From positions 1 through 51,982 of the forward strand of contig JABXJW010000005.1 of NCBI GenBank assembly GCA_013375395.1: a stretch of 51,982 nucleotides of DNA, in the 5' to 3' direction. Of the stretch, positions 1-51,982 are shown piece after piece. A model generated the notes under the pieces. That model did not search any database and was not told the origin of the DNA. It was given only the letters and a program-made list of their open reading frames with translations. The stretch's first letter is position 1, and every line of letters starts with the position of its first letter. Both the position numbers and the translations under genes were made by a program. Source of the DNA: Desulfobacterales bacterium (GTDB lineage: Bacteria > Desulfobacterota > Desulfobacteria > Desulfobacterales > C00003060).

Positions 1-72
1 ATTGCTCATTTCTGAATTGGAAACTGACGCCAGTGCCCAGTGTTGTGAAATTCATTTCTGGATGGGCACTAA

Positions 73-879
73 CTATGATTGAATAATTCGGCAAAAACTC
101 TCTGAACGGCGCAGGGCCTCAAGGCTCTGCCATATCCACTTCTCTTTGTGGGCTTCAAGGGTGATGATGGGTCGCAACTGATTCTTCTCGATATACCTGT
201 ACAGTGGCTCAAAATCGATCTCGCCGGCGCCCACTGCCAGATGGTCGTCACTGCTTCCATGATTGTCGTGTAAATGGACCTGCTTCAGGAAAGGCCCCAT
301 GGCCTTTAGCCAATATTGCATATTGGTTTCGGAGAAGACATTCATGTGACCAGTATCAAAACAGAAGCCGACTTTTTCTCTATCTAATCCGTTGATAAAT
401 TTACGCAGCATCTTAGGGGTTCGCTCGTAGACGTTTTCAAGCATCAGGGTCGTGCCGGCGCCGTGGAGATCCTTGACGATCGGCGCCCATGTCTCAATGG
501 CTGTTTCGAGCCACTCGGCTTCGACTTCATGATATCTCTTCCTGTCATAGCCTGTATGGCAAACAATGGATAGAGGTTCAAATACCGGTATCAGGTCAAA
601 GAATTCTCTAAGGCGCTCTCTGGTCGCTTTCAATATCTTTTTGTCGATGCCGCCCGGCGCCAGGTCGTAGAAAGGTCCGTGCAGTGTGATTACAAGGCCT
701 TCCAGACGAAGGACAGCGGCGATTTTCGAAAAATCTTTCTCGGAATGTGTATCGATCACTCCACCGTCAATGCCGATTTCAGGATTGAACCTGTTTTTCA
801 AGAACAGTGGGAGGTATTTTTCTTTCAGAAGCCTGAAAGGGATACATATCTGAATATCTCTTAGAATATCTTCAAACAT
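73..879 (-). CDS. Xylose isomerase-like TIM-barrel protein (sugar phosphate isomerase/epimerase family)
   Basis: The 268-residue protein fits the AP-endonuclease-2 / xylose isomerase-like TIM-barrel family. Visible family marks are LMLENVYE (a metal-ligand Glu), CFDTGHMNVF (the Asp-Thr-Gly-His strand), KQVHLHDNHG (the HxHD strand) and ITLEAH near the C-terminus, the pattern of a divalent-metal-binding barrel. I chose the ATG at 877-879 because the protein then starts directly at the first barrel strand (MFEDILRDIQICIPF) behind an AGG-containing leader; an in-frame start further upstream at 927 would add 16 residues without family character. The substrate cannot be read from sequence; relatives include sugar epimerases, isomerases and endonuclease IV-like enzymes. 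It is divergent from the signalling genes on its right and is probably cytoplasmic and monocistronic within this window. Confidence 0.8.
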   Translation of the reverse strand: MFEDILRDIQICIPFRLLKEKYLPLFLKNRFNPEIGIDGGVIDTHSEKDFSKIAAVLRLEGLVITLHGPFYDLAPGGIDKKILKATRERLREFFDLIPVFEPLSIVCHTGYDRKRYHEVEAEWLETAIETWAPIVKDLHGAGTTLMLENVYERTPKMLRKFINGLDREKVGFCFDTGHMNVFSETNMQYWLKAMGPFLKQVHLHDNHGSSDDHLAVGAGEIDFEPLYRYIEKNQLRPIITLEAHKEKWIWQSLEALRRSESFCRIIQS

Positions 880-1091
880 GGTTGACCTGGTCAGTGTGGA
901 TGTATATAAGATCAAGGTCTTCCTCAACGGGAGCGCAAGGCGCCGACCGTATTATCTAAGCAAATCGGTTGGGCAAGTCAACAGCAAACCAGGCATTTGG
1001 TCGCAGTGGTTTGCTTTTTAGCATTTGTTTTCTACTGAAAGCCGGCGCTGATTGCTGAGATCTTATCCAAGGATTAAGGAAGAGGAAAGTG

Positions 1092-2429
1092 ATGACCTGT
1101 CATCTCATTTTTCCCGGGCAATTCAGGGTGACCAATGACCCACGGCTCGTGCTTCAGGCATGCTTGGGATCGTGTATCGCGGTTGCCATGTATGATTATG
1201 ATGCCGTGATCGGTGGGTTGTTGCACATTGTTCTTCCAATCGGGAGTGAAGAGGCGGAAAAAATCGCCCCGGCCCGTTACGCCAGGTCCGGCATCCCGAT
1301 GTTGTTGTCTGAGATGATAAAGTTAGGGGCATCAAAAGAAAGGACTGTTGCAGCCATTGCAGGCGGGGCGTCGGTAGTGGCCGACAAGAAAATGAATGTG
1401 AATATCAATATCGGGGAAAGAAACCTTGGTACGGTTCGGCGGGTCCTGAGCACACAGAGAATTCCGGTCGCAGCAGAGAATGTAGGCGGACATTCGTGCC
1501 GAATATTCAGACTGAATGTGGCGACGGGCAGGACCGAAGTTAAAGCTGTTGGAGCCGGGAAACACAAGGCCCCCACCTGTGGCACAAAAGGAGAAATCAG
1601 GTGGACGGTCCTTAAGAAAAGAATAGATCAACTCAAACCCCTGCCTGGAATAGCACGCAAAATCATTTCCGGGATAGAGGATTCCGAATCGAGCCTCTCC
1701 GATTTAGAGCAGTATATCTTGAAGGATCAAGCGCTTACTGCAAATGTATTAAAGGTGTGCAATTCGGCCTACTATGGCTTTCAGTACAGGATTTCGAGCA
1801 TTAAGAGGGCTGTTTCTCTAATCGGGTCAAAGACTTTGAAAAACATAGTCCTTGCCGCAGCCCTGTACGACCTTTACAATGACAGGTTCGACGGATATTC
1901 CCTAAGAAAAGGAGAACTTATGAAGCATTCTCTTTGCTGCGCCATGGTGGCTGAACTGATTGCGTCGGAGAAAAAGATCAAAGACCTTGATGTTGTTTTT
2001 ACGGCCGGCCTGCTCCACGACATGGGAAAAGTGGTCCTGGATCAGTATGCGTTTGAGAAATTCAACCTGATTATGGACCTTGTTATTAACGAAAACGTGC
2101 CGTTTCTTGGCGCAGAAAATAGGATTCTGGGCTACGATCATGCCCAGGTTGGAGGACTTGTAGCCAAAGAGTGGAACCTGCCGGAAGTCCTGAGAGAGGC
2201 CGTTTCATTCCACCATCAGCCTGAAAAGGCCGAAGAAAATCCGGAAGTTGTTTCCATAGTACACATCGCCGATGTTATAAGCTCCATGGTCGGCGTCGGC
2301 GCCGGTGCGGACGGCCTGGCAAACCGGGTCCATCAGTTTGCGGTTTCAACTATTAACTTACAGACGGATGATGTTTACCGTATAGTCGAAAAGCTGCCGG
2401 AGCTTGCGAGGGAGGCGGAGGTCTTTTGA
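1092..2429 (+). CDS. CheD-HDOD fusion protein
   Basis: Residues 1 to about 150 match CheD, the chemoreceptor glutamine deamidase: CLGSCIAV carries the candidate catalytic Cys28 and GGLLHIVLP carries His45. The Thr that usually lies about six residues before the Cys appears to be Gln, if my alignment is right. Residues about 174-375 are an HDOD domain (KPLPGIARKI, KVCNSAYYG, SIKRAVSLIG, GLLHDMGKVVL, HHQPEKA), a degenerate HD fold used as a signalling or protein-binding module. CheD proteins are normally about 150-200 residues long, so this is a domain fusion. GTG at 1089 or ATG at 1092 can start it behind an AAGGAAGAGG-type ribosome site; I took the ATG. The stop overlaps the start of cheR, implying translational coupling. 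It presumably acts in the cytoplasm on a receptor or kinase not identified here. Confidence 0.88.
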   Translation: MTCHLIFPGQFRVTNDPRLVLQACLGSCIAVAMYDYDAVIGGLLHIVLPIGSEEAEKIAPARYARSGIPMLLSEMIKLGASKERTVAAIAGGASVVADKKMNVNINIGERNLGTVRRVLSTQRIPVAAENVGGHSCRIFRLNVATGRTEVKAVGAGKHKAPTCGTKGEIRWTVLKKRIDQLKPLPGIARKIISGIEDSESSLSDLEQYILKDQALTANVLKVCNSAYYGFQYRISSIKRAVSLIGSKTLKNIVLAAALYDLYNDRFDGYSLRKGELMKHSLCCAMVAELIASEKKIKDLDVVFTAGLLHDMGKVVLDQYAFEKFNLIMDLVINENVPFLGAENRILGYDHAQVGGLVAKEWNLPEVLREAVSFHHQPEKAEENPEVVSIVHIADVISSMVGVGAGADGLANRVHQFAVSTINLQTDDVYRIVEKLPELAREAEVF

Positions 2430-3337
2430 ATAACGAAGAAGACTGTTTTGAACTGATCCTGAAAAGATTGCAAGAACGTCATGGGGTTGACTTTTCCATG
2501 TACAGGAGATGCACTGTTGAGCGGCGCTTGGCCAGAAGGATGGCCGCAACGGGCTGTGGAAATCATCGCGCGTATTTATATCTGCTTGAGAAGTCCCCGG
2601 AAGAATACGGGCGACTGGTTGCCCACATCACCATAAAGGTAAGTCGCTTTTTCAGAAACAATGACGTCTTTGAAATATTGTCTAATGAGATATTTCCGGA
2701 CATAATCGACGAAAAAGAAAACAAGAACGACGATACATTGCGGATATGGTGTGCAGGGTGTGCTTATGGGGAGGAGGCGTATTCTGTTGCCATAACGCTT
2801 GTGGAGTATATGAAAACCTCTCATAAGGGGACGGAAGACTTCAAAATCTCAATTTTCGGTACCGACATAGACGAGGAGAGCCTGAACCACGCAAGGCTGG
2901 GGGCATATGACGCGCGATACTTGGAAAAAGTGGACAAGAAAATCCTGGACAGGCACTTCACCCGGTTGGAGGAGATGAAAGTGAGACCTGCAACAGACTT
3001 TATGTCCACCGCACATTACCAGGTGATCGACTCCGTAAGAGGCATGGTACATTTCAGTAAACATGACCTTGCGTCAGAAACGCAGATATCGCCGCCTGCG
3101 GGTGTTGTGGCCAATTATGACCTTATTCTTTGCCGTAATCTTCTGATCTATTTTTCCGCAGCTTTGCGGGAAAGGGCATTTTCGAATCTGTTCAATTCAT
3201 TGAATCCGGGCGGCTATTTAGTCCTTGGCAAGTCCGAATCAATCCCCGATGGCCTCAAAACTTTTCTTGCCACAAAGGATTCACGGAATAAGGTCTACAA
3301 GAAAAAAGCTGACGCACCTCGGCTCTCGTCAACTTGA
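2426..3337 (+). CDS. cheR: CheR-type protein-glutamate O-methyltransferase
   Basis: This 303-residue protein matches CheR, which uses S-adenosylmethionine to methylate glutamates in chemoreceptor signalling helices. Visible are the N-terminal helical domain (CTVERRLARRM), ITIKVSRFFRN (family ITTNxTxFFR), the SAM-binding loop IWCAGCAYGEEAYS (family WSAGCSxGEEPYS), FGTDIDEESL, and LILCRNLLIYF followed by NPGGYLVLGKSE. It begins with TTG at 2426, which shares two bases with the TGA stop of the CheD-HDOD gene and sits behind a GGAGGCGGAG ribosome site, so the two products are probably made together. No methyl-accepting receptor or cheB is in the window, which makes the substrate uncertain. Confidence 0.93.
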   Translation: MNNEEDCFELILKRLQERHGVDFSMYRRCTVERRLARRMAATGCGNHRAYLYLLEKSPEEYGRLVAHITIKVSRFFRNNDVFEILSNEIFPDIIDEKENKNDDTLRIWCAGCAYGEEAYSVAITLVEYMKTSHKGTEDFKISIFGTDIDEESLNHARLGAYDARYLEKVDKKILDRHFTRLEEMKVRPATDFMSTAHYQVIDSVRGMVHFSKHDLASETQISPPAGVVANYDLILCRNLLIYFSAALRERAFSNLFNSLNPGGYLVLGKSESIPDGLKTFLATKDSRNKVYKKKADAPRLSST

Positions 3338-3423
3338 ACTTAGCCAGCCTGGTTTGGCAATTGACAGACTTTTCGGGTGACTGGCCCTCTCAGCCTGCAC
3401 CGCCCAAAACGTATCCAAACAAT

Positions 3424-3452
3424 TTGACAAAAACGATTAAAACGATTATATG
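3424..3452 (+). promoter_or_regulatory. Predicted sigma-70-like promoter for the HTH-receiver gene
   Basis: A perfect -35 hexamer TTGACA (3424-3429) is followed after 17 bases by TATATG (3447-3452), four of six matches to the -10 consensus. It lies in the 188-base gap after cheR and about 75 bases before the start of the next gene, so the part of the signalling cluster from 3526 onward may be transcribed separately from cheD-cheR. Transcription start is not demonstrated. Confidence 0.5.
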
Positions 3453-3525
3453 CCCGGACTCAGATTATTCGTTAAAAACAAAAGGCATATGATACGTACC
3501 GCTCAGCCGCACAACGGAGGACAAG

Positions 3526-4131
3526 TTGAACTTTATTACAACTTCCAAAGCCAGCAAGATCTGCGGTGTGGCCCGTACCACCATATCGAAGTGGATAGAT
3601 GAAGGCGCGCTGAAGGCGTTTGTCACCCCTGGAGGGCACCGTAAAGTCAGGGAAGAGGATCTTATGGATTTTTTGGAAAAAAACGGCATTAGGCCATCCG
3701 CAGAGCCAAGGGCAAAGAGATGCATCCTGATAGTCGATGATAATCCGGACGATATCAGGCTCCTTGAAGCAGCCTTTCTGCCGGCCTCGGACAAATACGA
3801 GTTGCATTCGGCCAGTGGAGGTTTTCAGGCTATTTATAAGATCGGAGAAATCAAACCACACATAGTTATCCTGGATGCGGTTATGCCGGACATGGACGGC
3901 TTCAAGGTATGCGAAAGCATCAAGAACAATCCGGAGACAAGAGATACCAAGATAATCATTGTTACCGCTTACCACCATAAAGTGAACGAGAAGAAGGCAT
4001 GCCGGTGCGGCGCCGATGCCTTTTTCCACAAGCCGATAGATTTAAAAAGACTGGTGGAAAAGATCTTGGAATTTAGCCGGGTTGCCGAGTCGTCGCCTCT
4101 TTGCGCCTCAGAGCCGGCTTATAGAGTATAG
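3526..4131 (+). CDS. Excisionase/MerR-like HTH plus receiver-domain protein
   Basis: The 201-residue protein has a DNA-binding domain first and a receiver second, the reverse of the usual response-regulator order. Residues 3-52 are a MerR/excisionase-type helix-turn-helix (TTSKASKICGVARTTISKW, then TPGGHRKVREEDL). Residues 65-190 form a receiver: acidic pair D71-D72, phospho-acceptor D117 in VILDAVMPDMDG, T147 and K169 in FFHKP, all intact. The start is TTG at 3526, behind a GGAGGA ribosome site. The adjacent hybrid kinase begins 17 bases downstream, so it is a candidate phosphodonor. Such proteins are likely cytoplasmic DNA-binding outputs; the target promoter is unknown. Confidence 0.88.
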   Translation: MNFITTSKASKICGVARTTISKWIDEGALKAFVTPGGHRKVREEDLMDFLEKNGIRPSAEPRAKRCILIVDDNPDDIRLLEAAFLPASDKYELHSASGGFQAIYKIGEIKPHIVILDAVMPDMDGFKVCESIKNNPETRDTKIIIVTAYHHKVNEKKACRCGADAFFHKPIDLKRLVEKILEFSRVAESSPLCASEPAYRV

Positions 4132-4148
4132 ATAGAAGGAGAATTCTG

Positions 4149-7100
4149 ATGCAGCCAATAAGAAAATTGAGGTACAGAACGAAATTAATGTTTCTCTTCT
4201 TGATTGTGGGACTGATGCCGATTGTTGTGCTCGGCTACATCAACTTTCGATATGCCTCCAAGGCACTGAGCCGTGAAGCCGTCAACCACCTGGCCTCCCT
4301 CAGAGAGGATCGTAAGGCGCACATTCAAGCTTTTTTCAAGCATCTGATATTGGATACGGAAATGTTGGCGGACCACAGGCTGTTAAAAGCCGCCCTGTTC
4401 GATTATGAGAAGGCTTACAGCGGCGGGCTTGACAGAGAGAAATACAAGGCCGTTGACCGCATCTACCACAAGAGGCTGGCAAAGATTGATGCAAGCTATA
4501 AGTTCGGCGATTTTTTTCTCATTTCCAATAACGGCGATATAGTAGCCACAGCGCGCAAGGGATCTGACCTTGGCACAAATCTGACGAGCGGCCCCTATTG
4601 CCACACCAACCTGGCCGAATGCTTCAAGAATGCCTTAAGCCGAACAACCATTGTTGATTTCAAGAACTACCCGGCTACAGGGAGGCCCGAGGCCTTTGTC
4701 GGCGCTCCGATGATTGGCTATAAGAAAAGGGGAGGCTTCAAAATCGGCGACAGGATTGGAGTGCTCATTGTCCGCATTCCCACGGATCAGATCAATGCCG
4801 TCATGCAGAAAAAAGAGGGTCTGGGCGAGACAGGCGAAACATATTTGGTTGGAAGAGACATGTTGATGCGGTCGGATTGCAGGTTCTTAGAAGAGAGGGC
4901 TATTTTAAGTGTCAAGACCGGCATGGAGACAGTGAGAGAAGCCTTTGAAGGGAAATCAGGATATCAGCATAGCACAGTCGATTACAGAGGCAGGACCGTT
5001 TCGATTGCCTACGGCCCGGTCGACATCAATGGGCTCGACTGGACTCTCATAGCCAAAAAAGATCGTAGGGAAATTGTGTGGCCGACCAAGGTCCTAAGAA
5101 ATCAGAACATCACTATGACGCTGCTGGTGGCAATGGGCGTAGTGCTTGCAAACTTTTTGTTCGTGTCCGGCATTAGAAGACCTATCAGGAGGTTGAGAAC
5201 TGCCGCCGAAAAGATAGCCGCAGGAGATCTCGCGGTCAGACTTGCGGTTGAGACCAGCGGCGAATTAGGCCGTTTAACTGCTTCCTTCAACGATATGGCA
5301 CAAAGCCTGACGGAATCGAGGGCCGAGATCGAGGCTTACAGCCTGTCCCTGGAGGAGAAGGTGGAGGCAAGGACGGCAGATCTCAAGAAAAGGACCGAGG
5401 AGCTTGAAAGGAGCAATCATGTGCTGGCAGCGCACAACGACATACTCAGAGTCTTGAATGCCGATCTGGAGATTGGTCCGATTTTGAGCAACATACTCGG
5501 CACGATTGCCGGACGATCCCATTGCCAGCTCGGGGCGATCTATCTTTTTGAAGAAGAAAGACAATCTTTGCTCCCTGCTACAACCTACGGCCTTGACATG
5601 GACCTGATCGCAGAAGGATTCAGCATCGGCCAAGGCATTCCGGGCCAGACGGCCGCTGGGAGAAAAACCATGCTGGTCACAGATGTGCCCGAAGACTATT
5701 TTCGTATTTCCTCCGGCAGTTTTGAAGGCATGCCGCAAAACGTCGTCTGTATGCCGATCACCTTCAGGGATCAACTCATGGGTGTTTTGGAGCTGAGCAC
5801 AATCGGCGATTTTTCCGACAGGGATGTTGAATTCTTGAATGTGGTGGTTGCTCAACTCGGCATAGGCATTCGTAATGTGCGTTCTTACCGGCAACTCAAA
5901 GACCTGTCTTCTGATCTTCAAGAAAAAAACGAGCTGTTGGCCATCCAGAACGAGGAACTGCAAGCACAGAACGAAGAGATTCAGGCGCAGTCGGAAGAGT
6001 TGCAGGCGCAGGCAGAAGAGCTTGAAGCACAAAAAACCTCGCTTGAGGCCGAGAGCCATAAGGCGATGGAGGCCGACCGCCTGAAGTCGGAGTTTCTTTC
6101 CAATATGTCCCACGAACTCCGCACCCCGCTTAATGCCGTGCTCGGCATGTCCAGGCTCCTGGGCAGCGGCGGCGCCGGCAGGATTAATAAAAAGCAGACG
6201 GAGTATTTGGATGTGATTGAGAGAAACGCTGAAAGCCTGCTTAGGTTAATGAATGACATCTTAGACCTTTCCAGGATCGAGTCCGGCGTAGTCGAGATTC
6301 ACGCAGCCGAGATTCCTTTCAAGCAATTTATCGCCGACATTGTTGCTACGGCCGGTTCGCTTATCAAAGAGAAAAATTTGACTTTAAAGACGGAGATCGA
6401 AGAAGGTGTTTCTCTTTATAGCGACGCCCAGAAGTTAACGCAGATTATGACCAATTTGGTGGACAATGCGGTCAAATTTACAAACCAGGGAGAGATCTTG
6501 ATTTCAGCCAACCTGGAGAAGGGCAAGGACTATGATACTGTTTCAATCAGCGTGAGCGATACGGGAATAGGGATCCATAAGAAAGACCTTCCTCACCTAT
6601 ATGAGCCTTTTCGACAGGTCGATGGCTCGATTACCAGAAAATACCAGGGCACCGGGCTCGGTTTGAACATATGTAAGAAACTGGTCAAGATGTTGGGTGG
6701 CGAGATAGATGTCGCAAGCGAGCCGGCAAAGGGCTCAACCTTTACAGTGACTCTACCAAGAGACAGAAGAGTTAAGCTCAAGATAGAGGAAGAAGATTGG
6801 CAGCAAAGAGTAAAAGATACTCTTCTTTCCGAGGTAAAGGCGCCCGTCGCAAATGATGTCGTAAAGGATATCCTGATAATGGATGATGATCCGATAGTTA
6901 TCCGCGAGTTAAAAATAATGTTGAAAGATAGAAATTATCGCCTGAGGGTCGCATTCGATGGTTCCGAAGGTCTTGAAAAAATCAGAGAGCAGGCCCCTGA
7001 CCTGCTTATGCTTGATCTGCGCATGCCCGGGACGGACGGATTTGACTTGCTTGAAGATCTGAAAAAGGACCAAGACTGGAAAGACATTCCTGTAATAGTC

Positions 7101-7688
7101 CTTACGGCCGGCGATCTTTCCGAGGGTGAAAAAAAGCGTCTTGCCGAAAACGTAAAGGATGTAATCACCAAGGGTAAGGTAGACAGGCAAGACTTGCTCA
7201 AAACGATTGAACATATCCTTCGAGCGCCTGCCGGTCGAAGCGTCGGGGTTGCTGCGGGCGCGCGCTCTCCGGCACGAAGGAAGGGGCCTAAACGACGGAA
7301 GGGCCCTGAACGGGTACAAGGTCCTTTTGAGATACTGGTAGTCGAAGACGCACCGGATAATATGCTTTTCATAGTGGAAACGCTGGTGCCTTCGGGATAT
7401 GTCCTCCATACCGCCGTTGATGGCCTGCAGGCAGTTGAGACGGCGAAAAAAGAGAGGCCGGACCTTATTTTGATGGATGTGGATATACCGGTGCTGAGCG
7501 GCTATGAGGCAACAAGACAGATTAAGGATACCGAGGGCTTGCAGGATGTTCCGATCATTGCCCTGACTGCCAAGGCCATGAAGGGGGAACGTGATGAGAT
7601 ACTTGCATCGGGCTTTGATGATTATCTTTCCAAACCCGTGCATCCTGATGAGTTGGTAAAGAAGGTTGAAGAGTGGCTGGAGAAGTGA
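4149..7688 (+). CDS. Membrane hybrid histidine kinase (Cache-HAMP-GAF-HisKA-HATPase-REC-REC)
   Basis: In order along 1179 residues: a membrane helix near 12-32; an extracytoplasmic Cache-like sensor to about 315 (FFLISNNGDIVATARKG); a second helix near 318-342; HAMP (RRPIRRLRTAAEKIAAGD); a coiled coil; a GAF domain at about 430-575; a Glu-rich heptad coiled coil at 600-627; HisKA with phospho-acceptor H655 in SNMSHELRTPLN; HATPase_c with N box NLVDNAVKF, SDTGIGI and GTGLGLNI; then two receivers with D956 (LMLDLRMPG) and D1110 (LMDVDIPV). All catalytic residues look intact. It should sense an external ligand, autophosphorylate and relay to its own receivers and perhaps to neighbouring regulators. 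The start ATG follows an AGAAGGAG ribosome site. It is flanked by receiver-domain genes on both sides. Confidence 0.93.
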   Translation: MQPIRKLRYRTKLMFLFLIVGLMPIVVLGYINFRYASKALSREAVNHLASLREDRKAHIQAFFKHLILDTEMLADHRLLKAALFDYEKAYSGGLDREKYKAVDRIYHKRLAKIDASYKFGDFFLISNNGDIVATARKGSDLGTNLTSGPYCHTNLAECFKNALSRTTIVDFKNYPATGRPEAFVGAPMIGYKKRGGFKIGDRIGVLIVRIPTDQINAVMQKKEGLGETGETYLVGRDMLMRSDCRFLEERAILSVKTGMETVREAFEGKSGYQHSTVDYRGRTVSIAYGPVDINGLDWTLIAKKDRREIVWPTKVLRNQNITMTLLVAMGVVLANFLFVSGIRRPIRRLRTAAEKIAAGDLAVRLAVETSGELGRLTASFNDMAQSLTESRAEIEAYSLSLEEKVEARTADLKKRTEELERSNHVLAAHNDILRVLNADLEIGPILSNILGTIAGRSHCQLGAIYLFEEERQSLLPATTYGLDMDLIAEGFSIGQGIPGQTAAGRKTMLVTDVPEDYFRISSGSFEGMPQNVVCMPITFRDQLMGVLELSTIGDFSDRDVEFLNVVVAQLGIGIRNVRSYRQLKDLSSDLQEKNELLAIQNEELQAQNEEIQAQSEELQAQAEELEAQKTSLEAESHKAMEADRLKSEFLSNMSHELRTPLNAVLGMSRLLGSGGAGRINKKQTEYLDVIERNAESLLRLMNDILDLSRIESGVVEIHAAEIPFKQFIADIVATAGSLIKEKNLTLKTEIEEGVSLYSDAQKLTQIMTNLVDNAVKFTNQGEILISANLEKGKDYDTVSISVSDTGIGIHKKDLPHLYEPFRQVDGSITRKYQGTGLGLNICKKLVKMLGGEIDVASEPAKGSTFTVTLPRDRRVKLKIEEEDWQQRVKDTLLSEVKAPVANDVVKDILIMDDDPIVIRELKIMLKDRNYRLRVAFDGSEGLEKIREQAPDLLMLDLRMPGTDGFDLLEDLKKDQDWKDIPVIVLTAGDLSEGEKKRLAENVKDVITKGKVDRQDLLKTIEHILRAPAGRSVGVAAGARSPARRKGPKRRKGPERVQGPFEILVVEDAPDNMLFIVETLVPSGYVLHTAVDGLQAVETAKKERPDLILMDVDIPVLSGYEATRQIKDTEGLQDVPIIALTAKAMKGERDEILASGFDDYLSKPVHPDELVKKVEEWLEK

Positions 7689-7741
7689 AACATTTTTTCA
7701 ACGACAAACGACAGACAAATGATAAATCCCAAGAGGGCCCT

Positions 7742-8326
7742 ATGCATACCATACTTGTGGTTGAAGATAACAAGGATGTCTCTTTTGTGATATGCGAGAC
7801 ATTAAGGTCGTATTTAGGCTGCAGAACAATAGAGGCCGGGCACGGCAAAGCATGTTTGATGCTGGCTAGAAGCGAGGCGCCTGACGTAATCCTGCTCGAT
7901 GTTCGCATGCCTGAAATGGACGGCTTTGAGGTCTGTAGAATCCTGAAAAAAGACGAACAGACAAGACGTATCCCCATCATTTTTTTGACGGCAACCGCAG
8001 ACGACTTAAAAAGCGAGGTCCGGGGATTGGAAATAAGGGCGGACGATTATCTGGTGCATCCGGTTGACACCCTTGAGCTGGTAACACGGGTTAGGGTGAT
8101 GCTCAGGATAAAGAGGCTTGTCGACAGAATGGAGAAAGGCGAGTCTGCGTTTTTGTCTGAAACGGCTCACAAACTCCGCTCGCCGTTAAACAGCATCATT
8201 GGTATGGCCGAGCTGATTCAAAAGCCGTTTTACGGGACCCTGACCGAAAAGCAGAAGGAGTTCGCCCAAACAATCTCAAAGGGCGGCTACCGGCTTCTCG
8301 ATATGATCGATGAGATTGTGGGATGA
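7742..8326 (+). CDS. Receiver protein with C-terminal histidine-kinase dimerization domain only
   Basis: I placed the start at ATG 7742 (MHTILVVEDNKDV) because the receiver begins there behind AGAGGG; an upstream in-frame ATG at 7673 would overlap the hybrid kinase and add unrelated residues. The 194-residue protein has an intact receiver (VVEDN, LLDVRMPEMDG, FLTAT) and then an H box, TAHKLRSPLNSIIG with H143, plus the second DHp helix ending in LLDMIDEIVG. There is no HATPase_c domain: the gene stops, in a translationally coupled ATGA overlap, at the start of the sigma-54 activator. It may therefore be a phosphotransfer or dimerization partner and not a kinase in its own right. Truncation of a longer hybrid kinase is an alternative, but the clean overlap argues for a stable gene. 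Confidence 0.85.
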   Translation: MHTILVVEDNKDVSFVICETLRSYLGCRTIEAGHGKACLMLARSEAPDVILLDVRMPEMDGFEVCRILKKDEQTRRIPIIFLTATADDLKSEVRGLEIRADDYLVHPVDTLELVTRVRVMLRIKRLVDRMEKGESAFLSETAHKLRSPLNSIIGMAELIQKPFYGTLTEKQKEFAQTISKGGYRLLDMIDEIVG

Positions 8327-9735
8327 AACATCAGAATGGACGCATACTGATCGTAGATGACGACGTTGCCAATCTGGCCACCCTTGAGGCATATCTTGTC
8401 ACGCTGGGCTTTGCCTCCCAAAAAGCAAAAAGCGGGTTTGAGGCATTGGAAAAGGTACGGCAATCTCTGCCGGATCTTATCCTGCTTGACCTGATTATGC
8501 CCGGGATCGATGGATTCGAAGTATGCCGACGCCTGAAGTCTGACCCTGCAACCTATAAGATCGGCATTGTCGCCATTACCGCCCTCCTCGACCGTAAAAG
8601 CAACTTAAAGGCCATTGAAGCCGGTGTGGATGGTTTTTTGACCAAACCTATTGATGAGGTAGTGCTCAAGACCCACATTAACAGCCTTCTTAGGATGAAG
8701 CGTCTGGACAGCGAGCTGGAAGCTTCGCGAAGCCGCCTCGATACGATCAGAGAGTACCACCGGCGGCTTTCGCCGGGGCGAAGCAGGACCCGGGAAATTA
8801 TCGGCGAGAGTCCCCTGATAGAAGGAGTCCGGGCCATGATCAATATGGTCAAAGATTCTAAAATACCGGTCTTGATTCTTGGTGAGAGCGGCACCGGCAA
8901 GCAGTTAGCGGCGGAAGCACTACACTGGGAAGGGCGGCGGGCATCCGAACCATTTGTCCAGATCAATTGTGCAGGGTTGCAGGAAAACCTCTTGGAAAGC
9001 GAACTTTTCGGGTATGCAAAAGGGGCATTCACCGGCGCCGTGATCAACAAGAAAGGACTCATCGAGGTAGCTGAAGGAGGCACCTTGTTTGTGGATGAAA
9101 TTGCCGATATGGCTCTGGCCGTAGAGGCCAAGTTGCTGGACGTGCTTGATTCGGGTCTATTCCGTCGTCTTGGAGAAACGGTTGAGAGAAAGGCGAACGT
9201 CAGGATAATTGCTGCCACCAACCGTGAACTGAAAAAGGAAATAGAAAAAGGGCTGTTCCGTTCGGATCTTTTCTATCGCCTCAATGTTTTCGAGATTGAG
9301 ATGCCGCCGCTGCGTAAGCGTAAGGAAGACATTGCAAGGCTGGCCGAATATTTTTTGGCTTGCTCCCGTTTGGCAACGATTTCGAAAAAGACCTTTTCTT
9401 CCGACGCCCTCAAAGCCCTCCTGGAATACGACTGGCCCGGCAATGTAAGGGAACTCTCCAACGTGGTTGAAAGGGCCATTGTGTTCTCCGGACAAGATAG
9501 CGAGATTTCTCCCAAACACCTCTCCCCTGAACTGATTCGGCCAGGGGGCGCGGTCACAAGAAACGCCTATCAGGCCTCGAGCGGGATGACTCTGGCAGAG
9601 GCGGAACTGGCTTACATTAAAGAAGTGCTAGAAAAAGAACATGGTAATCGTACCCGTACTGCCCGGATACTTGGGATCTCCAGATCAACACTGAAGAAGA
9701 AGATATCCGATAATCCATCCCTGCAAAAATTGTAG
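8323..9735 (+). CDS. NtrC-family sigma-54-dependent response regulator (GAFTGA)
   Basis: The 470-residue protein has the REC / AAA+ / Fis-HTH layout. The receiver has IVDDD and phospho-acceptor D56 (LLDLIMPGIDG). The AAA+ domain shows Walker A GESGTGK near residue 187, the sigma-54-contacting GAFTGA at 234-239, Walker B GTLFVDEIADM and an arginine-rich FRSDLFYRLNVF. The C-terminus (LAEAELAYIKEVLEKEHGN, then TARILGISRSTLKKK) is a Fis-type helix-turn-helix. Such proteins bind upstream enhancers and drive ATP-dependent opening of sigma-54 promoters. Its ATG overlaps the stop of the preceding REC-DHp gene (ATGA), so the pair is cotranslated. Likely partners are the hybrid kinase and REC-DHp protein. 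I found no convincing -24/-12 promoter inside the window. Confidence 0.93.
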   Translation: MKHQNGRILIVDDDVANLATLEAYLVTLGFASQKAKSGFEALEKVRQSLPDLILLDLIMPGIDGFEVCRRLKSDPATYKIGIVAITALLDRKSNLKAIEAGVDGFLTKPIDEVVLKTHINSLLRMKRLDSELEASRSRLDTIREYHRRLSPGRSRTREIIGESPLIEGVRAMINMVKDSKIPVLILGESGTGKQLAAEALHWEGRRASEPFVQINCAGLQENLLESELFGYAKGAFTGAVINKKGLIEVAEGGTLFVDEIADMALAVEAKLLDVLDSGLFRRLGETVERKANVRIIAATNRELKKEIEKGLFRSDLFYRLNVFEIEMPPLRKRKEDIARLAEYFLACSRLATISKKTFSSDALKALLEYDWPGNVRELSNVVERAIVFSGQDSEISPKHLSPELIRPGGAVTRNAYQASSGMTLAEAELAYIKEVLEKEHGNRTRTARILGISRSTLKKKISDNPSLQKL

Positions 9736-10393
9736 CAGCTACCAACGGGAGCATGCAATAGTTTCCATCAAAATACCTGCCGGCCGACAAGCATCGCAGC
9801 ATTATCTTGCAGACAATATCAGCCTCATTAGTAAGTTGTCGAGCAAGTATGTTGCCGGCGGCGGCCATTTTTCGGCCATCTGGCAATAAATAATCGACTG
9901 CGGCTTATCTCTTGAAATAACGCTTAGATAGAGACTTTATCCGGCCGACAACCGGCCGGCCAGCCCACAATATGCCTTCCCTTTGATTCCCAAGTCAAGA
10001 TTGTTGCCATGGCTTTTATTTGTAATTTCCGGCTGTTATAAGAAGTTTGCATTTTGTTCCTCCATTGGCCCACCACTTGCTTATGGTCCAAGTTAGTTCG
10101 CTTCGCTCACACATGGAATAATGGAATGATGGAATATTGGGTTGAAAGGAATTGAGACGATTTAAAAATGGTTTTTGGCGCAAAGGTTGCGCCTGGCGGC
10201 TTGAGAACATTACATTGCGTTTCCGCTTTTCCCCACTATTCCAACATTCCAACATTCCATTATTCCATGTGGTTGACAAAGATCGACAGTCATTAACCGG
10301 CTGTTGTACAACACGAGACGTTTATTTTATTATACCGGCTGTTTGGGCAATCTCCCGCAATTGTTGGCCACACCGGAAAATGAGACACATCCA
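9736..10393. other. 658-base intergenic region
   Basis: No gene is supported here. The left part (9736-10100) has several GCCGGC-type short inverted stretches but no recognised signal. The right part holds the terminal-inverted-repeat element at 10110-10271. A TTGACA at 10273-10278 just after it lacks a good -10 partner. Short reading frames in this stretch have no family character. Confidence 0.5.
10110..10271. repeat. Short element with 19-bp perfect terminal inverted repeats
   Basis: The ends CACATGGAATAATGGAATG (10110-10128) and CATTCCATTATTCCATGTG (10253-10271) are exact reverse complements, and further TGGAAT/ATTCCA units continue inward on both sides. The interior includes a GGCGCAA/TTGCGCC hairpin and a 26-base segment (10185-10210) that recurs exactly, inverted, at 41032-41057. 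The element encodes nothing and lies in the upstream region of the receiver-kinase gene at 10394. Confidence 0.7.
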
Positions 10394-11527
10394 ATGAGCG
10401 ATGCGGACAATCTACCCCGGATTATGGTTGTGGATGATGATCCCACAAGCGGTATGATCATAGATGGATACCTCCGTCCTCACAACTATGACATCCATTT
10501 TTTTGATAACGGCGAAAAGGCGTTAAAGGCGGTCAATGAGATCGGGCCGGATCTTATCATTCTCGATATCATGATGCCGCATATGTCGGGATTTGAGGTC
10601 TGTGAGATCTTGAAGAATGAAGAAGCAACACAGGACATCCCTGTCCTGATTATTACGGCGCTTTCGGATCCTAAAGCTCATTTAAGGGCCATCGAGTCCG
10701 GTGGACAGGGATTTATAGTCAAACCTTTCAATGAGAACTTGATTCTGGCCTATGCAAAGACATTTGTCAGGATGAAGAGGATGTACGACGCACTGAAACA
10801 ACGATTGGCTTCTGATAAAGACTTTACGAGTATGACGATCCACGATTTGAACAACTTGAATTTGGCCATTTCGGCCAACCTCGAACTGGCCCTGCTGGAA
10901 GATGATGAATCCGGAGGCGCAAGCAAGTACGTGTCGGATGCCTTATCTGTTCTCAAAGGTGCAAATGAGATGCTCAAGAAACTACAGGCTGTGGATCACC
11001 TTGAAGCGAAAGAAAAGAAATTGAACCATACTCAGATCAACTTTATTGATCTGACAAATAAGGCTGTCGGGCTGCATGAGGCGGAGATGAAATTAAAGGA
11101 CCTGAGATTTGATCTGCGAAAACCGGATTTGATAAAGGTTTACGGAGATAAGGGCATGCTCTTGCGGGTATTGGAAAATGTCATAGGCAACGCGGTCAAA
11201 TTTGCTCGGCCTGCCACAAGGATAGATTTTGAGATTATAAATGGGAAAAAGGGCACAGAAGAAAGAGAAGACGGAGGCCGTACCAAGTGGCTGGAAGTAA
11301 TTGTTTCCAACCAGTGCGATCCCATACCTGAAGAATATCATAAACTAATCTTTGAAAAGTTCAAACAGGTCCCAAGCGCAAAAAGGAGAAAACCAGGCAA
11401 AGGACTGGGCCTTGCCTTCTGCAGGCTGGCCGTAGAATCACATGGAGGAAGGATCTGGCTTGAGTCCCCTCTGACAGGGAAGAACAGTGGCGTGGCCGTT
11501 CACTTCACATTGCCCGCCAGCCGCTGA
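10394..11527 (+). CDS. Receiver-histidine kinase fusion protein
   Basis: The start is ATG 10394 (MSDADNLPRIMVVDDDP), where the receiver begins; 30 in-frame upstream codons carry no domain. The 377-residue soluble protein has a receiver with D58 (IILDIMMPHMSG) and GFIVKPF, then a DHp-like helix with H150 in MTIHDLNNLN, and an ATPase domain with N box ENVIGNAVKF and G2 motif GKGLGLAFCR. The region where DxGxGIP is expected reads SNQCDPIPEEY, so the G1 box is degenerate. Receiver-first kinases often form the middle of a phosphorelay. It is separated from the main cluster by 658 bases, and its kinase activity is uncertain because of the altered G1 box. Confidence 0.87.
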   Translation: MSDADNLPRIMVVDDDPTSGMIIDGYLRPHNYDIHFFDNGEKALKAVNEIGPDLIILDIMMPHMSGFEVCEILKNEEATQDIPVLIITALSDPKAHLRAIESGGQGFIVKPFNENLILAYAKTFVRMKRMYDALKQRLASDKDFTSMTIHDLNNLNLAISANLELALLEDDESGGASKYVSDALSVLKGANEMLKKLQAVDHLEAKEKKLNHTQINFIDLTNKAVGLHEAEMKLKDLRFDLRKPDLIKVYGDKGMLLRVLENVIGNAVKFARPATRIDFEIINGKKGTEEREDGGRTKWLEVIVSNQCDPIPEEYHKLIFEKFKQVPSAKRRKPGKGLGLAFCRLAVESHGGRIWLESPLTGKNSGVAVHFTLPASR

Positions 11528-11747
11528 CAATCCTTCCACTGCGCATTCCATCACCCTGGTTTCCCTTCGTCAGCCACGCTCCCGTGAACGCTTACCGAGA
11601 CTTGACTCAAACCGATACCTGTGACAAACAATTTGATACCGGGGTCGCTCCGCTACGACGGCTGGAGGAGATCACATCTCTGCATTATCTATTGCAGAAG
11701 TATCATACGGGAGGCTTAGAGGCTATCGCTATGAACAAGGCGACGAA

Positions 11748-12764
11748 TTGAGCGGAACAAGGACCTGGAAACGGCGGATGTTTACTTGTGCATACATACT
11801 GGTCTTGCTGACGGCCTTCAGTATATGGGCCTACAAGTCGATGATCGATATTCGCCCAAAGGTGACTCGCCCCAAACTTGACGAGAACGCCCGGCAGAGC
11901 ATTGACAACCTGGAGGGACGGCTCAGGGCGCATATTGGAGTCCTTGCCGGTGAGATCGGCCGGAGAGACATCTTTGTGCCGGACAATCTGAATGCTGCTG
12001 CCGTCTATATCCGCAGGTTCTGGGAAAAGGCCGGATACGAAGTGAGCGATCAAACCTTTAGAGTGCGGAACATAACATGCAGCAATCTTGCCGTTGAAAT
12101 CCCGGGAAAATCAAACCCGGATGAAATACTGCTCGTAGGCGCCCACTATGATACGATTTCCTGGTCTCCCGGAGCAAATGACAACGGGTCTGCCGTGGCA
12201 GTTCTTCTTGAGTTGAGCCGGCTTTTCAGCGCCGAATCGACCGAAAGAACTCTTCGGTTTGTAGCCTTTGCCAATGAGGAGCCGCCCTTTTTCAAGACCG
12301 GCGCCATGGGCAGCCTTGTTTACGCCAAAGCGTGCCGCAATAGAAAAGAAGATATTGTGGCAATGGTCTGCCTTGAAACCATAGGATACTACACGGATGA
12401 AAACAAAACCCAGAAGTATCCTTTTCCGCTTGGCTTCTTTTATCCTGATAAGGGCAACTTTGTAGCCGCTGTGGGCAACCTTCGTTCAAAGGGGCTGGTC
12501 AGGTCCTTTGCTCGATTTTTCATGGAAGAAACCGATTTTCCGGTTGAATGCGCAGCCACTTTTGGCTTCATTACCGGAATTGACTGGTCTGACCACTGGT
12601 CCTTCTGGCATTGCGGTTATCCCGCCATCATGATTACAGACACTGCTCTGTTCCGTTATCCCTACTATCATTCATCTGAAGATACGCCCGACAAGATAGA
12701 CTATCACAGCCTGGCCAGGGTTGCCCATGGCATATATATGGCGTTGGCAAGGATGGTTGGCTGA
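11748..12764 (+). CDS. M28-family zinc metallopeptidase, membrane-anchored
   Basis: The 338-residue protein begins with an uncleaved-looking N-terminal membrane helix (residues about 12-28) and continues into an M28 aminopeptidase fold. Candidate zinc and catalytic residues are H133 (GAHYDT), D145 (GANDNGS), E177-E178 (FANEEPP) and H308 (YYHSSEDTPDK), all in the family order. It should hydrolyse peptides outside the cytoplasmic membrane. The start is TTG at 11748 behind AAGG; an internal ATG at 11778 would still leave the membrane helix. It stands alone, with the signalling cluster on its left and glycosyltransferase genes on its right. Confidence 0.87.
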   Translation: MSGTRTWKRRMFTCAYILVLLTAFSIWAYKSMIDIRPKVTRPKLDENARQSIDNLEGRLRAHIGVLAGEIGRRDIFVPDNLNAAAVYIRRFWEKAGYEVSDQTFRVRNITCSNLAVEIPGKSNPDEILLVGAHYDTISWSPGANDNGSAVAVLLELSRLFSAESTERTLRFVAFANEEPPFFKTGAMGSLVYAKACRNRKEDIVAMVCLETIGYYTDENKTQKYPFPLGFFYPDKGNFVAAVGNLRSKGLVRSFARFFMEETDFPVECAATFGFITGIDWSDHWSFWHCGYPAIMITDTALFRYPYYHSSEDTPDKIDYHSLARVAHGIYMALARMVG

Positions 12765-13092
12765 ATCAAGGTGTTCCCTTGATTAATTCTTTGCAAACCC
12801 GGCCCTTTTTCCCATACCGGGATTGTTGTCCACAGGGCGCCCTGGTCGTTCTTCAAGCGATTTCTACTCGTCCACGTCGTTCGCAGCGGAAATTGAACAT
12901 CGTCCAGGAGAACCATAACATCCGAAAGGTGCGCCTTGTGCGGTTCTTGCCTGTTGTGTTTGTGTCAAATGGCGCGTTAAACTCATTTGTGATAGCCAAG
13001 CTTCGCCGACTCTGTTATAATTTCAAATTTGAGCAAGGAAAAAGGCCGCTTTCATACGAGCAAGTCGATCGTGATCAAAGGAGACATTTAGG
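12765..13092. other. 328-base intergenic region
   Basis: I see no supported gene or strong regulatory signal. A short frame covering most of it has no recognisable protein character. An AAGGAG ribosome site just before 13093 belongs to the first glycosyltransferase gene. Confidence 0.45.
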
Positions 13093-14334
13093 ATGAAGAG
13101 AGTAGGATTTATATCTACGCGCATTGCCGGCACCGATGGTGTGTCTCTGGAGACCTACAAGTGGTATCAGGTCCTGGAAAGAAACGGCTACGAGTGCTTC
13201 TTTTTTGCCGGAGAACTTGACACCCCTCAGGAGCGATCCTTCCTGGAGCCCAAGGCCCATTTTGAAGATCACGAAATGTTGGAGATCCATACGGCATGTT
13301 TTGGAGTTACAATCCGCAAGGCATCGCTGTCTGCGAGAATTCAGGAGCTTAAAGATTACCTCAAGTCAAGGCTTTACGAGTTTTTGCGCCAATTTGATAT
13401 TGATCTCATCATTCCGGAAAATGCCCTGGCTGTCCCTATGAATATACCCTTGGGCCTGGCGATTACAGAACTCATAGCAGAAACAGGGATGCCGACAGTA
13501 GCTCATCACCACGATTTTAACTGGGAGCGAAAGCGCTTCCTTATTAATGCGTTTCGGGACTACCTCCACTGTGCCTTTCCGCCGAACCTCCAGTTCGTGC
13601 GCCACGTGGTGATCAATTCCGCTGCCTCACGGGAACTCAGCTTCCGCAGGGGGATCAGCAACGTGATTATTCCCAATGTCTTTGATTTTGCGGCTCCGCC
13701 CCCACCTTATCCAAACGGCAAGTTGCTCCGTGAGGAACTCGGTTTTGAAGATAATGATCTTTTTGTACTTCAACCGACCAGGGTTGTGCCTCGCAAGTGG
13801 GTTGAGCGGGGGGTCGAGCTGGTAAACCTAATGAGGTTAAGATCCCCGCGACTGGTTGTTTCTCATGAATCCGGGGACGAGGGAGGCCATTATGCACAAA
13901 GGGTCACGGAATACGCTGAACGTCTCGGCGTAGAGATCGTATACATCGGCGACAGAGTGGGATCGGCGCATTGTTTTAGACCCGGAAATGATAAGCCGTA
14001 TACCATTGACGATGTTTATCAGAATGCCGACATCGTGGCCTATCCATCGAGTTATGAAGGGTTCGGGAATGCCTTTCTTGAGGCCGTCTACTTCAAGAAA
14101 CCGATTGTGGTAAACCGATATGCAATCTTTGTCGAAGATATTGAACCGTGCGGTTTTGATGTCATTTCCTTTGAATCGTTTGTAGGCCAAGAAGTCGTTG
14201 ATCGGATCAGGCAATTTCTGGAGCCGGAAAATTTGAGACGTTCGACCGACAAAAATTACGAGCTGGGCAAAAGCTATTTCTCTTACGAGGTGTTGGAAAA
14301 GAGACTCCTTTCTTTGATCGAATCTTTTCAGTAG
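13093..14334 (+). CDS. Glycosyltransferase, GT4-like (GT-B fold)
   Basis: The 413-residue protein shows a two-domain GT-B architecture. The N-terminal half begins MKRVGFISTRIAGTDGVS, with a Gly-containing acceptor-side loop, and includes HHHDFNWER. The C-terminal half has the nucleotide-sugar side motifs LQPTRVVPRKW and DIVAYPSSYEGFGNAFLEA, the E-x7-E-like signature region of family 4. No membrane segment is seen, so it probably works at the inner membrane face on an undefined glycan or small metabolite. An AAAGGAG ribosome site precedes the ATG. It sits 30 bases before a second gene of the same superfamily, suggesting a shared transcript and pathway. Donor and acceptor cannot be read. Confidence 0.88.
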   Translation: MKRVGFISTRIAGTDGVSLETYKWYQVLERNGYECFFFAGELDTPQERSFLEPKAHFEDHEMLEIHTACFGVTIRKASLSARIQELKDYLKSRLYEFLRQFDIDLIIPENALAVPMNIPLGLAITELIAETGMPTVAHHHDFNWERKRFLINAFRDYLHCAFPPNLQFVRHVVINSAASRELSFRRGISNVIIPNVFDFAAPPPPYPNGKLLREELGFEDNDLFVLQPTRVVPRKWVERGVELVNLMRLRSPRLVVSHESGDEGGHYAQRVTEYAERLGVEIVYIGDRVGSAHCFRPGNDKPYTIDDVYQNADIVAYPSSYEGFGNAFLEAVYFKKPIVVNRYAIFVEDIEPCGFDVISFESFVGQEVVDRIRQFLEPENLRRSTDKNYELGKSYFSYEVLEKRLLSLIESFQ

Positions 14335-14364
14335 TAACCGCTCGGAAACGATCCGGGGTAGGCA

Positions 14365-15624
14365 ATGGATACTCCTTTACGAATCGGAATCTTGCACTAC
14401 TCTTGCCCGCCGGTTATAGGCGGCGTGGAAGAAATACTGAGCCAGCAGGCATCTGTCTTTCAGCGGATGGGCCACTCGGTTTCCATACTGGCCGGCATGG
14501 GGGAGGTCTATACGGAGGATTTCCCTGTACGTATAGAACCGGTGTTGGGTTCCAAGAATACCCGGATCATCAAGGTCCAGGAAGAATGCAAAAAGGGGCA
14601 TCAGGGTTCTTTAGAGCGGCCTACAAACAGGATTCATAAAATCCTCAAAGATTGGTCTCAAGGGCTTGATGTGATCATTGCCCACAACGTGCTTCACATG
14701 CCGTTCAACCTTCCCCTGACTTTGTCCTTGCGACGTCTGGCAGACTCAGAAGACGGCCCGGTAGTTGTGAGTTGGGCGCACGATTCCCCATACTTTCAAA
14801 CCAGCCCGCCGAAATATTTGAACGGCCCCCCCTGGCTGGTCCTCCAGCACCCGCATCCGAACATACACTACGTGACCATCTCGGAGTCACGAAAGAGGCT
14901 GTTTGAGAAATATTACGGAGGGACTCACTGGAAGGTCCTGCATAACGGGATCGATCCGGTGCGCTTTTTCTACCTTGACACGAATTCCGTGAGGCTGGCT
15001 GAGGAACTTGACATGTTTAGCCGCGACCTTGTCGTGGTTCAACCGTCAAGGGTCACGCCGCGAAAAAACCTTGAGCTGTCCGTCCATATCGTCCGAGGGA
15101 TCAAGCTTATGGGCCATAACGTGCTTTTTGTATTGACAGGGGCTTACGATCCTCATGAGGGGCGGGCCGTGGCCTATTACCGCAGGCTCAGGTACTGGAT
15201 CAACGAACTCGGCTTGCAGGACAACATTGCCGTATTGGCGGAATACAGGTTTCGGGATGGGAAGAAGCTGGTTCCGGACCGTGTCTTCATCCGCGATCTT
15301 TATCTAATGGCGGATCTGCTGCTTATGACAAGCAAGGATGAAGGCTTTGGGCTGCCGCTTCTGGAGGCCGGCATGATCAAGCTGCCGGTAGCTTGCTCGG
15401 AAATACCGGCGTTCAAGGAGGTAGGCGAAGGGGTTTGCTTTTTTCGGCTTGATGAGCCGCCACTCTCTATTGCCGGAAGGATCATGGAATATTTGGCGCG
15501 CTCAAATACCCACAAAATGTTCCGGAACGTCATGCGCGGATATGTATGGAATGTCCTTTGCACGAAGGATGTCCTGCCGTTCTTGCGTGAGATTGCCTCA
15601 CAATCAAATAAAACACCTTCGTAA
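14365..15624 (+). CDS. Glycosyltransferase, GT4-like (GT-B fold)
   Basis: The 419-residue protein carries the N-terminal GGVE loop (CPPVIGGVEEIL), a middle VISWAHDSP-like acceptor segment (VVSWAHDSP), and C-terminal VVQPSRVTPRKNLELS plus DLLLMTSKDEGFGLPLLEAG, the characteristic GT4 nucleotide-sugar binding region. It follows the preceding glycosyltransferase by 30 bases, with a GGGGTAGG ribosome site, and the two share layout without being near-identical. They may act in successive steps of one glycan or glycoside. No sugar-precursor genes adjoin them, so the product is unknown. Downstream, the nucleoside phosphorylase gene starts after a 113-base gap. Confidence 0.89.
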   Translation: MDTPLRIGILHYSCPPVIGGVEEILSQQASVFQRMGHSVSILAGMGEVYTEDFPVRIEPVLGSKNTRIIKVQEECKKGHQGSLERPTNRIHKILKDWSQGLDVIIAHNVLHMPFNLPLTLSLRRLADSEDGPVVVSWAHDSPYFQTSPPKYLNGPPWLVLQHPHPNIHYVTISESRKRLFEKYYGGTHWKVLHNGIDPVRFFYLDTNSVRLAEELDMFSRDLVVVQPSRVTPRKNLELSVHIVRGIKLMGHNVLFVLTGAYDPHEGRAVAYYRRLRYWINELGLQDNIAVLAEYRFRDGKKLVPDRVFIRDLYLMADLLLMTSKDEGFGLPLLEAGMIKLPVACSEIPAFKEVGEGVCFFRLDEPPLSIAGRIMEYLARSNTHKMFRNVMRGYVWNVLCTKDVLPFLREIASQSNKTPS

Positions 15625-15737
15625 AGAGGCTTTGTATCAATTCAGGTCTTTGAAAACACGGTCGCTCCAACGAACCCGTTTGCTCAATAAGGCTAAAATG
15701 ATACGAGGCTTCGATTCATCTTATTGGTCACTGTGAT

Positions 15738-18478
<2,741 letters not shown>

Positions 18479-18499
18479 TCGGCCGGTCATTAGTCATTG

Positions 18500-18802
18500 A
18501 TGACTGATAGGAGCAAGGTCGTGAAAAAGGTTAGAGCACATGTGCTGATTGACGGACGTGTACAAGGGGTCTGTTTTAGAATGGACACAAGGCGCGCGGC
18601 CTTGGAACGCAACGTTGCAGGTTGGGTGAGGAACCTGCCAGACGGCAGCGTCGAGGCCGTATTTGAGGGGGAAGAGGCTGATGTGAAATCTATGCTGAAA
18701 TGGTGCGAGGCAGGCCCACCTCTGGCCCGTGTAGGAAAAATGGACATGCAGTGGGAACCTTACACCGGAGGGTTTGACGGCTTTGAAATCACCTTTTTGT
18801 GA
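18500..18802 (+). CDS. acyP: Acylphosphatase
   Basis: The 100-residue protein is the usual acylphosphatase length. It has GRVQGVCFRMDTRR, the phosphate-binding GxVQGVxFR loop with its Arg, and GWVRNLPDGSVEAVFEG, which contains the catalytic Asn. It hydrolyses carboxyl-phosphate bonds in small acyl phosphates. ATG 18500 is preferred; a TTG three bases earlier is in frame. It is followed by a strong hairpin and faces the HU gene. Confidence 0.94.
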   Translation: MTDRSKVVKKVRAHVLIDGRVQGVCFRMDTRRAALERNVAGWVRNLPDGSVEAVFEGEEADVKSMLKWCEAGPPLARVGKMDMQWEPYTGGFDGFEITFL

Positions 18803-18809
18803 AACTGTC

Positions 18810-18847
18810 GGTTCCCGTCCGCAAAACATCTTTTGCGGACGGGAACC
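18810..18847. terminator. 17-bp perfect hairpin between convergent genes
   Basis: A 17-bp perfect stem (18810-18826 with 18831-18847) closes on the four-base loop CATC, eight bases after the acylphosphatase stop and about 30 bases before the end of the HU gene. It has no T-run on the + side. It most likely ends transcription or protects RNA ends from both directions. Confidence 0.65.
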
Positions 18848-18876
18848 GGTCAATAGCGCAAATCTGTCTGCCAGGC

Positions 18877-19149
18877 TTAGACAGCCTCTTTTAAAGCCTT
18901 GCCGGGCTTGAATCTTATCGTGTTGGAAGCCTTGATATTGATGATTTCGCCGGTTTGAGGATTTCTCCCCTTGCGCGCTTTGCGCCGCACTTTTGAAAAG
19001 GTCCCAAAGCCCACTAAAGTTACCTTCCCGTCTTTCTTCTTCAATGCCTTGGAGACGCCCTCAACAAAGGAATTGAGCGCAAGACCTGCCGCGGCTTTGG
19101 AGATCCCGGCATCATTAGCCATCTTTTCGACGAGTTCTGCCTTTGTCAT
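18877..19149 (-). CDS. hup: HU-family DNA-binding protein
   Basis: At 90 residues this is a full-length HU/IHF-family nucleoid protein: [18 protein letters not shown], then [19 protein letters not shown] (the family GFGxF and RxGRNPxTG signature) and [13 protein letters not shown]. It binds and bends DNA as a dimer. A strong AAAAGGAGG ribosome site sits 9-10 bases before the ATG, consistent with high expression. Whether it is HU or IHF-like in specificity cannot be judged. Confidence 0.97.
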
Positions 19150-19421
19150 AATCGCTTACCTCCTTTTCGTTCAAGTTTATCCTGTTTAATATTGGCATAC
19201 AATCGTTTGTGTGGCCAATGAACAACTTCTTATACACATAGTTTACACCGATCCTTTTTTGGGAAAACCACGCTGTGACAGGCCCTCCCATACATTGATA
19301 TTATCTGGATGTCAACTTTATTTATTTTTTTATTTTTTCTTCACAGAGTGAGATCCTGCCTCGGTTTCCGATTGTCACCATCCTCTCTTGTTTGAAATAT
19401 GGGCTTTTACACGTACACCCT

Positions 19422-20780
19422 TCACGAGATTCCGCATGTTTTCATCTTGGAAAGGAGTGTGGGGTGGCTTATTCCGAGAAGTTTGGCCGCTCGGGTGCGA
19501 TTGTTGCCGGTTTCCCGGAGGGCCCTTCGGATCAGCGCTTCCTCGAGAGCCATGGTATTGGCCTTGAGAGAGATGCTTTTTGGTGGGGGGTGGGTATGTG
19601 CGGCCGCCGGGGCTCGTATTTCTTCGGGCAGTTCATCAGCGTGGATCTCGGATCGCTCTGTCAGTACCATGGTCCGTTCGATAACGTTTTCAAGTTCTCT
19701 GACATTACCCGGCCAGGCATAAGTCATCAAGGCCTGGAGGGCCTCGGGTCGAATCCCTTTTATCTGTTTTTTCAATCTCCTGTTAAACCTTTCAATAAAG
19801 TGATTGATCAGCAAGAGAATATCTTCCTTGCGGTCGCGAAGCGCCGGCACCTCGATTAGGAGCACATTGATCCGATAAAAGAGGTCGTCACGGAAAGTCC
19901 CGTGCTTGACCGCCCCGGCCAAATTTACTGCCGTGGCCGCAATGATTCGCACATCAACCTTATGAGATTGTGTACTTCCTACGGGACGGACCATTTCATC
20001 TTGCAGGACACGAAGGAGTTTCACCTGAAGCGACAAGGGCAGTTCCGCAATCTCGTCAAGAAAAAGAGTCCCTCCGTCGGCTTCCTGAAAGAGCCCTTTC
20101 TTGTCTTGAGCCGCATCAGTAAACGCCCCTTTCACATGGCCAAAGAGTTCGCTTTCCAGAAGGTTTTCAGGCAAACCGCCACAGTTGACGGCCACCATGG
20201 GCTTGTGTTTGCGCGGTCCGTTGTAATGGATGGCACTTGCGATCAACTCCTTGCCGGTACCGCTTTCGCCGGTAATCAAGACGGTCGTTTTGTAGTCCGC
20301 AACCTTGCGGATAGTCTCAAAGATCCTGCGCATGGGCTTGCTTTTGGCCACGATATTTTGAAAGGAGAAAGTTTCTTGAACGGCATTCCGGAGCCTAATA
20401 TTTTCCTCTCTCAATCGGGTCCTTTCTTCAACCTGTCCCACCTTGAGGAGGATTTCGTCCGGTTTGAAAGGTTTTGAGATATAGTCGGCCGCCCCGAGCT
20501 TCATAGCTTCCACAGCCGTATCAATGGTACCGTAGGCCGACATCATAATAATGGCCGCATCCACGCCTCGTTCGGCTGCATGCTTTAAAAAGGCCAGACC
20601 ATCCATTCGAGGCATGCGCAGGTCACAGAGGATGAGGTCAAAATGGTTGGTTTCGATAATGGGGATGGCTTGTGCGCCGTCTTCGGCGCCGGTAACCGTA
20701 TAGCCTGCCTTTTCAAGTACCACGGTTACTATGTGCCGCATGTTAGGCTCATCGTCGATGACAAGTACGTTCTTGGGCAT
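19422..20780 (-). CDS. NtrC-family sigma-54-dependent response regulator (GAFTDA variant)
   Basis: I start this gene at ATG 20780 (MPKNVLVIDDEPNMRH), giving 452 residues; 16 upstream in-frame codons run into the ftsY end. It has a receiver (IDDEP, LILCDLRMPRMDG, ADYISKPF), an AAA+ domain (GESGTGK, FHVKGAFTDA-type loop, GTLFLDEIAEL, FRDDLFYRINVL) and a Fis-type HTH (EEALIRRALRETGNN, AKLLGISHPTLLSK). The sigma-54-contacting loop reads GAFTDA (20112-20129), not GAFTGA. It lies 44 bases downstream of ftsY on the same strand and may share its transcript. No partner kinase is adjacent. Confidence 0.92.
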   Translation of the reverse strand: MPKNVLVIDDEPNMRHIVTVVLEKAGYTVTGAEDGAQAIPIIETNHFDLILCDLRMPRMDGLAFLKHAAERGVDAAIIMMSAYGTIDTAVEAMKLGAADYISKPFKPDEILLKVGQVEERTRLREENIRLRNAVQETFSFQNIVAKSKPMRRIFETIRKVADYKTTVLITGESGTGKELIASAIHYNGPRKHKPMVAVNCGGLPENLLESELFGHVKGAFTDAAQDKKGLFQEADGGTLFLDEIAELPLSLQVKLLRVLQDEMVRPVGSTQSHKVDVRIIAATAVNLAGAVKHGTFRDDLFYRINVLLIEVPALRDRKEDILLLINHFIERFNRRLKKQIKGIRPEALQALMTYAWPGNVRELENVIERTMVLTERSEIHADELPEEIRAPAAAHTHPPPKSISLKANTMALEEALIRRALRETGNNRTRAAKLLGISHPTLLSKMKTCGIS

Positions 20781-20824
20781 TATTTCAACTATTCCAATTG
20801 TGGAGCAAAGCGAAGTAACTTGGC

Positions 20825-21985
20825 TCAAAACAGCGCCTTCACAAAAGCATCGCCGTCAAAGTCTTGCAGGTCTTCGGGTTTTTCTCCCAGTCCGATGTAC
20901 TGAAGAGGAAGCCCCAGGCTGTGGCATATTCCAACGACAATGCCTCCCTTGGCTGTGCCGTCCAGTTTGGCAAGGGCAATACCGGTAATTTCAAGGGCAT
21001 CGTGAAAGAGTTGAGCCTGAGATATGGCGTTCTGTCCGGTAGTGGCATCCAGAACCAGCAGGATCTCGTGGGGCGCCCCTGGGAGCAGACGAGCCGCCGT
21101 CCGACGGACTTTCTTAAGTTCTTCCATGAGATTGACTTTGGTGTGAAGGCGTCCCGCCGTGTCGATGATGACAACATCCACGTCCCTTGATTTCGCTGCG
21201 CAGATACCATCGTATACCACGGCCGAAGGATCGGATTTGGCGCCGGGCTTCACTCCGTGTCCCTTGTGCCGAACAACTTCAGCCCCGGCACGCTCTGCCC
21301 AGATCTCAATCTGTTCGACGGCTGCTGCCCGGAAGGTGTCGGCCGCGATCAACAATACCCGCTTCCCCTCTTTGGCATAGCGTGCGGCCAGCTTGCCGAT
21401 GGTGGTTGTTTTGCCGACTCCGTTTACCCCCACGACCATGATGACATGAGGCTTTTCCCTGAGTATGAGATCCGGCTTTGGGGGCGCCTTGAGAAAGGCG
21501 TGAATTTCACTCTGAAGGGCATGTTTTAATTCCTGCGGATCGTGCAGGCCTTTTCTCTCAACCCTTTCCCGCACCTTTTCAATAAGGACTACGGTGGTCC
21601 GTATGCCTATATCGGAGGTGATGAGGATTTCTTCAAGTTCTTCCAGAAGCTCTTCGTCGATCTCTTTGCTGCCCAGCAGAAGCTCGTCCACACGGCTCAC
21701 AAATGCCTTTCGTGTCTTGGACAGGCGATTCTGAAGCCTGCTGAAAAGCCCCTGTTTTGCTGCTTCCGCCGCAACAACTTCCTGTGCAGGCTCACCTCCA
21801 CCAAAACCCCCACCCTTAAAGGTGGAGGGGAGGGAGTGGGCGGCAACTGATTCGGCGATCTGTTGAGCCTCTTGTGCTTCTTCAGACAGTGGGTGTTCGC
21901 GATCCTCTTGAGGGGCCTTTTGCGGAGTTTTTTTCTTAAGCCATTTGAGGGCCACTGGTATGTTGCCTTCGTTACTAACCAACAA
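20825..21985 (-). CDS. ftsY: Signal recognition particle receptor FtsY
   Basis: This 386-residue protein has a variable N-terminal acidic A region, then the N domain and the GTPase G domain: GVNGVGKTTTIGKLA (G1), DTFRAAAVEQ, DTAGRLHTKVNLMEEL (G3) and TKLDGTAKGG (G4), with GLGEKPEDLQDFD at the C-terminus. FtsY docks ribosome-SRP complexes at the membrane for co-translational insertion. A GTG at 21955, giving VALKWLKKK, is an alternative start and looks like the usual basic N-terminus. The gene begins 4 bases after the smc stop, so smc and ftsY form one operon. Confidence 0.97.
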   Translation of the reverse strand: MLVSNEGNIPVALKWLKKKTPQKAPQEDREHPLSEEAQEAQQIAESVAAHSLPSTFKGGGFGGGEPAQEVVAAEAAKQGLFSRLQNRLSKTRKAFVSRVDELLLGSKEIDEELLEELEEILITSDIGIRTTVVLIEKVRERVERKGLHDPQELKHALQSEIHAFLKAPPKPDLILREKPHVIMVVGVNGVGKTTTIGKLAARYAKEGKRVLLIAADTFRAAAVEQIEIWAERAGAEVVRHKGHGVKPGAKSDPSAVVYDGICAAKSRDVDVVIIDTAGRLHTKVNLMEELKKVRRTAARLLPGAPHEILLVLDATTGQNAISQAQLFHDALEITGIALAKLDGTAKGGIVVGICHSLGLPLQYIGLGEKPEDLQDFDGDAFVKALF

Positions 21986-21989
21986 CGAT

Positions 21990-24900
21990 TTATGATTCGC
22001 GATTATTCGTAAAGTTGAGTGACACGAGTTTGGAAATCCCTTTGTCCTCCATGGTCACACCAAAAAGGGCGTCTGCCATTTCCATGGTCTGCTTGCTATG
22101 GGTAATCACGATGACCTGAGACTCGTTTCCGATCTCTCGAAGAAGATGGTTGAAGCGGACAACGTTTATGTCATCCAAGGGAGCGTCAATCTCATCGAGA
22201 ACGCAGAACGCCGCAGGCTTGATCAAGAAGAGAGAAAAAATCATGGCAATGGCGGCCAGAGCCTTTTCTCCGCCGGAAAGGAGGCTCATACGGGTGAGTT
22301 TTTTCCCTGGAGGATGGACAAGGTAGGAAACCCCCGATTCCAAGGGTCGCTTTGGGTCCATAAGGACCAGATTGGCTGTTCCTCCCTCGAACAGCCTGGG
22401 AAAGACTATTTGAAGTTTTTCATTCACGGCCTTGAATGCCTTCACAAACTGTTTCAAAGAGGTACGGTTAATCTTTCGGATCACCCGATGAAGGGCCTCT
22501 ATGGCGCCTATCAGGTCGTCGCGCTGTTCGGTAAGGGACCGGTGTCGCTCGCTCAAGTTCTCGTATTCATGAATGGCCCCAAGGTTTACCTCTCCAATTC
22601 TGGCCGCTCTTTTACGGTAGCGTGCCAGTGCCGTTTGTGTTTCTTCTTCCGAAAAGTTATCCGCATCAAACTCGTTGCACGATGTCTCGATATTGAGATG
22701 ATAATTCTCATGGATTCGGCCTATCAGTTGATCGCGTGTCATGCGCCTTTCGGATTGCTTCAATTCAAGCTGCTGTATCTTTTGCGCAGTCTCTTGCTGC
22801 GCGGATCTTACTTTCGAGAGAGCTCGATCATTTTGTTCCAGCATTCCTTCGATGGCCTGGTACCCGGCTTCACTTTCAGCCAGGGTCTCTTCCATGGTCT
22901 TTAGCCCGGCATACAGACGCTCAAGCCTGTCTCGATCCTTTGCCAAACGATCCTGTGTGGCAACTCTGTCTTCTTCCCTTTGCTTCACCTGTTGGCTTAG
23001 CTGGTTCAGTTTTTTCAGACGGTCATTTTGAAAATCCTTTAAGCGTCGCAAGGTGTTTTCTGCATGGTCGCATTGTGCCTCCAGAGTGGTCAATTCCAGC
23101 TTGAGTCCTACCACCTTTTGGCTGGCAGCTTCCAAATCCTCGGAGACTTCTTCGATTTTCGCATTCGTCCCGGCAATGGTCGATTCTACGGTTTGAATCT
23201 CTTTGGCCAGCTCGGCCACAACTCCCTGGTGCCTGTAAAGCTCTTGCTCCACATCTGCTTGCTCACCTTCTATCTGCTGTGATTCAAGGTCAAGGATCTC
23301 CAGATGGTGACGGGTATGCTTAAATTTTTCCTGGAGTCGATAAAGCTCCTTTTCGACTTGAATCTGATGTTGATTCTCTTGGCTCAGTGCTTGTCTGGCC
23401 TTCTGGACCTCAGTCTCCAATTCGACCGTTTCACCCTCAAGTTGTTTCTGCTCGCTCTTGGCCGCCTCCATAGAGACGTCCAAATCGGAGATCTGTTCGG
23501 TCAACTCCTTCATTTCCTTCTTCTTGGCCAGAATGCCGGAACTACCATTTTCCGGGCTTCCACCTATCAGTATCCCCTGCTGGCACACGCGGTCTCCTTG
23601 CCGTGTTACGATGGCCTGCCGCGAGCCGTTCCGGTTCCATAGTTGCAGGGCGGTCTCAAGGTTTTCAGCCACCAGGACATGGCCTAAAAGAGATTGGACC
23701 ACCTGTTGGTAACCTTGTTTAACTTTTATGTTGTTTATTAGGAGTTCTTGGCCGTCCGGCAATACTGTGTGATCCTTATCGATCATCGGCCTGAGCGCTT
23801 TGACCGGAATGAAACCGGACCGGCCTGCTGATTGCGCCCTGAGAAAGTCAATGGCCTCCATCCCCCCCTCTTGGTCCTTTACGAGGACGTATTGCAGGGT
23901 TTCGCCAAGGGCCGCCTCTACGGCATCCTCATAGGTGGTCTCGGGCTCGATAATATCAGCTACAAGGCCATAAATGCCGGTTTCATCAGGGCCTTTTGTG
24001 TTCCAGTCCCTCATGATGACGCGAACGCCCTCCCTGAACCATTCATAATTGTCATCCATCTTTTTGAGGGCGCCATAACGTGACCGAACTTTTTGCCGTT
24101 CGGCCTCCATCGTTTGTACTTTGCGCACCTGTCGGCTGAGGGCCTGTCGCTTTTCCTCCAGTTGTTTGTCCAAGTATTCAAGGGCCTCAACTGTTTCTGC
24201 GATGCTCTGTACCAAGGCGTTATTGTCTTCTTCGCATTTGGTCTTTTCTTTTTCAAGCTTGGCAATCTCGTTTTCGGTTTGACTTTTTTCTTTTTTGATC
24301 TGATCAAGCCGCCTTGACAGGCCCGACCTCTGCCTGGAAGCGTTCTCTAAGGTATTTTCATAGGCCGCCCTGCGGCTTGCCAGGTTTATCAGTTCGGCCT
24401 TGTTGGCCTCGAGGGATTGATTCAGCTCGGCCAGGCGCTCTTTCACTGCCTGCTCGGACTCTTTGCTTTGTTTCAAGGTCTCCTTGGTTTTCTCGATATC
24501 TTGTTGCAGCGCCTGTCTTTGTTCCTCCAGTTGGTGGCATTCTGCTGTGATGCTCTGTTTTTTTTCGTCGGTTTCTTTGAGTTCGGCCTTGAGTTGATCG
24601 GCCTCATTGCTGAGGCGCTCGATCTCTTTCGCAGCGTAGTCGATATCTTGCTCAAGTTTGTCAATCACGCGCTGGAGCTGATGCCTTTGGGCCTTATGCT
24701 CGGAGATGTTTTGGTGCTTGGCTGCGCGTTCTTGTTTGATCTCTTCAATGGCAGCGTCCAGCTTGGCCAGTTCGGATTCGTGCTTGAAATCCGTATCCAT
24801 CAGGGACTGAGTAAGGGCCTCGGCCTCACGCATCTTGTCGCAGATGACCTTGTAACGATATGTTGCGAGCATAACTTCCAAATGTTCAATTTTTGTCTGA

Positions 24901-25562
24901 AAGGTCTTATAGCGCTCAGCTTTCCTGGCCTGGCGCCTAAGACTGTTCATCTGGCGTTTCACCTCGACGATAACATCGTTCACGCGCAGCAGATTCTGCT
25001 GGGTTCGATTGATCTTTTGAATCGCTTCATTCTTTCGGCTCTTATAACGGGTTATGCCTGCTGCTTCCTCGATGAAAAACCGTCGCTCTTCCGGGCTGGC
25101 ATCAATAAGTGCCACAACTCTTCCCTGTTCAACGACTCCGTAAGTTCTGGACCCCACGCCGGTTCCCATCAACAGGTTCTGGATGTCCTTAAGCCTGCAC
25201 GGCTGCTTGTTGATAAAGTATGCGCTTTCACCGGAGCGGAACAGGCGCCGGCTAACCATAATTTCAGAAAATTGTCGATATTCTTCAGGGGTGCTGCCGT
25301 TATCATTGATGAGTGTGAGGGACACCTCGGCCATGTTCAAGGGGGGCTTTTTCTCAGTGCCGGCAAAAATAACGTCTTCCATAGACTTGCCACGGAGTTG
25401 TTTGACGCTCTGTTCCCCCATAACCCAGCGCATGGCGTCAACAATATTGCTCTTGCCACAGCCGTTGGGACCCACCACAGCACATATGCCATGTGGAAAC
25501 AGCACAGTGGTTTTATCTACGAACGACTTAAACCCTATGACATCCAACTGTTTGACTTTCAT
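21990..25562 (-). CDS. smc: Chromosome segregation protein SMC
   Basis: The 1190-residue protein has the full SMC plan: an N-terminal ATPase half (GFKSFVDKT, Walker A GPNGCGKSN), a long coiled coil, a hinge at about 510-680 (GLVADIIEPETTYEDAVEAAL, and the Gly-rich GSPENGSSG), a second coiled coil, and the C-terminal half with signature LSGGEKALAA and Walker B FCVLDEIDAPLDD. It dimerizes at the hinge and organises and segregates the chromosome with ScpA and ScpB, which are not in the window. The promoter probably lies in the A/T-rich 25600-25720 region on the minus strand. ftsY follows in the same operon. Confidence 0.98.
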   Translation of the reverse strand: MKVKQLDVIGFKSFVDKTTVLFPHGICAVVGPNGCGKSNIVDAMRWVMGEQSVKQLRGKSMEDVIFAGTEKKPPLNMAEVSLTLINDNGSTPEEYRQFSEIMVSRRLFRSGESAYFINKQPCRLKDIQNLLMGTGVGSRTYGVVEQGRVVALIDASPEERRFFIEEAAGITRYKSRKNEAIQKINRTQQNLLRVNDVIVEVKRQMNSLRRQARKAERYKTFQTKIEHLEVMLATYRYKVICDKMREAEALTQSLMDTDFKHESELAKLDAAIEEIKQERAAKHQNISEHKAQRHQLQRVIDKLEQDIDYAAKEIERLSNEADQLKAELKETDEKKQSITAECHQLEEQRQALQQDIEKTKETLKQSKESEQAVKERLAELNQSLEANKAELINLASRRAAYENTLENASRQRSGLSRRLDQIKKEKSQTENEIAKLEKEKTKCEEDNNALVQSIAETVEALEYLDKQLEEKRQALSRQVRKVQTMEAERQKVRSRYGALKKMDDNYEWFREGVRVIMRDWNTKGPDETGIYGLVADIIEPETTYEDAVEAALGETLQYVLVKDQEGGMEAIDFLRAQSAGRSGFIPVKALRPMIDKDHTVLPDGQELLINNIKVKQGYQQVVQSLLGHVLVAENLETALQLWNRNGSRQAIVTRQGDRVCQQGILIGGSPENGSSGILAKKKEMKELTEQISDLDVSMEAAKSEQKQLEGETVELETEVQKARQALSQENQHQIQVEKELYRLQEKFKHTRHHLEILDLESQQIEGEQADVEQELYRHQGVVAELAKEIQTVESTIAGTNAKIEEVSEDLEAASQKVVGLKLELTTLEAQCDHAENTLRRLKDFQNDRLKKLNQLSQQVKQREEDRVATQDRLAKDRDRLERLYAGLKTMEETLAESEAGYQAIEGMLEQNDRALSKVRSAQQETAQKIQQLELKQSERRMTRDQLIGRIHENYHLNIETSCNEFDADNFSEEETQTALARYRKRAARIGEVNLGAIHEYENLSERHRSLTEQRDDLIGAIEALHRVIRKINRTSLKQFVKAFKAVNEKLQIVFPRLFEGGTANLVLMDPKRPLESGVSYLVHPPGKKLTRMSLLSGGEKALAAIAMIFSLFLIKPAAFCVLDEIDAPLDDINVVRFNHLLREIGNESQVIVITHSKQTMEMADALFGVTMEDKGISKLVSLNFTNNRES

Positions 25563-26199
25563 AATGACCAGCCTCTATATGGGTGTTTGGATTCTAGACG
25601 ACCCAAAGAGCCGTATCGAGACTAACAAAGAGAAAATGGTTTGTAAAGGGTAAAATACTATAAACTGTATACATTGACCCGATAAATACAATATATGGTA
25701 TTTTTACGGTCACTTCACGATGCCTTTGCAATGCAAAAACGTTTCCGATGCGGATTCAAGGTCAAGGACAATTCCGCAGGACAGCGGAATTGGATGCGCC
25801 TTATGCGCACCGGTAAGGGCGAGGGGCACGGTGCCCCGAGTCACCCCGAAGATTTAGCGCTGAAACTTTAATGCATGCAAAATCTGAGCCTGGCGTAGAG
25901 GCTTGCCCTGTTAATTGACGAAGTCTTTGACGGCGACCAAGTCGCCCGATAAGCCGGCAAAAATTTGTGCATTGACGGCCCCGAGGTTTCTGGATCAACA
26001 GGGTTCGGCAAGAGAGGATGTTTTGTAAAGGTCTATTCACACGAAGCGCTCATCACCCATTATAGTCATTTGTTTTTCTAAATCAAGCAGGGAAACGGAT
26101 GCGGAACCCCCTTGTCAATTCCATGTGAATAGGTTATTCAATAAACCGTACACAATCTGTTGTAAATACGCAAAGAGCGTTATCCGTGTGGTCGAGAAA
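25563..26199. other. 637-base intergenic region
   Basis: This is the divergent spacer between smc and the radical SAM gene. The part near smc is A/T-rich and should hold its promoter. A possible palindromic repeat runs from CCCTGTTAATT (25906-25916) to GATCAACAGGG (25993-26003); its ends resemble those of the small elements at 34055 and 36823 but match each other at only 9 of 11 positions. Short frames here have no protein character. In-frame codons from GTG 26125 could extend the radical SAM protein. Confidence 0.45.
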
Positions 26200-27135
26200 A
26201 TGTTCAACTTTCGTTTTGGAAGGCGTCTTGCCACGGCTGAAGAGAGCTACGATTTTCCGCCCTTCAGACCGCCAAGCGAAGCCGACAGCCTCCTTCTGAG
26301 GGTCAGCCGTGGGTGCCCCTGGAATAGGTGTGCTTTTTGTCCCATGTACAAGGGCTTCAAGTTTGAAAAGCGTCAGGTTCCGGACATTAAACGAGATATT
26401 GACACGGCCCGCACGTACATCGGCGGAAACGCGGAAACAGTGTTTATAGGAGATTCGGATAGTCTGGTGATCAATACCGGCCAGATGTGTGAGGTCCTTG
26501 GTCATCTTCATGGTGTTTTTCCGTCGCTTACCAGGGTCACGAGCTATGCCCGGGCACTGACGCTGAAACGCAAGTCCCTGAAAAGCTTGAAAAAGATAAT
26601 GGAGGCAGGGCTGACACGGCTTCACATCGGTCTGGAGACCGGCAGCGGTCGGCTTCTTGAGCGGATTAGGAAGGGCGCGGGCGTCGACACCATGATCCTG
26701 GGTTGTGGCAATGCAAGAGAGGCCGGATTTGAGGTTTCGCTCTATGTCCTGCTCGGGATCGGGGGCGAGGCTGACTGGCAGGAGCATGCATCAGAAACAG
26801 CCAAGGTTCTCAACGAAATAGACCCTGATTTTATCCGGGTGAGAACCCTTGTACCCGTGCCGGGCACCCCCGTATTTCAGTGGTGGAAGGAAGGGAGCTT
26901 TGAGATGCCGGGGCCTGACGCCATCTTAAGGGAACAAAGGGTTCTCATTGAAAGCCTTTCTGTGACCTCTCAGTATCTGTCTGATCATGTATCAAACTAT
27001 GCCCCCGTCCATGGAAATCTGCCGGCCGACAAAACCAATATGCTGTCTATGATCGACACGGTACTGGAAAGAATCTCAAAGGACGAGGAATTCAAGGCTG
27101 ACCTTGAAAACATGCGTTATTTGAGAAGGTTGTAA
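26200..27135 (+). CDS. Radical SAM protein
   Basis: With ATG 26200 the protein has 311 residues. The iron-sulfur cluster cysteines are C39, C44 and C47 in SRGCPWNRCAFCPMYKG, a CX4CX2C spacing seen in a subgroup of radical SAM proteins. RPPSEADSLLLRVSRGC just before is typical of this subgroup. GDSDSL, HIGLETGSGRLLERI and LVPVPGTP are later barrel-strand motifs. An in-frame GTG at 26125 would add 25 residues lacking family character. The family generates a 5'-deoxyadenosyl radical; the substrate is not known. FmdB-type zinc ribbon protein is encoded 62 bases downstream, possibly in one transcript. Confidence 0.87.
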   Translation: MFNFRFGRRLATAEESYDFPPFRPPSEADSLLLRVSRGCPWNRCAFCPMYKGFKFEKRQVPDIKRDIDTARTYIGGNAETVFIGDSDSLVINTGQMCEVLGHLHGVFPSLTRVTSYARALTLKRKSLKSLKKIMEAGLTRLHIGLETGSGRLLERIRKGAGVDTMILGCGNAREAGFEVSLYVLLGIGGEADWQEHASETAKVLNEIDPDFIRVRTLVPVPGTPVFQWWKEGSFEMPGPDAILREQRVLIESLSVTSQYLSDHVSNYAPVHGNLPADKTNMLSMIDTVLERISKDEEFKADLENMRYLRRL

Positions 27136-27197
27136 AAACGAATTTAGGAATTAATGCGTTAGTTGTAGAATTCGTGTTTTTTCCGGCGGAAAATTTT

Positions 27198-27503
27198 ATG
27201 CCGATTTACGATTATGAATGTGACAATTGCCGATCCGTTTTTGAGGTGATCCTAAAAGTGGGCGGAACCCCGCCGCCATGTCCGAATTGCGGAAACAGCG
27301 AGTGCGGAAGGTTAATAACAGCTCCTGCCGTACACGTTAAGCAAGACCATGCCACGGCTCGCATTGAAAAAAGGGTTAGAGACTATTTGATGGACGGCAA
27401 GGTGTCAGACGCAACGCGCTTTGCCGACAAGGCCGCATCCACGGTTAAGTCCGACAGGGTCAAGCGGATAGCCGACAAGCTCCATCAGAAGACTGGCAAG
27501 TAG
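27198..27503 (+). CDS. FmdB-family zinc ribbon protein
   Basis: I start this protein at ATG 27198 (MPIYDYECDNCRSVFE), the usual FmdB N-terminus, giving 101 residues with a GGCGGA ribosome-site candidate upstream. It has CDNC and CPNCGNSEC, the zinc ribbon, and a charged C-terminal tail. The family is annotated as putative regulatory; a biochemical function cannot be given. The upstream bases TTCGTGTTTTTTCCGGC (from 27172) recur near 35376, after the UXS gene, which may mean a shared leader or repeat. Confidence 0.85.
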   Translation: MPIYDYECDNCRSVFEVILKVGGTPPPCPNCGNSECGRLITAPAVHVKQDHATARIEKRVRDYLMDGKVSDATRFADKAASTVKSDRVKRIADKLHQKTGK

Positions 27504-27687
27504 TCCTGCTTTGATGCATTGGATGCGAATTTGATCCCGTGGGGAATTGAACAAGTTGCTGAAATTGTAAACTCTTATAGGTTTACGGAGAGAAGCGGAG
27601 CGAAGTTCAGGTGGATTCAATGCTGAAATCCATAGTGTTTTCAAGGCGTGAGCCACAAATCCAAAATCCAAAATCAGAAATACTGCA

Positions 27688-29817
27688 GTGACCGTCCGCA
27701 GAGTTCTAATCCTTGCTCCCGCCGTACTAATCATTTTTTTGCTTCAGTCCTATTTCTGGGTCCCCACCTACGAAGAGCAGACGCGGGGCAATCCCGGCCG
27801 GCTCAATGAATACATCGCCGCATCCATTGGCGATGCCAGTATCCTGAACCCGATCCTGTCGGCCGATTCGGCTAGCGGCGATATTAACTCCATGGTTTTT
27901 GAGGGGCTCATTGACCGGGATGAAGAGCTACGTTTTAGAGGCCGATTGGCGACATCCTGGGAGATCTATGAGGATGCCTACTTTTACATAAATGAGGAGG
28001 CAAGAATCCCGGGTGTTGGAAGGGCAGGGGTTCAACAAGTAGAGACTCTTCTCCAAAGAGCCAAAGCCGGGGAGTCTCCAGTCAGCCCTGAACTCAGGAC
28101 TTCCTTGGGCAATATCAGGGAGATATCCATCGTACCACCCAGAGAGTTCTTGGTCACTAAATCCGAAAAGGCAAAGGACGAGGAAGCTGCAGAGGTCAAG
28201 ATCCGGGTCTCGTCCCCGGCCAGGATCAGACTAGTCCTGAATCGTGTAGATCAGGACCTCTTTGATAACCTCTCATATATCCTCGGCAAGAAGTATTTTG
28301 ACAGCTTCGATGCTCAGGGCTGTCTTACTGTGGATGATGAAAAATGGCAAGAAAAGCTTCCGGCATATGCTGACGAAATCCTGCCGGTGACTGAACACAA
28401 TCCCATCGTCGTGTTTCACTTGCGCCCCGATGTAAAATTTCATGACGGCCATGTATTCGACGCAAACGATGTCAAGTTCACTTGTGAAGCCATCATAAAT
28501 CCCAAAAATCTGTCTCCCCGCATTGCCACCTACGAGCCGGTCAAACGCGTGGAGGTGGTTGATCCTCTAACGGTCCGTATTGTCTATAAACGACTCTATT
28601 CTCCTGCTTTGGAGACCTGGGGTATGGGGATAATACCCGAGCATCTCCTAAATGATGAGGCCTTGAAAAAAGAGGCCATCCGGCTGGGGAAGGACCCGGA
28701 AAAGTTTTCGATGCGTCAAAGCAGCTTCAGTCGCAACCCTATTGGGTGCGGCCCCTTTGTCTTTCGGCAATGGAAATCCGACCGGCACATTATCCTGGAC
28801 CGCTTTGACGACTATTGGGAGGGGCCGCCAAACTATAGACTATATATCTATCGGATTATTCCCGATGTTCTGACCCAGGAGATGGAATTTTATGCGGGTA
28901 CCATTGACCATTACGGTGTCCCGCCTCACCAAGTCCGGCGTTTGAAAGATGATCCAAAGTATCAGAGTTTTTCGGGGCTCTCTTTAGGCTATACATACAT
29001 TGGCTATAACATGCGGCGCGAACCTTTTAATGATCCCCGCGTGCGCAGGGCCCTGGGTATGGCTATTAACGTAGATAAGATTATAAAATATGTCCTCCAT
29101 GACCAAGGCGAACGGATCACCGGCCCCTTTGTCAAACAGACCGATTATTACAATCACGGCATCCCGCCCGTTCCCTATGATCCGGAGGGAGCACTGAAGC
29201 TATTGGATAAGGCAGGTTGGGAGCCTAACAAAGAGGGTTGGCTCGAAAAAGATGGAAAGAGGTTTCAATTTACACTCATTACCAACAGCGGCAATCCACT
29301 CCGAGAGGCTCTGCTGGCCATTGCGCAGGACGCGTGGAAAAAGATCGGCATTGATGTCCGAACCGACCGCGTCGAGTGGGCTGTCTTCATCGAGGAGCGT
29401 GTGGATAAGGCTGATTTCGACGCTCTGATCCTCGGCTGGCTAATGGGTTTGGAGCCTGACCTTTATGAAGTATGGCATTCGAGCCAGACTGATCCCTACC
29501 AGCTCAATTTCGTTGGGTTTAAGAACAGGGAAGCCGATGATTTGATCATCAAGGTGAGACAAGAGTACGATCATGACCGACAGGTAGCCTATTGCCGCAG
29601 ACTCCATGAAATCATTGCCCGGGAGCAGCCGTACACTTTCCTTTATGTGGGCAAATGGACGGCAGTCCTTGACATGCGGATCGTGATACAGGAAACCGAC
29701 TCCCTGGGCAATGTGGTATACAAAAAGATAACACCTACAAAGACCGGAAACTTTACATTCTACTTTAACAAATGGAGAAAACTACCTGAACTTCCGAGTT
29801 TTGCTGCTGAGGGGTAG
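27688..29817 (+). CDS. Peptide/nickel-type ABC transporter substrate-binding protein
   Basis: The 709-residue protein is an SBP_bac_5-type extracellular binding protein, longer than the usual 500-600. It starts with GTG 27688 and a signal anchor (LILAPAVLIIFLLQSY). Family marks are LNPILSADSASGDI, VFEGLIDRDEE, the FHLRPDVKFHDG motif and later FNDPRVRRALGMAINVDKI. An extra segment at about residues 90-215, rich in Glu and Lys, separates the first lobe from VKFHDG and accounts for the added length. It should capture oligopeptides or a similar ligand in the periplasm. Permease genes follow 3 and 74 bases downstream, forming an operon. Confidence 0.92.
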   Translation: MTVRRVLILAPAVLIIFLLQSYFWVPTYEEQTRGNPGRLNEYIAASIGDASILNPILSADSASGDINSMVFEGLIDRDEELRFRGRLATSWEIYEDAYFYINEEARIPGVGRAGVQQVETLLQRAKAGESPVSPELRTSLGNIREISIVPPREFLVTKSEKAKDEEAAEVKIRVSSPARIRLVLNRVDQDLFDNLSYILGKKYFDSFDAQGCLTVDDEKWQEKLPAYADEILPVTEHNPIVVFHLRPDVKFHDGHVFDANDVKFTCEAIINPKNLSPRIATYEPVKRVEVVDPLTVRIVYKRLYSPALETWGMGIIPEHLLNDEALKKEAIRLGKDPEKFSMRQSSFSRNPIGCGPFVFRQWKSDRHIILDRFDDYWEGPPNYRLYIYRIIPDVLTQEMEFYAGTIDHYGVPPHQVRRLKDDPKYQSFSGLSLGYTYIGYNMRREPFNDPRVRRALGMAINVDKIIKYVLHDQGERITGPFVKQTDYYNHGIPPVPYDPEGALKLLDKAGWEPNKEGWLEKDGKRFQFTLITNSGNPLREALLAIAQDAWKKIGIDVRTDRVEWAVFIEERVDKADFDALILGWLMGLEPDLYEVWHSSQTDPYQLNFVGFKNREADDLIIKVRQEYDHDRQVAYCRRLHEIIAREQPYTFLYVGKWTAVLDMRIVIQETDSLGNVVYKKITPTKTGNFTFYFNKWRKLPELPSFAAEG

Positions 29818-29820
29818 AGA

Positions 29821-30780
29821 ATGTTATCATTTATCGGCAGAAGCATAATTCAAAAAACAGTCACCCTGTTTTTCGTCTCTGTCGTGTCGTTTTTGATCAT
29901 CCACCTGGCCCCTGGCGAGCCGAGCCAGGTGGACCCTCTCAACCCGAAGTTTACGCCCGAGATTGTTGAACGATTTCGCAAAGAATTTCACCTGGACAAA
30001 CCCATGTACGTTCAATACGTTTACTTCTATCGAGATCTTTTTACAGGAAAAACCGTCTCTTGGAAGGATAATCAATCGGTTCTCGCAAAGATCTGGGAAC
30101 GATTTCTAAATAGTCTTCCGCTTTTCATTGTGGGTACTGTCATCACCTGGACATTGTCTTTTCCTGTTGGAATTCGTGCGGCTGTCGGACGGAGTGGTCT
30201 GTATGATCGAAGTACGACTTTCCTTTCGTATTTGTTGATCTCCATCCCGGGCTTTTTCTTTGCTTACATGCTTATCATAGTTGTGGTCACTCGATTTCAT
30301 GTGCCGGTCATCGGCATGGAGACCTTCGGGCTTGGGGATGCTCCATGGCTCCACCTAATCATGGACCGGGTATGGCATCTGCTGCTCCCGTCCGTGCTTG
30401 GGGCCACCGGTGGCATTGCCATCCTGTCAAGATATGTCCGCAGTCAGATGCTGGAGGTGGAGGGCCAGGACTATGTGCGTACGGCCAGGGCAAAAGGGGT
30501 GCCCGAGGAACAGGTCCACTACAAGCATGCCCTGCGTAACGCGCTGCTGCCCTTTGTTACTATGTTCGGCTTGATCCTGCCGGGCTTAATCGGGGGGTCT
30601 GTGATCATTGAATCGATCTTTTCCTGGCCAGGTATGGGACGGATGGCCTATGAGGCGATCCTGGCCCGGGATTATCCGATCATACTGACAGTGAATTTTA
30701 TTTCTGCCGTGCTGGTGCTGGCCGGCACCTTTATCTCTGACTTGCTCTATCTGGTGGTAGACCCGAGGATACGGCTGTGA
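29821..30780 (+). CDS. ABC transporter permease, DppB/OppB type
   Basis: The 319-residue protein has six predicted membrane helices and the DppB-type pattern: FVSVVSFLIIHLAPGEP at the N-terminus, PIVIGTVITW-like helices, and the EAA loop YVRTARAKGVPEEQVHYKHA that contacts the ATPase. It pairs with the DppC-type permease downstream to form the channel for the binding protein upstream. Its ATG follows the binding-protein stop by 3 bases. The gene is intact. Confidence 0.95.
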   Translation: MLSFIGRSIIQKTVTLFFVSVVSFLIIHLAPGEPSQVDPLNPKFTPEIVERFRKEFHLDKPMYVQYVYFYRDLFTGKTVSWKDNQSVLAKIWERFLNSLPLFIVGTVITWTLSFPVGIRAAVGRSGLYDRSTTFLSYLLISIPGFFFAYMLIIVVVTRFHVPVIGMETFGLGDAPWLHLIMDRVWHLLLPSVLGATGGIAILSRYVRSQMLEVEGQDYVRTARAKGVPEEQVHYKHALRNALLPFVTMFGLILPGLIGGSVIIESIFSWPGMGRMAYEAILARDYPIILTVNFISAVLVLAGTFISDLLYLVVDPRIRL

Positions 30781-30830
30781 TGTGGCAGTGCCGGTAGTCC
30801 GTTGTTTGTAGTCTTCTGCCATTACTTCAA

Positions 30831-30862
30831 CCAATGACCAATGACTAGTGACCAATGACCAA
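30831..30862. repeat. Short tandem CCAATGA-type repeat at the start of the second permease gene
   Basis: The motif CCAATGA recurs four times between about 30831 and 30862, with TAGTGACC between pairs. The ATG chosen for the second permease lies inside it. The repeat might alter the leader length by slippage, which the sequence alone cannot show. Confidence 0.6.
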
Positions 30863-31838
30863 TGACTACACGAAAGCGATAAGCAAAGATTCGGATGCAA
30901 ATGCCCCCGCGGTGCCGAGACGTTCACGTTTGCGAGAATCCTGGCAGCTTCTCAAGCAAAACAGACTTGCCGTCGTAGGGCTTGTCATCTTTGTTCTGTT
31001 CTTCTGTACAGCTTTTATAGGGCTTGTACTGACCACGGGGACAAACCCGATCTTTGATCCTGCCATGGTAAGGCTCCAGGAAAAGCTGCGCCCGCCACTG
31101 TCAAGGCCGAACCTGGAGGCGTTACGGCCCGAGGAGGTCCCCGGGGCAGGAGTCTACCTGTTAGGCACCGACGATCTTGGCCGGGATCTGTTTGCAAGGA
31201 TGCTGCAGGGAGCCTGGGTATCGCTGACGGTCGGGTTTGTGGCTGTCGGGATCTCGGTATTGGTGGGAATACTGGTGGGCGGTATCGCAGGCTATTTTGG
31301 ACAAAACCACACTTCCATAGATACCCTGATCATGCGGTTTGTGGATATTATGCTCTGTTTCCCGAGTTTTTTCCTGATACTTACGGTTGTGGCGCTCCTT
31401 CCGGCCAGCATGTACAACATTATGATCGTGATCGGGTTGACCAGTTGGATGGGCAGTGCACGCTTTGTTCGGGCTGAATTTCTCTCTCTCAGGGAACAGG
31501 ATTTTGTCACGGCTGCCCGCGCCCTTGGGGTCAACGACTGGAGAATCATATTTCGCCATATGATCCCCAATGCCATTGCCCCGGTCCTGGTTTCTGCGAC
31601 CATTGGCATTGCAACTGCCATCTTGACGGAGGCGGGCCTGAGCTTCCTCGGCTTCGGGGTGCCGCCGCCTCATGCCACCTGGGGCAATATCCTTTCCGAC
31701 GGCAGGCGTTTTATCTTTGATGCCCCCTGGCTCACATTTGCACCGGGTTTTGCCATCCTGATCGTGGTCCTCTCATTCAATCTATTTGGTGAGGGCCTGC
31801 GCGACATACTGAACCCCAAACTCAGGGAGAGATACTGA
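30855..31838 (+). CDS. ABC transporter permease, DppC/OppC type
   Basis: The 327-residue protein has the DppC layout: an N-terminal tail (RESWQLLKQNRLAVVGLVI), a periplasmic segment containing YLLGTDDLGRDLFAR, which is the family signature, five further helices, and the EAA loop FVTAARALGVNDWRIIFRHM with PNAIAPVLV. The start lies in a tandem repeat, and no good ribosome site precedes ATG 30855. The operon ends here: no OppD/OppF ATPase genes follow, and an integrase element begins 77 bases downstream. The ATPases may lie elsewhere in the genome or have been separated by the insertion. Confidence 0.94.
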   Translation: MTNDYTKAISKDSDANAPAVPRRSRLRESWQLLKQNRLAVVGLVIFVLFFCTAFIGLVLTTGTNPIFDPAMVRLQEKLRPPLSRPNLEALRPEEVPGAGVYLLGTDDLGRDLFARMLQGAWVSLTVGFVAVGISVLVGILVGGIAGYFGQNHTSIDTLIMRFVDIMLCFPSFFLILTVVALLPASMYNIMIVIGLTSWMGSARFVRAEFLSLREQDFVTAARALGVNDWRIIFRHMIPNAIAPVLVSATIGIATAILTEAGLSFLGFGVPPPHATWGNILSDGRRFIFDAPWLTFAPGFAILIVVLSFNLFGEGLRDILNPKLRERY

Positions 31839-31915
31839 GCACAAATTCAATATTCATTTCTTAGAACTAAGCGCCGATCGCCGGATGGTGGGCGCCAGAA
31901 GGAGACATCGGTCTT

Positions 31916-31934
31916 ATAACCCGAAGGTCGATTG
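31916..31934 (+). repeat. Putative attachment site (left), tRNA-Met-derived 19-bp repeat
   Basis: ATAACCCGAAGGTCGATTG occurs here and, identically, at 33326-33344, flanking the integrase gene. The sequence matches the 3' half of a tRNA-Met anticodon loop and stem plus variable loop. Tyrosine recombinases often use such sites. In this left copy the preceding stem is less well formed (TCGGTCTT), so it looks like the non-tRNA side or a decayed copy. Confidence 0.65.
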
Positions 31935-32051
31935 TCCCCCATCCGTCGCTACTATTATAAGAAAATCAAAAAGCTATCTTGATTGTGCAATTATGTGCAT
32001 GCCAAAAAGTAGCAATTCCAACCCCGCTTCCAACCCTGTTTTCTATCCCGC

Positions 32052-33158
32052 TTAATCCTTTTTATGGACCTCGCCCAAGATATCACCCACCAAATTGGAA
32101 GCCCGCTTCAACGCTTCATTTCTAAGATGGGCATAACGCTGGGTCATGGCCGGAGTTTTGTGAGTCAGCAACTGCTGCAGTATGTGCATGTCGACTTTAC
32201 CCGAAGACGCCAACACTGATGCATAGGAGTGGCGAAGGCCGTGAAGCGGCCTGAACTCTTTAGGAAGCCCTGCATATTTCTTGATCCGGTTTACAGCTTT
32301 TCCCACATCGGTCCTTTGTCTTCCACCACGACCAGGGAATACATAGGGGCTTTGAGATTTCGGATGGGCTTTCAACAGGTCCCCGGCGGCATCATTTAAA
32401 GGGACCTCTTGTTCCGGCCCGTCTTTGGGATCTCTTATGCGGATGAAACCACGGTCAAAATCGATATCCTCCCACTTGAGCTTGAAAAGGTCGCCGCGAC
32501 GCATCCCGGTAAACAAGGCCATCTTCATTAGGTTGGCAACCTGAATATTCGGATCACGGTCTATAGCTTCCAGGAGTCCGGTCAATTCTTCCGAGGTAAG
32601 ACATTCGGTTTTTTCATTATTCACCTCCGGCATTTCAATCGTGAAACCAGGACCGTCGCAAAGCCGTTTCTTTGCGCCAAAGTTGACAATTCGCCTCAGA
32701 AGCTCCAAGACATTCTTGGCGGTTCCCGGACTTCTTGTCTTCAATAGTTTGCTCCGCAAACGGTCAATATCATATGGACTCAGATCCTTCGGATCCTTGG
32801 CTCCAAAATTTGGTTCGATATAATTCTGAAATCGATTTTCATCGGTCCGGATACCCCTCAACCCGGGGTTTGCGGCCTTATATTCGGACCAGAGTCGCTT
32901 GATTGTCCATGTATTCGTCTCGGCACGTTTCAACAACTCTTTACGAGATAAACGCGTTTCATCAATTATCTCTGATCGTATCCTGGCTGCCCTGGCCGGT
33001 GTCATGGCATCTGTAGATTGACGACCGGCCTTCTCCTCGTAAACCTTGCCGTTCTTCTTGAAGACAACATAGTAGACTTTTTCTGTGCCTTCTATGCCAA
33101 TGCGCTTGGCCTCGCGGTAAAACACTCCGGGATATTTAGTTTTCATGCGCCTGCTCAT
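32052..33158 (-). CDS. Tyrosine recombinase/integrase
   Basis: The 368-residue protein is a phage-type tyrosine integrase. The N-terminal region includes a SAM-like core-binding part (TWTIKRLWSEYKAANPG). The catalytic domain shows FTGMRRGDLFKLKWEDID (Arg I), LHGLRHSYASVLASSG (His-x-x-Arg) and LLTHKTPAMTQRYAHLRNE (His and the nucleophilic Tyr), so the active site looks complete. The gene is bracketed by 19-bp tRNA-derived repeats at 31916 and 33326, with nothing else between them, giving an integrase-only element of about 1.4 kb. It may be a remnant of a larger island. Confidence 0.95.
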   Translation of the reverse strand: MSRRMKTKYPGVFYREAKRIGIEGTEKVYYVVFKKNGKVYEEKAGRQSTDAMTPARAARIRSEIIDETRLSRKELLKRAETNTWTIKRLWSEYKAANPGLRGIRTDENRFQNYIEPNFGAKDPKDLSPYDIDRLRSKLLKTRSPGTAKNVLELLRRIVNFGAKKRLCDGPGFTIEMPEVNNEKTECLTSEELTGLLEAIDRDPNIQVANLMKMALFTGMRRGDLFKLKWEDIDFDRGFIRIRDPKDGPEQEVPLNDAAGDLLKAHPKSQSPYVFPGRGGRQRTDVGKAVNRIKKYAGLPKEFRPLHGLRHSYASVLASSGKVDMHILQQLLTHKTPAMTQRYAHLRNEALKRASNLVGDILGEVHKKD

Positions 33159-33634
33159 TTTCCAAACCGTATTTCCAACCTGCTTTGTAGGTATAAGAGT
33201 AAGATCGTGTAAGTCAAGAAAAAAATGTGTTGGGAGATGCTTTGAAATGAGAGCCTCTTAGGAAAGCAAAGTAAACGGCGGTAAAGTTTCTGGTGAGTGA
33301 GGCAGCCTCGTAGCACGTCGGGTTCATAACCCGAAGGTCGATTGCTTTTGGCGATTCACATTTTCAGGCTTTCAAGTCCATGCTTCCATGCTCACATCGG
33401 CCCAAAAAGGAAACTTTTTTCCAAATGTATAACCTTGTTTTCCCAAATGTATAACCTTATTTTCCTAAATCTCTTATGGGAAACACCTGCCTGGATTGAG
33501 GTAAGTCCTGGAATATATAAGCATAATTCACATATTGCCGCAAGTGGCATCACTATTGCTCATAGGGTGCGTACTGAACGCTGCACGGGCGTGTTGCGGC
33601 TTTGATAGAATGGAATGAAGGATGGAGGAGACAA
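33159..33634. other. 476-base region with attachment site and tRNA remnant
   Basis: The stretch between the integrase start and the small secreted protein holds the right-hand attachment repeat and a partial tRNA-Met. After it, CCCAAATGTATAACCTT occurs twice in near-identical form (about 33419 and 33442). Nothing else was recognised. Confidence 0.45.
33312..33344 (+). pseudogene. tRNA-Met(CAU) anticodon-arm remnant / right attachment site
   Basis: The segment GTCGGGTTCATAACCCGA folds as a perfect 5-bp anticodon stem (TCGGG/CCCGA) with loop TTCATAA, whose middle triplet is CAT, followed by the variable loop AGGTC. Acceptor, D and T arms are missing or unrecognisable, so no functional tRNA is encoded. 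Its 3' part is the 19-bp repeat shared with 31916. Confidence 0.6.
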
Positions 33635-33880
33635 GTGAGACATTATCTTAAATTTGTAATCATTATGTGTTGTTTGATGTGGCCCACGGCAGCCGATCTG
33701 TGCGATTTTCAGCCAGTTGCCGACTATGGGCTGCCTGCCGACATTATGCGGGCCGAGTTTGCAGATGAGACATGGATCTACCGTCTGTATGAAGACGGCA
33801 CAGTCAAAAAAGTTACAAGCAAAGGCACATGTCCTGACACGCCTGGCGGGCGAGAAACCGCCAATGGGTTCAAGGTGTGA
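33635..33880 (+). CDS. Small secreted protein of unknown function
   Basis: I placed the start at GTG 33635 because GGAGGAGA lies just upstream; an in-frame TTG at 33602 would add 11 residues. The 81-residue product begins with a signal peptide (RHYLKFVIIMCCLMW, probably cut after PTAA), then DLCDFQPVADYGLPADIM and a short hydrophilic region with two further cysteines. No family was recognised. It sits between the integrase element and a MITE-like element, so it may be accessory. Confidence 0.6.
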   Translation: MRHYLKFVIIMCCLMWPTAADLCDFQPVADYGLPADIMRAEFADETWIYRLYEDGTVKKVTSKGTCPDTPGGRETANGFKV

Positions 33881-34000
33881 AAACCCGGCAGAAAATCACT
33901 ACCCTGAGTTCAGTGTCGAGCTGTTAGATTTTCGAAGGCCGACCCACAAAGCTTCCTGCAAGGGCATCCCTTCCGTATCTGTTATCCCCATTTTCACACA

Positions 34001-34238
34001 ATAATTGACGGCTTCGTAAAAAGTCCAACTTCTGCGTTGCGCTGCATCCCCTGCCCCGTTAGATTCTCGCTATGCGAGACGGCGGAGCCGATTTAACAGG
34101 GTAAATCACTGCGGCGTACCATAAGTACGCCTCATTCCTCAGGATTGCGCCTAGCGGCTTGAAAAGAGGTGCGCGCCTTGAATTTGGAGCTTTTTACTTT
34201 GCCGTCTAATTTGGACTTTTTACGAGACCATCATAATT
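34001..34238. repeat. MITE-like element, copy A, with 6-bp target duplications
   Basis: The element body is 34007-34232 (226 bp). Its ends read GACGGCTTCGTAAAAAGTCC and, on the other strand, GATGGTCTCGTAAAAAGTCC; ATAATT flanks it on both sides (34001-34006 and 34233-34238), a perfect 6-bp direct duplication. Copy B (50329-50502) shares nearly all of its interior, except that A carries an extra palindromic insert at about 34055-34101. The element encodes no protein and would need a transposase in trans. Confidence 0.85.
34055..34101. repeat. Palindromic insert nested in MITE copy A
   Basis: The 47-base segment has ends CCCGTTAGAT and ATTTAACAGGG, close to the CCCTGTTAAAT/ATTTAACAGGG ends of the element at 36823-36882. 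It is absent from copy B, so it arrived after, or was lost from, one MITE lineage. An inner CTCGC/GCGAG hairpin is visible. Confidence 0.6.
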
Positions 34239-34380
34239 CACCCGCGAAATTCGGGATTGAGCCATGTGTTTGACACGGAAGCCCGCGCCTGGTATTAGTC
34301 CGCTACCTGTGAAGTTTGTGTTTTTGCGCAAATTTGCAGTTGTGTTCTCATACTTGAATATGGCCGGCAGAGGGCAAAGC

Positions 34381-34415
34381 GAGGCGTTACATGAAATCGC
34401 AAAGCGATTTTATAG
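34381..34415. repeat. Short hairpin repeat, also at 47490-47525
   Basis: GTTACATGAAATCGCAAAGC with the following GATTTTATA forms an AAATCGC/GCGATTT hairpin. A close relative lies at 47490-47525 (TTACATAAGATCGCGAAGCG). Here it lies just before the ribosome site of the UXS gene. Confidence 0.5.
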
Positions 34416-34424
34416 TTTGAGAGG

Positions 34425-35372
34425 ATGTCTATGAAGGATCTTAGTGTTCTTGTGACGGGAGGGGCAGGCTTTCTGGGTAGCCATCTGTGCGATAGATTGG
34501 TTGAACAAGGGGCAGAGGTGCTTTGCCTGGATAATTTCTTCACCGGCTCAAAAAGGAATATCTTACACCTGATGGACCATAAGAACTTTGAGGCAATTCG
34601 CCATGATCTCGTGGAGCCGATCTTTGTGGAGGTAGACCAGATTTACAATTTGGCCTGTCCCGCATCTCCTGTCCATTATCAGTACAATCCGGTGAAGACC
34701 GTCAAGACCAGCGTAATGGGCACCATTAACATGTTGGGTCTGGCCAAACGGGTAAAGGCGCGAATTCTGCAAGCTTCAACGTCTGAGGTTTATGGTGATC
34801 CTCAGGAACACCCTCAGAAAGAGACTTATTGGGGGCACGTGAATCCAATCGGGCTGCGGAGCTGTTACGATGAGGGGAAACGGGTGGCTGAGACGCTGAT
34901 GATGGACTATTATCGCCAGAACCGGGTTGACATAAAGATTGCACGTATCTTTAACACATACGGTCCAAGAATGGCTATTTCAGACGGCAGGGTGATGAGC
35001 AATTTCATCGTCCAGGCCCTGAGAAATGATCCGATTACGGTCTATGGCGATGGAAGTCAAACCCGCTCCTTTTGTTTTGCTCCTGATATGGTGGACGGGT
35101 TGATCAAGATGATGAACTGCGAAGACTTTATCGGCCCCGTTAACCTCGGCAACCCGCGTGAGTTTTCCATCAGGAGCCTTGCCGAACTTGTCATTGAGAT
35201 AACCCGGTCGAAGTCGGAAATAGTCTACACACCACTGCCTGAGGATGATCCTGTTCAACGGTGTCCGGATATATCTTTGGCCAGGGAGAAGTTGAATTGG
35301 GAACCCAAGGTGGGTTTGGCGGAAGGCCTTGAAAAGACCATCGATTATTTCAATGGTGTTCTGATGATGTAA
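34425..35372 (+). CDS. UDP-glucuronate decarboxylase-like SDR enzyme
   Basis: The 315-residue protein is an extended short-chain dehydrogenase with the NAD-binding [23 protein letters not shown], a catalytic [21 protein letters not shown] (the YxxxK pair) and [10 protein letters not shown]. The ACPASPxHYQ and SCYDEGKR segments are typical of UDP-xylose synthase, which converts UDP-glucuronate to UDP-xylose. ATG 34425 and ATG 34431 are both possible behind GAGAGGA; I kept the first. No glycosyltransferase adjoins it here, although two lie at 13-15.6 kb. Confidence 0.9.
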
Positions 35373-35435
35373 AGTTCGTGTTTTTTCCGGCAGATTTTTT
35401 TCGTATTCAATTTAAAGTGAGCTAAAGTGAGCTAG

Positions 35436-35546
35436 AGTGCCTAAAGTGAGCTAAAGTTGTGGAACTTGCCTTCGGCAAGAACAATCATAAAATAGGCAAG
35501 ATACCTTAACTTTAGGCACTTTCAACTTTAGTTCACTTTAGGCACT
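35436..35546. repeat. Large imperfect inverted repeat between convergent genes
   Basis: The arm 35436-35458 (core TGCCTAAAGTGAGCTAAAG) pairs with 35524-35546 with one mismatch. Additional AAAGTGAGCT units precede the left arm, and a further partial right arm lies at 35508-35520. Between them is a perfect CTTGCC/GGCAAG hairpin (35465-35479). It separates the UXS gene from the oppositely oriented unknown gene and could act as a bidirectional terminator or be a dispersed palindrome. Confidence 0.7.
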
Positions 35547-35606
35547 TGTTTGAGCCAGATTTGACTGATTTTACAAGGCGTAGCCAACCTTGCGGTTTCT
35601 ATGAGA

Positions 35607-36668
35607 TTAAGTGTAAATAATGCTGTAAGGCAGAGGGCGTCTATCCCATGAGCCCGGCTTGGGCAAGATGCTCTGGTTGATTACGGTCATCCAGAAATAC
35701 TCGGAGTTTAATTCTCTTAACTTGCCGTCTTCAGGGAATCTGGCATGGCTGGTAAGGTCATAGGTGGCCTGAAAGATGACGATGCCGTCGTTGTCTTCTT
35801 CTGCGGTCAGGTAATTTTTCTTGAAAGTGCCGATCTTGAGCTTCTGAGTTTGTGCAATATTTTGTATGTCGTCATCTGTCAGTTTCATCAATATGTATTT
35901 CGAAACGCCCCTTTCAGAAATACGGTAAAGTGCCCTTGATTCAGAGCTTCCCACATAGACTGTCGATATACAGGATATGCGCCTCAGGAATTGAGCAGCC
36001 ACCATTGCCGCTGTACGGCGTCCGCCGGACGTAGAGGGCAATCCATAGTATTCAAAAAACTTCTTCTGGATCTCCTCAGCATAGGATTCTCCGTTTTCAT
36101 ACAGATCTTTGGAGATATATCGCAGATCCCGGGCCAAATCTTCCGCGGCATCCGCAATGGGCCAATCGATTCTCACGTGAAAGTGAGAAAGGTTGTATCT
36201 GTTTCGAGCCCTGACGGCAGGATCTCTTTGAATAAGGAGGGCATAGTCGACCGGCAGCAGGCCTTTGAGAAAATCGGAGAAATGCGGAGACTCAAACAGC
36301 TTTATGTTTCTGTAATATTTTTTTGAAAACCGGAGTGTTGCGGATCGTAACAAATTCTCTTTGGTCACCTTGTTCTCATCAAAGAAGCGTATATATTTCT
36401 TATAGCCGCCTGGGATGAAATCTTCCACAAAGATAACAAGGAATCTATTGTGGCATTCGTACTCCAAATCAGGAATGCGCGCTCTTGGTTTTAGCTCACG
36501 CTTTTCCACAAAGGGATATGGAATATGTTCGTCCAGAAAGTTTTGATAAGATTCCACCAAGCAGTACTGGACGAGATATTCGTCCAGTTCATCCCGAAGG
36601 GCTTCATAGATCGACCGTCGCAGTTTGTCTTGGCGACTTAGCTGTTCGCGGAAGGTCCAGTAAGTCAC
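35607..36668 (-). CDS. Conserved-looking protein of unknown function
   Basis: I do not recognise this 353-residue protein. It starts with GTG 36668 behind a GGGAG ribosome site and has a clean, charged, soluble composition with no signal peptide or membrane helix. Noticeable segments are DLEYECHNRFLVIFVEDFIPGGY-like hydrophobic strands in the first third, ARNRYNLSHFHVRIDWPIAD in the middle and QATYDLTSHARFPEDG near the end. The last resembles a nuclease or protease only superficially, so I assign nothing. It is isolated between repeat-rich gaps. Confidence 0.7.
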   Translation of the reverse strand: MTYWTFREQLSRQDKLRRSIYEALRDELDEYLVQYCLVESYQNFLDEHIPYPFVEKRELKPRARIPDLEYECHNRFLVIFVEDFIPGGYKKYIRFFDENKVTKENLLRSATLRFSKKYYRNIKLFESPHFSDFLKGLLPVDYALLIQRDPAVRARNRYNLSHFHVRIDWPIADAAEDLARDLRYISKDLYENGESYAEEIQKKFFEYYGLPSTSGGRRTAAMVAAQFLRRISCISTVYVGSSESRALYRISERGVSKYILMKLTDDDIQNIAQTQKLKIGTFKKNYLTAEEDNDGIVIFQATYDLTSHARFPEDGKLRELNSEYFWMTVINQSILPKPGSWDRRPLPYSIIYT

Positions 36669-36822
36669 GGACTGTCTCCCTGGCTATTGGCTGAGTGGTT
36701 TATTATAATTTATTTTCACTATCTTATCATAACGTACTCTTGCTCGGCAGTCAACCGCAGTTTAGGCAAGAGGAGAACGGCGATTCGGATGGAATCACCC
36801 TTTTTATACCCCCTCACCTTCA

Positions 36823-36882
36823 CCCTGTTAAATTTGGCGCAAGCTTCACTTCGTGTCCCAAAGGGAACCTTATTTAACAGGG
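36823..36882. repeat. 60-bp palindromic element with CCCTGTTAAAT ends
   Basis: CCCTGTTAAAT (36823-36833) and ATTTAACAGGG (36872-36882) are perfect inverted repeats. The element interrupts a CCCTCACCTTCA ... GGCCCTCTCCCTCC stretch that itself pairs with GGGGAGAGGG just downstream. Its ends match the nested insert at 34055-34101. Confidence 0.65.
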
Positions 36883-36962
36883 CAGGCCCTCTCCCTCCAG
36901 GGGAGAGGGAACTGAGCGGCAACCCGGCCGCAAGCAGCGGGGTATTGAAAATACTAATCACC

Positions 36963-37676
36963 CTACGATTTGATGTTGTTGGCAGAGTTTATGCGGTCGA
37001 TCCATGAATAGATGCGTTCACGCCAGAAATAGGCGGGAATTACGAGGGCAAGAGAGATGGCGACAAGGAGGATCAGTGTGGCGTAATTCTGCTGAAAAAC
37101 ATGGGCGCCTTGAAGACTCAGCATAAGGGTTCCCGGCATTCTGCCGATACCTGCCATCAGTGAGAAGACCTTGACAGAAAGGCTGGTCAAGCCAAGAAAG
37201 ATGCAAAGGTAGTCTTTGGGAAATCCCGGCACAACAAAAAACAAGAAGAATAAGATGGCGCCCTGATGTCTAGCCACAGAGTCAAACTTGCTCAGGTGGC
37301 CGGCTGGAATCAATTTTGCCACATAGCGTCTTCCCAGAAAACGGGCTAAGGTGAAGTTGATCATCGAACCTGCCGTAAGTCCGACAGAGGAATAGACGAA
37401 GGCGGGTATAGTGCCGAAGATATAGCCCCCTATAAACCCGCTGGCCTCTCCCGGCAAAGGTGCAAACACCACTTGCAGAATCTGAATCCCCATAAATGCC
37501 AGCGGCCCCCCGATGGGTCCCCAGGCCCGCAGTAACGTCCTGACCTGTTCGGGATCTTTGATCAGTCCGTACCACATTGTGACCCTTTCAGCCAGAAACG
37601 ACCAATTCAGGAAAACTGCCACACCGATCAATCCTGCGGCTGCAAGTAGTATGGCAGTCTTAGCGGGGCGGCTCAT
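36963..37676 (-). CDS. TVP38/TMEM64-family membrane protein
   Basis: The 237-residue protein has about six membrane helices and the family core: FAPLPGEASGFIGGYIFG, FTLARFLGRRYVAKLI, and the re-entrant VPGFPKDYLCIFLGLTSLS with RMPGTLMLSL. TVP38/DedA-superfamily proteins are thought to move lipids or help membrane homeostasis. Its start overlaps the end of the PGK-like gene by 17 bases, so the two are likely cotranscribed. Nothing looks truncated. Confidence 0.9.
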   Translation of the reverse strand: MSRPAKTAILLAAAGLIGVAVFLNWSFLAERVTMWYGLIKDPEQVRTLLRAWGPIGGPLAFMGIQILQVVFAPLPGEASGFIGGYIFGTIPAFVYSSVGLTAGSMINFTLARFLGRRYVAKLIPAGHLSKFDSVARHQGAILFFLFFVVPGFPKDYLCIFLGLTSLSVKVFSLMAGIGRMPGTLMLSLQGAHVFQQNYATLILLVAISLALVIPAYFWRERIYSWIDRINSANNIKS

Positions 37677-39273
37677 AACGAAGGGCTTTGGGTAGGCTTT
37701 TTTGCGGTATGGTCAACTCCAGGCGATAGCGCGATTTGAGATTGTAATGGAATGGGAGGCCATATCTGAGGTTTTTCCCGTAAAACAGATTCCAATGGGT
37801 GTTTAACTGAAGCATGGGCCAGGCAATACGGTTTCCTTCCAACACATGGACAAAAGCGCCGCCTGCGTCGCTCAAGCGCGAAAACAGTGCATCTTCTTCA
37901 AACCCAAGTTTCTTTGCGATCTCGGTGCTGTCTCCGCCGGAGGATATGGTGTAAGCTCCATTGTCTTGAGCCTTCATAATCGCTTCAAGGATCGAGCGTT
38001 CCGGACCTTCAAAGCCGCGCGCTTCGGATTTTCCGACCGGGCCCTTTTTATATATGGTCTTAGCCTTCAAAAGGCGAGATACAAAGCGCCTGGTGGTCTT
38101 TTCTCCGATGCTCCACAGGTAGAATTGATCTTTTTTCGGATGGCTATGAATCTCATCCGGAGTCAAATTGATGATTTTTGAGTCATACTTGACCATGAAG
38201 TCCACCGGCGCAATAAGCTTTTTTCGGCCCACAGGCCGCCTGTAAAGGTCTTCGAAAAATTTGACAAGCCTTTTGTTAACGTTTTTTTCCAGAAAGTTTT
38301 CAGTGACCTCTCCGAAGTTGTACCGCTCGCCCGGTCTGATCTCCTTGCCGAGGCAGGCGATGATTCCCGGAATTCCTGCCAGCAAGACGTACGGGACCTT
38401 CTCGGAAAGTACCGAGTTCTTAATGAGGCCCATATAATCGTCTACTTTCAAACCACCAAAAATCGGCACGAAGGGGTATTCGATAATATGTATGACCTGC
38501 TTGTTTTCCAACATTTCGATCTCAGTCTGTCGCCCCACCAGGTTCAGGACGTTTGTAAAACCGATCATGGAAGCGTGCTTGCGGTGCGAAGTGTTGAAAG
38601 CATCGTTCACGTAAAAGTCAATCAAGGGCTCCAAGACAGAGACGAACCGGGAGCCGGCGTTAATCTCATGAGGTCTGAGCCCGGGCTGCTCCCTGATAAA
38701 GACCTCGTCCACCAGGAAACGGATATTGTTCAGAACCAGGACTTCACCATCCTTTAACGAAAGGACCTTCTTTGTAATGACTTTTTTGTTGGTCAGGTTC
38801 CCCAAATACTTAACACTTTTCTTGGGCTGCCAGGGGCGGTTGATGAATTTCCTGATCATATTGGCGTGCTGGTCGAGCTCAATAAAATCGTGCTTTCCCG
38901 CACGCCCCTGGTGACCGATGACGATCACGCGCGCTCCGTAACCGGAAAGTTCTTCCAAGGTTAGGACGGCGCGTCGAATTCTTTCAACGCCCGCGATGCG
39001 GCCGTTGCTGTCAACCGGGGAGTCAATCCCCGCACGCACAAGCACGGTCTTGCCGGCAAAGGCCTTGCGGCCAAAGCGCTGCTTGTACCTGGTGTGATAC
39101 TCAATGGCGGTTATATCTCTAAGGCCGCTATTCCACGTGACGCGGTAAATGATATCATCGATGGTCAAAAAGTTAAGATAGGCATTTGCATTGTCTGAGT
39201 GAGGCAGACTTTTGTTTGACCGGAGATTTTTGTCCGGCTTGTGATGATGCTGTATGACGTCGTCAATTACCAT
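37660..39273 (-). CDS. Divergent phosphoglycerate kinase-like protein
   Basis: I chose ATG 39273 because AAGGAGGA stands seven bases upstream; an in-frame upstream start would add 30 residues. The 537-residue protein aligns with phosphoglycerate kinase through VIVIGHQGRAG, FYVNDAFNTSHRKHAS, PFVPIFGGLKVDDYM, KKGPVGKSEARGFEG, ISSGGDSTEIAKKLG and LSDAGGAFVHVLEG. It has about 70 extra N-terminal and 60 extra C-terminal residues. The usual substrate segment RVDFNVP reads RAGIDSP, GGAKVSDK reads GGLKVDDY, and GGGDT reads SGGDS. It may have an altered substrate or be inactive; a canonical pgk is expected elsewhere. It is cotranscribed with the TVP38-type gene. Confidence 0.83.
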   Translation of the reverse strand: MVIDDVIQHHHKPDKNLRSNKSLPHSDNANAYLNFLTIDDIIYRVTWNSGLRDITAIEYHTRYKQRFGRKAFAGKTVLVRAGIDSPVDSNGRIAGVERIRRAVLTLEELSGYGARVIVIGHQGRAGKHDFIELDQHANMIRKFINRPWQPKKSVKYLGNLTNKKVITKKVLSLKDGEVLVLNNIRFLVDEVFIREQPGLRPHEINAGSRFVSVLEPLIDFYVNDAFNTSHRKHASMIGFTNVLNLVGRQTEIEMLENKQVIHIIEYPFVPIFGGLKVDDYMGLIKNSVLSEKVPYVLLAGIPGIIACLGKEIRPGERYNFGEVTENFLEKNVNKRLVKFFEDLYRRPVGRKKLIAPVDFMVKYDSKIINLTPDEIHSHPKKDQFYLWSIGEKTTRRFVSRLLKAKTIYKKGPVGKSEARGFEGPERSILEAIMKAQDNGAYTISSGGDSTEIAKKLGFEEDALFSRLSDAGGAFVHVLEGNRIAWPMLQLNTHWNLFYGKNLRYGLPFHYNLKSRYRLELTIPQKSLPKALRYEPPR

Positions 39274-39506
39274 TAAGAGTCCTCCTTCCACACAGCTTGA
39301 GCTTTCCGGCACTCGCAGATCAGCGGCAAATCCCACTATTTGCCCACCATCATCTCTCCTCATTATTACAATTGCCGCACAAAATCAACCTTGAACCCAA
39401 GGGTAATGTCAGTGGTGCGTTGTTGGCAGGCAATTGTTCAACACTTTCATGATAGAGCCGGGGCCTGTAACTTTTCAAGCAGGCATTTGCATGTTATAGT
39501 TAATCT

Positions 39507-40985
39507 GTGAAGCCTCGGGAAAAAAGTCTTTGGAACTTTCTCGGCTTTGGGGTCGTGGTGGTCTGGCTTGTCATGATGGGTGTCGTGGCCAAGAGAACAT
39601 ATTTTGGGCTGCCGGCCGGCGAGCTTTCGATCTCTGATGCGACCGACTCACTTGAGGAATCGGAAACATGGATGGCCGTTTATCACCATGACGACAAGGT
39701 CGGCTATGCTCGCTCGCGTTTTATAAAGCAGCCGGACGGTTTCATGGTTTTGGAAAAAGCGCTGATGAACCTGCGTATCACAGGCAGTGTCCACAGGATC
39801 TCCACTGAAATCACCGGACACCTCAACCAGGATGCCTCTTTGCGGTCTTTTGTATTTTTCCTGCATTCGGGCCTGGTCCGTTTCGAGGCGCGGGGAAGGG
39901 TGGAAGACAAAAAACTGGTGCTGAGCACGCGGTTCGGTGGTGATTGGAGAAAATCGACTATTATGCTTCAAGACAAGCCTTACTTATCCGCAGGACTGTG
40001 GCCCCATCTTGTGGAAAAGGGTGTCGCGGTCGGCGCCCGTTACCGGCTTTCTGTTTTTGATCCGTCCACCATGGCCCAGAGGCCCGTGGATGTGGAGGTG
40101 GTTGGCAGGGAGACCATTGCCGTGGCCGGCAGAAAGTGGGATGCGCTCAAGGTGAGGACCATGTTCATGGGCGCAGAATCCTTTGCCTGGATCGGCCCCA
40201 AAGGGGAGCGCCTGAAGGAAGAAGGCATTATGGGGCTTCGGCTTGTCAAGGCTACCGAGAAGCAGGCCCTTTCAGGGATTAGATCAGACCCCGGCGCCGA
40301 CATTACAGAAGATGCCTCGGTTACGTGCAACAGGCTCTTGAAAGGCGCCTCAAAGATGGTCTACCTGAAGGTCCGCTTTGACGGGGGCGACCTGGGAGGC
40401 CTTGACCTCGATGGAGGGCGGCAGCATCTCGCGGGTTCCGCCCTGGAGATCGCCCTTGAGTCGGCGCCTTTCAGTGTAGAACTTCCCTCTTTGTACGATA
40501 CGGAACACATCGAGCCATATTTGAGGGTTGAGCCAATGGTTCAAAGCGACCACCCCGGGATCAAGGTTCTTGCCGGCGAGATTGTGGATCAGGCTAAGGA
40601 CTCTGAGGCCAAGGCCCGGAAGATCCTTGATTGGGTTCACAAGTCTTTGGACAAGCGTGCCACTGTCTCTGTTCCCAGCGCGTTGGGCACTCTTTCGTCA
40701 ATGGCAGGGGATTGCAATGAGCATGCAGTGCTTTTTGCCTCCCTTCTCAGAGCAGCCAAGATTCCGGCCAAACTGTGTGCAGGCCTGGTATACACACGGG
40801 GCCGTTTTTACTATCATGCCTGGAATGAAGTTTTTCTTGGAAAGTGGGTTACGGCCGACGCCTTGATGGGACAGATGCCCGCAGATGTGACACACATTAG
40901 GCTGGTTGAAGGCGGCCTTGAGCGCCAGGCTGACATAGTGGGGGTTATCGGGCGGCTTAGGCTCGATGTGCTTGAAGCCAGATAA
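39507..40985 (+). CDS. Membrane-anchored transglutaminase-like protein
   Basis: The 492-residue protein begins with GTG 39507 and an N-terminal membrane helix (FLGFGVVVVWLVMMGVV). Its C-terminal domain is transglutaminase/protease-like: C403 in MAGDCNEHAVLFASLLRA, H437 in FYYHAWNEVFL and D451 in WVTADAL form the expected Cys-His-Asp triad. The middle region is beta-rich and unassigned. It should act in the periplasm, possibly as a peptidase or amidase. A tandem repeat and then an ABC ATPase gene follow, which may be unrelated. Confidence 0.85.
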   Translation: MKPREKSLWNFLGFGVVVVWLVMMGVVAKRTYFGLPAGELSISDATDSLEESETWMAVYHHDDKVGYARSRFIKQPDGFMVLEKALMNLRITGSVHRISTEITGHLNQDASLRSFVFFLHSGLVRFEARGRVEDKKLVLSTRFGGDWRKSTIMLQDKPYLSAGLWPHLVEKGVAVGARYRLSVFDPSTMAQRPVDVEVVGRETIAVAGRKWDALKVRTMFMGAESFAWIGPKGERLKEEGIMGLRLVKATEKQALSGIRSDPGADITEDASVTCNRLLKGASKMVYLKVRFDGGDLGGLDLDGGRQHLAGSALEIALESAPFSVELPSLYDTEHIEPYLRVEPMVQSDHPGIKVLAGEIVDQAKDSEAKARKILDWVHKSLDKRATVSVPSALGTLSSMAGDCNEHAVLFASLLRAAKIPAKLCAGLVYTRGRFYYHAWNEVFLGKWVTADALMGQMPADVTHIRLVEGGLERQADIVGVIGRLRLDVLEAR

Positions 40986-40989
40986 GAAC

Positions 40990-41057
40990 CTGATGCCTGA
41001 TGCCGGATACCTGATGCCGGATACGAAGTGCATGTTCTCAAGCCGCCAGGCGCAACC
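40990..41057. repeat. Tandem CCTGATGCCGGATA units plus 26-base dispersed core
   Basis: CTGATGCCGGATA occurs twice in tandem, with a partial unit before it, at about 40990-41025. Immediately after, 41032-41057 is an exact inverted copy of 10185-10210, the interior of the element at 10110-10271. It also resembles the TTGCGCCTGGCGGCTT core of the MITE copies. The stretch forms the leader of the ABC ATPase gene. Confidence 0.65.
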
Positions 41058-41105
41058 CTCCGCCAAATGATTTCCGAATCACGAACAACAAATAACGAAC
41101 AACAC

Positions 41106-41825
41106 ATGCTTAGCTTGATAAACCTAACAAAGCGGTTCGGCAGGCTCATCGCGGTCAATGACGTGAGCCTGGAGATCAAGGCGGGCGAGATCTTTGGTTT
41201 TTTGGGGCCGAACGGGGCCGGAAAGACCACGACCATCAAGATGATCGCCGGTATCCTGGAACCTACCGAGGGTGGAGTCATTATCGACGGCAAGGATCTG
41301 GCCGAAGATCCGGTGGGCGCCAAGCAGGTTACAGGCTTTATCCCGGACCGCAGCTTCCTTTATGAAAAACTTTCCGGCATAGAGTTTCTCCGGTTTGTGG
41401 CATCGCTCTACGGCATGGCCGATGGCCGCTCAAAGGCAAAAATAAAGTACCTGCTGAGTCTATTTGATATGGAAGAATGGGCCGGAGACCTGATAGAAAG
41501 TTACTCTCACGGCATGAAGCAAAGGCTTGTGATGTCGGCGGCCCTCATACACGAGCCAAAGGTGATCGTGGTGGACGAGCCCATGGTGGGATTGGACCCC
41601 AAAGGCGCAATGCTTGTTAAGGCCCTTTTCAGATCATTGGCCGAAAAGGGCGTAACCATTTTTATGTCCACCCACACCCTTGCCATTGCCGAAGAGATGT
41701 GCGATCGCATAGGCATCATACACGAAGGCCGATTGATTGCCTTGGGAACAGCCTCCGAGCTCAAGGATAAGGCGGGCGCGCAAGTAAAGAACCTTGAAGC
41801 GGTCTTCCTGAAGCTGACCGAGTAG
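41106..41825 (+). CDS. ABC transporter ATPase subunit
   Basis: I started it at ATG 41106 (MLSLINLTKRFGRLIAV), the normal ATPase N-terminus; 26 upstream in-frame codons come from repeat sequence. The 239-residue protein has Walker A GPNGAGKTTT, the signature SYSHGMKQRL (family LSGGQ-like, here YSHGM), Walker B KVIVVDEPMVGLD and STHTLAIAEEMCDRI. This resembles ATPases of ABC-2-type exporters. No permease gene adjoins it, so it is an orphan in this window. No clear ribosome site precedes the ATG. Confidence 0.9.
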   Translation: MLSLINLTKRFGRLIAVNDVSLEIKAGEIFGFLGPNGAGKTTTIKMIAGILEPTEGGVIIDGKDLAEDPVGAKQVTGFIPDRSFLYEKLSGIEFLRFVASLYGMADGRSKAKIKYLLSLFDMEEWAGDLIESYSHGMKQRLVMSAALIHEPKVIVVDEPMVGLDPKGAMLVKALFRSLAEKGVTIFMSTHTLAIAEEMCDRIGIIHEGRLIALGTASELKDKAGAQVKNLEAVFLKLTE

Positions 41826-41989
41826 TCAGGATTGTTTCTTGGGGTCTTTTTTGTAGTTTTTGAGGAAGGTTTCAATGGCGTCTTCCAAAATGTCATTTAC
41901 ATTGACCTCTGTTTCGGCGGCAAGAATCTTTAGTCTCTTGATCAGGTCTGCCTTAAGGGTTGTATTGAACTTCTTCCGTTTTTTTTCAT
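41826..41989 (-). pseudogene. Ribbon-helix-helix protein, frame broken at an A8 run
   Basis: Reading the minus strand, a 51-codon frame ending at TGA (41826-41828) encodes KKFNTTLKADLIKRLKILAA, then ETEVNVNDILEDAIETFLKN, a clear ribbon-helix-helix DNA-binding pattern of the antitoxin type. The only good start, ATG at 41987-41989, lies eight A residues upstream and is out of frame by one base; nine A's would join them (MKKKRKKFNTT). No other start precedes the frame. It may be a slippage-controlled gene, a pseudogene or a sequence error. It is convergent with the ABC ATPase gene and lies beside a short inserted element. Confidence 0.6.
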
Positions 41990-41995
41990 GGTTTC

Positions 41996-42174
41996 AGATA
42001 CCAGATGGTCAGTCTAAAGTTCGCATAATTACCTGAAATTATTAGCAGCTAATTCCCCCTTTCCTAAAGGGGGGTTAGGGGGGATTTTTGCGCAACTTCC
42101 TGAAATCCCCATTTAAAAAAGGGGGACTTAACGGCATGTTTCCGAGAACTTTGGACTCTCAAGATACCAGATGG
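41996..42174. repeat. Short element between 13-bp direct repeats
   Basis: AGATACCAGATGG occurs at 41996-42008 and 42162-42174. The 153 bases between them start with CAGTCTAAAGTTC and end with GAACTTTGGACTC, an imperfect inverted pair (AGTCYAAAGTTC). The interior includes a CCCCCTTT/AAAGGGGG hairpin followed by TTAGGGGGGATTTT, a motif also seen at 47567-47600. It looks like a non-coding inserted element with a duplicated target. Confidence 0.6.
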
Positions 42175-42242
42175 GGGCCTGAAATTCAACGTTTGCGTGA
42201 CTTATTACATGCAATATTATGCTTTTTCTGGCATAAAGAGAC

Positions 42243-42271
42243 TTGACATCTCCATCATATGCGTATATAAA
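42243..42271 (+). promoter_or_regulatory. Near-consensus sigma-70 promoter
   Basis: TTGACA (42243-42248), a 17-base spacer and TATAAA (42266-42271) make an almost perfect housekeeping promoter. Transcription should begin near 42278 and run through the structured RNA to the terminator ending near 42441. It is the best promoter match I found in the window. Confidence 0.75.
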
Positions 42272-42277
42272 GAAAAG

Positions 42278-42441
42278 AAGAAATAAAATTTAGTTCCACT
42301 CAATTGAAGAAAAAACAACATTTTCGTAGATCCCTGGCAGCCGCAAGGTCCAGGGCGCCCGTGTTGAGGCGGGAAGGTTTCAGGTCTATCTTTTAGCCAC
42401 TGTTTCGGTCTATTAGCCCGTTGCGGTGGCTTTTTTCGTTT
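42278..42441 (+). ncRNA. Candidate structured small RNA or leader RNA
   Basis: Between a near-consensus promoter and an intrinsic terminator, the RNA can form a three-way junction. Stem P1 pairs TAGAT (42327-42331) with GTCTA (42384-42388). P2 is CCCTGG/CCAGGG (42332-42337 and 42350-42355). P3 is CGCC/GGCG (42356-42359 and 42368-42371). A terminator hairpin follows. The transcript would be about 160 bases. It could be a stand-alone sRNA or a cis-regulatory leader, since a small gene starts 63 bases after the terminator. I do not recognise an Rfam family; the cobalamin-like words present are in the wrong order. The fold is by eye. Confidence 0.5.
42394..42441 (+). terminator. Intrinsic terminator
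   Basis: AGCCAC (42395-42400) pairs with GTGGCT (42426-42431), followed at once by a TTTTTTCGTTTTT run. The loop is long (about 25 bases) and can form a smaller inner stem. It lies at the 3' end of the candidate RNA and before the small gene at 42504. Confidence 0.7.
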
Positions 42442-42503
42442 TTACCCCCCAAGGCCGTCCTCGGTACGGGGATAAAGCCTGAAATTAGGAAGGTGGGGAC
42501 AGT

Positions 42504-42731
42504 ATGGGTGAACATAATGGTCTGTATGACAGGCTCGACCAGGCTTCAGCCAAACTCATCATGCTGAGGGATTCATGTGATCGCATAGCTGCACATAACG
42601 ACCTTTATCCACGCTTTGCCTGGTATGAAGGCACGGCGGCCATTTGTCAGGACGTTATTGGCTTGATGGAAGAGATTTTGCTTAATGCTTCTGTTGCAAT
42701 CACTGAAAAGAAAGCCCTCAAGCCGAAATAG
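42504..42731 (+). CDS. Small protein of unknown function
   Basis: The 75-residue protein starts with ATG 42504 behind AAGGTGGGG, a good ribosome site. It is soluble, mildly acidic and probably helical (DRLDQASAKLIMLRDSC, CQDVIGLMEEILLNA). No family was recognised. It follows the candidate structured RNA and its terminator, so expression may depend on read-through or on its own weak promoter. It precedes a toxin-antitoxin operon by about 140 bases. Confidence 0.6.
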   Translation: MGEHNGLYDRLDQASAKLIMLRDSCDRIAAHNDLYPRFAWYEGTAAICQDVIGLMEEILLNASVAITEKKALKPK

Positions 42732-42807
42732 TCAAGCGAACACTTTTCTACACCGTCCCCATTCCACACTACCATCCCTATCTCCCAGGCACCCCACAAT
42801 TTTCTCC

Positions 42808-42852
42808 TTGACAATCTGTACAGAATATGGCATTTTAATGTATCTTTGTACA
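42808..42852 (+). promoter_or_regulatory. Candidate promoter and operator of the toxin-antitoxin operon
   Basis: TTGACA (42808-42813) is followed by two TGTACA palindromes (42817-42822 and 42847-42852), 30 bases apart, about three helical turns, ending 17 bases before the antitoxin ATG. No -10 hexamer at ideal spacing is clear. The pair of half-palindromic boxes is a plausible autoregulatory site for the antitoxin; this is inferred from position only. Confidence 0.4.
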
Positions 42853-42869
42853 ATTCAGGGGGTGTTGCC

Positions 42870-43121
42870 ATGGAAAACCCGGTATCAAAAATGAAAGTCA
42901 GTGAGGCTCGATCCAAGCTGACCCGGTTGGACAAGCTGTTAAGGCCTGGTGAAGCCTTGCAAATCAACAAGAGAGGCAAGGCATATGCCCGCATTGAGTT
43001 GATAGGAGAAACGGATCGCTACGACAAAGTCTTAGACTCTATTGATGACCTGCTGGAACCAAAAGGAAGATTGCGGGCAGTAGCTGAGAAGTACAAGTCT
43101 ATCTTGTACGGGAAGAAATAA
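42870..43121 (+). CDS. Phd/YefM-like antitoxin
   Basis: With ATG 42870, behind a CAGGGGG ribosome site, the protein has 83 residues; an in-frame ATG eight codons upstream is less likely. MKVSEARSKLTRLDKLLRPG and EALQINKRGKAYARIEL match the Phd/YefM DNA-binding fold. The C-terminus (KGRLRAVAEKYKSILYGKK) would wrap the toxin. The stop codon shares one base with the toxin's ATG (TAATG), as expected of a coupled pair. It should repress its own operon and neutralise the PIN toxin. Confidence 0.82.
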   Translation: MENPVSKMKVSEARSKLTRLDKLLRPGEALQINKRGKAYARIELIGETDRYDKVLDSIDDLLEPKGRLRAVAEKYKSILYGKK

Positions 43122-43543
43122 TGCAAACGCTAAAAGGCTTCAACGCAGTCTACTGCGATGCCAGTTTCTTTATCGCCCTGTTTTCAAAGAAGGACACAAA
43201 ACACAAGCGCGCCTTAGAACTTTTCAAACAGGTCAAGGAAAACCGAATCACAATCCATACATGTTGGTTCACTATCTCCGAGGCCATGACTGTTCTTCTC
43301 TATCAATATGGTTACACTGAGGCGCTGACTTTCAATCAATCGATTGATCTTTATAGACTTTTTCATTCCACGGAAAGCCAACACCATCAGGCCATTGCCT
43401 TATTCAATTTTTTTGGCAAAGACAGAAAGATTTCTTTTGTGGATGCCCTCTCGCGTGTCCTTATTCCCGGGGAACTCAAGAACATGCCATCCCTGTCTTT
43501 TGATCAAGATTTCAAGGCGCTAGGCTTAACGACTATCTCCTGA
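43121..43543 (+). CDS. PIN-domain toxin (VapC-like ribonuclease)
   Basis: The 140-residue protein has the PIN acidic residues D13 (VYCDASFFIALF), E54 (TISEAMTVLL), D108 (ISFVDALS) and D128/D130 (SFDQDFKALGL), all in order. PIN toxins are magnesium-dependent ribonucleases. Its start overlaps the antitoxin stop by one base. The active site looks complete, so this is one of two apparently intact toxin-antitoxin modules here. Confidence 0.9.
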   Translation: MQTLKGFNAVYCDASFFIALFSKKDTKHKRALELFKQVKENRITIHTCWFTISEAMTVLLYQYGYTEALTFNQSIDLYRLFHSTESQHHQAIALFNFFGKDRKISFVDALSRVLIPGELKNMPSLSFDQDFKALGLTTIS

Positions 43544-44140
43544 AGAACACGGGGGTCGGAAGACATAAGCGCTAAGTTATTTTATAGCTTTTTGATCCAT
43601 CTTTTCATGCTCTAAAACCCGATTGGGTTATGATTTTTCATTCATTTCCATTATCCCAACTTATCCCCCCCCATTTCTCCTGTTACTCTTCTTGCTCTAA
43701 GTTGGCATTTCTTTTCCCAATATTGGAACTGGAATACCCAACTTTTTGGGCATAGATTTTGGTGCAAGGGTGCAAGATGGCCTAAGTATTTAGAGTTTAA
43801 TGTAAATGCACGAAATGCCCTTGACGTGCATGATTTTTGCATTCAATAAACGTGGAATAAAATCAGCCTGCTTTCTGATCGTTTCGCACCCATCAGGGGT
43901 GGCTAATACAGAGAAAAATCTCACCAAGCTCAAAAATCTGTCTATTCCACCTTGAGAATAATTCATAATATGTTCCCTTTTCCCGCAATATGTAACCTAT
44001 CTGTAACCTTCCAGGATATGCAATATAAAGTTGAATTAACAGAGCATCGCTGTTTTGTCAGGAGTTTGTGCATTATGTGAATAATGTCTAATCCACCGTG
44101 AGGCTCAGGCGCTCTGTATTTTCCGGCGTCGAAACCTGAG
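43544..44140. other. 597-base gap upstream of the broken regulator gene
   Basis: No supported gene was seen. The end of this gap carries AATATGTAACCTAT and GTAACCTTCC (43987-44012), which recur after the regulator gene at 47385-47410. TTGACG at about 43831 with CAATAA 17 bases later is a weak promoter candidate. A minus-strand frame here has no family character. Confidence 0.45.
43987..44012. repeat. Direct repeat flanking the broken regulator, left copy
   Basis: AATATGTAACCTAT followed by a GTAACCT box matches 47385-47410 with two or three mismatches in 26 bases. Each copy itself contains GTAACCT twice. It could be a target duplication, a regulator binding site, or the ends of a cassette. 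Confidence 0.55.
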
Positions 44141-47100
44141 ATGAAGCAAAAATCTGCCTCCTTGGCCAAGATAACCAGTCCGATCCTGACGAAGGTTTTC
44201 CCCAGGAAGAGGCTGTTCGGCTTGTTGGACCGTTCGCGGGATCGGCCGGTTGTCTGGGTGTCGGGGCCTGCCGGCTGTGGCAAGACCACCCTGGTCGGCA
44301 GCTATCTCCAGGCCCGCGCGCTCCCTTGCCTGTGGTACCAGGTAGACGAAGGCGACGCAGATCCGGCGACTTTTTTCTATTACATGGGCCTTGCGGCAAA
44401 GATGGCCGCACCCAGGAAGCGAAAGCCGCTGCCCCTTCTCACCCCGGAATATCTGCCGGGCATCTCGACCTTTACGCTGCGGTATTTTGAAGACCTTTAC
44501 AATCGGCTAAAAATCCCTTCCGTCCTTGTTCTTGATAACTATCAGGAGGCGCCGGCAGACTCAGCCTTTCACGAAGTGATCCGACGTGGGCTATCCCGCA
44601 TTCCCGACGGCCTGAATGTCGTCCTGCTCAGCCGAAGCGATCCCCCCCGGCCCTGACCCGCATGCGCGCCAATCATCTGATGGAGGTTCTCGGATGGAAT
44701 GAACTCCGATTGACATTGGAGGAGTCGGCAGGCATCGTCCGGCTCCAGGCACAGGATAAACCGTAAAAAAAGACAATACAGCATTTGCACAACACGACCG
44801 ATGGCTGGGCGGCCGGACTGGCGCTGATGTTAAAGAAGGCAGAGACAGAAGGAATCGAGCCTCAATCGCTCGGCAGGCTTGCACCGGATGAGATATTTGA
44901 CTATTTCGCAGGTGAGATCTTTGACAAGGCGGACAAAGAGACGCAGGAGTTTTTGCTCAAGACGGCCCTTCTGCCGAAGATGACCGCAAGCTTGGCCGAA
45001 GCGCTCACCACCCTGACCTCTGCAAGTCGCATCCTGTCCAGGTTGAACCGCGACAATTTCTTCACAGAGAGGAGGTTCCACAGTCACCCGGCGTACCAGT
45101 ATCACCCATTGTTCCGGCAATTCCTGTTGTCACGTGCAAAAGAAGCATTTTCGCGTGAGAGCCTGGCGATTCTGGGCCGTGATGCGGCCATGCTTCTTGA
45201 GGACGCTGATGAGACAGATGCCGCAATTGCGCTCCTGTGTGATATTGGCGACTGGAATGCAATCGCTCCGTTAATCATAAAGCATGCCCCATCCATGCTG
45301 GCACAAGGGAGAAACCGTCCGCTGGAAGAATGGCTGGGCAGCCTTCCGAAGGACATGATTGAAAATACGCTATGGCTTTCCTTCTGGAAGGGCGCATGTT
45401 GTATACCGTTCAATCCTTCGCTGAGCCGGGATTATTTTGAGCAGGCATTTGAACGATTCAAAACTGAAAAAGACACAGCCGGAATATTCCTGGCATGGTC
45501 AGGCATTGTTGACTCTATTGCATATGGTTTTGAAGATTTCACGCTATTTGATAAATGGATTCGGGTGCTTGAACGGCTTATGAATGATTTCAAGGCATTT
45601 CCTTCCGAACAGATCGAGGCTCGTGTGGCCTCTGCTATGTTCAAGGCATTGGCCATCAGGCAACCCCAGCATCCTGAAGTTGAGGCGTGGGCGGAGCGAG
45701 TCCTCTCGCTTGAAGGAGACAGTCCAACCATAATAACCGCTAGAATGGAGACCTTGTTTCAACGGCTATACCATGGAGTGTGCATAGGTAATTTCGAAAA
45801 AGCGGCGGTTGCAATTGACTCGTTAGGGCACTTGGCCAGATCCAGGGATGCCACGCCCTTAGCCCGGATAACAATGAGATTGGGAGAGGCGATATATTAT
45901 CAATTTACGGGATTGCATGAAAAGTGCCTAAAAGCTGTATCAGACGGTCTGGAACTTTCCCGAACCACAGGAGTTCATCTCATGGACCATATGATATTAG
46001 GGCATGCTGTAGCCAGCGCCCTGAATGCGGGCGACTGTACAACGGCCGGAAAATGGCTGGTTGAGATGGCTTCGACCTTGAGCAACCTCAAAGCATGGGA
46101 GATGTCCAAGTATCATTTTCTGAAAACCCGGGAAGCCTTGCTTCAGGAGGATCTTGAGCAGGCGTCCCTTCATGCGGGGTTGTGTTTAGAATTTGAGACT
46201 AAAGTGGGAACTCCCGGCAGCCTGAGCTGGATTCATTTGATGAAAGCTCAGGTTATGCACCAACTCGAAAAGCACGGAGAACCAACAGAGCATCTTGCGC
46301 ATGCTTTCAGTATTGCACGCGGGATGAAAAGCAAGCTCACCGAATTTTTTGCCTTAATGGTAAAGGCCCGGTTTGCCCTGGATAAAGGAGACGAGGCGTC
46401 CGGCTTGAGATCTCTCCGCAAAGCCCTGGCCATTGGAAAAGAAGGGGGGTATTTGAACACCTTTGTAGATCAGCCCTCTGTTACGGCAAGGCTTTGTGCC
46501 AGGGCACTCGAGGCAGGCATTGAGGTTGAGTATGTGCAAGACATCATCCGGAAGCGCAACCTGGTACCGGATGATCCCCCAATGCATTTAGAAAACTGGC
46601 CCTGGCCTTTGAAAATCTACACTATGGGGCGTTTTGGGCTGATAAGAGACGGGAAACCAATCCGATTCTCCGGAAAGGCTCAACAAAAACCCCTGTCCGT
46701 GCTCAAAGCATTGATTGCCTTTGGTGGCAGAGAGGTCAAAAAAGAACGCATTGCTGATGCCCTCTGGCCCGAGGCACACGGCGATATGGCGCATCAATCT
46801 TTTGCAACCACCCTGCCCGCCTTCGTAAACTGATCGGCATTCATGCGGCAGTTCAAGTTCGGCACGGATGCATGACATTGGATCAAAGATACTGTTGGGT
46901 CGATGTTTGGGCGTTTGAACGCATTGTCAGGCAAGCCGATGCTGTGTGGGAAAAAGGACCGACGGAAAGTGACGCGCCGGAGGCGGTTCAATTAACCCAA
47001 AAGGCCATCGACCTTTACCAGGAGCCGTTTTTGGCCGCAGAAGGCGGGGCGCCATGGGCCGTACCGCTTCGCGAACGTTTGCGGAGCAAATTCTTGCGGG

Positions 47101-47366
47101 CCGTGGCACAGTTGGGTGGTCACTGGGAACGGGTCGAGCAATGGGAAAGGGCCTTGGAATGCTACGAGGAAGGCCTGGAACTGGACGATATTGCCGAGGA
47201 ATCTTACCGCCGCCTCATGGTTTGCCACCAACGGCTCGGCCGCCGGGCCGAGGCCCTGTCCGTTTACGGCCGCTGCAAGAGAACCCTTTCGGCAACCCTG
47301 GGGGTTGAGCCTTCTGCCGAGACCGAAGCCATACGAAAATCCCTCCTTTCTGAAAAAAAATCATAA
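44141..47366 (+). pseudogene. STAND/MalT-like ATPase with TPR and BTAD domains, broken in three places
   Basis: Three frames join into one roughly 1075-residue regulator. Part 1 (44141-44656) has the ATPase: VVWVSGPAGCGKTTLV (Walker A) and VLVLDNYQEA (Walker B-like). Part 2 (44785-46833) has GWAAGLALML, long helical TPR-like repeats, then the start of a SARP-like DNA-binding region (YTMGRFGLIRDGKPI). Part 3 (46872-47366) has the BTAD domain ending in TLGVEPSAETEAIRKSLL. The breaks are a C7 run at 44642-44648 (eight C's restore frame), an in-frame TAA at 44764-44766, and a missing base near 46816 (CTGCCCGCC for an expected CTGCaCCGCC). Such proteins are ATP-dependent transcription activators. 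Either the gene is dead or the sequence has errors at runs. Confidence 0.82.
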
Positions 47367-47384
47367 ATTTTTCACTTTTTTCTG

Positions 47385-47410
47385 AATATGTAACCTATTG
47401 GTAACCTCCC
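47385..47410. repeat. Direct repeat flanking the broken regulator, right copy
   Basis: AATATGTAACCTATTGG plus TAACCTCCC is the counterpart of 43987-44012 and lies 18 bases after the end of the regulator pseudogene. Confidence 0.55.
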
Positions 47411-47701
47411 GTATGTAAAAACGTACCAACAAAATAGGCTGAACGGCTTAACTTGATAGTATAGGAATTTCCTTTTTTCGAGCGGCGAAGCTTCGTTACA
47501 TAAGATCGCGAAGCGATTTTATAACTTGTAATTCCCCGTAGCTTGCTACTGGATTACCTTATTGAGTTCCCCCTTTGGAAAAGGGGGTTAGGGGGATTTT
47601 ATAATAATACATCATGCTAGATACCCCGCGGATTGCTGCCGGCAGATTCATTGCCTTTCAACCATGATTCATGGCGAAGGCTGAAAAGAACAGGGTGGCA
47701 G

Positions 47702-47803
47702 ATGCTCAGGATGTCTGTCCCGGGACAACAGTGCCCATGGGTGATACGTTCCAGGTTGAAGGGACTGTGGGAGATCCTCAGGATGCTTGTCCCGGGACAA
47801 CAC
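47702..47803. repeat. Paired CTCAGGATG-TGTCCCGGGACAACA units
   Basis: Two near-identical 27-base units start about 73 bases apart. Each holds the palindrome TGTCCCGGGACA, extended to TTGTCCCGGGACAA in the second. They might be repressor-type operators or ends of a short element; no gene assignment supports either. Confidence 0.55.
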
Positions 47804-47942
47804 ACTGTGCTGATAGGTAGGAAGAAGTTCTAACCATGCTATTCGTAAACAGAGCGAAAGGGGTGATGAACAGGCAGATAAACCAAGGAACGGAACAAGA
47901 CGTTGTCTAAGTCTGTCATTTTATCTTTAAAGGAGGGTTTCC

Positions 47943-48311
47943 ATGAGAACGATAACCATAACTATAGTTGTTCTAGGTTTTATGTTGGCATCCCATTCAC
48001 TTTATGCCCAAGACAGTCAACCGGAGACTTTCTACAGAGACTCAATTCACAGATTTATTTGCAAGTATGAACACTAGGCATCGATGATTGGTTGTAAAAG
48101 CAACAGCATCAGGCGTGATGCGGAGATTGCATCCATAAAGGTCAACTATTACAAGGCCCATAAAGAACAATTGATCGATGAGATGCTTGCACAGAGCCTT
48201 GGGATGAAAAGAGGCAAAGTCGACTATTTTTTGGTGAAGAGCTTCTACCGCTCTTGCGGGACTGATTTGGCAAGAGCCATTGCTGACAGACGTCCCGTTA
48301 ATGACCGCTAA
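47943..48311 (+). pseudogene. Small secreted protein interrupted by an in-frame TAG
   Basis: An AAAGGAGGG ribosome site precedes ATG 47943. The frame opens with a signal peptide (MRTITITIVVLGFMLASHSL, probable cut after YA), reads QDSQPETFYRDSIHRFICKY, then TAG at 48075-48077. The same frame continues to TAA at 48311 with CKSNSIRRDAEIASIKVNYY and FLVKSFYRSC, about 122 residues in all. The second part has the same compositional style and pairs cysteines across the stop, so it probably was one protein. Alternatives are two separate genes (44 and 75 residues), amber decoding as pyrrolysine, or a nonsense mutation. No known family was recognised. Confidence 0.55.
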
Positions 48312-48811
48312 AGACAAGAAGCCGCGTGTCGAGTTACATCGTTATAAGGGCGAGCGGGCCGGTTAACTGACGAAACTTGAAGCAGAGTTTGAACTCAGCT
48401 ACTTGAGTAACAGTTCAATCACGTGGAACGTGATTCCCCTAAGGGGAACAGAGGGGTCGCGTCCTCAACATTGGACAGTTCGACTCTGTCCGATTGAGGC
48501 GCGACTCCGTCCGGCTCGCACTTGAATATCGAGAGCGCAAGGACAACGACACTCTCAAGGTCATAAGAAAACCCATGGTAAGCGCAGAGCAGGGGGCGGC
48601 GGTCAGGGATCGGACTTGGACTTGACAGTGGTGGTACAGATATGGTACACCTCAAGAAAAATCAAGGATGTGACACCATGCTGTCTTTCTGGCTTTGATA
48701 AGCGCTACTACGGTGGTTTTATATAGAAAGATACGGCTGCGAGGTTATAAGGCTTAAACCAGATATTCTGTTAGGTGGCGCTTTGCTTAACTAACCCAAC
48801 CTACGCATAGA
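48312..48811. other. 500-base gap with hairpins and a dispersed repeat
   Basis: No gene is supported. It contains TTGAACT/AGTTCAA and ATCACGT/ACGTGAT hairpins (about 48390-48440), the first copy of the 100-bp hairpin repeat (48457-48557), and a TGGTACAG/TGGTACAC pair near 48627. Confidence 0.5.
48457..48557. repeat. 100-bp hairpin-containing direct repeat, copy 1
   Basis: This copy and 49510-49609 are about 92% identical by eye and in the same orientation, flanking the PIN module at 48812-49424. The left half can fold: TCGCGTCCTCAA pairs with TTGAGGCGCGA, enclosing GGACAG/CTGTCC. In copy 2 the inner stem is broken (TGATTG), so that inner pairing is not conserved. The last 20 bases (to GGTCAT) recur at 50911-50930. 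Confidence 0.75.
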
Positions 48812-49201
48812 TTACCAGATGATTTTAACAGAAGGCAGATTTTGAAGGGTTCTGTGTTTTGTGATTATAGGGACTCTGAGGTATTTTGCTGTTGAAACAA
48901 TTATCTTGTCGTGTAGTTCAGGAACTTCTTTCAGGGCCACCATTTTCTGAAGAATGGGGTAATCGAGTGCAACGAGTACAAAATTCTCACTGCTATGTAT
49001 TTTTTTAAACAGATTTTTGAAGTTGAAGGAGATGCGTTTTTTGTCAAAGATGCTGAGCGATTCTGCAATGACAATCGAAGGAATAAAGATAACATTTTCT
49101 CCTTTTTCACATTTTTCAAAAATCTCGGAAGCCTTTGAACTGATTCTCGGACTCTCTGTAAACCACCAGAGAAGGGCGTGTGTGTCTGTTAAGAAGTTCA
49201 T
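48812..49201 (-). CDS. PIN-domain toxin (VapC-like) with His at the last acidic position
   Basis: The 129-residue protein starts MNFLTDTHALLWWFTESPRI, the typical PIN N-terminus. D6, E47 (VIAESLSIF) and D98 (ELHDKIIVSTA) are present. The fourth position, usually Asp in ITxDxxI, is H116 (IITKHRTLQN), which may weaken metal binding, although that site tolerates variation in the family. It lies 7 bases downstream of its antitoxin gene on the minus strand. Direct 100-bp repeats lie on both sides of the module. Confidence 0.87.
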   Translation of the reverse strand: MNFLTDTHALLWWFTESPRISSKASEIFEKCEKGENVIFIPSIVIAESLSIFDKKRISFNFKNLFKKIHSSENFVLVALDYPILQKMVALKEVPELHDKIIVSTAKYLRVPIITKHRTLQNLPSVKIIW

Positions 49202-49208
49202 TGATATT

Positions 49209-49424
49209 CTACAATCCTAGTTTGCTATAAAGAGATTTTTTTGCAGCGTTAATATCTTGCTCAGTAATCTCCACACCTTTGAGAATACCCTTGAGCGATA
49301 TAACCTTTCTGCCGGAAGGGGTGAGTTTTCTGAGAACAGACAGTTTTAAATCCATAACCTCTTTCTCAATGGTTTCGATTTTATGAAGCATGTCAACGGT
49401 GCTTTTTGCTGCCGCATGTTTCAT
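49209..49424 (-). CDS. Antitoxin of the PIN module
   Basis: I placed the start at ATG 49424 because AAAAGGAGA stands 8 bases upstream; the frame extends further only into repeat sequence. The 71-residue protein is helical at the N-terminus (STVDMLHKIETIEKEVMDLK) and ends SLKGILKGVEITEQDINAAK plus KSLYSKLGL, a C-terminal tail common in small antitoxins of PIN proteins. The DNA-binding class is not clear. It precedes the toxin by 7 bases, the usual order. Confidence 0.78.
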   Translation of the reverse strand: MKHAAAKSTVDMLHKIETIEKEVMDLKLSVLRKLTPSGRKVISLKGILKGVEITEQDINAAKKSLYSKLGL

Positions 49425-49896
49425 GGCTTTCGTCTCCTTTTCAACGATATCGATAATGAACTTTTTAGCATAGCGAAGATTCTTTGTCAAAATCGTGGAA
49501 GGAGGAGGCTCGCGTCTCAACATTTGATTGTTCGACCCTGTCCGATTGAGGCGTGACTCCGTCCGGCTCGCATTTGAATATCGAGAGCGCAAGGACAACG
49601 ACACTCTCACTTTCATCATGAATCTCCCCCAAGAAAGCTCATGGCAGCTTCTGGTTGCCATTGGATCCTAGTGTCATGTCATCCGTATGAACTCAACAGT
49701 CTGAAGTTCTTGAGGCTCAAGCTGCCAAGGAGAAAAGCGGGATTATTGATTAATAAATGAGATGTCCATCGTTAACTGCGTCATTGGATAGGATCGAGAA
49801 CCGTGGAAGTCTTGATTGCGTTTGCCGATGAAAAACTAATTCAACGTAGTCAATAACGTTCCCATCTTCCCTCCCTAGATCATTATAACGTTCAAC
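49425..49896. other. 472-base gap between two toxin-antitoxin loci
   Basis: This stretch holds the second 100-bp hairpin repeat (49510-49609) and about 290 bases in which I recognise nothing. A minus-strand frame running through the repeat into the antitoxin is a chance extension. Confidence 0.5.
49510..49609. repeat. 100-bp hairpin-containing direct repeat, copy 2
   Basis: This is the second copy, same orientation as 48457-48557, with one deletion and about seven substitutions. CTCAA/TTGAG pairing of the outer stem is kept. Confidence 0.75.
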
Positions 49897-50318
49897 CTAA
49901 GGCCTAAGGATGAATCCCATAGTGTTGAAATGTTGGTCAAAGGCAAAGGTTTCTTTGACACCGGCACGCCTTGCTATTACAAAACTGGTACAATCAACGA
50001 AGGAGAACACTTGATCAGGATAATCTTCAAAGATGTCCCAGGCCTTATGGTGGATTCTGGGGGTAACCCATTCTAAATGAAGCCTTCCCACGTTGATGGC
50101 CTCTTGGATCAAAGAATGAAATTTGATGGGTTTGGCATGGCCGTCGTCGTAGCGAATACGGGTGTCCGTTTCAACCAAAACATAGTTGGAAGTAAGCAAG
50201 GGAGCCTTTTTTCCAGAGAGTTTCCGATAGTAGGAGGCGGCCTCTTTTCCACGTGGAATTGATCCCTAACGACTGCCATCGCTATCCAACCACCGGTATC
50301 TACAAAGACAGGAACCAT
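49897..50318 (-). pseudogene. PIN-domain toxin with a one-base frameshift
   Basis: Two minus-strand frames join into one PIN protein of about 140 residues. The first starts at ATG 50318 with MVPVFVDTGGWIAMAVVRDQ (catalytic Asp present). The second covers LTSNYVLVETDTRI (Glu) and FSFVDCTSFVIARR (Asp) and ends in FAFDQHFNTMGFILRP. The frame changes near 50240-50245, where one missing base in AAAAGAGGCC would restore HVEKR-AASYYRKLSGKKAP. A MITE-like element separates it from its antitoxin gene. It is either inactive or affected by a sequence error. Confidence 0.8.
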
Positions 50319-50322
50319 AATT

Positions 50323-50508
50323 AAACCTGACGGCTTCGTAAAAAGTCCAACTTCTGTGTTGCGCTGCATCCTTCGTCACTGCGGCGTACCATACGTACGC
50401 CTCATTCCTCAGGATTGCGCCTGGCGGCTTTAAAAGAGGTGCGCGCCTTGAATTTGGAGCTTTTTACTTTGCCGTCTAATTTGGACTTTTTACGAGTTTA
50501 TCAAACCT
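50323..50508. repeat. MITE-like element, copy B, inside a toxin-antitoxin operon
   Basis: The element body is 50329-50502 (174 bp), with ends GACGGCTTCGTAAAAAGTCC and, on the other strand, GATAAACTCGTAAAAAGTCC. AAACCT flanks it on both sides (50323-50328 and 50503-50508). It shares its interior with copy A apart from the nested insert in A. It lies exactly between the antitoxin and toxin genes, and its terminal TC plus the next A forms the antitoxin's stop codon on the minus strand. Confidence 0.9.
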
Positions 50509-50755
50509 GCTTTCCATATAAATATCTGTCATGGTGAATAGAGGCGTCGGTAGGGCCGTCTGGCTTATCACACAGCCCGATGAGTTTCCGAAGCGGGTCC
50601 TCTTCCGCCATCTTGCCCTCTTGTTTAGCAACATATTTCTTAACCGCCCTGCGTATATGCTCGGCTTCAGAGATCTTGGTTGTTAGGGCCAGCCTTTTCA
50701 GTGCACGATCACTCTGTTCATCAAGATAGATCTGTTTTCTCTTAAGATTAGCCAT
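50501..50755 (-). CDS. Ribbon-helix-helix antitoxin
   Basis: ATG 50755 follows a TAGGAGG ribosome site; an upstream in-frame start would add six residues. The 84-residue protein begins MANLKRKQIYLDEQSDRALK and continues with ISEAEHIRRAVKKYV, a ribbon-helix-helix DNA-binding fold. The C-terminal half (LIGLCDKPDGPTDASIHHDR) is the expected toxin-binding tail. Its stop TGA is partly supplied by MITE copy B. The matching toxin gene downstream is frameshifted, so the module may now be antitoxin only. Confidence 0.85.
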   Translation of the reverse strand: MANLKRKQIYLDEQSDRALKRLALTTKISEAEHIRRAVKKYVAKQEGKMAEEDPLRKLIGLCDKPDGPTDASIHHDRYLYGKQV

Positions 50756-50910
50756 TAGATACCTCCTATTCAAAATATAATGTATACATTATCATCTTTC
50801 GAAAACGATGTCAATCCCGTCAGGAGGAGCTTTGACTCAATACCACCCCACAAACTCGTGATCCGGCTATTTTTGAGTCGGATGGGGAATAGGCTCTATT
50901 TGCTCAAACA

Positions 50911-50930
50911 AACGACACTCTCAAGGTCAT
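50911..50930. repeat. Fragment of the 100-bp hairpin repeat
   Basis: AACGACACTCTCAAGGTCAT matches the end of copy 1 (48546-48565) exactly. It is the third occurrence in the toxin-antitoxin region, again beside a module. Confidence 0.55.
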
Positions 50931-50954
50931 GACCCCTGAAGCAGATGAGTTCAT

Positions 50955-51311
50955 CTATTCGAGTGTACAGAAATTCAATGGAACCACGGCAGACATGGCT
51001 TCAAAATCCCTGTCATTATGAAGTAGGGCCAGGTTGTTTTCGATTGTGATCTGAGCGACCAGGCAATCAATGGTGCTCCTGATTGTAATTCCTTTTTTCC
51101 GGCACTCGAAGTAGAGTCTTGCCGCGGCTTCGAAGGAATTCAGTGGGCTTTTGGGATGATAAAAGCGCTGGGTGCTTAGGTATTTTCTTAGACGTTCATA
51201 TTCCCTTTCCGTTTTGGCGCCCTGCAAGACCTCTTGAAAGATGAATGAAGTGATCCCAAAAGGGAGGTTTTGCTCCAGAATCGTCCTGAATCTTCGGGTG
51301 GCCGCATTTTT
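50955..51311 (-). pseudogene. PIN-domain toxin with its N-terminus cut off by a MITE-like element
   Basis: From 51311 downward the minus strand encodes KNAATRRFRTILEQNLPFGI, then FIFQEVLQGAK (PIN Glu), STIDCLVAQITI (Asp) and LHNDRDFEAM (Asp). The usual first strand, LIDTSVWIDF with the leading Asp, is missing. A start codon at 51344 exists only because element copy C supplies MTCFSTFHEFV. The product lacks the first catalytic Asp and should be inactive as a ribonuclease. No antitoxin gene adjoins it. Confidence 0.75.
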
Positions 51312-51508
51312 GACAAACTCGTGAAAAGTCGAAAAGCAGGTCATTGCGAGCGGAGCGAAGCAATCTCGTGCATATTAAGTGCTTGTATTTACCAGATTGC
51401 GGAGCTTGTTCCGAGCGAAGCGAGGAATCTCCGGGTTTGCTTCGGCTTCGCCTCGCAACCGTTGCACTCCTCGCAATGACCAGGCAAATGACTTTTTACG
51501 AGAGCGTC
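51312..51508. repeat. MITE-like element, copy C, with CATTGCGAG palindromes inside
   Basis: The ends GACAAACTCGTGAAAAGTC and GACGCTCTCGTAAAAAGTC (other strand) match those of copies A and B. The interior is different: it begins GTCATTGCGAG and ends CTCGCAATGAC, with several AGCGAAGCG-type inverted units. Flanks are ATTTTT and AGTATT, not a target duplication. The left side is a truncated PIN gene and the right side a truncated BTAD gene. Confidence 0.75.
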
Positions 51509-51530
51509 AGTATTATTACTCGGAATTAAT

Positions 51531-51746
51531 GTGGAAGCAGACGATCTTGCCGGGGAGTTTTACCGCCGCCTCGTGGCCTGCCACCAACGGCTCGGCCGGG
51601 CAGAGGCCCTGGCCGTTTACGACCGCTGCAAAAGGACCCTTTCCGCAGCCCTGGGGGTTGAGCCTTCCGCCGAGACTGAAGCCGCACGAAAATCCCTCCT
51701 TTCCGAAGTCAATATCCCCCTTTACAATCTCCATAGGAATTGGTAA
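51531..51746 (+). pseudogene. C-terminal fragment of a second BTAD regulator
   Basis: The frame encodes FYRRLVACHQRLGRAEALAV, then YDRCKRTLSAALGVEPSAET and EAARKSLLSE, clearly paralogous to the end of the regulator at 46872-47366 (about 85% DNA identity by eye over about 150 bases). The rest of the gene is absent: upstream lies MITE copy C. The final residues (VNIPLYNLHRNW) are unrelated. It is a remnant. Confidence 0.8.
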
Positions 51747-51887
51747 CTTAACCTAAGATCGGGTTGTTTTATCCGCAATGCCTTGCGGTGCCATGGATAA
51801 AATTCCATACGTTGAGGATTCTGAAGGAATGAATCCAGGCGCCTGAAACTATTATTGAGGAAAACCGAAGGGGCAGAAGCATAAGAC

Positions 51888-51982
51888 GTGAAAACAGTTA
51901 AAGACATTGAAAGAATAATCCAAAAAAACAAAAAAGAACTGAAAGAAGAATACGGATTAAGAGAGATAGGAATATTTGGCTC
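51888..51982 (+). CDS. MNT-type nucleotidyltransferase, N-terminal part (runs off the window)
   Basis: A frame opening at GTG 51888 reads MKTVKDIERIIQKNKKELKE and EYGLREIGIFGS up to the last base. The LREIGIFGS strand is the start of the nucleotidyltransferase core (usually GSxARGE), typical of MNT proteins that partner HEPN toxins. Only 31 residues are visible. The assignment rests on this motif and on the toxin-antitoxin setting. Confidence 0.65.
   Translation, partial: MKTVKDIERIIQKNKKELKEEYGLREIGIFG

Follow-up and report, generated by a model that had tools for sequence, protein, structure and literature searches.

In phages P1 and P7, an a1 site lies upstream of C4. To our knowledge, C4-type RNAs are known in detail from these two phages only. 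The C4 antisense RNA (RF01695; its a1/b1 targets are RF03163) is a small three-way junction (3WJ) RNA from a phage-operon leader, and RNase P processes its 5′ end. Its loops are complementary to translation start regions (PMC8198154), and in P1 it acts through pairing of the a′ and b′ loops with such regions (PMC5320573). The c4-2 RNA (RF02944, clan CL00128), also of phage setting, is a 3WJ without J1/2 in which P2 sits directly on P1 and carries a 5′ bulge of two bases and a GNRA loop (GGYA..CCGCAAGG). In translation-coupled attenuators such as the trp and his leader peptides, a short leader frame overlaps alternative structures and a terminator.

Here we describe an RNA locus that resembles each of these systems and differs from each. 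It lies in contig JABXJW010000005.1 of a Desulfobacterales bacterium, analysed over 51,982 nucleotides (the window). With somewhat better than even confidence, and from sequence comparison, we read the locus as a diverged, probably decaying prophage regulatory unit, consisting of a gene for an RHH repressor, a promoter divergent from it and a leader RNA whose reading frame overlaps a 3WJ and a terminator, and which would work in a C4-like way.

The RNA element in the window

The first-pass annotation had described a near-perfect promoter leading into a possible three-way junction and an intrinsic terminator with a T-rich tail, with a transcript of about 160 nt that matched no known family. These points all hold (Table 1). 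The promoter is sigma-70-like, and an automated scan requiring a final T passed over it for that reason only. The 3WJ forms in the fold of 42320-42441 (-44.0 kcal/mol), and the transcript length agrees with the predicted promoter-to-terminator extent. P2 (CCUGGCA-GCC-GCAA-GGU-CCAGG) has the bulge and loop described above for c4-2 RNA, and there is likewise no J1/2. After P1 come CUUUU and then a distinct terminator hairpin, so the window lacks the U-run that directly follows P1 in c4-2-type RNAs. By itself the window sequence is weak structural evidence, because the short P1 (7 bp) is absent from the MFE structure of the longer fold (42278-42441) and that fold has a z-score of only -2.0, with 10 of 200 shuffles equally good.

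Table 1. Features of the RNA locus, in window coordinates
Feature	Position	Strand	Details
Small RHH gene (RHH_3 / CopG-like)	41826-41989	-	Divergent from the RNA; RHH_3 Pfam E=6e-7
MITE-like mobile repeat with inverted ends	42006-42163	.	Separates RHH gene from RNA promoter; 13-bp direct repeats on both sides
Promoter TTGACA-N17-TATAAA	42243-42271	+	TTGACA 42243-42248, TATAAA 42266-42271; 11/12 consensus matches; 61 nt from -35 to start codon, like locus L031 of genome G018
a1-like site CCACTCAATTG	42296-42306	+	Overlaps TTG start; CTCAAT + CC can pair with P3 loop; located where relatives have their strong a1 sites
Putative leader frame	42304-42396	+	TTG start, 30 aa, TAG 42394-42396; crosses 3WJ, ends at terminator base
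3WJ (from fold)	42326-42389	+	P1 42326-42332/42383-42389, P2 42333-42354, P3 42358-42373, J3/1 42374-42382
J3/1-P1′ segment	42376-42391	+	Pairing possible with 42470-42486, which immediately precedes the SD-like AGGAAGGTGG at the 42504 gene
Intrinsic terminator	42395-42437	+	Stem 42395-42431, U-run 42432-42437; fold -19.0 kcal/mol
Small gene, 75 aa	42504-42731	+	Relative of the G006 prophage gene downstream of the RNA; E=7.7e-6 (search of 291 genomes)

An Rfam scan of the whole window gave no family at the gathering threshold, an Rfam search with a 321-nt piece gave only meaningless matches at E<=10, and the Rfam riboswitch classes did not match the window RNA. In blastn searches against 60 relatives, phages and plasmids, the RNA recovered nothing beyond the window itself and short chance matches.

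A recurrent RHH-linked layout in the order

A covariance model built from the window sequence alone found a single intergenic match in a genome of the same genus, G001 (CP070769.1, Desulfobacterales bin233; 29.6 bits), and also matches in CP070692.1. Matches to loci L007 and L008 were rejected, as they lie inside coding genes. The G001 RNA lies beside a small divergent RHH gene, as the window RNA does; in the window a mobile repeat stands between the two. In two prophages of genome G006 the RHH gene and a divergent 3WJ RNA with its terminator come first, and a ParB-like gene, a gene related to the one at 42504 and an integrase follow in that order. As in the window, the terminator is separate in the G001 RNA and in the G006 prophages.

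The same arrangement recurs in the order, in Desulfobacterales-type MAGs: a small RHH gene, a divergent promoter, a start codon 21-31 nt before P1, the 3WJ, a U-run or terminator, and prophage genes, often an integrase. In a scan of the 500-nt flanks of 30 RHH genes, 10 of the 30 loci (the window counted) had a divergent-strand 3WJ with a U-run or terminator after it; on the control strands weaker or coding-sequence matches occur. Rfam does not recognise these RHH-linked RNAs. A covariance model from six of these loci matches 41 of 261 genomes of the order at E<=0.01, or about one in six. Many of its matches have a divergent RHH gene, a downstream integrase and an ATG about 21 nt before P1; among those examined, roughly half have the divergent RHH gene and about ten a same-strand integrase downstream.

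The compensatory stem changes that the first-pass annotation had named as possible support are strong in these relatives. Across the 31 aligned sense copies, 95.6% of the cells are paired and 28 of the 29 base pairs show double changes, against a shuffle mean of 14.7 and 10-15 for slides, in an alignment that was fitted to the model and is thus biased toward structure. The RNA pattern was sought in viral contigs and none was found there, and a literature search for RHH gene, integrase, antisense RNA and three-way junction together returned no paper in the collection searched.

Some of the same elements also carry int-alpA RNA (RF02996), which has another structure and is absent from the window. 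It occurs in elements with the 3WJ RNA (in L087, L142-L144 and L149; for instance at L087 6065-6134, L142 522-588, L144 1049-1118 and L149 1477-1544), and in L022 (1770-1839) it replaces the 3WJ RNA between the RHH gene and the integrase.

The P3 loop and the leader frame

In the relatives, the P3 loop is complementary to bases at the ATG that lies 21-31 nt before P1, as in the loop/start pairs CCATACGC/GCGTATGG (L010), CCACAGACG/CGTCTGTGG (L031) and TTCACAGTAAAA/TTTTACTGTGAA (L020). Pairing of each loop with its own upstream 75 nt scores -13.8, against -9.1 for swapped pairs (0 of 200000 permutations, p<1e-5), and this complementarity was replicated in 20 previously unused loci (-12.1 against -8.6; 0 of 100000). 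The frame that begins at this start is open through the 3WJ in 11 of 11 loci, against 2 of 22 other frames (p=4e-7), although the loci are related and the counts are therefore not fully independent.

In the window, the frame from the TTG at 42304 is the sole frame open through the 3WJ, and its stop codon overlaps the base of the terminator stem. The TTG lies 22 nt before P1 and has no clear SD; the distances from -35 to start and from start to P1 are 61 and 22 nt, compared with 61 and 23 nt in L031. The window P3 loop matches the start region weakly (-8.5 kcal/mol, p about 0.09 by itself).

These comparisons bear on the earlier suggestion of a stand-alone sRNA or a riboswitch-like leader. An RNA element is indeed present, but reading it as a lone orphan is incomplete, since its relatives point to a prophage regulatory RNA through their divergent RHH gene, start-complementary loop, junction-overlapping leader frame and downstream prophage genes. 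Nothing supports a ligand-binding riboswitch. A ligand-sensing leader controlling the 42504 gene would fit an aptamer-like junction followed by a terminator and then by a gene with an SD-like site, yet the genes downstream differ among relatives (integrase, ParB-like, small genes), and the P3 loops change in step with the start-codon site, unlike a conserved ligand pocket. We consider this explanation highly improbable.

Relation to c4-2 RNA

A search with the P2 motif added CP070692.1 (L087), in which a 3WJ RNA precedes an integrase beside a tRNA. Within the order it also returned a group of perfect 3WJs assigned by Rfam to c4-2. Most P2-motif matches in genome and viral contigs were in coding sequence and were reused as controls. 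A covariance model from 11 c4-2-type loci, excluding the window, G001 and L087, gives these held-out sequences 30.2, 26.3 and 30.8 bits, respectively, a test that is partly circular because the P2 motif used to find several members was taken from the window and G001. This model aligns the window 3WJ in register and scores the next best site in the window at only 10.2 bits; among 47 control loci carrying the P2 motif, chance coding matches score up to 28.5 bits, and most loci score about 15.

The Rfam c4-2 model gives a 79-nt piece of the window 12.3 bits, short of the curated cut-off of 41 and still the best of all 4227 Rfam families for that piece, and it gives L087 29.5 bits. Conversely, the model of the RHH-linked loci also picks up c4-2 loci (34.8, 27.6 and 27.3 bits). 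The window RNA could be a true C4 or c4-2 antisense RNA, that is, a processed or terminated 3WJ RNA acting in trans on another mRNA, either an antirepressor-type target or the 42504 gene at its RBS; the leader frame would then be incidental. The c4-2 rank of the 79-nt piece, the 30.2 bits of the window, the 29.5 bits of L087 and the c4-2 matches of the RHH-linked model speak for this; against it, the window falls far under the c4-2 gathering score. The J3/1-P1′ segment can also pair with the leader of the 42504 gene (-15.3 kcal/mol), but with p only about 0.05 this pairing is suggestive only. Moreover, the open frame at 11 loci would need some other cause. The window RNA also differs from c4-2 RNA in its separate terminator after a short P1, and c4-2 loops tested against upstream or downstream sequence gave no support for complementarity, in contrast to the P3 loops of the RHH-linked relatives. 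Compared with C4 RNA, it has no Rfam match, a divergent RHH gene in place of the P1 layout, a terminator of its own and a leader frame through the junction. We judge an orthodox C4 or c4-2 RNA unlikely here.

Two other settings of such junctions were seen. In L122 (1105-1289 and 1488-1558), L124 and L125, c4-2-type 3WJs adjoin cobalamin riboswitches with no obvious phage, and they have perhaps been co-opted, for example as terminators. In the viral contig L093 (IMGVR_UViG_3300031539_000241), a c4-2-like RNA (826-902) directly follows a tRNA-like end, and a CI-type repressor gene lies just downstream of it.

A diverged copy in a probable prophage remnant

The window RHH protein is 57-60% identical to RHH proteins of genomes G014 and G092 and 56% to that of a G006 prophage (G006:C139). 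The gene downstream of the RNA, already recognised in the first-pass annotation, encodes a protein with 36% identity to its G006 prophage relative (pairwise E=6e-10). Because both resemble G006 prophage counterparts in the same order and orientation, the window RNA appears to stand in a phage or prophage setting. Among the genes adjoining the RNA, an integrase was sought and not found. The toxin-antitoxin operon said to follow the RNA is present at 42846-43543, as a small antitoxin-like gene and then a PIN-domain toxin-like gene (PIN Pfam match), an ordinary pair that does not belong to the conserved layout and is outside the RNA unit.

The RHH gene diverges from the RNA within about 350 nt, a distance that includes the 158-nt mobile insert. 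This MITE-like repeat is bracketed by the 13-bp direct repeat AGATACCAGATGG (41996-42008 and 42162-42174) and has inverted ends; this genome contains four further near-full-length copies (90-92%), and several occur in G011. At the start of the RHH gene (41979-41989, - strand), an A8 tract separates the ATG (41987-41989) from an RHH frame in a different register, so that the gene is probably a pseudogene or dependent on slippage. A pseudogene, a sequencing error or transcriptional slippage could each account for this break.

The out-of-frame RHH start, the mobile insert and the missing integrase, together with the TTG start and weak P3/start pairing, are what a relic without a present role would show: a decayed prophage with a broken RHH frame, a mobile repeat between this gene and the RNA, and at most a stray transcript. 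A nearly perfect promoter and the retained junction, single open frame and terminator argue against this, and we regard it as distinctly unlikely.

We return to the reading of a diverged regulatory unit. The model of the RHH-linked loci matches neither the window RNA (searched at E<=5) nor the G001 RNA; for this reason, and given the TTG start, the weak P3/start pairing and the low Rfam c4-2 score, we label the window RNA a diverged relative, probably in a prophage remnant, and not a proven family member. The copy retains the RHH gene, the promoter spacing, the 3WJ, the single open frame, the terminator and a prophage-type downstream gene, and most likely it works, or once worked, like its relatives.

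A proposed model for translation-coupled control

In the relatives, the parts and their conserved order, the compensatory changes, the loop/start complementarity and the open frame are all seen in the sequence comparisons. We infer from them the following model. In a lysogen, the RHH protein would repress the divergent promoter, and transcripts that do initiate would end at the terminator. The released junction RNA could pair through its P3 loop with the leader start region, on new transcripts or on itself, in a C4-like antisense action. Such pairing would block leader translation, the junction and terminator would stay formed, and the genes behind would be silenced. A ribosome passing along the leader frame would instead open the junction or cover the 5′ arm of the terminator, and transcription would continue. 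Start-codon blocking, lost leader translation and termination would together explain the complementarity and why frame, junction and terminator overlap. The leader differs from those of the trp and his attenuators in having no run of codons for a single amino acid, and blocking of the start codon by the RNA's own loop is proposed rather than ribosome stalling.

Implications

We tentatively propose, at somewhat less than even confidence, that these RNAs form an uncatalogued family of phage control RNAs, each with a 3WJ that holds an antisense loop for the start codon of a leader frame crossing it. One short RNA would then serve as leader message, as antisense repressor and as conditional terminator, alongside a divergent RHH repressor, and the window would hold a diverged member. 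This RHH-linked family is missing from Rfam 15. It would link antisense loop, leader frame and terminator, would serve as a marker for such elements, and would extend RNA-based control of lysogeny to the prophages of sulfate reducers, in many of which this RNA element probably acts as an on/off switch for the phage genes behind it.
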